A stretch of 64,000 bases of DNA from Acytostelium subglobosum LB1 (lineage: Eukaryota; Evosea; Eumycetozoa; Acytosteliales; Acytosteliaceae): NCBI RefSeq assembly GCF_000787575.1, contig NW_012236497.1, positions 1 to 64,000 on the forward strand. Reading direction: 5' to 3'. The notes beneath the pieces are model-generated. The model did not search any database, had not been told where the DNA came from, and worked only from the letters and a program-made list of their open reading frames with translations. A program made the position numbers and the translations under genes. Shown in pieces: positions 1-64,000 of this stretch (position 1 is the stretch's first letter; each line of letters opens with the position of its first letter).

Positions 1-110
1 TCTCTTGGATACGCACAACACGCACTCGCCTGTGGTACACTCTGTCTGATGATGCTTTCGGTAATGTTTGGAACGTGCTTGAGTGCTGGCGTATGTACGA
101 CCACAACTGA
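1..110 (+). CDS. 3' tail of an unidentified gene cut by the left edge
   Basis: Frame 3 is open from the left edge to a TGA at 108-110 and reads as about 35 residues rich in Trp, Tyr and Asp, ending CWRMYDHN. The composition looks like protein rather than AT-rich noncoding DNA, and an AT-rich stretch with A runs follows, as expected of a 3' flank. Frame 1 is also open to about 193, so the frame choice is not certain. No family is recognised. Confidence 0.25.
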   Translation, partial: SWIRTTRTRLWYTLSDDAFGNVWNVLECWRMYDHN

Positions 111-1042
111 TATGCTGAAAAATAAAAAAAACCATTATATATATACAAATATAAAAACAGATAACAGCCGGCCGCCAAGGCAAGCCTTTGAATGACTCTG
201 TCAGCCGTACAGCTCGTGTTTTGAAGGACTCAGACATCAATCATTCAATGACTAACCACCTTGGTCTTTGGACATTCATTGAGATAACAGGTGTTTATCT
301 CAACCCATCCCAGACACCTCTTTGGATTGATCGACCGACCAATGCTTTCTTTGACCTGGGAAGATGGACACCACCACGCAAAACATCAAAAAAATGTTGC
401 ATAAAGCACTATGTCTAGTGGGGGTGATCCTCCTTTTATGAACTTTTGAGACCCCTGATGAGTGAGAGCAGCACCAGACACCCCCTTTGGACCTTGTGGA
501 CACCACCACGAGAAAATTGTTGTGATATCAATCAAGATTATAGTATATTAATACTCAACACATCAAGATGAAGCGATCAATATATTATACATCACTGTTG
601 AANTGATTCATAGGAATTACAGTCTTGGACAGCCACGCAACGACGACCATTTACAGCTAACTTGGATCGTCGCACACCAACCAAGGACCTACATCATCCA
701 ACAACTCCTATGATACTCCAACAGACTCGACTCATCAAGATGAAGCGATATAGCACATTCATTGCCGTTCATCGTGATATATCAACGAGGGTCATCAACA
801 TCAACAGCTATAGTCCAATAACAACTTGATCGAATGTCGAACACCTACTGCTGACCAAAATCGTCCATCATTCACCTATTATACTCAACTCACCAAGATG
901 AATCGATGCATAACACATTCATGTCCTTTAAAGCAATCTACTAGTGCTTGGATCAAAGATTGAAGACACATGGACAGTATAACTAGCTTATGTTGCCAGC
1001 ATCAACCAGTTGTATTGTTGTTATAAACAGAGGTTTTTGGAT
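111..1042. other. Gene-poor stretch with degenerate repeats
   Basis: No convincing gene. A 76-codon frame at 188-418 has no recognisable features. Two short words recur: a CCAGACACC..CTTTGGA pair near 310 and 474, and a GACACCACCACG pair near 367 and 499. A motif AAGATGAA(G/T)CGAT recurs near 563, 740 and 896, about 160-175 bases apart, each copy following an ACTC-rich word. Position 603 is an unresolved base (n). Confidence 0.4.
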
Positions 1043-2280
1043 TTATTGGTGATTGCGAGCTATCCTCTCTGACTGCTGATGCTTCTGATCATCGATGTCA
1101 AGTTGAATGGCATGTTGGATGGCGAAGTTGTGATTGTTGTCTTGTGCTTCTTGGTCTATGCAGCAGCAACAGCAGCAGTTGTCGTTGTGGTCACCAGAAA
1201 CCTTGTTGGTAGTGGTTGATTCCATTCGAGAATACGTTCGATGGTCGTCAAGTAACATCCTTCGATATTGGTCGATGTCTGGAAGAATACTGTGTTGGAT
1301 ATTCTATAGAGTCGCAGATGTTTCCAAGACAACTGGACGATTGAGAGGGGAGTCAATGATGATGGCAATTGAAATGTGTCTAGTTTGGTGTCTCCAATTT
1401 AAGTGAACGGCAAGGCTTTGCAAACATGGGAAGGTGGATGTAGTGATCGGCAAAGAGCAGTGTGAGCTCTTTGAGGTGCGGAAAGGACATTTCAGTGAAG
1501 AACCCATATGCAACGTGTGCAATGGTGCATGAAAGATTGGAGATGGACCAAACACGCAAGCCACCCCAAGATTAGTGAGGCTGTCAGGGAGTTTGGTCCG
1601 GGATGCAACTTGTTGCATTCAAGACTGACCAGCCATTTGAGAAATGAGTCATCTATGAATGGTTGATGATCGCCAATTCAAATACTGATGATTGATGACT
1701 GGAAAATTCCGCTGGCTATTGGATGAGAGTATCTCGCCAGTTTGATGCTCTCCACGGGTGGCGGCAGAGAACCAGGAGAGATAGGCTGGTCCCAACTCCC
1801 TGACAAAACAAGCGACCTCAGGCTGTTTGGCAAGAGATTGTCGATTGAAGAGTTGAATTGGCAGGTTATCTCCAGCCTGGGCAAAGTGTCGGGGAAGAGG
1901 TGGCAGGCAAGTGTCATAGGTGTGTCTATCGTCAGGCTTCTCAAAGGCACAGTTGCGATTGATGGGAGAGTCGAGTAGCTAATGAATTTCAGGTCGGTAC
2001 ATTGCTTCTGTCCAAAGGTCGAGTAGAACCAACCCCAAAATGAAAATGGGTAGTTGGTGTCATCGGTAGGGATATGTTCCAAACAAACTGACTGAACAAA
2101 GGGAAGAGCCACATATAGTTGACTTGATCGCCAAGTTGGCCCGTGTATTAGCAATGTAAGACTTTAGTGTATAGTTATGGCGTGGATAGTAATAATATAG
2201 ACAGATAATAGGGGGTAAGGGTAATTGTTGTCCAGTAGTGACTAACAGTCCCAGGTATTTATTGTGTACGGTCATCCATG
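1043..2280 (-). pseudogene. Broken FNIP/F-box-type repeat gene
   Basis: The minus-strand frame 2154-1678 shows the FNIP-repeat style common in dictyostelids: the cadence LPNSLRSLVL, then QPISPGSLPPPVESIKL. The same family pattern continues downstream (QPFIDDSFLKWLVSL, then LPDSLTNLGVACVFG at 1618-1304, then LRLYRISNTVFF at 1368-1156). These pieces lie in different frames. They are separated by an in-frame stop just after SSIISI (about 1678) and by a frame change near 1620, with another change around 1304-1368, and no good splice sites bridge them. The 5' part is also closed by a TAA just before 2154. FNIP proteins in this group are usually 400-700 residues with an N-terminal F-box-like segment; no clear one is seen here. 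I read this as a decayed family member. Introns could rescue part of it, but not all the breaks. Confidence 0.55.
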
Positions 2281-3323
2281 AGCGTACGTGTGATTAGTGT
2301 AGTCGGTTGTCTCCGCTATCATGATGACTCTCGCCATTATGATGGAGACTCACGCCATATATACAGTCTTGGCTTTGGAACACAATTCTATTAGATGCCA
2401 GCTCGGCGCGTGTCATCTATCCATATATATATAATTGTGTAAGCCCAACAAGCAACGGCATCCATTGTTGAGATCAGAAATATGGATATCTGCATTCTTA
2501 CCGTGCTTTGGTGTGTAAGCGATTGTTTGAACATCGACTGGTCTACCTCTACTTTGGCACCAACGGCACGATTGAGGGCGTGCTCCCGATCTATCCCCTG
2601 ATTCGAAAGAACAAGTTACACTCCTATGAAGGCATCATTTAGCAGACATTCAGATACCATGGTCACTCGGTCCTCTTCAATTGTGACAAACTCAGTAACT
2701 TTTCAAACAACAATGACAAAATTAAACGGTCGATGTTACTGTCGAGATAAAACAATATATTCTTAATGGTTACAAAAGGAAGAGTATCCATTATTGTTAT
2801 TGAATGGATAATTGTAAGCAACTAAAGGGAGTTCAGTGAACTATAGAAAGTTGACCTCAAGACTCACTCTTTCCCCACTTCCATCTTCACAACTTCCACC
2901 TCCTCGCCTCTCAGTTCAAGGACAAGATCTGGTTGCGTCGAACAAAGCCTAACAAGCCCTCCTTGATTACAAGGAGTGTTGTCTATTTATGATTCCGATC
3001 TGTTTGCCCTATCCCTCGCCCTGGCTTATCTTGAGTCCAGCTAGGCATCATTTGCTTTGGCCAGGAGAGTTCAACCAACAATGAAGATACACTGTTTATG
3101 AAGAAGACGACCAGACATCCAGGTTGGATCAAGATTGAAGGACGAAAAAAGATCGTAGATGTCCAAGACTGAACTCCTATGAATCGTTTCAATAGGGAGG
3201 ACCATATATATTGATGCTGACAGATCTACCTCTACTTCAAACAATAACATCTACCAAACAAGATTATAATATGGATCGATTCAGCACAGAGTTGGTTCGT
3301 TTGACTAGAACTCCTCCTCAAGA
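2281..3323 (+). pseudogene. Scattered remnants of F-box/FNIP-like N-termini
   Basis: No intact gene. On the plus strand near 2493-2640 one frame reads LVCKRLFEHRLVYLYF, which matches the usual dictyostelid F-box-like leader (LVCKRW..R..YLYF), then hits a stop at about 2640. Another frame at 2850-2990 reads as a Leu/Phe-rich fragment (FKDKIWLRRTKPNKPSL). Near 3180 and 3271 two short starts read MNRFNRED and MDRFSTEL. These look like pieces of one or more decayed FNIP/F-box genes. Boundaries are approximate. Confidence 0.35.
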
Positions 3324-5477
3324 TTAATGAGGATTTATTAGTCTTTTGATTATAAATTGACCTTCCATATTCAACTTCTCAGAGACGGTCAACTTCTTCT
3401 TTTTTGGTTTCTTGGTAGCTACTACCTCCAAAGTGTCAACAGTAACATCAATGACGTTGTTACTGGCACTTGATTGATCACCATCGACTGTAACCTCTGT
3501 AGATAGTTTGCTAAACTGGTCTGTGAGATCGCCAATTGAGTTGGATGTATAAACTTGGTCATCATCCAGCTCCTTATCATTGACAACATCCTCCTCGTCT
3601 TGAGCATCTTGATCATTGCTATCGTCCACTTGATCATCAGACTCATCCTCTGAGTGCTGCTCAATTATTACCTGTTGCCTTGGTCGTCGAAGGAAGGAGG
3701 AGTACTTTTTTGCCGCCAGTGGTCGGTAGAACTGAGGAGTCTTTGGTCCTGCCCTTTGACGCAATGGTGTGATGGCACTAGGCTTGGATGGAGTCTTGGA
3801 GTTGCCAGTGACTTGGAATGTCTCCTGGAGGGGGGCTACATCATCCAACTCAATCTCATCAGTGGTTCCATCGGTAGACTTGGGCGATGGGAATTCTGGA
3901 ATAATGCCATCAGAGGAGAGACGTATACAGTTGTCCTCAGTTGCGTCCAAAGGTACCATACGAAGTGAGTGGAAGAACCGATGAGATAGTAGTGCAAATG
4001 GTGGCGTCACAGAGTCTTGGATGCGCTTCCTGAGGTTGTTCAAAATTTTCCTCTGCTCCAGGTTCTCTGGCGCTTGGATATCAGATATGCGCAACTTGAG
4101 CAGAGAGCAAGATAGATGCTGAAGGTCATTCGAGTAGAAGAAGTGCTTACTGTCCGCATTGCGTTGATTGTGGATGACCTTGTTTGATTCTGGGATGCGG
4201 ATGCGGCTCAGTCCATAGTCGGATATCTTGACAATGGAATGGTCCACTACCCAAGTCTGGTACAACCTTGATGATGGTTCGCTATCTGTATCGCTGCTGT
4301 TTGAACTTTCCAAGTCGTCCTGGTACATAATGTATTTCTTGCCAGTGGGCAAAGATTGCAAGAGGATGTTTCCAATGTGAAGGTCATTGTGCATGAACTC
4401 CAGGTCGCGTTGCGCGATGGACAGTGCATGGAGCACTTGGAAGAGGATGGACTTGTATTGTCGAAGAGTAATGTCATTGGTCTGGCGATAGGTGTACAGT
4501 GACTTTAGGTCGGCATATTCAAGGACAAAGTTCATATATTGTTGAGTCCGGAGATGTATCTTGTCGCCAGTGTCCTTTGTTCGTAAGTAGCGATGTCTCT
4601 GATTGTCCAATTGGTCATTGGCTACATCAACATTGTCTGTGCCATCATAAGGTGCAGTCTTGTACCATTCAACCATTGTGACAAAGTTGCATGACTTGTT
4701 CTGACTCATCAACTTGCCCAGATGCTCCAAGATGATTAGCTCGCGATAGCATTGGTTCTGCTTGTTGCCTGGCGATGAGATATATTGGCGTTTAACTGCA
4801 AAGTTGTTTGTTGAACTGTTGTTGTTTTTGTTGTTAAGTTTTGGCTCGTCTCGTTGATGTTCTAGATGTTGTTGCTTCTTCTTTTGGTGTTGCTGCTGCT
4901 GCTGCTGCTGTTGTGGTAACTGCTGCCTATCCTTAGCTCCAGTGACAAAGAAGATTTGACCATTCTTGCCTTGTGCAGTACCCAATGAGCTGTTGATCAA
5001 GTACCTGTTCTCCTTGTTGTTGTTGTTGCTGTAGTCGTCGTTGTCGTTGTTGACCAGTGATGAAAGATGACTCTTGAGGTTCATGGTTGAGTGGTGTAGG
5101 TACTCTTCACCATCATCGTCTTGGTCATTCTCATCTGCACTGGTGGAGCTAGAGTCGTGGTCATCATCTCCATCGTCGTCACTGTTCCGACTGGTTCTCA
5201 GTGGAGTATTGTAAGTAATCCTCCTATCCTTGCCACTCTTGACACAGAAATAGCCGTCTGGAGTTGCAATCATCTTGCTATAATAGCTATTCTCCAGTAA
5301 GCCAGCCTTGATCCCATGTGATGGTGTGGTATGTTTGTCATCATTACGGGATGAGGTTGGTCTGTTCCTTGGAGGCAACATACTGCCACTGTTAACCGTG
5401 TTACCACCATCGACCACTTGGTCAGCATGTATCGATGATGATGAGGTTGGGTAAAATAGAGGTAGTTTTAGTACCAT
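3324..5477 (-). CDS. Haspin-like protein kinase
   Basis: Single-exon frame of 717 residues. The kinase core runs from about residue 160 to 510. A glycine-loop-like segment (SLGTAQGKNGQIFFV, about 164-178) is followed by a long Gln/Asn/Lys insertion (about 185-222), then the beta3 lysine in FAVKRQ (about 226-231) and an alphaC glutamate (RELIILEHL). The hinge FVLEYADL is near 317. The catalytic loop HNDLHIGN (363-370) and the DYG motif in ISDYGLSR (about 420) replace HRD and DFG in the manner of haspins, which have HRDLHWGN and DYT. Haspins phosphorylate histone H3 Thr3 at mitosis; that role here is inferred from family. N-terminal 150 residues are acidic and Asn-rich. Unlike animal haspins, where the kinase domain is C-terminal, about 200 acidic residues follow the kinase and end in a basic patch (KKPKKKK). 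It is divergent from the SLBP gene, 287 bases away. Confidence 0.8.
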   Translation of the reverse strand: MVLKLPLFYPTSSSSIHADQVVDGGNTVNSGSMLPPRNRPTSSRNDDKHTTPSHGIKAGLLENSYYSKMIATPDGYFCVKSGKDRRITYNTPLRTSRNSDDDGDDDHDSSSTSADENDQDDDGEEYLHHSTMNLKSHLSSLVNNDNDDYSNNNNKENRYLINSSLGTAQGKNGQIFFVTGAKDRQQLPQQQQQQQQHQKKKQQHLEHQRDEPKLNNKNNNSSTNNFAVKRQYISSPGNKQNQCYRELIILEHLGKLMSQNKSCNFVTMVEWYKTAPYDGTDNVDVANDQLDNQRHRYLRTKDTGDKIHLRTQQYMNFVLEYADLKSLYTYRQTNDITLRQYKSILFQVLHALSIAQRDLEFMHNDLHIGNILLQSLPTGKKYIMYQDDLESSNSSDTDSEPSSRLYQTWVVDHSIVKISDYGLSRIRIPESNKVIHNQRNADSKHFFYSNDLQHLSCSLLKLRISDIQAPENLEQRKILNNLRKRIQDSVTPPFALLSHRFFHSLRMVPLDATEDNCIRLSSDGIIPEFPSPKSTDGTTDEIELDDVAPLQETFQVTGNSKTPSKPSAITPLRQRAGPKTPQFYRPLAAKKYSSFLRRPRQQVIIEQHSEDESDDQVDDSNDQDAQDEEDVVNDKELDDDQVYTSNSIGDLTDQFSKLSTEVTVDGDQSSASNNVIDVTVDTLEVVATKKPKKKKLTVSEKLNMEGQFIIKRLINPH

Positions 5478-5764
5478 TATTATGTTGTAGTTGTTGGTGT
5501 TTGTTGTTGTTATTGTAGTTGTTGTTGTTCAAAACAATTATGATTATCTTTGATGTAAAAAGTGAAAGACAGTTTGTCTTTGGTGTTGAAGATAGACTCA
5601 CAATTAATTGTCTAATATAAAAACTGATTATTCAAATATTTGAATTTTGGAGGGAAACATTAAAGGTCCACGGCATCAGCATTAGTTATACATTCATATT
5701 TGTACAACACTGATTATTAAATGTAATTTATATATATATATATAAAGAGAATATAGATAAGAAG

Positions 5765-6013
5765 ATGATTGCAAATGAAATTTGGCTTGAAGAGATTAAC
5801 TATGATCACCAAGCTGCTTCCAAGGCTGAACAGGATGAGTGCGATAGAGAGGCACTTCGAAACACTGTAACTGTTGGCCAACCATTGATCAACAACAATT
5901 TAAATACTACTCCTGCTGATGATGTTGCTGCGGTTAACATCAAACCCACAGTCATCATCGATAACTCTAAAGACATCACCAAATCAATCACCCCAGCAGT
6001 GTTACATTCAGTT

Positions 6014-6052
<39 letters not shown>

Positions 6053-6820
6053 TACTCCAGAGAGATGGAAAGAAGAAGTGGATACCCTTGCTCTAACAGT
6101 AGCAACAGCAACAACAACAACAACAATAACAACAGAAGTAATCATTATAATCCGTACAGAAAGAACTCAAGTACTGGAGAGAGTGGCAACAACAGACAAT
6201 CAAAGGAATCACCAGCATGTGAGCTAGTGAATCTACCAACGAGTATGTACTTGTGTAAGATCATATGATCGATGTATCTAACAAATAACTCCACCCAATA
6301 ATCACTCTGACTACCTCAGTCGTTGCTGTTCAAAAGGAGACTGACCAAGCCAAACTAAAGGCAAGACAGAAGGAAATTGACTATGGCAAGAATACGATCG
6401 GGTACGATAAATATCTTGAAGCTGTTCCAAAGTAAGTGTCACCAGAGTTCACTCAAATACAGACATACAATTGACACCACTGCTGCTGCTGCTACCCTTA
6501 TACCATATAATAGGAGGAATCGCGAGAAACATCATCCCAAAACACCAGACATCCACCAGAGATGCAGTCGACGTAGTTGGGTCGGACAGATCAAAAAGTG
6601 GAGGAAGGAGCTTCATAAGTATGACCCAGAGGATAATCAACAAGATATTGACTTTAACGACTCTGCTGACGAGGTGGCCACTGTAGAAACAGATCACAAT
6701 GACAACAACAACAACGCTGGCACTGAGGACCTAGAGCAGAACCAACAGTTGCTATCATCATTGTTGTCTGTGGCCGCTACAACAACAACCACAACCACTT
6801 CACCGTCAACATCTCAATAG
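5765..6820 (+). CDS. slbp: Histone RNA hairpin-binding protein (SLBP)
   Basis: Three exons fit in phase: 5765-6242, 6320-6431, 6514-6820 (298 residues), with donors GTATGT and GTAAGT and acceptors CTCAG and AATAG. The RNA-binding domain spans the two splice joins: [18 protein letters not shown], then HHPKTP, then [19 protein letters not shown]. These are the SLBP signature elements (YGKNT..Y, the HPKTP region and RSWD-QIK-W..LH). The family binds the 3' stem-loop of replication-dependent histone mRNAs and drives their processing and translation. The N-terminal 160 residues contain two Asn runs and the tail is Thr-rich, both low complexity. The start is the first ATG after an AT-rich leader. 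One oddity is VGQIK where animal SLBPs have DQQIK. Confidence 0.88.
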
Positions 6821-6931
6821 TGTCTTAGAACTTAAAACTGTAAATAAATAGTTACACCATCCATCCAATCAAAATCAATTTGTACAACAATGTGGGTGTG
6901 ACCACTCCATCTTATCTTTTCAGCAAAGGGT

Positions 6932-9881
6932 ATGACATCATTTATCCTACAAAGAATGAGATATAGTATTATAAGTATATTTATCAAACTATCAACATTG
7001 ATATCAATATTATTTGGTTCACTGTTTACCTACGGTGTAGGATTGGTAAAACAGAACCAACAACAACAAATTCAAACCATCGATGGTCTAAGTAATAAGA
7101 TTAAAGACTCCACTTCGCATCACCTTGATGAGGATGAGGTCCCACCAGAGCCACCTCAACAATACAACAGTAGACAAAGTTGCGATACTTTGAATATGCT
7201 CAGAGATAAGGAGGTATTCAAACTTTCCAACCCAAACTATGGGTACTGTGAAACGATCGACATTCTACGGAGGGATCAATTTCAGAGACTCAATGGTAAG
7301 TACTATATAGTGGCGGCCTACCTCTTTTGGATTTATCAAATGACTAACCTTCTTTAATTATATATATATATACAGACATGTGTTATCTTGATCATACAGC
7401 AGCAACACTATACTCCTCTGCTCAATTGGAGAGAGTCTTCAAGGACCTACAAGATAATCAGTATTCAAACCCTCACAGTCTTAACCCAATTGGACTAAAG
7501 ACCAATGAACTGATCGATGCTGCACGTGAAAGGCTCCTATCTTTTTTTAATGCACCTTTCCGTCAGTACACTGTCATATTCACATCGGGATGCACTGATT
7601 CTCTAAAGATGGTTGGCGAGTACTTTCCATGGACCAGAAACAGCTCAACATTCTTCCATCTGCTAGAGTCTCACAACTCGCTCCTTGGCATTCGAGAATA
7701 TGCCAATGAGCATGGGGCGCTTATCAAGCCTCTTCCAGGATCTCATTTCAAAGGTGGTGGTCCAACCAAAGACAACTTCCAAGTGTTACTAAATGAGATT
7801 GAGAATCACCGCCACCACAACCAACACAATCAAGTCGATGATGGAGGACAATCATTTGATCTACTCGCCTATTCTGCACAATGCAACTACAGTGGATCAA
7901 AGTACTCTTTGGATCTTATATCTAGTGTCAAGAACAAGTTCAATAATATGAAGATAGTAGTGGACGTGGCTAGTTTAGTTGGAACATCTGTACTGGATCT
8001 CTCCAAACATCAGGCAGATTTCGTCACCCTGTCATTCTACAAGATGTTTGGGTATCCAACTGGTCTTGGTGCTCTAATTGTACATAATGGTGAGTGATAT
8101 GGCAATGATGACTCTTTCAAATGGTGGTAGTAGTAGCAACACTATACTAATATCATTTATATACCTAGATTGTATACCAATTCTAAACAAACTATACTTT
8201 GGTGGAGGTACAGTGAATGCATCGTTGGCACAGGAGAGGTTCCATGTGTTTAGAAATAGCAACCACCAGAAGTTCGAGGATGGCACCACCTCATTCTTGT
8301 CGATCATTGCACTCAAGTATGGCTTTGACATGCTAGAGTCGTTGGGTGTGCAGAACATATCGAATCACACCTTCTCCCTTGTCCAACATTTGTATAGAAC
8401 GCTGACAAAGCTGAAACACCACAATGGACGTCCTTTGGTCACAATCTATGCGGACAATGACTACACTGACCCATCGCAACAGGGAGCCATTATCAACTTT
8501 AATCTGTTCCGATCTGACGGCTCCCCAATCGGCTCGAACGAGGTAGAGAAGCTCGCCTCTCTCAAGAACATACATTTAAGAGTTGGCTGTTTTTGCAATC
8601 CAGGTGCATGTCATGGATATCTTGGCCTCACAAAACAAGACGTTGAGAAACATCTGGAGGAAGGACATGTCTGTTGGGATGACAAGGACATTATGGATGG
8701 AAAACCAACCGGCTCAATTCGTGTATCATTAGGTTACATGTCCAACTTTGAGGATATTTATGTATGTCTACATCAACACCACAAGAGCAATCATTTGTAT
8801 TAACGATATCATTAACTCGTACCCAATCAAATAGGAATTTATCCAGTTCCTTCGAGAGACATTCATCAATGAGTGTGTTTATATGAGTGGTCAAATGACT
8901 GGATTATCACAATCCCCACTTGGATCATCGTCTGATGTCAATATCAATGGACATTCGAGACAACAGCAACAGAGTGACATTTATCTTTTGGAGATCAATG
9001 TGTATCCTGTCAAATCATGTGGGGCGTTCAAGACTGACCATTGGGAGATTGGACCATCAGGCCTCCTCTATGATCGAGAGTGGACACTGATAGACAGGAA
9101 TGGCATCTATCTCAATCAGAAGAAGATACCAACACTCAGTCTGATAACGACCAGTCTCGATCTGAAACAAAACATTCTGACTCTCAGCGCACCCGGCATG
9201 AAGACACTGCAACTACCATTGGACTATTATCCAGTGTCATCAATGAGCGAGATACAAGTTTGTGGTGATTCTGTTGAAGGCCTGCTCTATGGTGATGAGG
9301 ATATAGACCGTGTCGGTAATGTCACTGATTGGATATATCAGTTCACAGGGCGAACTTGTTACCTTGTTCGAAAGAAACCAGAGAGTTCAAGAAAGTCCAG
9401 GATGGCACTGAAAAGTGGCAACAGCAACGAGAACAATGAGATTTCCTTCTCCAACGAGTCACCATTCCTCATGATCAGTGAAGAGAGTGTTGATGATCTA
9501 AGGAACAGAGTGTACCAACGTAATAAGGACGACGACCTGGACATCCACACATTCGATTGGATTAGCACCAATAGCTTCAGAGCCAACTTTGTCATCAAGG
9601 GTGGAAAGGCATACGAAGAAGATAACTATAATCGCTTCAGTGTTGGCGGTCTGGTCTTTCAAACGATTGGATTATGCAATCGGTGCAAGATGATATGTGT
9701 CAACCAGTCGATGGGTGTGGAGGAGAAGGAGCCACTGGCCACACTATCTACTTATAGACGACAAGATGGACGCATTGTTTTTGGACAGCATCTCCAATTT
9801 GTTGGCCCTTCACAAGAACGAGGAGACTGTTGTGAGCGGATCACAATCACATCTTATTCACCTTTGATCAAACTAAATTAA
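6932..9881 (+). CDS. mocos: Molybdenum cofactor sulfurase (MOCOS)
   Basis: Four exons in phase: 6932-7295, 7376-8089, 8169-8761, 8835-9881 (about 905 residues). The N-terminal part is a class V aminotransferase-like desulfurase: YLDHTAATLYS, the TSGCTDSLK region, SFYKMFGYPTG with the PLP lysine, then FGGGTVNA. GCFCNPGACHGYLGL carries the conserved Cys that bears the persulfide in plant ABA3. The C-terminal part is a MOSC domain (VYPVKSCGAF, LYDREWTLID, RFSVGGLVFQTIG..NRCKMI). The enzyme turns oxo-Moco into the sulfurated form used by xanthine dehydrogenase and aldehyde oxidase. Odd: before the desulfurase start there are about 110 extra residues, with a hydrophobic segment at about 10-37 that looks like a membrane anchor; the family is normally cytosolic. 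An alternative ATG at 6956 would keep the anchor. Confidence 0.92.
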
Positions 9882-10509
9882 AGTGGGTGTCATCCTGTTT
9901 TTGTCCTCATGATTATGATAATGACACCAACACTTGCATACACACATGTTTGATTCGTCGCCCGCTCAAGATGTGTGGGCTGATGTGGCCCACTTAAAGG
10001 GCGATAAACAACAACCCCCGATCACTCAACACAATGGTTCTCAATGATGATGTTAGGTGATCATTCATTGAAGCACACATACACACATTCAACACAAATA
10101 ATACTCATACAAGTATTGGACACGACATTATAAATATAATACACACAAGCTTAAAAAGGTAACCACTTCCCGCCGACATGCTGCACCTGTCTGTCAACAA
10201 CAACAGTGGCAGCATACCATTTGAATTCTCTCAATCAAATAATTAAACGATCACATAATATATAATATAATCATTGCCATAGAGTTACCAAACTTCAGGT
10301 ACACAACTTCTGTTCTTGCAAGATTGATAGATAGAGAAAACTAGGTTTTAAATTGGTAAGGTCAACAGATTATTTCAATAGCTTGTTTTCCATATCTCAA
10401 GTTTGCAAACTCATCTCGTTCGACAGCATGATCATGTCAACACACCCAAGCAAGTTTACCAACTCTAACAATCAATCCAAATTCCAATATATATATTCAT
10501 GAAATTAGA
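9882..10509. other. Intergenic, with a nested GC-rich hairpin
   Basis: No reading frame of note. It should hold the MOCOS 3' end and the promoter of the next gene. The right half is AT-rich with CA-repeat tracts near 10,075-10,150. The one unusual item is a nested stem structure at 9958-10004, listed separately. Confidence 0.5.
9958..10004. ncRNA. Candidate structured RNA: two nested GC stems
   Basis: Outer arms TCGCCC (9958-9963) and GGGCGA (9999-10004) are perfect complements. Inside them GTGGGC (9975-9980) and GCCCAC (9988-9993) form a second perfect 6-bp stem around a 7-base loop. The surroundings are AT-rich. The overall size, about 47 nt with paired ends, recalls dictyostelid class I small RNAs, but I do not see their conserved internal motif or an upstream DUSE box, so the assignment is only a guess. 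Repeated GGGC/GCCC words also allow alternative pairings. Confidence 0.25.
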
Positions 10510-12855
10510 ATGGAATTATTGGTCGAATCCCCAACAGTGGCCAAGTCTGGACAGAGGGTGATGTCAATCTCACCCTATCATCTAAAGAAATGTCTTTCGT
10601 TCAATGACATCTTGATGACTAGTACGCCGCAGACCCCAGTGGACAATAGTCTCTCTACCTTTTGTGCTCATGACAATCAATCACCTCTGCCCAAGTTTGA
10701 ACTTGAGCTCGAGGACGACCAGGAAGAGGAGTGCGAATTGCAGTTGAAGAAATCATCACAAACGATCAAACAACTATTACAACAACAACAACAACAACAA
10801 CAACATCATCATCCTCAACTTGCCACCAATTTGAAATCGATCAATGGCAATAACCTTAACAATACAATAACAGCAGCAGACACACAACCACCAATTATCA
10901 CACCACCTCCACAATTGCAGCCATCCAACTCATGTGGCTCCATACGACACACTTTATACATGCCAAAGTTGGACACTGACTCTTCACAGAATACACCCAA
11001 CGAAAGCTGCTCTTCCTCACCGTCCTCTTCATCGAACCGCACCTTCTTCTCATCAACCGCATCGACAACCAATGAATCTCCACGCAACAGATTAATCACT
11101 ACCAACCAGCAGCAACAACAACAGTCACTTTGTAGCTCAGTATCACCATTGGCCAATAGCTCCGTGTACGGCATATCACCATCAAAGACCGTTCTACTCC
11201 GAGTGAAGCTACCACTTTCTCATCCATTGATATCCAAAGTGTTTCGATTCCCATTGCACTTTACCATCAGCGAGATGATGGACCAAGTCCACAAGATGGT
11301 ACGATTGGAGAATAGAGTCAACTTGATCATAGTACACAAGCAGTCTATTCTTCCGCACAACCATCCACTGTCCAACTATTTTGTCAACGATGATGGAATC
11401 CTACCATTGGTCGAGGTTCGTGAGATCACCTCCCTATCCTCCACCAAACCTACCGTGCTCAGCAACACCACCTGTCAATCAGCCAACAACAATCCACAAG
11501 CTACAAACACACCGCCACGACCCAAGCTCTTGCACTCGAGTTCATTTAAGAATCTGCTCAACTCTATGCCAAATCCACAGACCAACAGGAAGCGCAACAG
11601 CAACACCAAGGACAGCTTCCTATTCCAGCCACCACTACCCTCGTACACCACCGAGCTGGATAATCTGTTCTGGATCCACTCACCAGATCAACACACCAAG
11701 GTGATTCCGTGTCTGCATCTCAAGTGGCGCTCCAGTGACGGCCAGGATTCAAAATACACGATCCTATACAGTGGCGGCGATCGAGAGGATCTGGGACTGG
11801 TTCGCAAGAGCCTACGCATACTCTCTGATATTCTACTCTGTAACATTATCTGCTACGACTACACTGGCTTTGGTTTGAACTCAAGTGGCAAGCCAACCAT
11901 GAAGGAGTTGCTCAACGATATATCAATTGTTTATAACTATTGTATCAATAACCTAAGTATCCCATCATCAAACATTATCCTGTAAGTACATGTAGATTGT
12001 AGTATCAATCATAAACATGATATTAACCTCTGAAACAATACCATCCTCTTTAGAATGGCCAAGTCAATTGGAACAATATGTAGTCTACAATTTGCAGGAG
12101 AGTTATATCCTAGACAGACTAGTAGGACCAATATTGGATATGGAAGTATTGGAAGGAGTCAGAAGAAGCCCGTTGTTGTTGTACATACACCTACAAAGGA
12201 GGAGAGCGCAACCAAACAGCCATTGGGTGGACTGATCCTCCTGAGCACCTTTGTCCCAAACAGCATCAGTGAGAACATTGTAAATAGGTTCCTGTCATTG
12301 GGTACGTTTGACCACTTGAAGAACGTCTCACGCATCGCCTGTCCAGTGATGGTGATACACGGTGCAAACGACGATATTGTACATATCAAGGGTGCCAAGA
12401 AACTGTCCAAGCAATTCCAGAATCTATTCAAGTATATCCCAGTGAAGGACGCCTCACACTGGAACCTGGACAGCGCCTATCTGGACGACTATGATGACCA
12501 CATCATCGACTTTTTAAAGTCAATCTCTCCTGAATCGTTCAATCGCAAGGAACGTGAGCTGCCTTCATCTTACGCCATGTCTCCAAGCAAGGTGGTGGGA
12601 TCGTGGCTGCATCGACTCAACTTGGGCGAGTACACAGACAGCTTCCTGGCAGCCGGTTACTTTGAAATGGCATCGATTGCCTCTCTCGACAAGAATATGT
12701 TGGAACTGTTAGGAATTGAAGAGCAGCATATGTCTACCCTTTTGGAGGCCATTAGCAAGATACCAAACAACCGACACTCATCTGGCAGCAGCTCTGGTAG
12801 TGGTGTTGTATCATCAACATCATCGTCCTCTTCTTCGTCAGCAGAGGATCTATAG
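10510..12855 (+). CDS. ABHD17-like serine hydrolase with ubiquitin-like segment and SAM domain
   Basis: Two exons, 10510-11981 and 12054-12855, in phase (757 residues). The first 230 residues are Gln/Asn/Ser-rich. Residues about 230-310 (from VLLRVKLPLSHPL to LPLVEVREI) look like a ubiquitin-fold module of the RBD or FERM-F0 sort; this is inference from the strand pattern. An alpha/beta hydrolase follows: ILYSGGDREDLG, ICYDYTGFGLNSSGKPT, the nucleophile elbow MAKSIGTICS across the splice join, the acid in HGANDDIVH and the catalytic His in DASHWNLD. This order fits the FAM108/ABHD17 family, protein depalmitoylases. The usual GQS(L/I)G is AKSIG here; Ser is kept but the first Gly is lost. A SAM domain (about WLHRLNLGEYTDSFL to TLLEAISKIP) follows, then a Ser run. 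Membrane targeting Cys clusters of animal ABHD17 are not seen at the N-terminus. Confidence 0.82.
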
Positions 12856-12958
12856 GTTATGTGTTTGTACATATTCGATTCACAATAAAGACGATGCTTC
12901 AATCTTTGTTGATTGATGCCATTCTTTGTTTCAACTTTAAGCTATTATATAGTCGGGA

Positions 12959-13880
12959 TCAATCCCATCCATCATTGTTATTGTCTTCATTGCCATCGTT
13001 GTTAACATCATCATCATCATGAGGTTGTTGAGTTTCCTCAACTCTACTACTTGTTTGATGGGTGGTTGTTTGTTTCTTCACTGAATGTCTGTCTGACTCC
13101 TCGTCATCTGATTCATCTTCTTGATCTCTTTCTCTTTTGTTCTTTGATGGTTTATCTGTCATCGTCGTCGTTGTCGTTGTTGTCGTCGTGGTATTGATAT
13201 CTGTCGGTGTGTCCAACTGATCATTTGGTAATGATCTCTTTGCTTGGTCTGGTGTTGCGTGCTTCTCTGTCCACTGAGTGGCAGTCAGTATGTATTGTTG
13301 ATGATTGTTGAGGAAGACATCAGTCTATAGTGTTAGATATATAGTAAGTTAGTTTATCTCTCACATACTCTCTCTCTCTCTCTCTCTCTTTGAATGTACA
13401 GTGATACTACTTACTATCTCTCTAACAAGAGGGTCCAATGGATTTGGTTCAGACATCAAGAGTCTGATGGAGCTGAGCACAGTGGACAGGTTCAGTGCCG
13501 GTGCCCATCCACCCTTTGGTGGCATGTTCAGAATGTTCAAGCATATCCTACCATGAGAGTCAACGTTGGGATGGTAGATAGGAGTGATGAAGCGTACCTT
13601 GGGCGGTTCAAATGGGTACCTCATGGGCATAATGATGTCTAGGTAGAATATACCCTTGTGAAATGGTGTCTGTTCTGGTCCAATGATTGCTTTTGTTGTT
13701 GTTGTTGTTGATAGCAGTGAGTATGAGTTGAACAATGAAAGTAGTATCATACGTACTAGCTTCTAAATGATCTACTCTATCGTCGACAGTCCATGCTTGA
13801 ATGCCAGGTGGAGGGTCTTTGTCAAAGAGGTTCAGCTCATATTTCAACCTTGATAGCAGTTCCTTTGGCAACTCGCTCAT
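12959..13880 (-). CDS. ube2t: Ubiquitin-conjugating enzyme E2 T (UBE2T)
   Basis: Three exons on the minus strand, 13880-13757, 13689-13415 and 13324-12959, fit in phase (254 residues). It starts [16 protein letters not shown], followed by [28 protein letters not shown], the active-site Cys in [20 protein letters not shown] and [13 protein letters not shown], then [10 protein letters not shown] at the end of the catalytic fold. These match UBE2T closely (human [27 protein letters not shown]). UBE2T monoubiquitinates FANCD2/FANCI in interstrand crosslink repair. The C-terminal 90 residues form a low-complexity tail with a Thr run, a basic patch (KNKRERD) and an acidic end. The gene lies head-to-tail with DDX42, whose stop is 100 bases upstream of its ATG. 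Confidence 0.9.
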
Positions 13881-13979
13881 TATAAATATATATATCAATG
13901 ATGTTATAACAACTATGTACAATCATATAATAATGCCACTTCAAATTCTACAACAACAATCGATTGTTTACTTTGAATG

Positions 13980-16692
13980 TCAATAATCATATTCGTCATC
14001 GGCAAGTGGATGTCCACAAAGTGGTGGTTGTTGATGTTGTTGTCCAGATGACGATGATGCAAGAACAAATTGAGTCTTCTTTACCGAGTTGCCACCAGAA
14101 CTACTACTATGGTTGTTGTTTCTATCCCTAAATCCAATACCATTTCCACCTCGACCACGACCACCTCTTCCTCTTCCGCCACGTGGTCCACCTCTGCCTC
14201 TGGCTCTTCCTCCTCGGACTCCACCTGATCTCTCCCTCCTAAACTGGTTATTCTATATATAATGGTTGTGTTAAACCTAAGGATTTTCCACAAACCAACC
14301 AAACAACACTATCATATGATACATACACTCATAGCGACGGTGATCAACTCTGGTGGTACGATCTGATTGGCATTCTCTAGATGCTTGACCAGTTCAGCAG
14401 AGAAATGGATATCCTTTGGTGTGATCAGCGTATGTGCAACACCTAGACTACCAGCTCGACCTGTCCTTCCAATGCGATGTGTATGTGATTCAATGTCACG
14501 AGAGGGATCAAAGTTGATGACATTCTTTATCAGATTGATATCAAGTCCACGAGCTACAGTACATTAATGAGAGCTTTGTGTGTTAGGTCCAAAGAGAGAG
14601 AGTACTAGCACTGATTGTTATATATTTATATATAAGGTTACCTACCTGCTACATCAGTGGCCACCAACACTGGGATGCTACCCTCTTTAAACTTATTGAT
14701 TATCTTTGTTCTCTCTTGTTGGTCCTTGTCACCATGTAATCCATCAACTGTTAACAGTTGTGTTGGTGGTGGAGGTGTTAGGTTAACTCAATAGTAATGG
14801 ATTGTTGTGAGAGAGACTTGCGCGTCCTTCCTTACCTATAAAGCCAAACTTTATCAAGTTGGCTGATAATTCATCTGTTGCATTCTTGGTACTGACGAAT
14901 ATTATAACATTGCCCTGTTGGATGAACTGTGGCAATCGTTGAACAAGCCACTGCCATTTATCAGAGCTAGAGCTCAATACTGTAACTAATTGTGTTATAT
15001 CTTGATTGGCCTGGTGCAAAAATATATTAGAGTTAGTTTAAATGTGTAGTTGCCAACTACCAAATTATTATACACATACACTTCCAGCACTACCAATGGA
15101 TATCCTTATTGGATCAATCAAAATATTCCTGGCCAAGTCTTCAATGTGTTGTGGAAATGTTGCAGAGAATAATAGAGTCTGACGATCAGGACGTATCTGA
15201 CCAATGATCGATTGAATCTGAGGTCCAAAGCCCATGTCAAACATTCTATCTGCCTCATCTAGCACCAGGTATGTCACTCTGTTCATCTTTGTTGCTTTTA
15301 ATTTGATCATATCAATAAGTCTTCCCTATAGATGTTGTTGATGTTGTTGTTTTGTTAGTTTGGGTCCAATATATTAAGTTCTCTTGGTCACTTGATCAAA
15401 GTACATACAGGAGTAGTAACAAGAATCTCACAACCAGCTTTGAGTTCACGACATTGTAGTAGTTTGGTTACACCTCCATATATGACTGATGTTCTAATCT
15501 TGTAGGGTCTGGCAAACTTTTGTGTCTCTAGGTAGATCTGATGTGCAAGCTCACGAGTTGGCGCTACGAACAGGGCAATGGGACCGTCACCCTTCTCCAG
15601 ATAGGGCTGGTCCATGATGTGTGGAATCGATGGCCAAATGAAAGAAGCCGTCTTGCCAGAGCCAGTCTTGGCAATGGCTATCATGTCACGACCGCTCATG
15701 GCAATCGGTACCGATTGTTTCTGGATGGTGGTAGGTGTTTCGTAGCCTTGCTTCTGGATGGCCTGAATCATGGTGTCGTCAAAGCCCATGTGTCCAAATG
15801 AGGTGACTGGGTTGACCAAGTCATTGCCAATGATCCTAATGTCCAGCTCCTTGCGCAGGGCAAACACACGCTCTGTGGACAGATCGGCAATGTCAGAGTC
15901 CTCCTCATAGAAACACTTTTCAAACTCGCCATAGACGATCTTGGAGTGGTCAAGAGGAGGCAGTGGCTCGATAAACTTCTTCCTGTTTGGTCTAGTACCG
16001 CCGGCGATATTTGATTCCTCATCGTCAGAGCTGTTGTAGTGATGTCGTTGGTGATTGAGTTGGTGGTGGGATCAGCCATGTATTAATACGGTTGAGGACA
16101 ACACTTGAGTGTCGTAGAGGCAGCGGCAGCATTGATAAGCTGGCACTCTCTTCTCTCTCTCCTCCTCCTCGTCATATCGATCAGTAGAAGCATACTCTTG
16201 CAAAAGCAATGGGTCATAGTTTTCATCGTCAAAGTCACCAGCAGCAGCAATGCTATCTTTCTCAGCCTTTTCCAACTGGAGTTTCCTCATCTTAAAGAAG
16301 CGCTCCTCCTCATCCTCCTCATCTATATCGTCTCGTTTTGCTCTAGCATTACTGTGCTGATCAGTCTGAACTTGTTTGTGAACATTCTCCATGAATTGAT
16401 CCAATGTGTCAACATCATCATCGTCGTGTTGGTCCTTATTGCGCTGTTGGTTGTAGTCATTGTCACCTGTACTGATTCTGCTGCTGCTGCTGCTATCAAA
16501 GTGATTGTCATCACTCGACTCGAATGCTCTTGGCTTCTTTAAAGCAGGTTGCTTTAATTGGAATGACATTGATGTTGTAGTTGCTGTTGTTGTAGTGGAC
16601 ATTGGTGACAGAGTGATCAGTGGTTTCTTGGGCTTAACATCGACCTGATCGTCATCATTGTCATTATTGAATATATTGTTCAATCTCTTCAT
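13980..16692 (-). CDS. ddx42: DEAD-box RNA helicase DDX42
   Basis: Exons on the minus strand: 16692 to about 16090, about 16017-15409, 15325-15080, 15010-14836, 14747-14646, 14553-14327, 14252-13980. Signature elements in order are a DDX42-type leader ([20 protein letters not shown]), the Q-motif region (FGFDD-like then [11 protein letters not shown]), [26 protein letters not shown] across a splice join, [42 protein letters not shown] and [10 protein letters not shown]. The tail is RGG-rich. DDX42 is an SF3b-associated spliceosomal helicase. Odd: the first long frame hits an in-frame TGA at 16072-16074, and the same frame resumes straight after it. A 72-nt intron 16089-16018 (GTATTA...GATGAG, phase 0) would remove the stop exactly, but its acceptor is weak. 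With it the protein is about 744 residues. Confidence 0.88.
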
Positions 16693-16833
16693 CGTAGGTA
16701 TCTATGTCTCTCTCTCTCTCTCTCTCTCTATCTATTTAATTTGTCCCACTGAGCACAGCACCTACCTTGAAAGTTATCTGTTTGTCAGTTCATAAAAAGA
16801 TCATTTGCTATCAATCATACAAATCTTTAAACC

Positions 16834-16852
16834 ATGTTACCAACATACATTG

Positions 16853-16909
<57 letters not shown>

Positions 16910-19900
16910 ATTACAACAACAACAACAAATATATGTCAATGAATAACAATAGTTCTAATACTATGCAACCTATGACCAGACCATTCAACAACAACACCAA
17001 CACTACATACTCCTCATCAGTCAATGGAAGGAACAATACATTTGGATCATCATCATCACCATCACAATCAGTCGACAGGAAAATAACAATTGATTCAATA
17101 CCCCTGACTCCAATCAGACCAATACCTCCATCACCAAACGTATTCGATTCCACTCCAAACTACAAGACACCTGCTCAGCACAACACCTCACTGCAGCAAC
17201 CTCACATACCTGGCCAAGTCATACTAGAGGAGCTACTGTCTGATGATGATGAACAGAACAACAGTGTTATTCATCAACAGCAGCAGCAATCATTCTCCAC
17301 ACCACATCATTCCTCATCTCAATCATATGTTGGCGACTCTCCATTGACACCATCGTCCTACAACAGACAGAGTGGTTCCAACAAGACACCACGACGTTGG
17401 CGACTGGTCCCTGCTCACTGCACTTGTTTAATTGTATGTAGCCTGTTATCTGTTATTACATCAACCTAAGCTCTCATACTAACTCTTTCTCGAACATCAG
17501 CACAACATTGACAATGGTGATAGCATATGCCAAAAGTGCAACAATGTAGTTACATCAACTACCTCAACTACACCTGTAGTCCCAAACAACAACAACAGCA
17601 GCAGCCACCTCAACAACTCAACCACAAACAGAAGTGGTGTAAACACTACATCCTACATTCCAAGCTCAGCCTCCAAACCTCCCATTCCACCAAGTCCTAT
17701 ACCATCATCTGTACCAAGAAGACAGGACTCTTACGATCGCCTTTTCCAATCACCATCTCGTACACCAAATCAAAACAACAACAGTTACATTCACGAGACC
17801 AGCCCCTCAAAACGACCAGACTACAATGTCTACTCTAGTGGAAACTATGAGCGTGAGTTGAGGATGCTCAAGACCGAGGTACAGGACCTTGAAGAGGACT
17901 TTGCCGCATCGGCCAACAACAACAATCTCAGGACATCTTTCATCATGAACAATAGTACTGCTGCAGGCATCTTCATGGCAAAGGACTACGACGAAATCAA
18001 TCGATCCAAAGAGAAGGTGGCCCAGGAGATCATTGGTACACAGGAGATAGTCTCTGATCACATCAACAAACTCAAGAACAGGTTGAGGCAAACGGAGCAG
18101 GCACTAGAGGCAGCAGAGACCCGCTATGAGAATAGCGAAGGTCAGAGTAGAGAGTTGCACAAGACCAACCAGGAACTTAGAGACTTACTAAGACAGACAT
18201 CATTCGAGAGTCAGGAACTCAGAAGGGAACAGGATGGTGAATCACAGAGGCTGGATCTCGAGAACAATGAACTGCGCAACATGCTCTCGGCACAGAAACG
18301 ACAACTACAGGCCAAGAGCGTGGATGACACTGTCATTGCTGGACTCGTAGACGAGATCACACAACTCTCTGAGGCCATCAATGATAAGCTTCAAGAGACC
18401 TCAATCAAGGACGAAGAGATACGTGAGAAGAATGATGAGCTGCTGTTGCTCAATGAGAAGATCGCCAACATGAAGAATGATGCCACCAATCAGGCCAAGA
18501 TGCAACTTTTGCTGGAAGAGTTGGTTGCACTGAGACAGAGAGAGTCACAGGTCAATCAGGTAGCCAACGCCAAGGTCGAGGAGCAGCGATATCATCGCAC
18601 GGCAGCAGAGAACAATTGGCGTCAATCAGAGGCAAAGTTACAGAGGATGAGCATTGAGTACAATCATGCAATGCGCAATCTGGAGGACATTACCAAGAGG
18701 GAGCAGACAGCAATGGCAGAGCTCACTGTGCACAAGGAGGAGAGAAAGGGCAAGGTGTTACTACCAAAGGTCGAGCTAGATCAAATTACAGATACTCTGG
18801 AGCGTCTCACTGAGAGTCAGAATAAGGCTCAGGATGAGGCCGTCCAACTCCGCAATCAGCTAGCAGAAAAGGAGGTCAAAGTGGAGGAGTTGATGAAGAT
18901 GATCGATGTGTTGATGGCAGAGAATGATGACATGAAGGAGCGAATATCAAAGGTACACGTTGTCATTCATGATGCACCAATGATCCCACTTGCCGAATCA
19001 CAAATTGCAGCGCTCACTCCCAGTAGACTGAGAAGAACAACCTTTGAATCTCTGTACCAAAGCATGAGCTCATCAACCACTCGTCCACAGATGTCTATAT
19101 CTATCAATCAGTCAACCTACACTCCACCATCATCTACAACGACAACATCAACAAACCACTCTGGATCATACAAGATGACAATGCCAGACTCTGATCTTCA
19201 AAACAGTAGCAGCAGCAACAGCAATCATCAAAATGTTAGCAAGATTGTCAAATGGGATCAGATGGTATCCTCACTCAAGGAGAGGCAACTCAAACAGCAA
19301 CAGGACAGAGACACTCAGAGAGCCAGTCAACGCGACGACAATGATGGCACTGTTGATGGATACTTGTTTGGTGAACAAAATGGCAGAAGTTTATTGTCTG
19401 GTGATACTATCTTTGGAACATTGAAAGATGAAGAACAAAATGTTGATAGCCATCCACCAGTGGATCAAGAACAGAATGAACTTTTGGTTAGTGAATTGGA
19501 GAATGGAGGATCAGGACTGGACCTGGTTGATGGTGACGATGATGATGAAGACATTGAATTCCCAGAGGATGACAATCTGTTCGAGCCAACTGATGAGGAG
19601 CAAGAGCAGGAGGAGGAGGAGGAAGAGGAGGATCAGAATCAGTTCACAGATGGAGGTCCAATGTCAAAGGTCATCGATCAGACTGGTGCAATGTTGGATG
19701 AGTTGGACATTGAGGATACCACTGACCAACATGTATCATTTGGTTCATCATCGATCGATAGGAGACTGGACCAATTGGCAAACAGCCACGAACTGTCAGA
19801 CAGTACAAAGGCAATTGCAAGTCAGATAAAGAAGGTGGACAACAAAGGCAACTACAACATTGGAAAGCAACACAAGGTCAACATTGGTCTTAGGTCTGGA

Positions 19901-20285
19901 GAGTTGGTTGGTAAGTATTGTTATCACCATTTACAACAACATAATAATAATAATACTAATATACAATTTAGTTCGTGTAGGAGGTGGATATGAGATGTTG
20001 ATGGAGTACTTGGAGAGACAGAAGAAGGACTTGGTATGGTACAGAGATGGAAAGTTGATAGACAATAAGGATAAGGGTATGAAATCATTATTATCGTGTG
20101 TTTAGATGTTTATGGAACACTATGTACTAACCAACCCACCAACCAACCAACCAAACAATATAGATAGGGAGATGGTCAGTGTCCAGAAGCAACTACTAAA
20201 CAGCAAGAGTACTGCCGATGGACCACAGATCACACTTGTGAAGAATGGCAATCATAGTAGACTGTTTATTCAATCACCAAAGTAG
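16834..20285 (+). CDS. Large coiled-coil protein with zinc-binding knuckles and a GAR-like C-terminus
   Basis: Four exons in phase: 16834-17433, 17501-19910, 19972-20076, 20164-20285 (1078 residues). It begins with a run of about 18 Gln. Across the first splice join it reads HCTCLI then SICQKC, a C-x-C ... C-x2-C arrangement that could bind zinc. Residues about 320-720 are a long heptad coiled coil (for example RLRQTEQALEAAETRYE). A Ser/Asn-rich stretch and a strongly acidic run of Glu follow. Near the end ELVVRVGGGYEMLMEYLE crosses the exon 2/3 join and resembles the GAR module of GAS2-type proteins (VRVGGGW..L..FL), which binds microtubules. A cytoskeletal or centrosomal role is therefore possible, but it is inference; I do not recognise the protein. 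Confidence 0.75.
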
Positions 20286-20459
20286 TAGTTGTAGTAGTAG
20301 TAGTAGTAGGGTAATACACAACATCATCACTTGATTATATAATTAGTTGTCCACATCGATGTGGACTGTATCAATAAACATTCCATCCACCATCATCATA
20401 ATTTATTGTTTGCTAGTCGCACAACAATACTATCACTTTTATATTTACAAGTAGTAGAA

Positions 20460-21245
20460 ATGGTAACATAGTGATAACCTGGCTATCCTTTGACGCAACA
20501 TACTAACACACTTTACCTGACGTTAACTAGAGTATCAACAACAGTACTACTACCAATGATTTATCGACTACGACACGTGATGATAGACATGTAATTGAAC
20601 TACTGACTAAACCTTTGGTAGAGTAACTATTATAATACCTGGATACTTCAGACAAGAGAGACACCCAACACACATACTGACATCATTATTATATACGACA
20701 GTGACCAAGTGATAAAGATTCTACTACAACGCCAAGGGGTACCACCTACTACTACATTGAGCAGGGAGGCACAGAGTCTCTTGAACTTTGTCACAACCAA
20801 ATTTGCTATGACTCTACTGATCGATACCTATGACATTAAGCTAAGCAATACCAAGGTAATATACCAAATCTACAATGTTGTTGTATCTAGCAGTCCTAAC
20901 TAGTTATGTTGACGACGATAACAACAACAACAACAACAACAGACTGCTCTTCACAAAAGTGTCGATGGGAAGATAATCATCCAAACACTGCACTCTCTCA
21001 AAGAGTTTACCTCTGTGGCTCAGCAAATGAACATCAACAACACTTCTTCTGGTAGCCACAACAAATCAGTTGCTCCACTGCGTCCAAGGGATATGGGTAA
21101 CATCAGATATAATCGTCTCAATCAGAACTTTTACGACAATGATGATCAACATGACGATGACCATTGTACAATGATGGAAGATGAAGACCACGATGATGCC
21201 AACAATACCCAATGTTTGAATCAACTCTTCTATCTGCCCAATTAG
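20460..21245 (+). CDS. Histone-fold protein, probably TAF9-like
   Basis: The secure part is 20652-20855 joined to 20943-21245: VIKILLQRQGVPPTTTLSR, then EAQSLLNFVTTKFAMTLLID, then TALHKSVDGKIIIQTLHSL. That is a helix-short strand-long helix-short helix pattern like the histone fold of TFIID/SAGA subunit TAF9, and PLRPRDMGNIRYNRLN afterwards recalls the post-fold PLP..PPDRY region of TAF9. The tail is acidic. The start is less certain: an ATG at 20460-20462 followed at once by a 68-nt intron (20463-20530), a 20-codon exon 20531-20590 and a 61-nt intron fit in phase and give 189 residues. The stop lies 44 bases from the convergent neighbour. Confidence 0.55.
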
Positions 21246-21289
21246 AATGTCTGACATCCAACCTTTAGTTTACTTTAATGTCCGAGCTA

Positions 21290-22017
21290 TCAAGAAGAAG
21301 ACTGTCCTGGCTCCTTCTGTTTCTGCTGTTGCTGTTGTTGTAATAGCTGTCTCTGCAATAGGTTTAGATACTCATTCATCTTGGCCAACTTTTCTTCGGT
21401 CATATCTCCTGCCAATGATTTCTGTTGGACCAGTTCATTGAAACGTTTGGTCAGCATCATATTGATGATCTCTTCCTCGGACATGCCCTTTGATAATTCA
21501 TTGGAATCCTTTCGCTCACCTGGACAATTGTTGTGGCAGTAACAGGTAGGTGGGTAGGTAGTGAGCAAACAACACAATGTACATATCATACCTCCTCCTG
21601 GAATTGCATACAACACTTACGATACTTATTGTATTGAATAAAAAGATAATAGTATATGGCACATGTTCCCATGAACAAGAGAACAAAGCTAACGTAAAGT
21701 CTCTTTGCCTCTGACTTTGAAGCTACAGGTATCGCCCACTTTTTGTTGCTGTTGCTATTGCTAGTAGAGTACAACCTCTTCTTGTGTGTACATAGTAGAG
21801 GTATAGCTACTACCTCTTGTGTTTTTGTGTATATAAATGGTAGTTGTAGTTTGTCATTGTTTGTTATCTTTTGTATTTTGTTGTTGTTGCTGTTGTTGTT
21901 AATGCCATTGCTACTGCTACTTTGTGTAATGTTCACTAGTGAGAATGAACGCAGTGAAGAACGGTCCAACAACGACCTATATAATAATGGAGATGATGTT
22001 ATCCTCTTTAGAATCAT
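21290..22017 (-). CDS. Small mitochondrial membrane protein, unidentified
   Basis: Two minus-strand exons, 22017-21621 and 21519-21290, in phase (208 residues). The N-terminus is basic and hydroxylated with no acidic residues (MILKRITSSPLLYRSLLDR onward) and looks like a mitochondrial presequence. One transmembrane segment lies at about 112-130 (LYVSFVLLFMGTCAIYYYL), followed by YNKYRERK and a helical tail (MSEEEIINMMLTKRF, then LAKMNEYLNLLQRQLL) ending in Gln-rich sequence. One inner-membrane span with a coiled tail is typical of respiratory-chain assembly factors, but no family motif is recognised. Confidence 0.65.
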
Positions 22018-22204
22018 TGTTTATATATCTGTTATTGTAGTTGTCGTTGTCGTAGTTTTGTCATGAAGTGTCTTTTTTTGAACTTCATAACAATAAAATT
22101 GTTTGTTATTGTTGGTGATCATCAATTATTATTCAAAACACACCCAACAGTCATTTTAATAACCATTTAATACACTTATATATATAAATATAGTTCATAT
22201 AATA

Positions 22205-25200
22205 ATGGAAGAGGTGAGTATTAATATTATTATGATCATGACTTAAGATATCACTTCTAACATTACTCCTGTGTGCACACTTTTAACCAGACCGATAACA
22301 ATACAAATTCAGAATCAAACAACATTAACAACAACAGCAGCAGCAGCAGCAATAGCACTACTAGTCCTTTGCATATGCTGTTTCAATCAGTCAGTAGATC
22401 ATCAGACAATAGATCACCATCACCCTCTGCCACATCTCAGAATGACAACGTCATGAGGTTCTTCCAGGGCATACCATCATCTTCCCCATCGTCAGCAACG
22501 ACAACAACTGCAAACATCCAACAACAATCAACATCGCCACCAAACTCACAATCAAATACCGTATCTTTTATCGAGAACTCTTTCCAACAAACAACTCAAC
22601 TTTCATCCTCTGAGGGTATTGACAAACCAAAGTCAACAGGAAAGGCATCTATTGGTGGAGCATTGCTCACAAAGTATGTATAACACAACACTGTCTATTA
22701 GTTCTGTATCTCTAATATCTATTTATATATATTTATTTTTGTTTTTAGTTTGAGTCAACAATCCTCCAATGTCATCAGCCATGCCGGTGTCTATCTACAT
22801 GGCAAGAGTATATCTGTGGACGAAGCACAGCCAATGAAGAAATTGGTCGACCTGGAATCACAACCAATCACTCTGATACCTTCAACAATCAGGTACCTGT
22901 GGGGCTCACTGATCTCTGTCAATGACAACTTTATCTGCTACGTCGTCAAGAATGAGAAGATTAGAGTGTTGCAACGGTCGTCCATACAACGTGCGCTCAT
23001 CAAGGACATTCATGGAATAGTCACGGACATCCAGTTCATTGACGACAAAGTTGATCTACTATCCTGCACAACCGAGAATGGAATCGTCTACATCTTTGAC
23101 ATTGGGGCGACAAGCTCCACCATCAACCCCCAGCTTCTGTATCAGTACAAAATCGCGCCAAACTCCAACGAGGAACAAAAACCACTACTCACACCAAAGG
23201 TCTGCTGGTCGCCAGAGGCGTCACGCTCCAACATTTCTTTCACCGTTGCTGGTGGAGGACTCTCCTCTCTCATGGTCTTTGGACCAGAGTCAACGAGCAC
23301 TGGTCGCTGGAATCACATAACACTAGCCTCTTCCTCAAACACCATCGGCTATGACGCAAGCGGCAAGCGTCTAGTCTACGGTACGGAGGGTGGAGTGGTT
23401 GGTGTGTACGACCTTTCGCAGAACAGGACAGAGTCAGAGCACACCTATAGCTCGATGGTCACGTTTGTGTCATTCATTGATGACAAGAAGTTGTTGGTGG
23501 GACTTGATAACAACAGGGAGATACATGTTGTGTCGCTTCCAAAGTTTGAAACCATCCAGACGCTTCGAATCATCAATGGCACCATGACCCAGTCATTGAT
23601 GGCACCAATCATACTAGCCTATAAGGATTCATTCTTGTTTGCCATATACACCACCTGCTCAAGGGGCTACATTCTGCACGTGGAGTCCGAGTCGACGAGC
23701 TCAACACACTTTGACTACATCTCAGAGTTTGATCTGAAGAAGCCATTGCTCAGCTTCACAGTGCGTCCAGCCATCCTGGACTCAAAGCCATCTGGTTCCA
23801 CACAGTTGGGCGCCGCCGAGGAGGAGCGCAAGGACAAGAAGTTCAACTTCTTTAGTGTTCAGGATCATGCCGTCAACTTCCACTCAATCATAGAGTCGGC
23901 CATCTATTTACCAACCGACTCTTATTCAACCGATGACTCTACGATCACACAGACCGGAAGCATTGGTCAACAATCAAGTCTATCTTCATCCGGATCAATT
24001 AATAGGTCTGCTGCCCCTCAACAGGTCAGTTCAATCGATGAAGAACTATTGACCCCAGGCAAGCTATTTGTACCATCATCTCCACCACCTCTATCACTAC
24101 CGGATCCAAGTCTGCTCACAGTCGAACAACAACTCGACAGTACCGATGGCCAAGTTCCCCAACAACAACAAAAGACCATCTCTACCAAGTCACTGAACAA
24201 AAATGGCAAGGTGTCCTTGAACTCTGCAGAAGCTCTTCTTCCAGTTGCAGACATCACCAACCCTGAACCCTTGTTGAGTCCAAGTGCCATTCTACAGCAA
24301 CAGCAGCAGCAGCAACCAAATGAACTGAAAACACAATCACCAACACCAACCAGACAAGACAAGTCTGTTGTTTCCACTTCACCAAAGCCAGCACCAAAGT
24401 CACAGACACCATCCAAGACCAAAGTCAATGTTACGCCTTTGTTTAAGCAAGCCACCATCAACATTCCATCCACAGCAGCACCGACAACAACGACTTCCAC
24501 CAATCAAGTAGCAGCAACACAACCATCCCCTCCACTACCAACCTCCACGACACCATCAAATGGACAGCCTGAAACATCTCCACTCTCGACGCACGACAAC
24601 TCACCTCCAACATCGAGCCTTACTGGATCATCAGATGTCCTCCTCCAACAACAAGGAATCCGTTCGGACCAGCTGGTCAGTTCACTGCAGGCTACGATCC
24701 ACAACACAGTCAAGGCAGTGCTCAAAAAGGAGTTGGCACCAATCATTGAGAAGGGAATAGCCACGTCACAGGAGGCTCTGATGGCCAAGACCACTCAAGA
24801 GGTGATGAAAAAGGTGACTGCCAAATCTGACGCTGCATTGAAGACCTCTGTCGATTCGATAAGTTCCCAACTCAAAGCAACAATCAATGAGTCTGTATCT
24901 GCCACTGTCAAGCCAATGGTCGAGACCATCTTTATGAACTACTTCCAGACAGTCCTGGTGCCAGGCTTTGAGAAGAGTTGCAACCTGATGTTCAAGCATC
25001 TCAGCGCTTCGTTTGAGAAAGGCATGACCGAGTCGATTCAGTCCCAATCGACTAGCACACAGACTCAGCTGCAGTCCATCAAGACACTGACAGACCAGCT
25101 GAAGCAAGAGAGAGAAGCACACGATCAGGAAATCACCAGTTTGACCAAGAAGCAACAAGATCTCCAGAGTGATATGAAGTACATGATGTCATACCTTGGT

Positions 25201-25833
25201 CTTCCACCACCCCCATCAGCAGCAGGTGCCGGTCTCGTACACCCAACACCAACACCTCAATCACCAATCAATGGTATCTCTGCCCCACCCCAACATGCTT
25301 CACTCATGAACAATATCTATATGCAACACCAACAACAACAACAACAACAGCAACAAAGACAATTCTTCTCACCACAAGCAACAGTGGTGCTACCTGTAGC
25401 ACCACAGCGTCCAAGACTTCAGGCCTATCCCGATCTGAAATCAATGGTGGACAGCGGAAACTATGTCGGAGCATTCAACCAAGCACTCAATGCCTCCAAT
25501 GTGGCAATGGTTGCCGATCTCTGTGCCTCACTGGACACATCGGACATCTTTTCACAGCAGCATGCCAAGGTGCTACCCAACGCAACCACACTCTCATTGA
25601 TTCACCAACTATCGCACGACCTCTCTACCGATGTGGACCTCAAACTCAAGTGGATCAAGGAGGCCCTTGGACAATTGGATTCATCTGATCAGGCCATAAT
25701 GAGTGTTATTGCTCGTGTGATGAATGGTCTCAAGCAAAAGATTGAACATCACCCATCTCTCTCCTCAAAGGACTACTACACCCAACCAATACTTGCTTCA
25801 GTCCGTTACATCCTTAGTTCCGTTGGACACTGA
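22205..25833 (+). CDS. edc4: Enhancer of mRNA-decapping protein 4 (EDC4/Ge-1)
   Basis: Three exons in phase: a 9-nt first exon 22205-22213 (ATG GAA GAG), 22291-22673 and 22749-25833 (1158 residues). A Ser/Asn-rich leader is followed by a WD40-type beta-propeller (about 150-410; for example GHAGVYLHGK-like start ISHAGVYLHG, LISVNDNFICYVV, GGVVGVYDL). Then come a long Ser/Pro/Gln linker, a helical region with repeated VxxxV segments and a coiled coil (KTLTDQLKQEREAHD). The C-terminal helical domain reads LKSMVDSGNYVGAFNQAL, TTLSLIHQLSHDLST and LKLKWIKEAL, which matches the Ge-1 C-terminal domain. EDC4 scaffolds DCP1-DCP2 in P-bodies. The short first exon is unusual; the start rests on phase fit. 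Confidence 0.88.
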
Positions 25834-26018
25834 TCAGTGATCCCCCATGACAACAACTTTGCTACTTCAATTAAATAAACAAACAACACCCCCCATAATC
25901 GATTTATTTGAATTATTTGGTTGATGGATGGACCTTTCAAACCAAAAGTAAAGGGTGCAACTCTCTATTACTATTGTTATCATCATGAAGATGTACTTAT
26001 ACAATAAAAGCGAGAGAG

Positions 26019-27337
26019 ATGATGGAATTTACAACATTAGATGATGGATTCAGATTTCCTCGCATTATTAATGGCATGTGGCAGGTATCAGGTGGTCATG
26101 GCAAAATAAACTACAAGAATGCTCTTAATGATGTTTGTATCATAGACAGACAAACTGGTGGATCAACAGGCATCTTGAACTGACAACTATCTATCTATGA
26201 TATATATATATAGATTGTTGAGTATATATCAAGTGGACTGAATACATTTGATATGGCCGATCATTATGGACCATCAGAGGAACTGTTTGGTGAGGTTATC
26301 ACACAGGTACGAAGCGGGCGTGTCAAGTTGGACCCAAACAATAGTATGTCCAACCATCCATCATCCATCAATCCATCCGATCGATCATTCATACATACAT
26401 ACTTTAACAATCACTAACACCATACTTCTCAGTACATGGTTTCACCAAGTGGTTCCCACCTCCAGGATCAGTAACACAGGACATGACAACCAAGGCAGTA
26501 AAGAAGGCAATGGCTGCGATGAAGGTGGACAGATTGGATCTTCTTCAGTTCCATTGGTGGGACTATGACGATGAGAGATACATGGATGCATTGGCATATC
26601 TCAAGGTGTTACAGTGTCAAAGTCAACCCGTCATCAGACACATAGGTGTATGTAATTACAACAGTATTTGCGTGAAGGAGCATGTCTAACAACAACATAA
26701 TCAACACTATATAGTTGACCAACTTTGATACAATCAGAGTGCAAAGAATTGTAAATAGTGGTATTAAGATTGCGACGAACCAAGTGTCCTATTCAATCAT
26801 TGATAGACGTGTCGAGAAGAAGATGTCCATCTATTGTAAAGAGAAGAGTATTTATATTATAGCCTATGGTGTATGTCTTGGTGGACTAATATCAGAGAAG
26901 TAAGTGTAATCACATCGTCATCGTCTTGTTCATCATCATAATGCCATTACTAAACAACACTATTTCATAGATTCCTTGGCGTACCAGATCCATCACAGGT
27001 AGCTCTAAACACTTGGAGTCTGACAAAGTATCGTAACTTTGTAGAGAGATGGGGTGGATGGCGAATGTTCCAGGATCTATTGGAGGTACTGAAAAGAGTG
27101 GGCAACAAACATGGCGTTTCATTGACGATGGTGGCAATTCGATTCATTCTGGATCAGACTCAGGTGGGCGGTGCTGTCATTGGTTGTCGATGGGGAATCA
27201 CCAAACACAAGGATGAATTGGTCAAAGATCTATACTCTTTTAAGTTGGACAGTGATGACTATAAGCAAATCAATAATGCTGCCAACAAAGGTGATACAAT
27301 GCTTGGATGGAAGGATTGTGGTGACGAATACAGATAA
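26019..27337 (+). CDS. Aldo-keto reductase
   Basis: Five exons in phase: 26019-26132, 26214-26343, 26433-26647, 26715-26899, 26971-27337 (336 residues). The first donor is GTTTGT, the rest GTATGT or GTAAGT. The catalytic tetrad is visible: Asp and Tyr in FDMADHYG, Lys in FTKWFPPPG, His in LLQFHWWD. Further family marks are IRHIGLTNFD across a splice join, [13 protein letters not shown] and the cofactor-end segment [11 protein letters not shown]. It belongs to the broad NAD(P)H-dependent AKR superfamily, closest in look to the L-galactose dehydrogenase or fungal YakC-like groups. The substrate cannot be told. Two ATGs are adjacent at 26019 and 26022; the choice does not matter to the fold. Confidence 0.85.
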
Positions 27338-27510
27338 CTATCTATTATTTGTATACTATTTTTGTCATTATTATTCCCCAAAAGTAATTCAAGGATTGTG
27401 TTTGGACGATCACAAAGCCAAAACAATGAATGGGGTTTTTTGATCAACAAAACCATGTGGATTTTGGTCTTCAATCATTCATCCAATAACTTTGACATAT
27501 ACAAATAATA

Positions 27511-29049
27511 ATGAAGAAAGTTATAAAGAGGAGAGTGGCCTCTAGTTTATTAAAGTTTAGTCCAAGGTCAATAGTTACAACATATGGACCAAGGTCTAAT
27601 GACCCACTTCCAGTACAACTTCAAAAGTACCTAATTTCTTATCTATGGTCATTACTTCATTACAAAGAAGTAAAGGAGGACACAAGATTCCTTCTATCTT
27701 TGGCGTTGGTCTCCAAGAGATGGCTCGAATGGACAGCTGACATTCTTGGTCAACATGCCGAGGTGACCGATGATCAACTCACAGACAGCGCCTTTCTCAA
27801 GCACCTAGCCAAGAGACAACCAGGAGTACCTGTACCCAACTACTCACTGCGAAACTTTAACAAGTTTGTCGCTCACAAGTATATACCAATCAAGTTTGCC
27901 AACAACAAGCAACGTGACACTCTGAGAACATTGCTCTTTGGACGTTTGGAACACATCGAGTGCGATATATCCAACAAACCAATACCAAAGAACTACTTTG
28001 ATCAGATCGTTGATGGTTTGATAAAGACCGGATGTAATCTTACGACGTTCACCTATAGGAACATGTCAGAGTCGTTGGCACCGACACTGAACTGTCTGGA
28101 TTTGGTTTCCAAGAGTCTTACTTCACTATCGATCAACACCACCAATCTCGACTCGAGCTCATCAACGATTGCCTCCTTTATCAAGAGTCGGGCACCAACA
28201 CTACGAACTCTTCTCATCTCTACGTTCTATCAGGACGCACCACAGCCCCACTTCTATTTGGACCTCTTCTCCACCAAGTACCCAGAGTTGACTACCATTC
28301 ACTTTGGTGTGGTCTCTCATACTGACACCACAATCTTGAGTGGACTGAGTAGTACAAACTTTCCAAAGCTTCAAGACATTGGTATCTATTGGACCAGCAT
28401 GTCAGTTCAGGAGTACAGTCAAGAGTTTATCAAATTCCTATCTGATCCTCCATTCAAACGACTAAACACCACGCTTAGTCTCACTCCACTGATGGTAACA
28501 CAACTGGCACACAACAAGACAATCGAGAAGTGGAAATTCAGAGTGAACCGCACCTATCCAGATATTCAATTCAACAGTGCCATCAGAACATTGTCCTTGA
28601 ACTTCACCTCGAGATTCAATGAGGAGATTGACCAAACAGCTGCAGCCAACTTTGTTACGATGCTTTTGACCAACATCTCACAACAGTGTCTCCAACTTAG
28701 ACACCTCTCGATTTGGGGTCTACTACCGGTGCACTTCCAATCGTTTATCAACTTTTTAAGATCACCTCTTGGCAGTCAGTTGGAGCGAATTGGATTCTCA
28801 TCCCAAAGATCAATGGTAGCTCACATTGACTATAGTGTTGTCATACGAGAGCTATCTATGATGACCAATCTCCTAAAGCTTGAGGTCAATGATGTGGCTA
28901 GTGGGGAACATGTCGACCAAATTGAGGCCATCATGGAACAGTCATCAAATATCCAAAAGGTGAATCTATACTACTCCTCACAACTTACTTCTCCATTCGG
29001 TTTGTCCTCAAATGATCAATTGGATGTTATTTATAAACCAAATAAATAA
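27511..29049 (+). CDS. F-box-like / leucine-rich repeat protein of dictyostelid type
   Basis: Single exon, 512 residues. After a basic leader, LPVQLQKYLISYLW and FLLSLALVSKRWLEW form the F-box-like helices typical of dictyostelid F-box/LRR families. The rest is built of irregular leucine-rich repeats (LDLVSKSLTSLSINT, LRTLLISTFY, LRHLSIWGLLPVHF). Such proteins are often SCF substrate adaptors; the target is unknown. The remnants at 1.0-3.3 kb belong to a related but FNIP-type family. Intact, with an AT-rich 3' flank. Confidence 0.75.
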   Translation: MKKVIKRRVASSLLKFSPRSIVTTYGPRSNDPLPVQLQKYLISYLWSLLHYKEVKEDTRFLLSLALVSKRWLEWTADILGQHAEVTDDQLTDSAFLKHLAKRQPGVPVPNYSLRNFNKFVAHKYIPIKFANNKQRDTLRTLLFGRLEHIECDISNKPIPKNYFDQIVDGLIKTGCNLTTFTYRNMSESLAPTLNCLDLVSKSLTSLSINTTNLDSSSSTIASFIKSRAPTLRTLLISTFYQDAPQPHFYLDLFSTKYPELTTIHFGVVSHTDTTILSGLSSTNFPKLQDIGIYWTSMSVQEYSQEFIKFLSDPPFKRLNTTLSLTPLMVTQLAHNKTIEKWKFRVNRTYPDIQFNSAIRTLSLNFTSRFNEEIDQTAAANFVTMLLTNISQQCLQLRHLSIWGLLPVHFQSFINFLRSPLGSQLERIGFSSQRSMVAHIDYSVVIRELSMMTNLLKLEVNDVASGEHVDQIEAIMEQSSNIQKVNLYYSSQLTSPFGLSSNDQLDVIYKPNK

Positions 29050-29396
29050 TTAAATTTATTGTATATATAAAATAAAAAATATATTTCATTTTTTAGTCTC
29101 GTTGTTCTTTTAATTTTTTCCCTTTGTTTAAATGCCTATCTGGATAAGAGTCGCGTAGCTGATTCAGTTTATTTATCCCGATAACTATACAATTGTTTTG
29201 GTTTTTTGGACATTGTTCTGGTTGGGTCCACTGGCCTTTATGTTGTCGGCAGGTGGTATAAGCATTGGTTTGGATTGTTGCCGACGCGTTCTTATGCGTT
29301 GGTTTCAGTGATTATATACATATGATTATTATTATTTTTTTTTCCCTTTTTTCTTTCCCCTACTAAATACGATTTAAAATTTTTTGGGCGCATGAA
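29050..29396. other. Unassigned stretch upstream of the tRNA gene, GT-rich with a stem
   Basis: AT-rich at both ends, but about 29150-29310 is unusually rich in G and T on the plus strand. GTCGGCA near 29240 pairs with TGCCGAC near 29280, enclosing about 27 bases, and CGC..GCG words follow near 29286-29300. No open frame. It may be a small RNA gene or a remnant; listed in the findings. Confidence 0.3.
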
Positions 29397-29468
29397 TGCT
29401 CTGTCATCTAAGGGTTAGGATCCAGGACTCTGAATCCTGTCATCTGAGTTCGAATCTCAGCAGGGCAA
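29397..29468 (+). tRNA. tRNA-Gln (anticodon CUG)
   Basis: A full cloverleaf can be drawn. The acceptor arms TGCTCTG (29397-29403) and CAGGGCA (29461-29467) pair over 7 bp with one G-T. A D-arm contains GGGTTAGGA. The anticodon stem CAGGA/TCCTG encloses loop CTCTGAA with anticodon CTG. The T-stem CTGAG/CTCAG encloses TTCGAAT. The discriminator base is A. No intron. A T run (TTTT at about 29473) follows as a Pol III terminator. Dictyostelid tRNA genes are known integration sites for retroelements, but none is recognisable here. Confidence 0.9.
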
Positions 29469-29472
29469 CATC

Positions 29473-29476
29473 TTTT
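29473..29476 (+). terminator. Pol III T-run terminator of tRNA-Gln
   Basis: Four T residues lie within about five bases of the mature 3' end of the tRNA, the standard RNA polymerase III stop. Confidence 0.6.
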
Positions 29477-29488
29477 GAAAAATAAAGG

Positions 29489-29656
29489 ATAATCGAACTT
29501 CGAAAGAGGGAAAAGTCAGGACTGGAGGAAGAGCTATCGTACAGGTTCCTGGACATGATTAACTCAGATGTCCTGCTCCCCGGTGTTGCCAATTCCAACT
29601 CCTCCTCCGATAAGAGGTTCAAAAGAAGTAACAAATCAATTACGTTCGAATTATAA
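29489..29656 (+). other. Short coding-like fragment after the tRNA
   Basis: A plus-strand frame opens after a TAA and runs for about 55 codons to TAA at about 29656. It has balanced protein-like composition: charged residues (ELRKREKSGLEEEL), a hydrophobic stretch (YRFLDMINSDVLLPGVAN) and a Ser/Asn/Lys tail. No good upstream exon or ATG is seen apart from an internal Met. It could be the tail of a lost gene or chance. It lies against the 3' end of the convergent TraB gene. Confidence 0.25.
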
Positions 29657-29672
29657 TGGACAACACATAACT

Positions 29673-30837
29673 TTATCTATTCTTCTCTTCAAGCATACCC
29701 TTTATACCATCGACGTGCATAGCACCAACGACAGCCAGCACTCTGTTGCCCTTGGAGGATAGGATTGATTTGGTGATGGACCTCTCACGATCCAACAAAA
29801 ATGCATCGTATGTCATTGGCAACGAACGTTGGAATGTTGATCTTATCTCTTGTAGATTGGCATTGGTCAACACCTTTTTGAATGCACTCTCCAACTCTTC
29901 CTCTGTGACTGCTGGTTTGCTCAGCTCCTCCACCAGTGGTGCCAATATATCGTTGACCCTAGACCAATCTGCCATTTTAGATTGGTCCATCTTCATGTTG
30001 GATGCCATGTTCATGATATTTGCCATGTTGAGTGCACCAAGTCCTCCCATCATTGATCCGCCAACCATTGGTAGCAACTCTGTCTTTAGGCTCTGTGCTA
30101 AATTACTCATTGTTTCCTATTAAATAGAGAAGAGTCAGTTAGTCTTGGATCGTACGAACGTGTTGAAGCATCGCCACATGTTCTTACATTAACTGGAAGA
30201 TCACCTAATACAATGTTTGCCTTTAGTGCATCAGCCTCGTTGATGGCAAACTTGAACTCAAGACCAGGAACAATACCCATCACTCTAAATGTATTGTAAT
30301 AGTTCTTGATCAATATCTAATAATAACAACAACAACAAAAACAACCAATATGTTAGAAAGAGAACAGTAAACTTGTCAACAACAAGATATACATACATTA
30401 AGAATATTACCGGCATTGAGTTGACCTGATCTTAGTCCAGCCATTATCTCTGCGAATATACTGGTCAGTGGTTTAGACTGTTGGTATGGCTCAATGTTGC
30501 GAACATTCTGTTCAGACTTTAACTTGTCGAATCGTGATTGACACAGCTCCAGTACTACAGTGTCGGGCTTTACATCGCGAATGAACTGCTTGACCTGCTC
30601 AGCACTGCGCTTTGAGATGTGTGCTGTGCCAATGACAAAGACATCCTTGTTTGAATGTAGGTCTCTATGATAGAATATTGGATCATCATTGACATTACGT
30701 GACAATGATGTAGTTGAATATTTGTTGTTGTATTTGTTGTTGTAGTTGTTGTGAAGGGAAACAACATTGATATGTTGTCGGCATAATAAGAACCTCGGTG
30801 TTGTTTGACCAAGGTATCTAATCGGAGAAGTTATCAT
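29673..30837 (-). CDS. TraB domain-containing protein (TRABD-like)
   Basis: Three minus-strand exons in phase, 30837-30397, 30316-30188 and 30116-29673 (337 residues from the Met at 30837; an in-frame codon at 30891 would add 18). The N-terminus (MITSPIRYLGQTTPRFLL) is basic and may be a mitochondrial signal. TraB/PrgY marks are FVIGTAHISKRSAEQV, VVLELCQSRFDKL, DAFLLDRERSITKSI and a C-terminal VVGAMHVDGIKGML. The GTAH and GAMH histidines and the ELC glutamate are the conserved putative metal/active-site residues shared with Tiki-type proteases. The domain is interrupted by Met/Asn-rich sequence. Human TRABD is little characterised; mitochondrial membrane location is inference. Confidence 0.85.
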
Positions 30838-30992
30838 TGTTTGTGTGTGTGTGTGATCGGGTGATTTGATGTAAATGATCAAATTAATCAAAATTAACCG
30901 TTTTGGAGCCCTCTAATGATTTTTCAAATGAGAAAAATGAATCAAAAGTCACCAAAGATAACTTTGACACTGTCATTGACAAACACTGAAAC

Positions 30993-32964
30993 ATGTACAG
31001 ATATATATACTACATTACAACATTATTGTTAATTATAACAATACTATCAAAACAAGTCACATCTGACAATGGTATGTATTTATTTAGCAGCTTTAAAATG
31101 CTCCACCACTTGGTATTAACATGTTAATACAATTCATCGTCCACAAGTGAATTGTATTTGGCAAGCCAATGGTAACTGTGTCAATGCAGCCTATCCATGC
31201 TCATTGACTGACCCATCAAACTGGGTGGGTGGCGTTGCCCCAGTTCCTGGATCATCGGATAACTACACTCTCGATATCGACGCCACAATCTCATCACCTC
31301 AGTACATAATGATGAACCAAACGTTTGGTGCCCAACAGATCCAGTTGCTAAACATAACCGGTGGTGCTCAGTTTGTGATCAAGGGTATTGCCGACATAGA
31401 AACCATCAACCAGACCATAGTGGTCAACTCCCAGATCAATGTCTACTCCAACGCCTCGTTTGGCGATGTCTCTCTGACCAACTCGACATTATCCGTCGTC
31501 CAGGAGTCTGTTACACTCAATGGCTACATCGCTTTTGACATCAACTCCCACGTGTTGGCCCAAAACAATGCACAGGTCACTGTAAATGGTCCTGGCAACG
31601 TACTCTGCCAGCTACAGTTCAACGATCAGTCCACTCTGGTATTGCAGAATGGTAATGACCTCGTCTATCTCAAAGGCGGACTGTTGAGCACCAACATGGT
31701 CGTGGTGACCGAGAACACCACCATCATACTGGAGGGTGTATCCACTCTGAGCAATCTCAACGGCCAGAGTGGAGTGATAAGGCTCAACCCAGGTTCAGAC
31801 CTTATTGTCAATGGACCATCCGTCCAGGTGGCCAGCTCCATATTGCTGTCACCAGGTAGTAACCTATTGCTCAATGGTACCAACACTGCCAACATTGCTA
31901 CACTGACTCTATCGGACGAAACCTCATCGGCCACCCTTATCTCTGTCCAGGTGTCTGTTGGATCGCTGTACTCTGACGGTGGACTTACTGTGCAATCGAG
32001 CAACTTTGTCACCACCCAGCCAAGTACCGTCGCCCAGATCACATTACTAAGCGGCACAACGTTGCAATCGATGGCCAACATCACAATCCAAGATCTGATC
32101 ATCAATGGCAGCAATGTTGAGCTGATCTTTGGTGGAGGTTCAGCCTTTGTCGGTCAAAAGACACAACAGCACACTGGTCCATCGGCAGACTTTGACATCA
32201 CCGTCGCCAAGGCGGCACAGTTCACTTCGACCACCAATCTTAACGTGAGCAATGGTGAGATCATTGTCTATGGCTACGTTGTCTTTGAAAAGTCTGTCAC
32301 TGCATCCAACGTCACATTGCAGGATACAGAGAGCAGTGTCACGGCCACGACAAGCGAGATTAATGCCAGCGTGATCATTATCGCCGGTCAGCTGTACTAC
32401 TCACCCAATCAGCCACTGTCCATCAGCGGATCATTGTCTATCCATACCGGAGAGTTTGTCACTGCACAGACCATCAATGTCGGTGGATCCCTAAACCTGG
32501 GCATTATGACACTGCAGATCATTGGCAGTGGCAAGGTCCAAGTGCAGTCCAATCTGCTGCTGTCGCCAGACACCAACATCATCTACGAGACCACGATTCA
32601 ACCAGGTGTAGGCAATGGCGCACCAATTGAGGTGCAGGGCACCGTCCAGTTGGCTGGAAACATCAACGTTGTGTTTACACCAAGCGACTACTCCGCCAAA
32701 TATGTGATCGTGCAGTCTCAGAGCCAGATCACAGGATCGTTTGCCAAGTTGATGGTGCCAGACGCCTCCTATCAATCGAGGGTGTCCATCACCAACGGAC
32801 AGCCACCCAACTATGTACTGGTCACATTCAAGCAACCATCTCAACAGATGGCCGGTTGGAAGATTGGTCTCATTGTCATTGGCATTATGTTTGGTATTCT
32901 ACTTGCTGGTTTTGGATTCTTGTATTATAAGAGACATGATGGATATCTTAGACTTAACAACTAA
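30993..32964 (+). CDS. Secreted/type I membrane beta-helix-like surface protein
   Basis: Two exons in phase: 30993-31071 encodes a signal peptide (MYRYIYYITTLLLIITIL..), then after a 76-nt intron 31148-32964; 632 residues in all. The mature part starts with a Cys-bearing motif (CIWQANGNCVN, then NWVGGVAPVPGSSDN), similar to the opening of many extracellular repeat domains. It continues as about 20 short strand-turn units rich in Ser, Thr, Asn, Val (for example LTLSDETSSATLIS), the pattern of a right-handed beta-helix. Many NxS/T sites suggest N-glycosylation. One transmembrane helix near the end (GLIVIGIMFGILLAGFGFL) is followed by a short basic tail. Probably a cell-surface protein; ligand unknown. 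Codons favour C at the third position, as in a well-expressed gene. Confidence 0.75.
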
Positions 32965-33072
32965 ATGAAGTAGGTAGTAGTAGTACTACTACTATCCAGT
33001 CTATTACCCGCCGAGGATTAATTAAACAATAAATGATAAAGTGGTCGACAATATATATATATATTATCATCT

Positions 33073-33687
33073 TTATTCCTTTCCACCAAATGATCTAATG
33101 AGAGCTTCAAGATTTGTGAATCCCTTCTCGATGGCCCATGTCAAGGCGGTCTTCTTGTGGTTGGCATCTGGGATGTTGGGATCGGCTCCAGCCTCGAGGA
33201 GTGCACGTGCGATCTGTTGGTAGAGCTCACTGTCATTGTCATAGTAGACTACCTCGATAAGGGCCGTCCAGCCAAGACGGTTCATGTGGTTGACGTCCTC
33301 ACGACCATCGGCCAACAGCACACGTACATTCTCCAAATGACCCTTCTCACTGGCGGGGATGATACAGTTGCCACCGTATCTGTTGAACACCTTGTAGTTG
33401 ATATCGGTCCTCTTGAGCATCAACTTGAGAATCTCTGTCTTGCCGTGAGCGCCAACAAACAGATAGGGTGAGTCTTGAATGGCGTCCTGCTTGTTGATAT
33501 CGGCACCGGCGTCCATGAGCAAAGCGGCCAACTCTACATTGTAGTTGTGACAGGCTACCATCAATGGAGTCTCTTTCTTCTCGTTGAGTTCATCTACAAC
33601 ACAGCCTGGTGTTGCCAACAACTGTTTAACCAGCTCTACCTTGCCACTCTCTACTGCTGTTAATAAACTACCTGATTGATACTCCAT
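33073..33687 (-). CDS. Ankyrin repeat protein
   Basis: Single exon, 204 residues, almost entirely ankyrin repeats: ETPLMVACHNYNVELAALL, DAGADINKQD, SPYLFVGAHGKTEILKLML, GHLENVRVLLADG, GWTALIEVVYYDN, ALLEAGADPNIPDANHKKT, ALTWAIEKGF. There is no signal peptide, membrane segment or extra domain. Short all-ankyrin proteins of this sort are also common in bacteria, so transfer is conceivable, but the sequence alone does not show it. Partner unknown. Confidence 0.75.
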   Translation of the reverse strand: MEYQSGSLLTAVESGKVELVKQLLATPGCVVDELNEKKETPLMVACHNYNVELAALLMDAGADINKQDAIQDSPYLFVGAHGKTEILKLMLKRTDINYKVFNRYGGNCIIPASEKGHLENVRVLLADGREDVNHMNRLGWTALIEVVYYDNDSELYQQIARALLEAGADPNIPDANHKKTALTWAIEKGFTNLEALIRSFGGKE

Positions 33688-33952
33688 ATCTATATTTGTT
33701 TGTTATCTATTAATCCGACGAAGATGATGTTCGGAACTGAATGAACGACACATGTCATAGGTCATATCTTATTGTTAATGTCTCTGTCGGGTTTGATTGG
33801 GACCACCATACACAAAGATATTTATGTTTCAAAGACAAGTCTACACAAATAATCATAGCTTTTTTTCAACAAACAAAGATGACTTCCCCTGGGTGAGTGA
33901 ACACTCTCATAACGAAACTAATCAATCTTTGAATGAACATACATCATATATA

Positions 33953-34033
33953 TTGTCCAGTTAGTTCAAGTCGTTGTGTATTTAATTTCATTTCGATTAT
34001 TTGGAATTTTTCAAATTAATTTGGAAGTTCACT
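33953..34033 (+). repeat. Left terminal inverted repeat of the transposon
   Basis: Begins TTGTCCAGTTAGTTCAAG and ends near TTTGGAAGTTCACT. Its outer 24 bases are the exact reverse complement of the right end; scattered mismatches and a one-base length difference occur further in. A TTCA microsatellite (34056-34086) lies just inside it. Confidence 0.9.
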
Positions 34034-34161
34034 CATATGGTAGGGTGATCGAGGCTTTCATTCATTCATTCATTCATTCATTCAATGATATTGGATGTTT
34101 CAAGTGAGGTAATGGATAATAGATATTGATTGAAATAGCTTTGCTTTACGGGCACTGTTTA

Positions 34162-35327
34162 TTATCTATTGTAGCACTTGTGACACCAGTTGAGTATTGT
34201 AGTAGGATCGCTAGAATACTTGTTGAACGCGTTTTTGATTGTGTCGAGGAAGGATGCAGTTCTGTTCTTATCTCGGCACTCTCTCTTCATCATCGCGAAC
34301 AACAGTTCGATGATGTTGAGCTCAGGGCTATAGGTTGGCAAGAACACCAACTTGACATTGATCAAATCAAGCATCTCCTGGATGAGAGGGAGGCGGTCCC
34401 TCTGTGTGTGGATACTGGCATTGTCGAGCACGATGTAGGTATTGGGTCGGATGTAGTCAGCCTCCATGGCATTGATGATGAATGAGCAGAAGGTGATGCT
34501 GTTGTTGGTGTCACCCTCAGTATGGTCCTTCATCCTCGCGTAGGATCCGTGGTGGATTGAGATCATGGCCATCAACGAGAAGGACTCCCTGAAGGACTCT
34601 CTGTTGACGCGAATGGGTTGCACTCTGCCTCTAGGGGCCAACAGCTTTCTCTTCCAACACTCTATTATTCGACATTGAACAAACATATTAGCGACAGCAT
34701 AATAGTGCAGTGTTTGTTTGAGTTGTAAGACTTACTCTTGGACTCAAAGGTAGATTCATCAAGCCAGTAAACAGAATCAAGATCGACTTGGCTGATCCAA
34801 TGACAGAAGTAGACATATCTCTCTAGGTTCTCCAAGGTGAACTTCTGATGCTGGACTGTGATTGGCACCTTCCACGAGAACATCAGGTGTTCTGAGATGA
34901 CGTTTCGTATGTATGATCTGCTGAACTGGATGTCCTCGACCTGAGTGTTGACATGGTCAACTATCTCTTTGAGACTCTCTGGTTGCGCCTCGAGTATGTA
35001 TCTATGGAGGAAATCCTTCAGCTGCTCAAACCTGACATCATCAAGCAGAGAGTATCGTTTTCCACCATGAAGAAGAGGATGATACGTTCCTTGAGCACTC
35101 AATTTCTTGCGGTGATAGTAGATCGACGACTTTGACTGGCGAGTGAGTGATGGGTTGACTTGTATAATATTATTCTGAATAGTGAATGCTGCGGCAACTC
35201 CATGTGTGTTTGAGTAAAGTGCTGTAAGCAACTTTGATCGTAGTCTCTGAAGATAATGATGGTGTCCACTTCGAGAGCCTTTGAACTGCTTTCTCATTCT
35301 AGTCCTCTCTATTCTTTGTCTATCCAT
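34162..35327 (-). CDS. DDE transposase, IS630-Tc1-mariner superfamily
   Basis: Two minus-strand exons, 35327-34736 and 34661-34162, joined in phase (363 residues). The first 155 residues are basic and helical, fitting the DNA-binding helix-turn-helix part (SKLLTALYSNTHGVAAAF; QLKDFLHRYILE). The catalytic triad is D190 in YWLDEST, D277 in IVLDNASIH and E316 in SPELNIIELL. By my count 38 residues separate the second Asp and the Glu, against 34 in classic Tc1. The intron sits between the first and second Asp, inside the catalytic core. No breaks are seen, so the gene could be functional. The stop lies about 130 bases inside the left repeat. Confidence 0.9.
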
Positions 35328-35533
35328 GTCTTGTGTGTGTTAGTAAATGTTGTTGTGAATCAAATGATTCTCAACTGGCACATCAACAGTGCAACCAAAG
35401 ATCAAATTTCGGCGCCAAAATTTAAAATATCCTACGAGCAGTTCAGAGACGTCCTCATCACAAAACATTCTCTTCATTGTGATCACCTGACATTTACACA
35501 GTATACATATAAACAATATACAGATAGACAACG
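35328..35533. promoter_or_regulatory. Shared start region of the two transposon genes
   Basis: The 206 bases between the two divergent start codons must hold both promoters. A TATA-like ATACATATAAAC lies near 35502-35513, upstream of the plus-strand gene. No other element can be assigned from sequence alone. Confidence 0.4.
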
Positions 35534-36325
35534 ATGTCAAATAAAGAATACGCACCAAAGTACAACCATGATCTCTACAAGGACTATAGAACTAAGCTCG
35601 ATGGGCTCTTTCCCAATGACGAAAAAGGCAGTGTAGAGTATATAAACGAGGCCATTAGGAAAATTGACGAGGCGGTAGGAATATACTCTTGTGGTGTATG
35701 CCATCAACCAGGCAGATGCCGCAATTGTACCAACACTTGTGTAGATTGGTTTTGCTGCTTGCACAAGTCACATGGCCCGATTCTTAGAATGTTCTTGACC
35801 AAATACAAGGCCGATTTGTTAAAGGCACTCCGACCCGAATTGGACAAGATAAGAGCGGATGTAGGCGATCTTGGGCAGCTCAAGGCAAGCACCATTGTCA
35901 ATCACAGCCACTTCCAGATGGCCAAGACGGTCTTAAATGACAAGTAAGTATGTATGATTGACCTTGGACTTTGACACTTTAACTGACATGGTGGTCACAG
36001 ATCACAGATGATTGTTCTCGACACTCGAAAAGCACCAATCAGTCTCGATGAGGAGCCCGCTCGTCCTGTCAAGAGAGCCAGAAAAGAAGGGCCCCTCGAT
36101 CTCAATCAGTCAGACTACACCACTGAGGAGCTGAGTTTCCACAAACTCCAGGAGGTTGTGGAGTATTATGAGCACATCGCGCAAATAATGCGCTTCCACA
36201 TCGAGGAGCATCGCATCGGACTGACACGGCTTGACACGTACCTCCAGATGCTCCAGAGACAAGAGCTTGCTCCCTACATCGGAAAGACTCCAGTGATACA
36301 TCCAAATCGGACGAATAAACAATGA
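35534..36325 (+). CDS. Second transposon gene: Cys-rich protein of unknown family
   Basis: Two exons, 35534-35943 and 36001-36325, in phase (donor GTAAGT, acceptor CACAG; 244 residues). Residues 53-80 hold a tight Cys/His cluster: C53-x2-C56-x5-C62-x2-C65-x3-C69-x4-C74-C75-x-H77-x2-H80, likely one or two zinc sites. A basic patch KRARK near 160 could be a nuclear signal. The C-terminal half is helical and charged (LQEVVEYYEHIAQIMRF, then LTRLDTYLQMLQRQEL), suggesting oligomerisation. It has no DDE core and no helix-turn-helix that I can see. Lying inside the inverted repeats and divergent from the transposase, it is probably part of the element: an accessory DNA-binding or regulatory protein, or a captured host gene. 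No known family is recognised. Confidence 0.8.
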
Positions 36326-36394
36326 GCAAGTGTATTTGCCAATTACTATTATCTGTACAAGCTACCTGACTGACTGCATGATGCTGTGTTTTGC

Positions 36395-36474
36395 AGTGAA
36401 TTCCAAATTAATTATGAAAATTCCAAATAATCGAAATGAATTGAATTACCCAACGACTTGAACTAACTGGACAA
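36395..36474 (-). repeat. Right terminal inverted repeat of the transposon
   Basis: Reads inward from CTTGAACTAACTGGACAA at its outer end; mirror of the left repeat. The joined flanks without the element would give an uninterrupted AT-rich intergenic site with a single TA. Confidence 0.9.
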
Positions 36475-36557
36475 TATTGATATACAGATAAAACACACAG
36501 ATATATTTATATTATAAGCGTATATAACAACAAATAATACACAAACAATAACATAGA

Positions 36558-39500
36558 ATGAAGGAGGAGTTTGCCAAGTTCTTATTATCCAAAGGATACT
36601 ACCTGACTGCCTTGGAGTTCTATCAGGAGATGCTTGAGGATGATGGTACAGAGATACAAGAGTTGGTCGATCACTTCAAATCTGTAATGTCAATGCCCTC
36701 TACACAGGACCCAATAAGAGTTATTAAAGGTAAGGTATCATAATGCATGTTGTTGTTGTTGATAGTCATGATGTTAATATTGATAATCAAACATAGAGAG
36801 AAAGAAACAACAACAAACATCATCACCTCCTCAACCAGAGAGTGAAGCGATTAGGAGTAGGGATGACAGGATATCATTGTTGGAGTATGAGTTGAGACAG
36901 TCAAGGGATGATATAAAGGAGTTAAAGGATCAGATCAAGAGGAGTAAGCAGACTCCTGTCATATCGGCCAGTGACGTCAAGGTGATAAGTGCTCCATCAT
37001 CGTCACCAAAGGAGATGGGTGGTGCTGTTCAGTCGGTCGATCAAGTCTCCAAGGACAAGATCAAACCACACGAGAGGAAGATACTAAACTATCTGTTTAG
37101 GAGGTACCTCACGACAAACAGCTATCCATTGACATCGGTTACATTCTCTGAAGAGGTAAGAATTCATGTCTTCAATTCAGATGTATAGAGACATGTCTAA
37201 CATCTACGACTACTACTATTCAGAGTCAGGACAATGCTAGGAACTGGTCAGACCTACAGATGAATCAGGCAGAGCCTCCATCTCTTTTGACCATCTATAG
37301 ATACTTCTTTGAGAATGGTGACTCTGGAGTACAGGGCGTACTCACAAAGACAATGGGTGAGATCACAAAGCTCAAGAAGGAGATTAGCGACAGTGAGGTA
37401 CATTGGAGACAGTTGCAAAAGGAACGTGATGATCTGGCACAAAAGAACAAGGACTATGAGAATATCATTGATCATCTCAAGAAGAATCAACTTTCATCCT
37501 CCACTCTTGCCTCTACAAGCTTGTCAACTACCACCTCGACAACAACTTCTACAACAACCCCAGCCACAATCACTCAGGCACAGAAACAACAACAACAACA
37601 AAAGACAACAACATCAACAGATGATAATCTATCTACGATGCGAATCACCTATCGAGCCCTGGTGGAGAAGCGTAGACAGACAGTGGCCTTCCAGATTGTC
37701 TCTAATGATGATGAGTCAGAGGCTAGCATGCGAATTGCAGAGGAGGTGGAGAAGTTGCGTTCACACGGCTCTGATCAACTCAACAAGATGGTGTCAGTCA
37801 TTGCCAGTTCCCTGCCACACATCCTGCCAGGTGTTTTGCTCAACAAGCGTGAGGAACTGATACCACTGATCCTCATTGTCATCTCTAACCATCCAGAGGA
37901 GACCACTCGTTTCTCCCTCACCAAGCTCCTGTTCAATCTAATCAAGAAGCCCAACGAGTTCCAGCGTCACGCCATCATGAAGGGCTGCATGGCATTGGCC
38001 TCCATCATTGGACCACAGCGCACAGAGACCGAGATTCTCAGTCAGTGTTGGGAGCAGCTGAGTGAGAAGCACCCAGAGCGTAGAGTGCTCGTGGCTGACT
38101 CTTGTGGTTGTCTGGCACAGTTTGCCAGCACAGACCTGCGACTGTCGTTGATTCTTTCAATCCTTCAACAGCTGGGTCAGGACAAGAGTCCCTTGGTGCG
38201 TGTTGCCGTCACCAAGAACTTCTCGTTGCTCATCAACTTTTTCGACTCCACCGACAAGTACAACCAAGTGGAGGAGTCCTTCAAGGCATTGCTCTATGAC
38301 GCTGAGCCCGAAGTGTCCACTGCCACCAGGACTCATTTCCTACCATCACTTGCCAACTGGACCGATCTCCTCGAGGCATTGAATCCAAAGCTTACAACAA
38401 TGTTACTGTCAGAGATGTACACTACTCTACATGTATGTATATTTATAACGTTCCAACAGGTCATACCATTGGACATAGAGCTAATACATCAAATTTCTTT
38501 CAGAAATATGCCAATCAAAAGGAAGAGTTTAAGATTCCAGAGCAAGATGTTATCAAGATTCAGCATTTAGTGGCTTGCTTCATTGATATTATTCCAAGGA
38601 TACACCAATCAATGATATCATCATCACCTCTTATAACTGTATGTCTAAAGAAATGAATATGATTGTATAACGTTGTACTAATCAGATTAATAATAATAGG
38701 AAAAGGATGCCAAGATCATAGAGGCAGAGTATGACAGACAAGAAGCACTCTATCAATATCAATTGAATGAGACCAGACTAAAGCAGATACATTCCACTGG
38801 TAGTGATGTCAACAACAACAACAAAAACTCAACCACTGCTGCTACCAATGCTGTGGATCCTGCTGCAGCATCATCATCATCTTCATCCTCAACAACATTG
38901 TCATCAATCACAAACTCAATTCGAATGTCTATACTTGGCAAACAAGAGGTTGCCAAACTACATGCTCAGTTTGATCAATATCTACTGTCATTGGTCTCCA
39001 ACGATATGTCATCGTCCAAGTGGCCAGCATTAGAGTGGCTATGCACAGAGTTTATCACCAAGTTGCTCAGCATCATCTATTGCATACCACTGAGGAACTC
39101 CCGACTGGTCACATCATTCTCCAAGGCACTCAACACTCTATGCACAGAGTTTGGACATGTGTTTACAAAGAGGATCATCAACAATGCATTCCACAAGGAG
39201 CTCCAAAAGGATAACAGAGCCAGTATGTACATCCATACTTTGCTATTATGGACTGCGCTAACATTCACTTTACAAACAGCACAACCAAAGAAGTATAGAC
39301 TTTTACCATTCTTTACAGCAGGTGTACTGACATCGTTAGAGTCAGCAGAGTTGAACACCTTTTTGAGCGATATCATTGTTCAAATCTCAATCGAGGAGAG
39401 AGGATGGGATCATAGTCACATTCCATCGCTGGTCAAGTGTATAGAGTTACTGTGTGGCAATGACATTGACAAGAAGAAGGAGATTGGTGATGTACTATCA

Positions 39501-40355
39501 AACTTGACATCAAACCCATCCAATCAAGTTAGATCATGTATTCTTAACCTTTATAAGGTCATTGTAAGTCAAAACTTTAATAACAAACACCGCTTCAACC
39601 TACATATACTAATTACAATATATATATGTATAGATGCCAGTGTTCAATGCACAACAGATTGCCAACTCGATTGTACCATCAATGATCACAATGAGTACTG
39701 ATCCAGATCGTCCAGTACGTATTGTTTGCATTGGTGCACTATCGATTGCATTGGCCCAGATCAACGATGATTCAATCCTGGAAAAGATTGCCATTGCATT
39801 CGAAAGGATATTGGATGACAAGAATCATATGATCGAAGTGGAGTTTGTCCAATCCATTTCAAAGGTGATCCCAACTGCAAAGCCAAGATATAGAGACTCT
39901 TGTATGTACATTTACTAGTTTATGAATATCAATTATAATACTAACCATACCAACATCAAAATCATATAGTTATTCTCCCAAAGATTGTAGAGTTTGTAAG
40001 AAGAAACAGCAATAATCCTTCGAATGAGAACAGGAAGGAGATGTCACAGTGTCTGTTTGATGCTCTGAGAGCATTCATGTCAGTGTCCAATCTGGCAAAG
40101 GACTTGATCCAGGAGCAGATTCTACCAGCACTCAAATCGTTGCAGAATGATTCTCCGCTGCACGACCCCTCATTCAAATCCATGGTGGTATCGATGATTA
40201 ACGATGTGGAGACATTGATCAAGGATGACATTAGAAATCAAACCAAGAGGAACACTGCAAAGCCTGCTGCCACCACCACAACTTCCACCAATCCACTGGA
40301 CAAGATGTCAAATCTTACAAACTGGGCATGGAAGAAGGATCCATCAACTAAATGA
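36558..40355 (+). CDS. RELCH homologue (LisH, coiled coil, HEAT repeats)
   Basis: Seven exons in phase: 36558-36729, 36797-37155, 37224-38432, 38504-38638, 38700-39563, 39634-39901, 39970-40355 (1130 residues). A LisH motif opens the protein (FLLSKGYYLTALEFYQEML). A coiled coil follows, then the RELCH mark KPHERKILNYLFRRYL and SYPLTSVTFSEE, PPSLLTIYRYF, a second coiled coil, and from about residue 330 to the end HEAT repeats (ILPGVLLNKREELIPLIL; KSPLVRVAVTKNFSLLI). RELCH binds Rab11 and moves cholesterol from recycling endosomes to the trans-Golgi in animals; that role here is inferred. Thr/Gln and Ser/Thr runs interrupt the linkers. The transposon ends 84 bases before its ATG, inside what must be its promoter. 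Confidence 0.88.
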
Positions 40356-40471
40356 TGATCTATCTGCCAACCATACATAATAATAATAATCCAAAGTATA
40401 ATAATACCATTCAATCATATATGATTATAATCATACTCCAATGGTTTGATTGTAGGGTATATAAGATTCCT

Positions 40472-41870
40472 TTACTCTTCAGAATCATATTCACTCTGCT
40501 TAACCTTGACAGCCAAGAATAGATGTACTCTCCTATTGAATACACGTTCCAGATCCTTTTTAGCCTCGAGATAGATTGACTTGATGGTGACACCATCCTT
40601 CCCCAGGATTGTAGACTTGTGAGAGTTCTTCTTGACGATGAGATCCTGATCGATTCTCAAATCACCATTGTTGAACTTTGTCCATCCAATAGTGTTCTGA
40701 GTCACCTCATAAGGTATCTCCTGTCTCAACTTTTCATACATCTTTTCTTTGATTATCTCTGATGCTCTGAATATATCTGTTTGATCGGTTTTCTACAAAA
40801 GTATTGGATGTAAGTAAGTTTAAATGGTCGCGATCACTACGCAGTGAAGTATATAATATTACACAACACATACCAACTCATCATTAAACTCCCATTTCCC
40901 ATCCATTGCTTTGGTCAATAGGAAATCGGTTAGAGTGTTGACATGGATACCATTGGTGGCCGACGTCAAAAAGGTGTCACTAAAGATATTGCTCTCGTTC
41001 AACTTTGATATCATTTCCAGTAGGTCCTCACGTTCAGTGACCAGATCCACTTTGTTGATCACCAATATGAACTCCTTGGTGGCACTCTGTTGATTGTAAT
41101 CCTTCATCTCCTTTAACAACTCGATCATCTGTCTCTCCAACTGTACAAGAATATGATTGGTGTCTCCTTGATTATCGTGTGAGGCATCGACCACCAACAA
41201 CACGAGATCAGACTCTTTTACGACGCTCCATGCCAGATTGACAAACTCTCTGATCTTTGACTTTCGCTCAAAGTGCTGCATGATACCAGGTGTGTCGTGA
41301 AACACAATCTGTGTCTTGTCCTTTGTAAAGATGCCAATGATATCGTCTCTTGTAGTATGCTCACGACTTGACACTGCACACACCTTCTCACCAACAATCG
41401 TGTTGACCAATGATGACTTGCCAGCATTCGGTGCTCCAATCACTGCAACATTCAATCTCTTTTGTCCCTCCATTGATGGTGGTTCCTTCATTGTAAGGTC
41501 TACCTCTGCATAGTCTATTGAATTATGATGGTGGTGATGCATTAGAGTAGTGTATTACAGAACATGTTGCACCTCTAGACATACCAGGTGGTGTAATATT
41601 ATAGTTCCTAACAGATCTTTTATACTTTGGAGGGTTCTGTATCTGTGCTCTCTCCTTTAGCAACTGTTGTTGATACTCTAACTCCTCAAGCATGTGTCTC
41701 TTTGGATCAGTGTTTGGTGTGTACTTCTTCATGATGACCATCATCGATCTGCTTGGTATATACATTGCATTGTTGCTGTTGGACGCTGTCACCAACATCG
41801 TACTACTCGATGATGGTCCTCTTGTTGACCACCATAATAGTGCTCTATTACATTTAGATAACATATTCAT
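40472..41870 (-). CDS. Mitochondrial Era-like GTPase (ERAL1)
   Basis: Three minus-strand exons in phase: 41870-41585, 41514-40874, 40792-40472 (415 residues). The N-terminus is a plausible presequence (MNMLSKCNRALLWWSTRG). GTPase motifs: GAPNAGKSS (G1), a Thr in EHTTRDD (G2), DTPG (G3), NKVD (G4), TSATNG (G5). A KH domain follows (EEIP-like RQEIPYEV, then STILGKDGVTIKSI). Era binds the 3' end of small-subunit rRNA and helps ribosome assembly; the leader suggests mitoribosomes. The KH loop is GKDG, against GxxG in the family, so the key glycines are kept. Convergent with RELCH, 116 bases apart. Confidence 0.9.
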
Positions 41871-42814
41871 TGCTTGAGATGTTTAAAGAATGATTGAAAC
41901 TAAATAAACGAACGACAAAACTCTAAAAACTGTATTTGTGTGTTGTCCAAAATCAAGTGAGCTCAATCAAAGTTGACAGTGTGCTCTGGTGCTGTGTTAT
42001 TTATTTGTTACTGTTGTTGATGTTGGTGGGCCTTTAGAAGTATTATTGAGTACTCAATAATTTTCCAAGTGTCTAAACAATCTTGGAATATCATCAATCA
42101 TGAATATCAATGCTTAATCTTTATAGAATAGAGAATAGTAACCAGTTTGTTTCAAACAATTAGAACTCTTATCTGTAACACTCCCTAAATGATCATTTCC
42201 TGGTCATGTGATAGGCAAAGATAACAAGCATATGTGTTATGTGTGATAGAGTCATAATGATTGATTCAAGTTCAAATAAGTAGAACCAGTGTTCAACCAC
42301 TACTTTGTTCAATTTCATAGCTTGATGTCTTTGTCTATGGATGACGAACACAATGACCAGCACCATAAATTTGTTTTAAAATTTTAAGCCAACAACAGTA
42401 ATCAATCATCACAAAATTCCTAAAATGGAATGAAATGAAATTGCCGGCTCTAATCCACCCAAAGACAACAACAACATCCGAATCGTAACTGCACCAATCC
42501 TCTTCTCTCATAGACATATATCGATGAACCCGTACCACCCTCTCACATGTCTACCATAGCACACAATATAACAAATAATAATAATACTTACACATAGATA
42601 CATACATACAAATAAGTGTTAACTCACCAACTATTAATTAATTACTTACTTTTCACCCACACACACGCACCACAAACACACATTGCGATTGCAGCTTCAT
42701 CTTCAACTTCAACCACCATCGTGCAAACTTCACCATCTTATCTTATATCTCCCTTATTTCAACACGAATTATAACAACAACTAAACTATCTATCTATAGT
42801 AGTAGTAATAGAAA
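41871..42814. other. Intergenic, divergent promoter region
   Basis: No gene seen. It lies between the starts of the Era gene (minus) and the acyl-CoA oxidase gene (plus). It holds a perfect 20-base palindrome, ATTATTGAGTACTCAATAAT, at 42042-42061, CA-rich tracts near 42590-42690, and an AT-rich leader before 42815. Confidence 0.5.
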
Positions 42815-45144
42815 ATGGAACAAACAGAGACAAGAATAAGATCAATACTCAGTCATTTGACTCCAACCTCTTTGTTGGAGACCGTCAACACTAGTGCTGT
42901 TGCCGCTGCCGACACCAACCAAACTGCCGCTGCCGTCTCTGCTCCACCAATCATTGACAAGCAACGCACCCAGATTTCAAAGTGGGATAAGGATGAGTTC
43001 CGCGACTTCCTCGAGGTCAACGCTGCCTACAAGCCAGTCAGAGCCAAACTCAATGAGTTGTTGAGAGATCCCCTCTTTGCACCAGTCTACAACATGACAG
43101 TCGAGCAATGGAGAGAGTTGACTCTGCAAAGAGCAGTCAAGGTCATCAGATCAGGACTAATCTCTATCTCTGAGTTTAACAGGTAGGTTATAATTCACAG
43201 ATCAGAGTACAACAATGTTGTACTAACCAACCACTACTACCTATTGTAGGGACCCAATGAAATACTTGATCTCGATGGAGACCATTAATATGTCAGACTC
43301 TTCATTGTCTGTGAAGCTTGGAGTGCACTTTTCGTTGTTTGGAAACGCAGTTCTCAACCTTGGCACTGAGAAGCATCACCTCAAATACCTCAAGGACATT
43401 GATACCTGGAAGCTTCCAGGTTGTTTTGGTATGACCGAGTTGGGTCACGGTTCAAACGTGCAGGGTGTAGAGACCACTGCCACCTACGACAAGGATACCC
43501 AAGAGTTTATCATCAACACTCCATCAGACTCTGCACAAAAGTTCTGGATTGGTAATGCTGCTCGTATGTGTTTCATAAACAACAACAACAACAACAAAAA
43601 CAACAACGATCAATCTAACATCATCAATAATGTAATGTAGTGCATGGTCAAGCTTGTTCAGTATTTGCTCAACTCTATATTGGAGGAGTACACTATGGTG
43701 TACATGTATTTGTTGTTCCCATCCGTAATCCAGACGGTAGCATTGCCGAGAGTAAGTCATTCAAAAACTAAATAGTGTAGAGAATAGTATATCTAACCAA
43801 TCATTCTAATATTAGATGTAAGAATAATGGACAATGGTCACAAGTTGGGCCTTCAAGGTGTAGACAATGGTAGAATATGGTTCAACAACAAGAGAATCCC
43901 AAGGGATAATCTGTTGAATAAGTTTGGTGATGTTCAGCCCGATGGCACCTACGTCACCTCGATCCCAAGCAAGACCAAGCGATTCGGATCAATGGTTGCT
44001 CCATTGGTCGGAGGTAGAGTGCTCATTGCCTCGTCAGCCCTCTACGCAACAAAAATGGCTTTGATAATTGCCACACGTTTCGCCACCAACCGACGACAGT
44101 TTGGAAACAAGAACCAAGAGATACCAATCATCCAATACCTCACCCATCAACGTCGCCTCTTCCCCTTGATCGCTGCCACAGTTGCCTACAACTTCCCAAT
44201 CAACCACCTCAAGCTGATCTACTGTGAGCCAAACAAGACCGCTCAGAACGTCAAGGATGTCCACGTGTGGGCCTCTGGTATCAAGGCCGTCGTCACCTGG
44301 CACAAGACTCATACCCTGCAGACTGTACGTGAGTGCTGTGGAGGCCAGGGATTCAGTTCATTCAATCAGATCCCAGCTCTCAAGTCTGATCTCGAGATTG
44401 ATATGACCTACGAGGGAGACAATCACGTCCTCCTCCAACAGGTATCCAGATACCTCTTGGTAGAGCTCCAAAAGGGAAGATATAACGTAACTTTGTCAAA
44501 CCATGGTTCAAAGGTAAGTAGCACATGTATATATATTTTAATGTACATCATCATCATCTTATTAACAATATATCTATATATAATCTAATAGATTTACAAT
44601 GCCGACTTCCAATTGCACTGCCTCAAGTGGAAGGAGAGCCACTTGGTTCAGACTCTGTCCACCAAGATCATGACCGCTCTCGACCAAGGTAGAGGATTGG
44701 AGTACAGCTGGAATGATAACTTGGATCTGGTCACTGCCTTGGGTAAGGCACATATTGAGAGAATCACCCTTGAGACATTCCAGGCATCGATCAAGAAGGC
44801 CAGTCTCAACATCCAACCAGCATTGGAGCTCTGTAGAAACCTGTTCTTCTCAACAAAGGTTGTTGATGACCTTGGGTAAGTGACTACTACATCGACAACA
44901 TTCATTGACAATGAGTACGCTGACAACCCTCAACCTTTACAGATTCTACCTGTGCAATGATGGAATGACTCAAGAGACGGCAGTGAAGGTTCAGGAAAGC
45001 ATCAACCTCCTCTGTGGAGATATGCTACCACACGCTTTGGATCTGGTGAACTCATTCGATGTCCCAGAGCAATACATACATGCACCAATCGCCAAGGCCG
45101 ACTATATCCAAGAGTTTAGATATGGTCTTCAGAGGAAATATTGA
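42815..45144 (+). CDS. Peroxisomal acyl-CoA oxidase
   Basis: Six exons in phase: 42815-43182, 43250-43563, 43641-43751, 43816-44513, 44592-44875, 44943-45144 (658 residues). Family marks are CFGMTELGHGSNVQG (FAD-binding loop), the HGQACSVFAQL stretch, GLQGVDNGRIWF, NRRQFG, RECCGGQGF and TYEGDN, whose Glu is the catalytic base in acyl-CoA oxidases. It makes the first step of peroxisomal beta-oxidation: trans-2-enoyl-CoA plus hydrogen peroxide. Residues 7-15, RIRSILSHL, fit the PTS2 consensus exactly (R, I, five residues, H, L). The C-terminus is RKY, not an SKL-type PTS1, so import probably uses PEX7. Length matches the family. Confidence 0.93.
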
Positions 45145-46646
45145 GTGATGCACAACATGGACAGAGAGGCAAAGCGACCAAACAACAACGATCTACAACA
45201 TCCACAACAACAACAGTAACAAATAAATAACACAACACACACACTCTTTCTTCTTCTTTGATTGAATTGGCTCACTTGGTTTTGGTCATCAACACATACA
45301 CCTGCTCAATCAAAAAAGATATTTTAGTACAAATGATCAAAGAAGGGTGTGGGGTGAGACCCTCTGATTGGGCAATGTTGTTGTTGTTGTTGGGCACGGT
45401 GCAATCAATCAACCACACACACCCCTCGGATCTTTATGACCCAATCCGCCTCCCCCTTTCTGATGTGGATATCAATTCATTCATTTGACAATAGAATTTA
45501 GTGAACAGTTAGTGATTGATTAATTAATTACGTCTATCTATCTATCTACTTAACAAACAAACACACACATACACAATCATTATTATCATCTCAACTGCAG
45601 AGACTCTTCAATCTATTTATCTCTATCAAAACCAGCAGACACACACTACCTTTAAAGGACAAATATTTCTAATCACTCAATATATTGTAAGTGTAAAAGA
45701 CCAACCACGACCTACTCCTACAACAGCAACAACAACATTGATGTCTTTTGTCTACACCATTGGTACACACACACAGCCTACATACTAGTCTCACAACATC
45801 CAACAACAACAACAACGTTTCAATTCAATCTGTTATCCACACCTATAAATATAGGTCAGGTGTGTATGTTGTTGTTGTCTTTGTGTTTATATCTGTATCG
45901 ATGGATAAATCGACCCAATATACGCACAACAAGTGTTGTGTCGTTGTTGGGATTGATTGATGATATCATCATCATCATAATTAATACTCACTTTGAAATC
46001 CATCATCTAATTATCTATCTGTGATATAAATATACGCACATTGACCGACAACAGACCCACCCGACATAGTACACCCATTATATTTTGGACAAAGGTGATC
46101 GTATTATTGTTTTTGTGTGTGTGTTTGTTAGTGTGTGTTAATCTCCATATATTAATTAATTAGTCTACGACAATCACCATCCATCCAACACCATCCACTA
46201 TCCATCCATCCATCCATCACATAAATCCAATTAATTACACCCTTTGCTACCAATAACAACGATCACCACTCACCAAAAACACACATTTACACTGTGAGTA
46301 ATAGAGGGCAATCATGCCCAATGGTGGTGCCTTTGTCTGGATAATCCAATCTATTATCATCATCAACATCATCCATCATCATCCATCATCATCATCATCA
46401 TCATCATCACTCATCATCATCCATCAACATCATCACTACTGGACCGCGGAATCAATCATTATTACAATTCCTTACAACAACATCATTTGGATTTTACTAT
46501 GCCATAGTGTTTATCCATTATCCAAACGACACAAAGCTCACTACTCTTTATTATTAGTACTATAGAAGAGATATTTATTTATTTATTATTTATTTATTAT
46601 TTATTTATTTATTATTGGATTTAAAATAATTCCTTGTACAAAAAAC
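45145..46646. other. Long intergenic region of simple repeats
   Basis: About 1.5 kb without a supported gene. It contains CA tracts, a pyrimidine-rich 45,530-45,660, a run of CATC/ATC repeats at about 46,350-46,430 and a TTTA/TTA repeat at 46,570-46,617. Short frames at 45258 and 46314 have repeat-driven composition. A region this long before the next gene suggests an extended promoter or 5' leader. Confidence 0.5.
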
Positions 46647-48665
46647 ATGAATCATAACAACAACAATAACATCAGAGGCCATCACCAAAACACCTTTCAC
46701 AATACTAACAATGGAAACCAACAACACTTTGGAATATCAAGGTCTACACTTCCACCACACAGCCAACAACAACAATACAAGTACAGTCATTCATCATTGC
46801 CTTTGAAATCATCGACAGACCATACCTTTCAACAACCTCAACTTCCATCTCACTTTTTGGTTGGAAACAATCAACAACAACAACATCAGCATCATCTTGG
46901 TGGTGGAAATAACAACAAACCTCCTCCTCCTCATACTCACCAAGAACAACAACAACAATTCAACTCTGACAACTATACATTAAGAGATCAACAACAACCA
47001 AATCAATACTATTCTCGTATTTCAAACTCAAACAGTCATTCAAGTGACAGTCTATATAATCTTCACAACAGACACAACAACAACAACCACCACCACTCTT
47101 CAACAACATCACCTGATCAAGCAGCATCATCAACCAACCACAACATGGCCATTTACTTTAATCCTCGTCCCAACTTTTCTTCGACACCCACCTACTCGAG
47201 CGCTAGTGAGAATGGAGCCACCACCGCCACCATTCAAACATCTGGCCAGTTGGCAAGACTTCCTGGTGGTTCTCCACAATGGCCCTCTCGCCAATTTGGT
47301 GGTGGACTTCCAAACCAACTTGGTGGTTACTACCAGCATCAGATCTCCAATGAGGCACTCTACCAACAGCAGCAACATCATCAACACCAACAACAGCAGC
47401 AGCAGCAACAACACCAACACGAGGCCAGTCCATCCATTTCCGACGGTTTGGCTCACTCTAATGAGAGATTACCACACTTTGTTTTCTCCCAGTCCCCTTC
47501 CTTCATGGGTATGACATCACCATTCCAGAATGTCCTGGAGGGCAACCTCAAGATTGATCTCTATCACAAGCCAAGAGGTTCCAAGGGAACATGGGTACCA
47601 ATCGGAGCCAATGACCAAATCAGAGTGACCGAGGGCAAAGGAAAGAGAATCAAGATGATTGTTCACGGTGAGCAGGAACTTGTCAAGGTTGGTCTCCAGG
47701 TTGGTTTGCTCGATCTACAGTCGTCAGGTGCCAAAAAGTCCACCAATCCAGGTTCACCTCCAACTCCTGGCAGCAGCATTAACAACAACACCAACTCTGC
47801 CTCAACCGCACCCTCACCATCAACATCATCCAATGGACCATCTGCAATGACTGGATCATCACCGTCCACCCATCCAAACAGCAGCATCCAACCCTCGTCA
47901 ATCACTCAATCACCATCCTCCTTCTCACTCTCATCTCCCAGTCAATCACCTTCACAATCACCACTCTTTTCACCATCTGCCACAACGGCATCACTCTACT
48001 CTGTGTCAATATCTGTGACCCCACCCTCACAGAACCCAGCACCCGAACTACCAGCGGGCAACTCTACCCAACTGCCAGCACCCGATCCTCAAGGACTCTC
48101 TGTCGAATCTGTGCGTGTATATAGATATCCATCAATGTCCCAGATCACAATGTCGGCCCTTGAGTTTGAGTTGAAGCTTGCAAGACTTTCCAAGAAGATA
48201 TGCATTGTCATCTCTGCACAGGCTCGTGATGGAGGCATCTATGAAGCAAGATCAGTCGATTTCTATGCTCACAACAATGGCAAGCACAACAACAACTCAT
48301 TGTCCAGACAGAACAGTGCCAGAAAGACACCTTACAGTTCACCGACAATGTCTGGCAACAGTCAGGATGGAGTGCCAACTTCCCCAGCCGGCAGTGACAA
48401 GAAGAAATACGTCAGGAGTATGTCATCCAGTGCACTACTATCCAACAACAACAACAACAAGCAACGTGGAGCTTCGCCACCCATCCCTGCACTTCCACCC
48501 ATACCTCTTCCAGCGACAATAGACTTTAGTGCTGGCATACCAGCACCTTGGAACTTTGGCAACCATCAATCCATTGGCAATAGCGATGGTAACGGATGGG
48601 GTCAACAACATGCAATGTACCTATCACATCCAAACCTTTCATCTTATGTCGATGACAAACATTGA
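46647..48665 (+). CDS. Asn/Gln-rich protein with a split beta-rich domain, possible transcription factor
   Basis: Single exon, 672 residues. The first 280 are Asn/Gln/His-rich. Two ordered blocks stand out. About 287-350: NVLEGNLKIDLYHKPRGSKG, TWVPIGANDQIRVTEGKGKR, IKMIVHGEQELVKVGLQVGL. About 490-545: VESVRVYRYPSMSQITM, FELKLARLSKKICIVISAQA, then YEARSVDFYAHNNGK. A Ser/Pro/Thr linker of about 130 residues separates them. The alternating strand pattern and basic loops suggest an immunoglobulin-like DNA-binding core of the Rel/STAT/CudA sort, but that is inference. No motif proves it, and I do not recognise the gene. Low-complexity tails and the 1.5-kb upstream region are typical of dictyostelid developmental regulators. 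Confidence 0.7.
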   Translation: MNHNNNNNIRGHHQNTFHNTNNGNQQHFGISRSTLPPHSQQQQYKYSHSSLPLKSSTDHTFQQPQLPSHFLVGNNQQQQHQHHLGGGNNNKPPPPHTHQEQQQQFNSDNYTLRDQQQPNQYYSRISNSNSHSSDSLYNLHNRHNNNNHHHSSTTSPDQAASSTNHNMAIYFNPRPNFSSTPTYSSASENGATTATIQTSGQLARLPGGSPQWPSRQFGGGLPNQLGGYYQHQISNEALYQQQQHHQHQQQQQQQQHQHEASPSISDGLAHSNERLPHFVFSQSPSFMGMTSPFQNVLEGNLKIDLYHKPRGSKGTWVPIGANDQIRVTEGKGKRIKMIVHGEQELVKVGLQVGLLDLQSSGAKKSTNPGSPPTPGSSINNNTNSASTAPSPSTSSNGPSAMTGSSPSTHPNSSIQPSSITQSPSSFSLSSPSQSPSQSPLFSPSATTASLYSVSISVTPPSQNPAPELPAGNSTQLPAPDPQGLSVESVRVYRYPSMSQITMSALEFELKLARLSKKICIVISAQARDGGIYEARSVDFYAHNNGKHNNNSLSRQNSARKTPYSSPTMSGNSQDGVPTSPAGSDKKKYVRSMSSSALLSNNNNNKQRGASPPIPALPPIPLPATIDFSAGIPAPWNFGNHQSIGNSDGNGWGQQHAMYLSHPNLSSYVDDKH

Positions 48666-48881
48666 TGTCAATGTCCACCATCCAGTCTGAAGTGATACCA
48701 TCACTCAGCCCTGTCAATCTATATTATTTATTATTAAGGCAAATGTACACCTATATCATCAATCCCTTGTTCAACAACAAACAACAGACAACAAACATTA
48801 TGTAACACTCAAATAGAACCAATACTATAGTATGTGTTGTTGTTATTTAAATAACATGTTGTACTACTACTACGACTACTA

Positions 48882-50846
48882 CTACTTCTTTTGATCCTTA
48901 TCCCTTGTGATAAGGACATCAATAAAGTCTCCAAGTATTACACCAATCATACTACGATCTGAAATTGACGATGCAGTGCCATAGATTGGTGCAAATCCAT
49001 CTGTTGGTAGTTTGTCCATGGCATTGAGTTCGCGCAATGATTCCTGAACGTCCTGGACAAAGACGTTCTCCATTCCAATGTGCTTGGCAGTGATACAAAT
49101 ATGTATACTCTCTGGTTTCTGCAAGGCGTTCAGATGCCATCCCTTCTTGGTCATCTGATCATTGACAAAGTATATATTCTTACAGGTAAAGGCAACGACC
49201 ATTGCTTTGGGTTCACCAATAATAGTCAGTCCTTCTATTTGTCTTAGTCTGTATAGATTAAGTTAGTAATAAATCGAACAGGACATTGAATGCTCTTACC
49301 CTTCAATTATTCTAGTTGCAGTTACCATTATACCTTGTACCTTGTTACGATAACCTTGACGACCTTGAGCAACCAATGATGCCCAACTAGATGCAACCAG
49401 TCCGCCTGGCCTACTACCTGGTAGGGTAGGGGAGGCATAGATTCCACCTGGCCAATCTGGTGCTGTAAAGTACATTGATCTCCTCAATTTTGGCTTTCCA
49501 AAGAGAACAACAGATGTTCCCTTTGAAGCATAGCCAAACTTGTGAGTGTCCACTGATATTGAAGTGACTCCAGCCAAACGGAAATCAAACGGTGGTACAG
49601 AGTATCCAAGTTCCTCTGCAAATGGCAAGACAAAGCCACCCAGACAAGCATCCACATGTAGACCAATGTCATTGTCCAGTGCAAGTTCTGACAGTGCCTC
49701 AATGTCATCAATGATTCCATGTGGGAAGTTGACAGCTGATCCACCCAACATAATTGTGTTCTTGTTGATTGCACGTCTAACCTTTTTGATGTCCACCTTG
49801 AAGTCCTTACCAATTGGTATGTGAACAATCTTTATACCAAGGTATCCACATGCCTTGTCAAATGCTGCGTGAATTGTAATTGGTACAACTCTAGTGTCGA
49901 GGTTAGTATGATATTACAAAATGTCAGATCTTGACAGACAACTTACATTTCTGGTGTTGAAGTTCTGTTCTTGTAGTAATCTCTATAGGCCTTGACGGCC
50001 ATGACAATACTTTCGGTACCTCCACTTGTCATTGCACCTACAACCTTTGGATGTGCATTCAACATGTTTGCCACCATGGCAATGGTCTCTGTCTCAAACT
50101 TTCTGATGCTTGGGAATACCTCTGGATGTAATGGGTTGGATAGAGAGAACATGGAGTAGGCCACGTTGAGAAGTTGGCTGTGTTCATTCTCACCCAGATA
50201 AACACATCCACTGACTTTGCTTGTGCTCCATATTGATTCATCCTTCTCCATTAGTCTCTGCATAAAGGTTATGATCTCATTGTGTGACATGCCCTGTTCA
50301 GGTAGTACAAAGTGGGCATTGGTCCTATCCGTCTTGAATGACTTTGACACCTTGTCCTTGACCTTTTCTCTTTGTTTCTTTATCTCTCTCTTTACAGCAG
50401 GTATCAACTTTACCAGTGTAAACACTTGTTGTTTAATTGATCCTATTAGGTCTAAAGGGTAATACGATTTAGTAAGAGCGATGTTAAGATTCTCGAGTGC
50501 AATACTTACTTCCACGTCCAAGTACTTTGATAATGGACGATGAGATGATTGTTACAATGATAGTTGTAAGGATCAATGTCAAGGGTTGGAAGTTCTGCAC
50601 CAAGTATGTGTTTGTGTTTACAATGATCTCTGTTATCCATCTCTCTAGTATCGGTTGATAGGTGACCCAATGCTTTACAATGATATTGTTGTCGTTGTTG
50701 ATACCAAGTAGATGTTGTGGTGGTGCAAACATAAACATTGCAACAATGCCAACAAGTAGCAACAATAGGAATGATGTTGTTGAAACATATGATATCATAT
50801 GTCCTCTCCTCTTCCTATTTACTAAAGCAGGTTGTCTTTTATCCAT
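48882..50846 (-). CDS. sglA: Sphingosine-1-phosphate lyase
   Basis: Four minus-strand exons in phase: 50846-50510, 50451-49947, 49890-49300, 49242-48882 (597 residues). The leader has two hydrophobic segments (about 20-40 and 90-112), one more than the single ER anchor of animal enzymes. The catalytic part is a PLP type I decarboxylase-like fold: GCVYLGENEHSQLL, NPLHPEVFPSIRKFE, MTSGGTESIVMAVKAYR, HVDACLGGFVLPF, and SVDTHKFGYASKGTS, in which the first Lys is the PLP lysine. It cleaves sphingosine-1-phosphate to hexadecenal and phosphoethanolamine at the ER. The D. discoideum orthologue is sglA, known for affecting cisplatin sensitivity and development. Confidence 0.93.
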
Positions 50847-51052
50847 TTCTCTATCTATCTGTAATGTAGTAGTAGTCAGTGTAGTCAATAAACCTCATAA
50901 GGTTTATTGCTTAAGGTTTGTGACGATAAAAATAAGATCTTGATATCTTTGCAACGAACAAAGTGATGTGGTGAGACACACCATCATGGTGCACCAAAAC
51001 AAGGAGGTAGCCCAACAACACACACAATATCATTCGCCCCCAGGATTGTCGC

Positions 51053-52571
51053 TTAGGCTGACGATGATGGTTGTAGACCACACCACTCTGCAATGAAACA
51101 TGCTAGTACTCTAGTGATGTCCCGATAGCTCTCAAGACTAACACTCTCATCAATACTTTAAAAGAATAGTAGTATTAATATTAGTATATCTACCTGATGG
51201 GCGGTCAATCGTACGACGAATCTACATACCCATGAATGTGAGTGGACTCTGGACCAAAGCATGCACTTGGAATATTATAATAGAGATCAAAGAAACGACA
51301 GTCTGTTGTACATAGGATTGGTTGTTGTGGTACTTCTTTCTACATTCATTTGTGTGTTTGGATGTGATTAGTTTGGGATTATACTACTACAACAATCACT
51401 TACTACTTACACCCATAACATCCTTATATGATGATCCCAATTGCTTCATTAGATCACCGTTGACATCCATTGTTGAACCTTCAGCTTGGAAACCATTCCA
51501 TTGGATTTGATAGGTGATCTTCTTTAGTTTGGCAGCTTCATCAATGGCTTGAGTGATTGAATTGCGAACGGTCTCCAATGGTGTTCCTGGGAAGAATCCC
51601 GCTCTAAGATCGAATGAACACTCACTTGGCACTGATGATGTCCATTCTCCACCTTGAATCTGTCCAAGATTAAATCCAAGTGGATGAGGGAATTGTTTAA
51701 ACAATGGATGACATTTCTCCTTTACATTCCATCTTGAAAGATTATCAAGTTAGTTCACTGTCCTGTAGTCTTGGTAATTGTATTTTCTAACATACGATTT
51801 CTCAAGATCACGTATTGCAGAAACTAGATACATTGCAGCATCAATGGCATTGATACCAGTCTCCATCTCCAATGTATGAGCTGGTTTACCTTGAACGGTA
51901 ACGTTGCACCAGACAACACCAACCTGACCAGTGACAAGGAATGGGAATGGTTCTGGGATGATGGCGGCATCAGCACGATATCCACGTGCCAAACATGCCA
52001 GTGTACCATTTCCTGTGCACTCCTCCTCGACCACCGTCTGGAATATGACCTTGGCCGATGGTACAAAGCCCAACTCCTTCAATGCTTTGTAGGCAATGAC
52101 AAAGGCCATCACACCAGCCTTCATATCACCAGAGCCACGACCATACAGTCGGCCATCCTTGACATAGGGTGAGAATGGATGCTTTGACCACAATGTCTCA
52201 CGTCCTGTGGGCACCACATCAATGTGGCCATTAAAGATGAGAGACTTGCCCTGTGATCCCTTTGATAGCATGTCCGATGCGACTACAGGTGGAGTGTGTT
52301 GAGCCACAACATTATCCTTTCCATCGTAGGACCAGTTGACCGGTGAGAAGCCTGGTAAATCCTTAATGTCATCCAATACGATTGGGAAACGCTCTACGTT
52401 CAATGACAAAGAGTTGAATATCTCTTGCATAAAGATCTGTGCATCCTGTTCATTGCCAAGTAACGAGTCGAACGATACCAATTGCTTTAACTTTTCTACA
52501 GCCTCTGCTTGCATCGTATCAACCTTGGCAATGATCTCATCCTTTGTTGGGAATCTAATATTGTTACTCAT
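51053..52571 (-). CDS. M20-family metallohydrolase (acetylornithine deacetylase-like)
   Basis: Four minus-strand exons in phase: 52571-51796, 51732-51411, 51339-51230, 51155-51053 (436 residues). The last two exons are short and contain no long frame, but they carry the conserved C-terminal part: TTDCRFFDLYYNIP, FGPESTHIHG then IDESVSLESYRD, with a metal-ligand His. Upstream metal ligands are in NGHIDVVPTG (His), GRGSGDMKAG (Asp) and VVEEECTGNGT (Glu pair). A dimerisation lid domain lies between. The family hydrolyses N-acyl amino acids or peptides with two zinc ions; the ArgE/DapE/ACY1 subgroup cannot be resolved from sequence by eye. No signal peptide. Confidence 0.88.
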
Positions 52572-52691
52572 TATTTGTTATTTGTTATAATATTAATTGT
52601 TGATGTTGTTATTACTTGAAGTGAAATTGAATTGAAGATGGTTGTTTGATTCAAATTAATATATTTAATTTCAATGGGTTGATCTTATTGA

Positions 52692-53457
52692 TCATGCATT
52701 ACTCTTGGTCGCAGAAGATGGTGGTGCTGGTGCTGTTGGTGTTGACAATGGTGTGGTGACAACACCTTGTCCAATGAATGAATCATAGTGATTACTAGTC
52801 AGGTCCTTCATATAATGTTCAAAACAATCTGGTAGTTCTTCTTTCATCGTTCCTGGGAAGCCAGAGTACACTGTGAATGGAGGTACTACAGTGTCTGGTG
52901 GCAATATCGTTCCATCAGGTATCATACAACAATCTTTTAATATACATCTCTTTGACTGTTTTGTAAGATGTTAGTATGTCTTGTTGTTATTGATTGACGA
53001 GCGAGAGAGAGACACTTAAAGTAACATACAATAACACAGTTCTTTCCAATATAAACGAATGAACCAATGGTTGCTGCACTGATCACTGTGTTCTCATTGA
53101 TCACTACATGATCACCAATCACCAATGGGAAGTATGCTATTGATCTAGATCATTGTGTGTGAACATCGTTTGAGTCTTGTTCTTCTTCTTTATCATCAAC
53201 TAACTTCCTTCATTATATCTTTACCCTTTAAACTTCTTATATGATGGTCTAATGACAGCATTATCAGAGATGATTGATAGTCTACCTATATTTACATTGG
53301 CCAAGTCACCTCTCATGATGACTCCCGATTTAATGATTGACTTGCCCATCAATCTGATGTTCTGACTACCACATAGTATTGATTTCTTGCTAACCTTATT
53401 ACCATTATGTGTCTCTATATAATCTGTCTTGTCATAATATACTATTGGTTGTTGCAT
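52692..53457 (-). CDS. dctn5: Dynactin subunit 5 (p25)
   Basis: Three minus-strand exons in phase: 53457-53225, 53144-53030, 52955-52692 (203 residues). It is a left-handed beta-helix of hexapeptide repeats: [68 protein letters not shown], then [20 protein letters not shown]. The PS(Y/F)KKFKG and [16 protein letters not shown] stretches are close to animal p25. It caps the pointed end of the dynactin Arp1 filament and helps bind early endosomes. A Pro/Ala/Ser tail of about 25 residues extends beyond the usual end. Confidence 0.92.
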
Positions 53458-53703
53458 TATTTATATATATATGTACAACTACTACTAGTTGTTATGGATA
53501 TTGACAATGTAATGTTTTGAGTGTTTCGTGTACATATATTTGTTATTGTTGCAATTCAATGAACATGATATGAGTATGTAACATTTGGATAAAGATCCAC
53601 TTGTTTATTACTATTAACAACGATATGAAGGAGATGGAAGAGTTAAATCTCTCTCTGGTCTCCATGCATAGGAGGTATACGACCACCAGAAAGTTAAGCT
53701 TTA

Positions 53704-54703
53704 CTATTGCTTATCGACTGGTAGGTTGTTGGTTGGTGCAGATGGTGCTGGGGGATACGAGTAGAAATATGGTACAGTGTAGTATTGTGCATTGTTGGCT
53801 TGTTGCATTCCCTCTTGTTGTTGGAACTGAGGTACAAGTACATACTGCATTCCAGGTGGAGGTGGTGGAATGTTTGATACAACATTGTTGCTGTTGTTGT
53901 TGTTGTTGTTGTTAGTGTTGTTGTTGTTTGGTAGGACATAGGTAACTGGTGGTGGATTGTTGTTGTTAATTGAAACATTGTTGTTGTTGTTGGCCGACTC
54001 GTTGCTGGTGTTTGCTTGTTGGATCTCAACGATTGGTGTGTAGTTGATGGCAGCATACTTCATCTCCTTTCTGACATACTTCAAGAAACGAGTGTAATGT
54101 ACCAACAAGAATGTCTGTAAGATATTATAATATGTTAGCATACAAGTAGTAGTTTGAGTTGGTCTTGGGACTCCCAATACCAAATATACTTACGGTTGCA
54201 ACAATGAGAACAACTCCAATAACGATGCTTGTGATTCCAATTGGAATTGAGAAGAGGCACAAGAAGAAAGAGATAAATCCAATAACACCTGCAAAGCTTG
54301 TGAACCAAATCAATGACATTACATAATGCTATATTAATTGATTGAATTGATTGATTTGATTAGTTATCTATTTGACTGACTACAATGGTAGTACAGTGAT
54401 ACATACAATTGTAAGAATTACTGTTTTGTTTGAAAGGAATGCATAGAGACCTGGAGCCACAAAGACAAATGTAAGAGCGAATGTGAAGAAGGGGAAGATT
54501 ACAACGTCGATAATCAATGTGCCAGCGACAACACCAACGCAAGTCTGGAAGATCAAGAACAAGATGATGCACAATCTCTCCTTCTTGAACATTGGATCCT
54601 TCCATGCAGTTGCACTGTTTGTAATTGGAGTGGATGACTCTTGTGGTTGAGCATTCACTCTATCCAAGTTTAGACCAAATTGATCTGGTGATTCTGCTCC
54701 CAT
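53704..54703 (-). CDS. Four-span membrane protein with Asn/Pro-rich tail, unidentified
   Basis: Three minus-strand exons in phase: 54703-54407, 54328-54194, 54114-53704 (280 residues). Hydrophobic segments lie at about 45-63 (LCIILFLIFQTCVGVVAG), 68-88, 104-124 (IWFTSFAGVIGFISFFLCLF) and 128-148 (IVIGVVLIVATTFLLV). Loops between them are very short. The C-terminal 120 residues are cytosolic-looking, with Asn runs, PPPPPGMQYVLVPQF and a Pro/Tyr-rich end. Topology recalls SCAMP or MARVEL-type tetraspans, but I see no diagnostic motif of either, so no function is claimed. Confidence 0.75.
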
Positions 54704-55077
54704 TATTTAAATATATATATATTGTATAGTTATAATACTACAAGTAGTGTTAGAGATTGAGTAATATAATATTGAGGATGATGGACGTGGAGATGGTGAA
54801 ATAGGTTGTGTTTTTGTGTGAAACAGACAGAGCTTCGTATCGATTTTGATGTATGAGGTGATGTTGGGGGGGATGGGTGAAACTGACGTGGTTGTGTGTA
54901 TTCTCAGCTCTCCAAGACTAGAGTGGCAATCTTTATCCATCAAGCGAACTGGATTCCAAACTAATGAATCACTCTTATGCTGAAAAGTAATTAATAAACT
55001 TCCAGGTTTCATTCCTGGTGAACTTCATCATCATTGAAGTTGTAATAATATTTGGGTCCTTTATTGTCTACCATCCT
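54704..55077. other. Intergenic between two minus-strand genes
   Basis: Promoter of the tetraspan gene and 3' flank of the purine fusion gene. AT-rich near the tetraspan start; a G run (GGGGGGATGGG) lies near 54,868. No gene. Confidence 0.5.
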
Positions 55078-58000
55078 TTATGGAACAATTGTAACATGAC
55101 CCATCTTTCTTCCTTCTCTTGCCTCACCTTTGGCATAGAGGTGGAGGTGTGATCCCTTTTGAGATAGTGTCTTTTCCCATGTATCAATCTCTGCTCCAAG
55201 TAGGTTGTTCATAATGATTGGGTTCTGGGTACCGCTCTGCTCCAAGTACTCCTTCTCGGTGATTCTCTTCATCAGGTCGACACTGCCCAGTGGGAGTCCA
55301 CAAATGCAACGAATGAGTTGCTCGAATTGACTTGTGACACATCCTTCGATAGTCCAATGTCCACTGTTGTGTGGACGTGGTGCCAACTCGTTGACCAACA
55401 GTGTGTAGCGGTTGTCCTTGTTCTTGACGACAAACAACTCCACTGCCAATATTCCAACCAGTCCAATGCCCTTGCCAATCTTGCTGGCAATCTCCTTGGC
55501 CTCCTTGTGTAGGTAGTCGGGGAGGGTGGCTGGTGCGATGGTCTGACGCAGGATGTGGTTGCGATGCTTGTTGGTCACCATTGAGAATGGCAACTCGATA
55601 GAGTCAAGACCACGAGCGACAATCACCGATGCCTCTGATTCAAACTCAATGTACTGTTCCAAGATGGCCTTGGACGTGTTGGTGTCTTGAGTGACCTTCT
55701 TCCAGGCGCCCTCCAAGTCGACAATGTCAGAGATCTTGGCCTGGCCCTTGCCATCGTAGCCCATGGTGTTTGACTTTAGGATGCATGGATAGCCAATCTT
55801 TTGGACGGCGAGCTTCAACATCTCGAGTGACTCGACTGGCTCAAAGTTGGCAGTGCCAACGTCCAACGATTGGATGAATCTCTTCTCTTGGACACGGTCC
55901 TGACAGATGCGCAACACCTTGGGGTCGGGGAAGACGGCCACCTTTTTCGAGAGATACTCGACAGGCTCCACCTGAATGTTTTCAAACTCATAGGTGACCA
56001 CGTCGACCTTGGAGGCAAACGAGTCCAGCGCAGCATAGTTGTTGTAGTTGGCCTTGGTGGTGAAGGTCGAGACGTGTGAGGCAGACACATCACTCTCGGG
56101 ACAAAAGATGTGAGTCTTGTAACCGAGTTGGGCGGCAGCGATCGCAGTCATACGTGCCAGTTGACCTCCACCAAGAATACCAATAGTTGAACCTGGTGCC
56201 AGGACCAACGATGATGGACGGGTGGATGAGAGAACAAAGGTTGACAATGGACTCTTTTCTTGGTTGACGCCAACGATTGGTGATGTCGATCGGACTGGTG
56301 AGTTGATTCCACCAGCAACAAGCAATGATGGAGAGGCTGGTCCATGATGGCTTCTGTTGTTGTTGTTGTTGCTGCTGCTGCTACTGTTTAGTTTTGATTG
56401 CATTGGTGTAGAGACCTGCTGCTGTTGTTGTTGTTGAACTCCTCCCATCATGCTGGAAAAGTTTGCAAGCATCTCGTTGGAGGTGACAGCAGCACCATGA
56501 TGTGCAGCAACCGGTTGATCGGTGGGTGTTTCGGCAACGGCATCGGTCTGCTTCTTGCGATAGATCTCAAGGGCCATGTCGATCTGGGGATAGAATGGAG
56601 CAAGCACGGCAGCGGCAAGGAGTGCAGCGTTGGTTGCACCGGCAGCACCAATGGCAACGGTACCAACTGGTATACCGGCGGGCATTTGAACGATTGACAA
56701 GAGACTGTCCACACCGCTCAGAGTCTTTGATTGGACGGGCACACCAAACACTGGAAGTGGTGTCAATGCTGCCACCATACCAGGAAGATGTGCGGCACCT
56801 CCAGCACCAGCGATAATCACCTTGAATCCACTGGACTTTGCGTTCTTGGCATACTCAAACAATCTGTCTGGTGTCCTATGTGCAGAGACAATCTTGGATT
56901 CAAATGGAATACCCAATGTTGTCAATGTGTTTGCTGCCAACCTAAAAGTTATTTAAATAAATATGTTAGGATATTCTATTTGAAGACTGCTTGTCATCTG
57001 TCAAGTAGTATACATACTTCATGGTCTCCCAGTCTGATTGACTACCCATGATGATTCCAACCATTGGGCTTGCATTATGGTTGATTGGCAATGTGAGGGA
57101 TGGTGTTTCGGTTGTTGATCTACTCAACCTAGTCATTGGTGAATAGGATGGTGATGGTGACAAGATATTGTTGATGATATTTGATTGTCTGCTTTGATTC
57201 TGTTTGTAGTATAAGTAGTTGGTTAATATATTGCATTTGTACTTCTACTACTTCTACTACTACTTCTAACTACATTACATACAAGTGATGAGTTGCTGCT
57301 GCTTTGAGTTTGACTATTGTTCAAAGTCATATAGTCAACCAACTTGTAGGTTTCATTGGCAACCCATGTATAGTTGTCAACCAACATCTTGGTCTGATCA
57401 TCAGAGAGTGTACCAACTGTTGGACCACCAGCCTGCAATGGGATGTTACGATAGACCTGCTTATCTCTCATCAAGTTCTTATCTCCATGTGGCCAAATCC
57501 TCCAAGAGTCATTGTCAATAACGTCGGCCAATATGATTTCCTCTTGTGGTGTAATACCAAACTCGACCTGTAAAAAGGATAGTTAGCCTTTGAAAGAGAT
57601 AGATAGACACGCAAGTGTACAGTATATACATACCTTAAAGTCAACAAGTACAACATCTACTGATGCCCAAGCACGCTCCAATGCCTCAAATGCAAGACTG
57701 GCAACGTGACGGAGATGAGAGAGTACCTTGGAGTTGATAGAGACACCACCAATCTTTAGGTCCATTGCAAGAATGTCACGCTCAGTGACGAGTGGATCGT
57801 GCTGTGCATCATCCTTAAAGGTGAACTCGATCAGACATGGGTTGAATCTGGTGCCCTCGGTGATGTGAGAGTTCCTCTTGAGGTAGGATCCAGTGGCCAG
57901 ACGTCTGACAATCACCTCGAGAGGGATCATCGAGCATCTCTTGGCAATGAAGCTGTTGTTTTGCTCCTGACGAACGTAGTGCGTACTGATACCGGCCAAC

Positions 58001-58209
58001 TGAAGAACACGGAACACATTGCAGGTGGTTGTCGTCGAGTTTATAGCCTTCATTGGTAGTTCGTCCCTCTTTGCTCCGTCTCCAGCAGTGATTGAAGAGT
58101 TTGAAACTACAACAACATGTTGGTCATCCTTGTTTAGTTTGTAGATTGACTTTGTCTTGCCCGATGCCATAAATGTAACATCGGTAGAATCAAATACTGT
58201 TATAGTCAT
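55078..58209 (-). CDS. purC/E: Fused purine enzyme: SAICAR synthetase-PurE-PurK
   Basis: Four minus-strand exons in phase: 58209-57634, 57567-57283, 57199-57018, 56941-55078 (968 residues). Residues 1-280 are SAICAR synthetase ([60 protein letters not shown]). After a Ser/Asn linker, about 333-500 is the AIR mutase PurE ([41 protein letters not shown]). A Gln/Asn linker leads to the ATP-grasp N5-CAIR synthetase PurK at about 597-968 ([54 protein letters not shown]). It converts AIR through N5-CAIR and CAIR to SAICAR. Animals fuse SAICAR synthetase to a PurK-independent carboxylase; fungi fuse only PurE and PurK. The three-part order here covers three consecutive steps. Confidence 0.93.
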
Positions 58210-58816
58210 GTTTTGATTGTATATATAAAAGATATACTATATGTATCTATATATATATAAAGATAGAAGTGTAGGATAATGCTTGTAACTGTAACACTTA
58301 CAAGAGATATAAGTGTGAGTCGTGTGGTGGTGAACACAGGGTCGGGGTGTGATGTTTAAACGAAAGGTTTTAAAATAAATAAATCAAATAAATTATTTGT
58401 TTCAATTCCGTGTCGGGATTGAAAGTTACTCGGTTGTCCCAAAGATATAAACAGTTGAAGTCTATGACTAGTTGATTGACATGTAAATCAAAAAGTGACT
58501 TTGAATTGTATTATTTGTTTGGATAGTTCAATAACAATTCATAGATAAACAGGATGTGATGATCATACAAGGACTTGTAGTTGTTAGGTCCTATTCTCCG
58601 ACCTTCTGTCTTCCCAAAACATCTAACACTCACGAAACACATTAATACCACCTAGGTATGATCGATCGATCTGAAATTGACGCCAATCAAATAATTAACT
58701 GTTTGGGTTGCACAACACACACAAACATAATGTTGTTGTTCTAGTATTGGTTGAGTTGTTGTAATAACAAATTAATATTTAAACATTGTATAAATATATT
58801 TAAATAATCACACAAG
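58210..58816. other. Intergenic, divergent promoter region
   Basis: AT-rich, between the start of the purine fusion gene and a small membrane-protein gene. A TATA-like run (58,230-58,262) is close to the purine gene start. No open frame or structured element stands out. Confidence 0.5.
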
Positions 58817-59594
58817 ATGTCTAGACACTCTATTTTAGTTATCAGTTTGTTGATACTGGTCTGCAATGTACAATACTCTTACTCTCAATACACAAATGGT
58901 ACATGTCTGACTACGACTACTAATTCTTAAGAATATAACTAATAGAATTGACATTATAACAACAACAAACAACCACGACAGATACATGCGCACAATATAC
59001 AGCAACACATGGTATTATAACAGTTGAAGCAAGTTCCACTCAATTCTGTTGGAGAGTTGTACCAAATATGGGTGCAGCCTATTTGGCCAAGGATGTTAAT
59101 ATCACAGTACTATACGTTCGTAACCTAGAGTTGAACAACAACTCTTTGGTTATTGTCGCTGGTGGTTTGACATCGGACAAGGCCGTCGCCACCTACACCA
59201 AAGACACCAATCAATCACAACCTACAGTGATCAGTACTGTTGGTCAGGTACTCATTTACTCTTATTATCAAGATGCACAGATAGAGTTCTCTATTGAGTT
59301 TGGTAGTAGTTCAAGTATGTACATCAAAGTAGGTAGTAGTATTTGGCTATCATTATCATTCACTAACATATAACACATTATTATATAGATGACAAGGTTC
59401 TAAAGACATCAATTATCATGCTGATAAGTGTAGCGTTTGCCATGTTCATTCCATGTGCACTGGTATCATGTATCTCATGTTGTACAAAGGATAAGAAGAA
59501 GAAAAAGTCAAGACAAACATGTATGTTTTGGATCAGTGCTGTACTTGGTTTGGCTGCACTAGTTGTAGTACTATCGCGTAAAGTAATCAACTAA
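58817..59594 (+). CDS. Small type I membrane protein, unidentified
   Basis: Three exons in phase: 58817-58898, 58982-59314, 59389-59594 (206 residues). Signal peptide MSRHSILVISLLILVCNV..YSYS, then an ectodomain of about 110 residues with two Cys (DTCAQYTATHG, TQFCWRVVP) and a beta-strand pattern (NITVLYVRNLELNNNSLVIV). Two hydrophobic segments follow, IIMLISVAFAMFIPCALVSC and FWISAVLGLAALVVVL, separated by a Cys/Lys-rich stretch (CISCCTKDKKKKKS). Several NxS/T sites. It may have one or two spans. No known family. Confidence 0.65.
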
Positions 59595-59885
59595 AATAAA
59601 CTTGATATCATATGTAAGAGTATATTATAAACAGCTTGGCCTTCTCATGCCTGCTGTTGTTGTTGATTTGTTTATTGTGATGCGATCGCTCGCCATTGTT
59701 GTTGTTGGGATGGAAAGTATGTTTGATTGTGAGGTGAGTTGTTGTTGTTGATGTAACCATAAGGTATCTTCATCAAGTGTGCAATGTTATCTATGTTATT
59801 AAATAACATAGATTATTAAAATGATATATATGAACTACTGCAGCAGCGATCGTCTATTGTTCTAGAGAGTACACTCCTGCTAGAC

Positions 59886-60242
59886 TTATGTGAGAACAAC
59901 CTTTTGCTTCTTTCTGTTCTCATCGTCGATAGTCTGTTGATAGTTGTAGGCATAGAAACCCATGATTCCAACGGTGATTGCCTGAGCCCAGATTCTAGCT
60001 CTGAGGAACCTGGTAGTGGTCAATGAATTGCCACCTCTGACATGGTTCCACACACCAAGTCCTAGCATTGCGGCGGTCAGACCGGCACCACCCACCAACA
60101 AGTAGTCACGCTTGGCTCCATCGACCAAATTCTTTGGTGGTGGAGGGATGGTAAACTTGCGTTGAAGTTTAGCCAACATTGAAAGCTCTGCCTCTTGTGA
60201 TGATAGAGGTGTTGGGTTATTGTCTTCTGATGTTGTTGACAT
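59886..60242 (-). CDS. HIG1 domain protein
   Basis: Single exon, 118 residues. After an N-terminal stretch of about 35 polar residues, KRDYLLVGGAGLTAAMLGLGVWN is the first span, RGGNSLTTTRFLRARIWAQ the conserved loop and AITVGIMGFYAYNY the second span. The R-x-R..AQ motif in the loop is the HIG1/RCF1 signature. The family sits in the mitochondrial inner membrane and stabilises cytochrome oxidase or supercomplexes. Length fits type 1/RCF1-like short members. Confidence 0.85.
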   Translation of the reverse strand: MSTTSEDNNPTPLSSQEAELSMLAKLQRKFTIPPPPKNLVDGAKRDYLLVGGAGLTAAMLGLGVWNHVRGGNSLTTTRFLRARIWAQAITVGIMGFYAYNYQQTIDDENRKKQKVVLT

Positions 60243-60792
60243 AGTTATATATATTTGTAAGTGTAGTTGTTATTGTTGTTGTTATTACTAAAACTAATTC
60301 TGTGTTTGAACAACTCGACACTACACCAGTGTTTGGATATATAGTTGTTGAAAAAAATTAAATTAAATAAAGAATAGGGGGTAGTTTTGAGGTGTGGTTT
60401 TATTGTTTTTGGACAACACACATAATCTGCAAAGTTATTACCATTACTAGCCCTGGGGCAATGTTTAACGAGTGTTACATTTATATCTCTCCATTGTGCA
60501 CATACTATTTACGTGTGACATCATCATTATCATTAACTTTCAACACACACAAACATCTCGGATCTTTAGATCTTGAACTATCTACTTGAGATCCCTATTT
60601 CCTTTTTTAGACTTGTATAGTTTGATTAAAAAACTCATAATTAATAATATTAAATTGCAGAGTGATGTTCAAATAATGTTGGTGATCATCTTCAAACCAA
60701 ACTAACAACAACAAACTAGTACTTTTTTACAATAGTAACTTCCAACTTACACAACACAAATAATCATTTAATATACATATATATAACTTGGG
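60243..60792. other. Intergenic, divergent promoter region
   Basis: AT-rich, between HIG1 (minus) and the amidotransferase (plus). A short self-complementary word TCTAGATCT-like cluster (GGATCTTTAGATCTTG, about 60,559-60,574) and a CTAGCCCTGGGGC word near 60,449 are the only GC-bearing pieces. No gene seen. Confidence 0.45.
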
Positions 60793-61572
60793 ATGAAAAG
60801 ACTTACAATAGGATTATTAAAGTGTGACAAGTTCATACCAGAGATAAAGAACAAGTTTGGAGACATTGATGTACAGTTTGTAAACTTGTTAAAGTTGAAC
60901 AAATTGGGTGTCAGTGTTGACTTGTCAGTGTTTGAGGTCACCGAGTCAAAGTTCCCAAAGTGGGACGACGTCATGTCCAATCGATACAATGGCTTCATCA
61001 TCTCTGGCAGTAGATCATCGGTGAACGACGACAATGAATGGATCCCAGTGCTAAAGGATCATATCAAGTTGTTTGAAGCCAACAACATCAAGACGGTCGG
61101 TGTTTGCTTTGGTCACCAGGCTGTGGCATCGGCACTCGGTGGCACCGTAGATACCAATCCCAAAGGATGGCAAGTGTCTGATCATGACTATGTAATCAAT
61201 CCATCAGTGTTGCGTAGTTATGGACTTGGACTGTCACAACAACAACAGGACCAAGACAACAACAACCAAATGATCTCTGATATTATATGTCTCAACAAAC
61301 AGATCGTCACCAAGAAACCACAAGAACTATTGTGTTATGGTGGCAATGAGATGTGTAACAATCATGGTATGATCAACCGTACATTCCTAACGTTACAAGG
61401 TCACCCAGAGTACACACCGGCACTGATCAAAGAGGTTCTACTCACTAGAAAGGGTGTGATACCAGACGATGTCATTGCAGATGGTATCAAACGTGCAGAA
61501 CAATCAAAGGTTAATCAAGAGTGGTTTTCAAATCTAATAGTATCTTGGTTCTTACAGCAGCAAAAGCAATGA
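60793..61572 (+). CDS. Class I glutamine amidotransferase-like protein
   Basis: Single exon, 259 residues. GATase1 motifs: FIISGSRSSVNDDNEW, the nucleophile elbow VGVCFGHQAVASALGG with the catalytic Cys, then LTLQGHPEYTP with the His and Glu of the triad. No synthetase domain is fused, so this is a stand-alone member like yeast YLR126C or gamma-glutamyl peptidases, which act on gamma-glutamyl bonds rather than in nucleotide synthesis. A Gln/Asn run interrupts the region between them. The substrate is unknown. Confidence 0.85.
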   Translation: MKRLTIGLLKCDKFIPEIKNKFGDIDVQFVNLLKLNKLGVSVDLSVFEVTESKFPKWDDVMSNRYNGFIISGSRSSVNDDNEWIPVLKDHIKLFEANNIKTVGVCFGHQAVASALGGTVDTNPKGWQVSDHDYVINPSVLRSYGLGLSQQQQDQDNNNQMISDIICLNKQIVTKKPQELLCYGGNEMCNNHGMINRTFLTLQGHPEYTPALIKEVLLTRKGVIPDDVIADGIKRAEQSKVNQEWFSNLIVSWFLQQQKQ

Positions 61573-61843
61573 TAAGTTTAGTAATGGGCATTGAGAGACA
61601 TAGAGAAAGACATAACCAATGTAACAAACAATAAAGTCGTGGCATTGTATTATTATAAATAATAATTTATTAACATCTTGAGGTGCAATGATCAACATTA
61701 GGTAGTTGTAAAATATCTAGATTTGGATACAAATTAGATATCCTTCACTAGATTGACGAGGGAGGTCCAGACGACCATGGGTCGCAATTGTAAGTCACTT
61801 CAACAAGTATGATGATCATTGTGATCACTGAACAACAACAACA

Positions 61844-63475
61844 ATGACAAATACAAATACAACTTTATATATATTTGTACTACTAGTATCATTAACAGTA
61901 GTACTAGTACAATCAGACAACGTTAACTTTACAGCCAATTTAAATGTATGTTAACATCACTTATTCTTGTATTCCAATTACTTACAACTATAGTTAACCA
62001 TCTTTAGAACTTGAGTGAATGGAATCATTATTGGGAGAGATGTGTTGGTAGTGGACATGCATGGTTAGGTACAAGACAGGATTGGAGGGATGCACTCACT
62101 ATTGCCCGTGAGAAACTTGGTTTCCAAAGAGTTAGATTCCATGGTATCTTTGATGACGATATGAATGTCTATCAAGAACTACCAAATGGTCAAGTCCAAT
62201 ACTCTTTCTACAATGTAGATCAAGTATATGACTTTTTATTATCAATTGGTGTTGAACCATTGGTAGAGTTGAGGTATGATCATAGTGTCTTACAATACAT
62301 CAAACATTCATATTAACATACTACCTTACTACAACAGCTTTATGCCAACACCAATGTCATCAGGTACACAAACAATCTTTCATTACAAGGCCAACATTAC
62401 ACCACCAAAGGACTATAAATTATGGTCCGATATGATTGTTGCATTCTTGGAGCACTTGATCGATCGTTACTCATTTGATGTAGTAAAGTCTTGGTACTTT
62501 GAAGTGTGGAACGAACCAAACTGTGGATTCTGGACTGGTAATCAGACAGAGTACTTTACAATGCTTCAGGTCACTTCGGATGCCGTCAAATCAGTGAGTC
62601 AAGAGTTGATGGTTGGTGGTCCCGCCACTTGTCAATCTCAATGGCTTCAAGAGACATTGGACTTTGTCAAGGATAACAATGTTGCACTGGACTTTGTATC
62701 CACTCACGAGTACCCGACCGATATTGAACCACTCCAAAGAGGTATCATGCGTCAAGTATTGAATCAATCTCGCAACACTGTTGGACAATCAATGCCACTG
62801 TTCTATACAGAGTACAATGATGGTCTACTGCCACAGGTCAATCTACATGACAATACGTATGCTGCAACGTTTGCCATATTCAATGTGATTGATGTCTATG
62901 GTTTTGTGGATATATTCTCTTGGTGGACATTCTCTGATATCTTTGAGGAGCAAGGACAACAATCAGTACCGTTCAACGAAGGATTTGGTCTACAGACAAT
63001 CTACAACATACCCAAACCATCGTTCAAGGCGTTTGAGTTGTTACACGAGACTGGACAACAACGTGCCTTGGTCACTGGAGATGTTGATCATCCAACTGTT
63101 GGTTTGTTGGTTACTACGGACGATGAACAACAACACGACGAGATTTCAATCATTGTATACAATTACAATATACCAAATGGAACGATCGAGAGTGCAAGTG
63201 TATTGATCACATTGGAAAATCTACCAACCAATAGGTATGATGCAACATTGAGAAGAATCGATCAAGACAATTGTAATCCATTGGCCACTTGGCAACGTCA
63301 AGGTTCACCAACCTATCCCACCAGGACACAGATTGACGAGTTGCAAGAGTCGGCAGAGTTTAGAGTTGAGAATATCCAATTCAAGGTATTGGATTCATCG
63401 ACTATACAATTCAAGTTGGATTTGTCTCCAATATCAATTGCTGCAATTACTATTATTAAAGTTGATCATTACTAA
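61844..63475 (+). CDS. Secreted glycoside hydrolase family 39
   Basis: Three exons in phase: 61844-61945, 62008-62273, 62338-63475 (501 residues). Signal peptide (LYIFVLLVSLTVVLVQS), then the mature start NLSEWNHYWERCVGSGHA. GH39 marks: RVRFHGIFDDDMNVY, VELSFMPTPMSSG across a splice join, WYFEVWNEPNCGFW with the acid/base Glu, FVSTHEYPTD, and LFYTEYNDG with the nucleophile Glu, then FSWWTFSDIFEE. The family contains beta-xylosidases and alpha-L-iduronidase; which activity applies is not clear. A C-terminal beta-sandwich follows the barrel. Its TAA at 63473-63475 shares a base with the next start codon. Confidence 0.9.
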
Positions 63476-64000
63476 TGAGCTCCACTGGAAACGGAGAGTA
63501 CGGTGGTGCCATCATTGACTGCTTGAGCATGGGACGTGCTTTTGACATCGTGGGCGATTCGATAATTTCGTTCTACAATGTCACAATGGTGAATTGTGTG
63601 AACTCCATCGGCGCAGCTATCTCTGTCAGACAGTCCATTGTTTACATGGACTATGTCAAGATATCCAACTCCAAGAGTGATATGGGCACCATCTACCTAA
63701 ACCATTCCAGCCTCTACATGTCCACCAGTGTCTTGACCAACAATGTGGCATTGAACAGTGGAGCCTCGCTCTATCTGGCCAGTAGCACTGCCGAGATCAC
63801 CAACTCGACACTCGCCGGAAATACCCGTGTGGTGATGATTCCCAATCCAAGATTCGAGGAGAACCTGCTTGTGTCAGCTGGCTCCAGAGTCCAGGTGATC
63901 GGCAAGCCCCCAATTAGTGTATTCTGCTCAGCTGACTCGACTGTTGTCGATGCCAAGGGAGCCTCGCTGTGCACCAACGTGTTGACCGACTCGCCACTCC
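63475..64000 (+). CDS. Beta-helix repeat protein fragment, open at the right edge
   Basis: A frame open from an ATG at 63475 to the window end, 175 codons with no stop. It reads as short strand-turn units: GGAIIDCLSMGRAFDIVG, DSIISFYNVTMVNCVN, GTIYLNHSSLYMSTSVLTN, GASLYLASSTAEITNSTL. This is the pectin-lyase-like right-handed beta-helix pattern of dictyostelid surface proteins. Codons are richer in G/C at the third position than in the GH39 gene beside it. There is no signal peptide, and the ATG overlaps the GH39 stop with no intergenic sequence, so this is probably the interior of a longer gene brought here by a rearrangement or an assembly join rather than a true start. Confidence 0.5.
   Translation, partial: MSSTGNGEYGGAIIDCLSMGRAFDIVGDSIISFYNVTMVNCVNSIGAAISVRQSIVYMDYVKISNSKSDMGTIYLNHSSLYMSTSVLTNNVALNSGASLYLASSTAEITNSTLAGNTRVVMIPNPRFEENLLVSAGSRVQVIGKPPISVFCSADSTVVDAKGASLCTNVLTDSPL

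Follow-up and report, generated by a model that had tools for sequence, protein, structure and literature searches.

A 2,522-bp element occupies positions 33953–36474 of the window, the whole 64,000-nucleotide stretch of Acytostelium subglobosum DNA analyzed here. Its terminal inverted repeats (TIRs), each of approximately 80 bp, enclose two divergent reading frames of two exons each, designated genes A and B. The features of the element are as follows.

33951..33952, no strand: TA outside the left end, read from the sequence; presumed target-site duplication, with AT as the alternative
33953..34034, plus strand: left terminal inverted repeat, with ATTTGGAA at offsets 47 and 67, from repeat search and alignment
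34162..34661, minus strand: gene A exon 2, encoding triad residues D277 and E316, with the stop codon at its low end
34662..34735, minus strand: predicted gene A intron of 74 nt (GTAAGT...TAG), between the codons for the first and second catalytic Asp; frame open after removal
34736..35327, minus strand: gene A exon 1, encoding D190 and a helix-rich N-terminal region presumed to bind DNA
35328..35533, no strand: spacer of 206 bp between the start codons, containing TTTGGCGC; putative promoter
35534..35943, plus strand: gene B exon 1, encoding a Cys/His cluster (residues 53–80)
35944..36000, plus strand: predicted gene B intron of 57 nt (GTAAGT...CAG), from the open frame after removal and a shuffle test
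36001..36325, plus strand: gene B exon 2, encoding the NLS-like KRAR from residue 161 and the C-terminal region
36393..36474, minus strand: right terminal inverted repeat, from repeat search and alignment
36475..36476, no strand: TA outside the right end, read from the sequence; presumed target-site duplication

To define the ends of the element, the whole window was searched for inverted pairs with arms of at least 24 nt separated by no more than 9 kb. The arms belonging to the element (33950–34026 and 36401–36477, 77 nt each and 91% complementary) were the longest of the 96 pairs found. Gapped alignment of the TIRs from the first element base inward gave identity at 76 of 84 columns with the outer 24 bases exact, bearing out the repeats of about 80 bp claimed in the initial annotation. 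The outer 23-mer, with up to three mismatches allowed, occurs in the window only at the two element ends (0.00 occurrences expected from 100 shuffles). TA is present outside both ends, as had also been claimed, at what is a single insertion with AT-rich flanks. This pair is presumed to represent the target-site duplication; a 2-bp AT duplication, which would extend the element by one base on either side, fits equally well. Two copies of ATTTGGAA lie 20 bp apart at identical offsets in each end, an observation that counts once since the ends are homologous, and these copies are possible transposase binding sites. Immediately internal to the left inverted repeat are seven perfect copies of TTCA (34057–34084).

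No further copies of the element were detected within the 64-kb window by tblastn or with the TIR pattern, and Rfam gave no matches between positions 30000 and 40000. An 18-base core of the TIR was matched exactly at two loci in the viral_contigs collection (L167 and L168). Both depart from the TIR at the very next base, neither has a match to A or B below E 1, and the two matches were taken as chance. The anatomy and coding content of the locus support its assignment as a structurally complete IS630/Tc1/mariner-type transposon, of which one copy is known here.

Gene A (35327–34162, minus strand) encodes a protein of 363 amino acids after predicted splicing; removal of the intron leaves a single open frame, whilst its retention gives 220 amino acids. 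Matches exceeding the curated cut-offs were to DDE_3 in Pfam (5e-23) and to IS630 in NCBIfam (1.3e-30), and DDE_3 was the sole DDE family matching in Pfam at E ≤ 1. A Pfam match to eIF-5_eIF-2B (0.019) was under the cut-off and was set aside. D277 and E316 are separated by 38 residues, a DD38E arrangement rather than the 34-residue spacing of DD34E/Tc1 or DD34D/mariner. As the predicted intron separates D190 from D277, an unspliced product would lack D277 and E316, and the whole triad would be encoded by the spliced mRNA only. On the basis of these matches gene A is placed among the IS630/Tc1/mariner DDE transposases.

Relatives of gene A numbered 85 in viral_contigs and at least 424 in genome_contigs, and the best 80 were taken from each; these collections consist of viral and prokaryotic contigs and thus yield IS630 homologues, not further copies of the element. 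When gene A was aligned with 14 bacterial or viral-contig relatives, D277 and E316 were invariant and D190 nearly invariant. Catalytic spacing, from a pattern applied to 36 of the 160 fetched relatives, was 34, 36 or 37 residues in 28 cases, was not found in six and was implausible in two. The best match among those listed from genome_contigs was 28% over residues 182–363 (4e-12). Plasmid records matching gene A numbered 379, every one with less than 60% identity and none covering 80% of the protein. Single-sequence searches of viral_contigs with genes A and B produced no relatives: one gave no match to the pattern, and the other gave five stretches that matched it, none of them a relative. 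Gene A formed a long branch in a 26-row tree, with weak placement (support 67/66).

A profile built from gene A and its 14 relatives matched the Sleeping Beauty transposase (4.7e-13), SETMAR (1.3e-4) and, weakly, Mos1 (0.0073) in the PDB, where the sequence of gene A alone gave no meaningful match. The structure model for exon 1, where members of the superfamily carry a paired-like bipartite DNA-binding domain, was mainly helical, with a mean pLDDT of 64.0. Its top fold matches in the PDB were the paired domains of Pax6 (E 0.42) and Pax5 (1.1), with Tc3 ninth (5.4), and none of the 25 matches reached E ≤ 0.001. Gene A probably carries its own DNA-binding region. It did not match either of the two simple NLS patterns scanned, and its basic N-terminus alone may be sufficient for nuclear import.

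The 206-bp spacer between genes A and B is presumed to act as a two-way promoter. On its minus strand, at 35412–35419, is TTTGGCGC, described here as E2F-like from its resemblance to the E2F consensus. The window holds four occurrences of the pattern TTTSSCGC where 1.45 are expected, and 7 of 100 shuffles hold at least as many. Tdd-4 transcripts were reported to be up 25-fold in D. discoideum without its Rb orthologue (PMC3386910).

The left neighbor of the element is an ankyrin-repeat gene (33073–33687, minus strand). The right neighbor begins no later than position 36558, and an open reading frame downstream has a HEAT match. A LisH/RELCH-like identity for this gene was not retained; Pfam analysis of its first exon gave two matches below cut-off, neither of them LisH. 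A candidate host first exon at 33879–33892 (ATGACTTCCCCTGG, donor GTGAGT) would join in frame to position 36557 and encode MTSPG-MKEEFAKF. The corresponding host intron would be 2,664 nt including the element and 140 nt without it. If this candidate exon is right, the element may lie in the first intron of the host gene rather than between genes, and the gene could tolerate the insertion. The G+C content of the window is 42%; values for four dictyostelids, derived from published A+T contents, are 45.0, 22.4, 32.0 and 33.8% (PMC4334915), A. subglobosum being the one closest to the window. Elsewhere in the window, related inverted segments of approximately 95 bp were observed at about 41931–42023 and 45204–45300 (local score 97, where none of 200 shuffles exceeded 28). 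The stretch between them holds an acyl-CoA oxidase domain, and the segments may represent an inverted duplication of a promoter or the ends of another element.

Gene B (35534–36325, plus strand) encodes 244 amino acids after predicted splicing. Removal of the intron again leaves a single open frame and its retention gives 137 amino acids, in agreement with the two divergent intact genes, each with one phase-correct intron, of the initial annotation; for both genes splicing is a prediction from sequence only. Cys and His residues are at positions 53, 56, 57, 62, 65, 69, 74, 75, 77 and 80, and the density of seven Cys in 23 residues was matched by 5 of 1,000 shuffles. KRAR is the match of gene B to the simple NLS patterns. 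No significant relative of gene B was found in Pfam, NCBIfam, PHROGs, the PDB, viral contigs, phages or plasmids. A near-match to Pfam SPRING1 (18.5 bits for the whole protein and 20.8 bits, E 0.00043, for exon 1, against a cut-off of 22) was not accepted because it spans the Cys-rich stretch and is perhaps driven by cysteines. Pfam DUF6315 (0.061) was under the cut-off and was set aside, and readings of the cysteines as a B-box or as Fanzor-like were dropped as the corresponding Pfam matches were absent. The structure model of exon 1 (mean pLDDT 40.5) was of no use.

Gene B might be no gene at all and instead a long open frame arising by chance within an ordinary one-gene transposon. Such a reading would accommodate the failure to find a homologue and the codon evidence, which is weak. 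The synonymous codon usage score of gene B (−0.082) lies below those of all 25 other open reading frames of at least 200 codons in the window (0.037 to 0.216), some of which are perhaps not genes, whilst gene A (0.105) falls inside their range. In codon composition all four exons of genes A and B scored 0.075 to 0.153. None reached the 5th percentile of the host training chunks (0.156), and relative to eight held-out open reading frames (0.16 to 0.28) they were lower or just at the border. The score of 0.075 for gene B exon 1 was also less than the wrong-frame 95th percentile (0.098); the other three exons exceeded this value and fell short of the 99th (0.181). Single open reading frames of at least 137 codons were present in 27 of 2,000 shuffles of the B region, and of at least 105 codons in 172 of 2,000, so that the exons of gene B are less striking taken singly. 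However, the longest one-intron frame in the half holding gene B has 244 codons, and in dinucleotide shuffles analyzed on both strands this length was reached in 0 of 1,000 with the consensus donor GTAAGT, 0 of 1,000 with GT[AG]AG and only 2 of 1,000 with the lax donor GT[AG]. Together with the dense Cys/His cluster and the NLS-like motif this makes a chance frame very improbable. In our judgement gene B is in all likelihood a real gene with a codon usage foreign to the window.

The locus is best interpreted, with a probability of roughly 0.6, as an autonomous-looking cut-and-paste transposon of the IS630/Tc1/mariner type in which the gene B protein would assist or regulate transposition. Should gene B instead be a host or foreign passenger captured by a one-gene Tc1-type transposon, it would have no part in transposition. 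Its codon usage, which departs from that of the window and is also unlike that of gene A, points in this direction, and Mariner elements are on record as carrying captured genes, among them those for Fanzor, endonuclease and methyltransferase (PMC3627910). The compact divergent layout, in which the genes fill the space between the TIRs around a 206-bp spacer, fits a co-adapted unit at least equally well, and we regard capture as unlikely, although it carries real weight. A further reading, compatible with the others for gene B, is that the element is immobile and retained as one copy, with A and B perhaps a co-domesticated pair. Consistent with this, no second copy was found within the 64-kb window, A. 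subglobosum has a table entry of one DNA transposon (PMC4334915), and recurrent co-domestication of PIF/Harbinger proteins has been reported (PMC9710019). However, 64 kb is far too little for copy number to be judged, and the exact outer 24 bp of the TIRs are in keeping with an element that inserted recently or can still move. We regard immobility as improbable, more so than capture.

In the preferred reading of a transposon assisted or regulated by gene B, sequence supports the coding potential of gene A, and the remaining steps are those expected from the family. The shared spacer would drive transcription of both genes, followed by splicing and nuclear import. The gene A protein would use its helix-rich N-terminal region to bind the ends of approximately 80 bp, and its DDE site would excise the element and insert it at TA. 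Gene B, read oppositely from the common spacer, would encode a nuclear and probably metal-binding protein, whose simplest role would be to target the transposase to the nucleus or the element ends in the manner of PIF/Harbinger ORF1. The NLS-like KRAR in gene B and the lack of a simple NLS match in gene A suggest this role weakly. As gene A, unlike the Harbinger transposase, probably has a DNA-binding region, the analogy may fail, and a regulatory or a passenger role is equally conceivable for gene B. With one copy seen, both mobility and the association of A with B rest on a single locus.

The architecture, a transposase gene and a second gene back to back and both apparently split by introns, is unusual within a very common transposon class. 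It is conceivable, if doubtful, that the element represents a new amoebozoan IS630/Tc1-type (DD38E) lineage with a transposase completed by splicing and a divergent nuclear zinc-binding partner unlike known accessory proteins, a Harbinger-like division of labor of independent origin. A dependent two-protein Tc1-type element, if true, would provide a test of the repeated origin of helper proteins, and an intron between catalytic residues, if spliced, would tie transposase activity to splicing. The present value of the locus is as a clear, testable lead resting on one copy.

Amongst known systems, the bacterial IS630 family shares with the element the NCBIfam IS630 model matched by gene A and has no gene B. 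Bacterial IS630 elements are without spliceosomal introns. Tc1/mariner elements are recorded as scarce in Amoebozoa, one survey listing just two (PMC7325037), and the DNA transposases of D. discoideum are reported to have no significant similarity to known transposases (PMC5633606). DDT and Thug elements are named in a D. discoideum repeat survey (via PMC5633606 and PMC4559204). No dictyostelid element of Tc1 type with two genes was found described in the literature covered, which excludes Repbase and most subscription papers, and PMC4495683, PMC3408717 and PMC9977792 added nothing about amoebal two-gene elements.

A single transposase gene is the rule in the Tc1/mariner group (PMC7731502, PMC8533490), in accordance with the initial annotation. 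Its description of a complete element with two divergent intron-bearing frames also stands; the suggestion of an undescribed family is tempered by the multi-gene Tc1-type elements already on record in ciliates and viruses, and its proposal that both products are made and kept under selection is likewise a hypothesis here. Ciliate TBE, Euplotes Tec and Sardine/Thon/Anchois elements, like that described here, combine an IS630/Tc1-type DDE transposase with additional genes. Oxytricha TBE elements have three ORFs (PMC4724952) and Paramecium Sardine up to four, one of them a tyrosine recombinase (PMC3464196), compared with two here. Anchois was discovered via Pfam DDE_3, and its transposase ORF holds a potential intron, as is predicted for gene A, but it is 3.6 kb in length with three ORFs, two of them extra, and TIRs of approximately 22 nt (PMC3464196). 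Intruder (IT) elements share the DD38E spacing between the second Asp and Glu and the presence of TIRs, whereas they are 1.5–1.7 kb with a single ORF and have been reported from animals only (PMC7731502). Virus-borne Mariner elements can encode three proteins, and the Fanzor-bearing Mariner elements PGv-1 and PUl-1 resemble the present element in having a Mariner-type transposase and a second protein, and they show TA duplications, which are presumed here (PMC3627910). Gene B differs from Fanzor in being of 244 amino acids only and in showing no Pfam match at E ≤ 1 to OrfB_Zn_ribbon, the C4 feature of TnpB/Fanzor.

PIF/Harbinger elements likewise have two independent genes, for a transposase and a helper, the latter role being a proposal for gene B. 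The PIF/Harbinger transposase belongs to a family different from IS630/Tc1/mariner, and gene A matches DDE_3/IS630 rather than the Harbinger type. In PIF/Harbinger transposition depends on both element-encoded proteins, ORF1 and the transposase, the transposase has no obvious DNA-binding domain, and nuclear localization of the Harbinger3_DR transposase required ORF1 (PMC2836001). The target duplication of these elements is 3 bp (PMC2836001), as against the 2-bp TA or AT presumed here.
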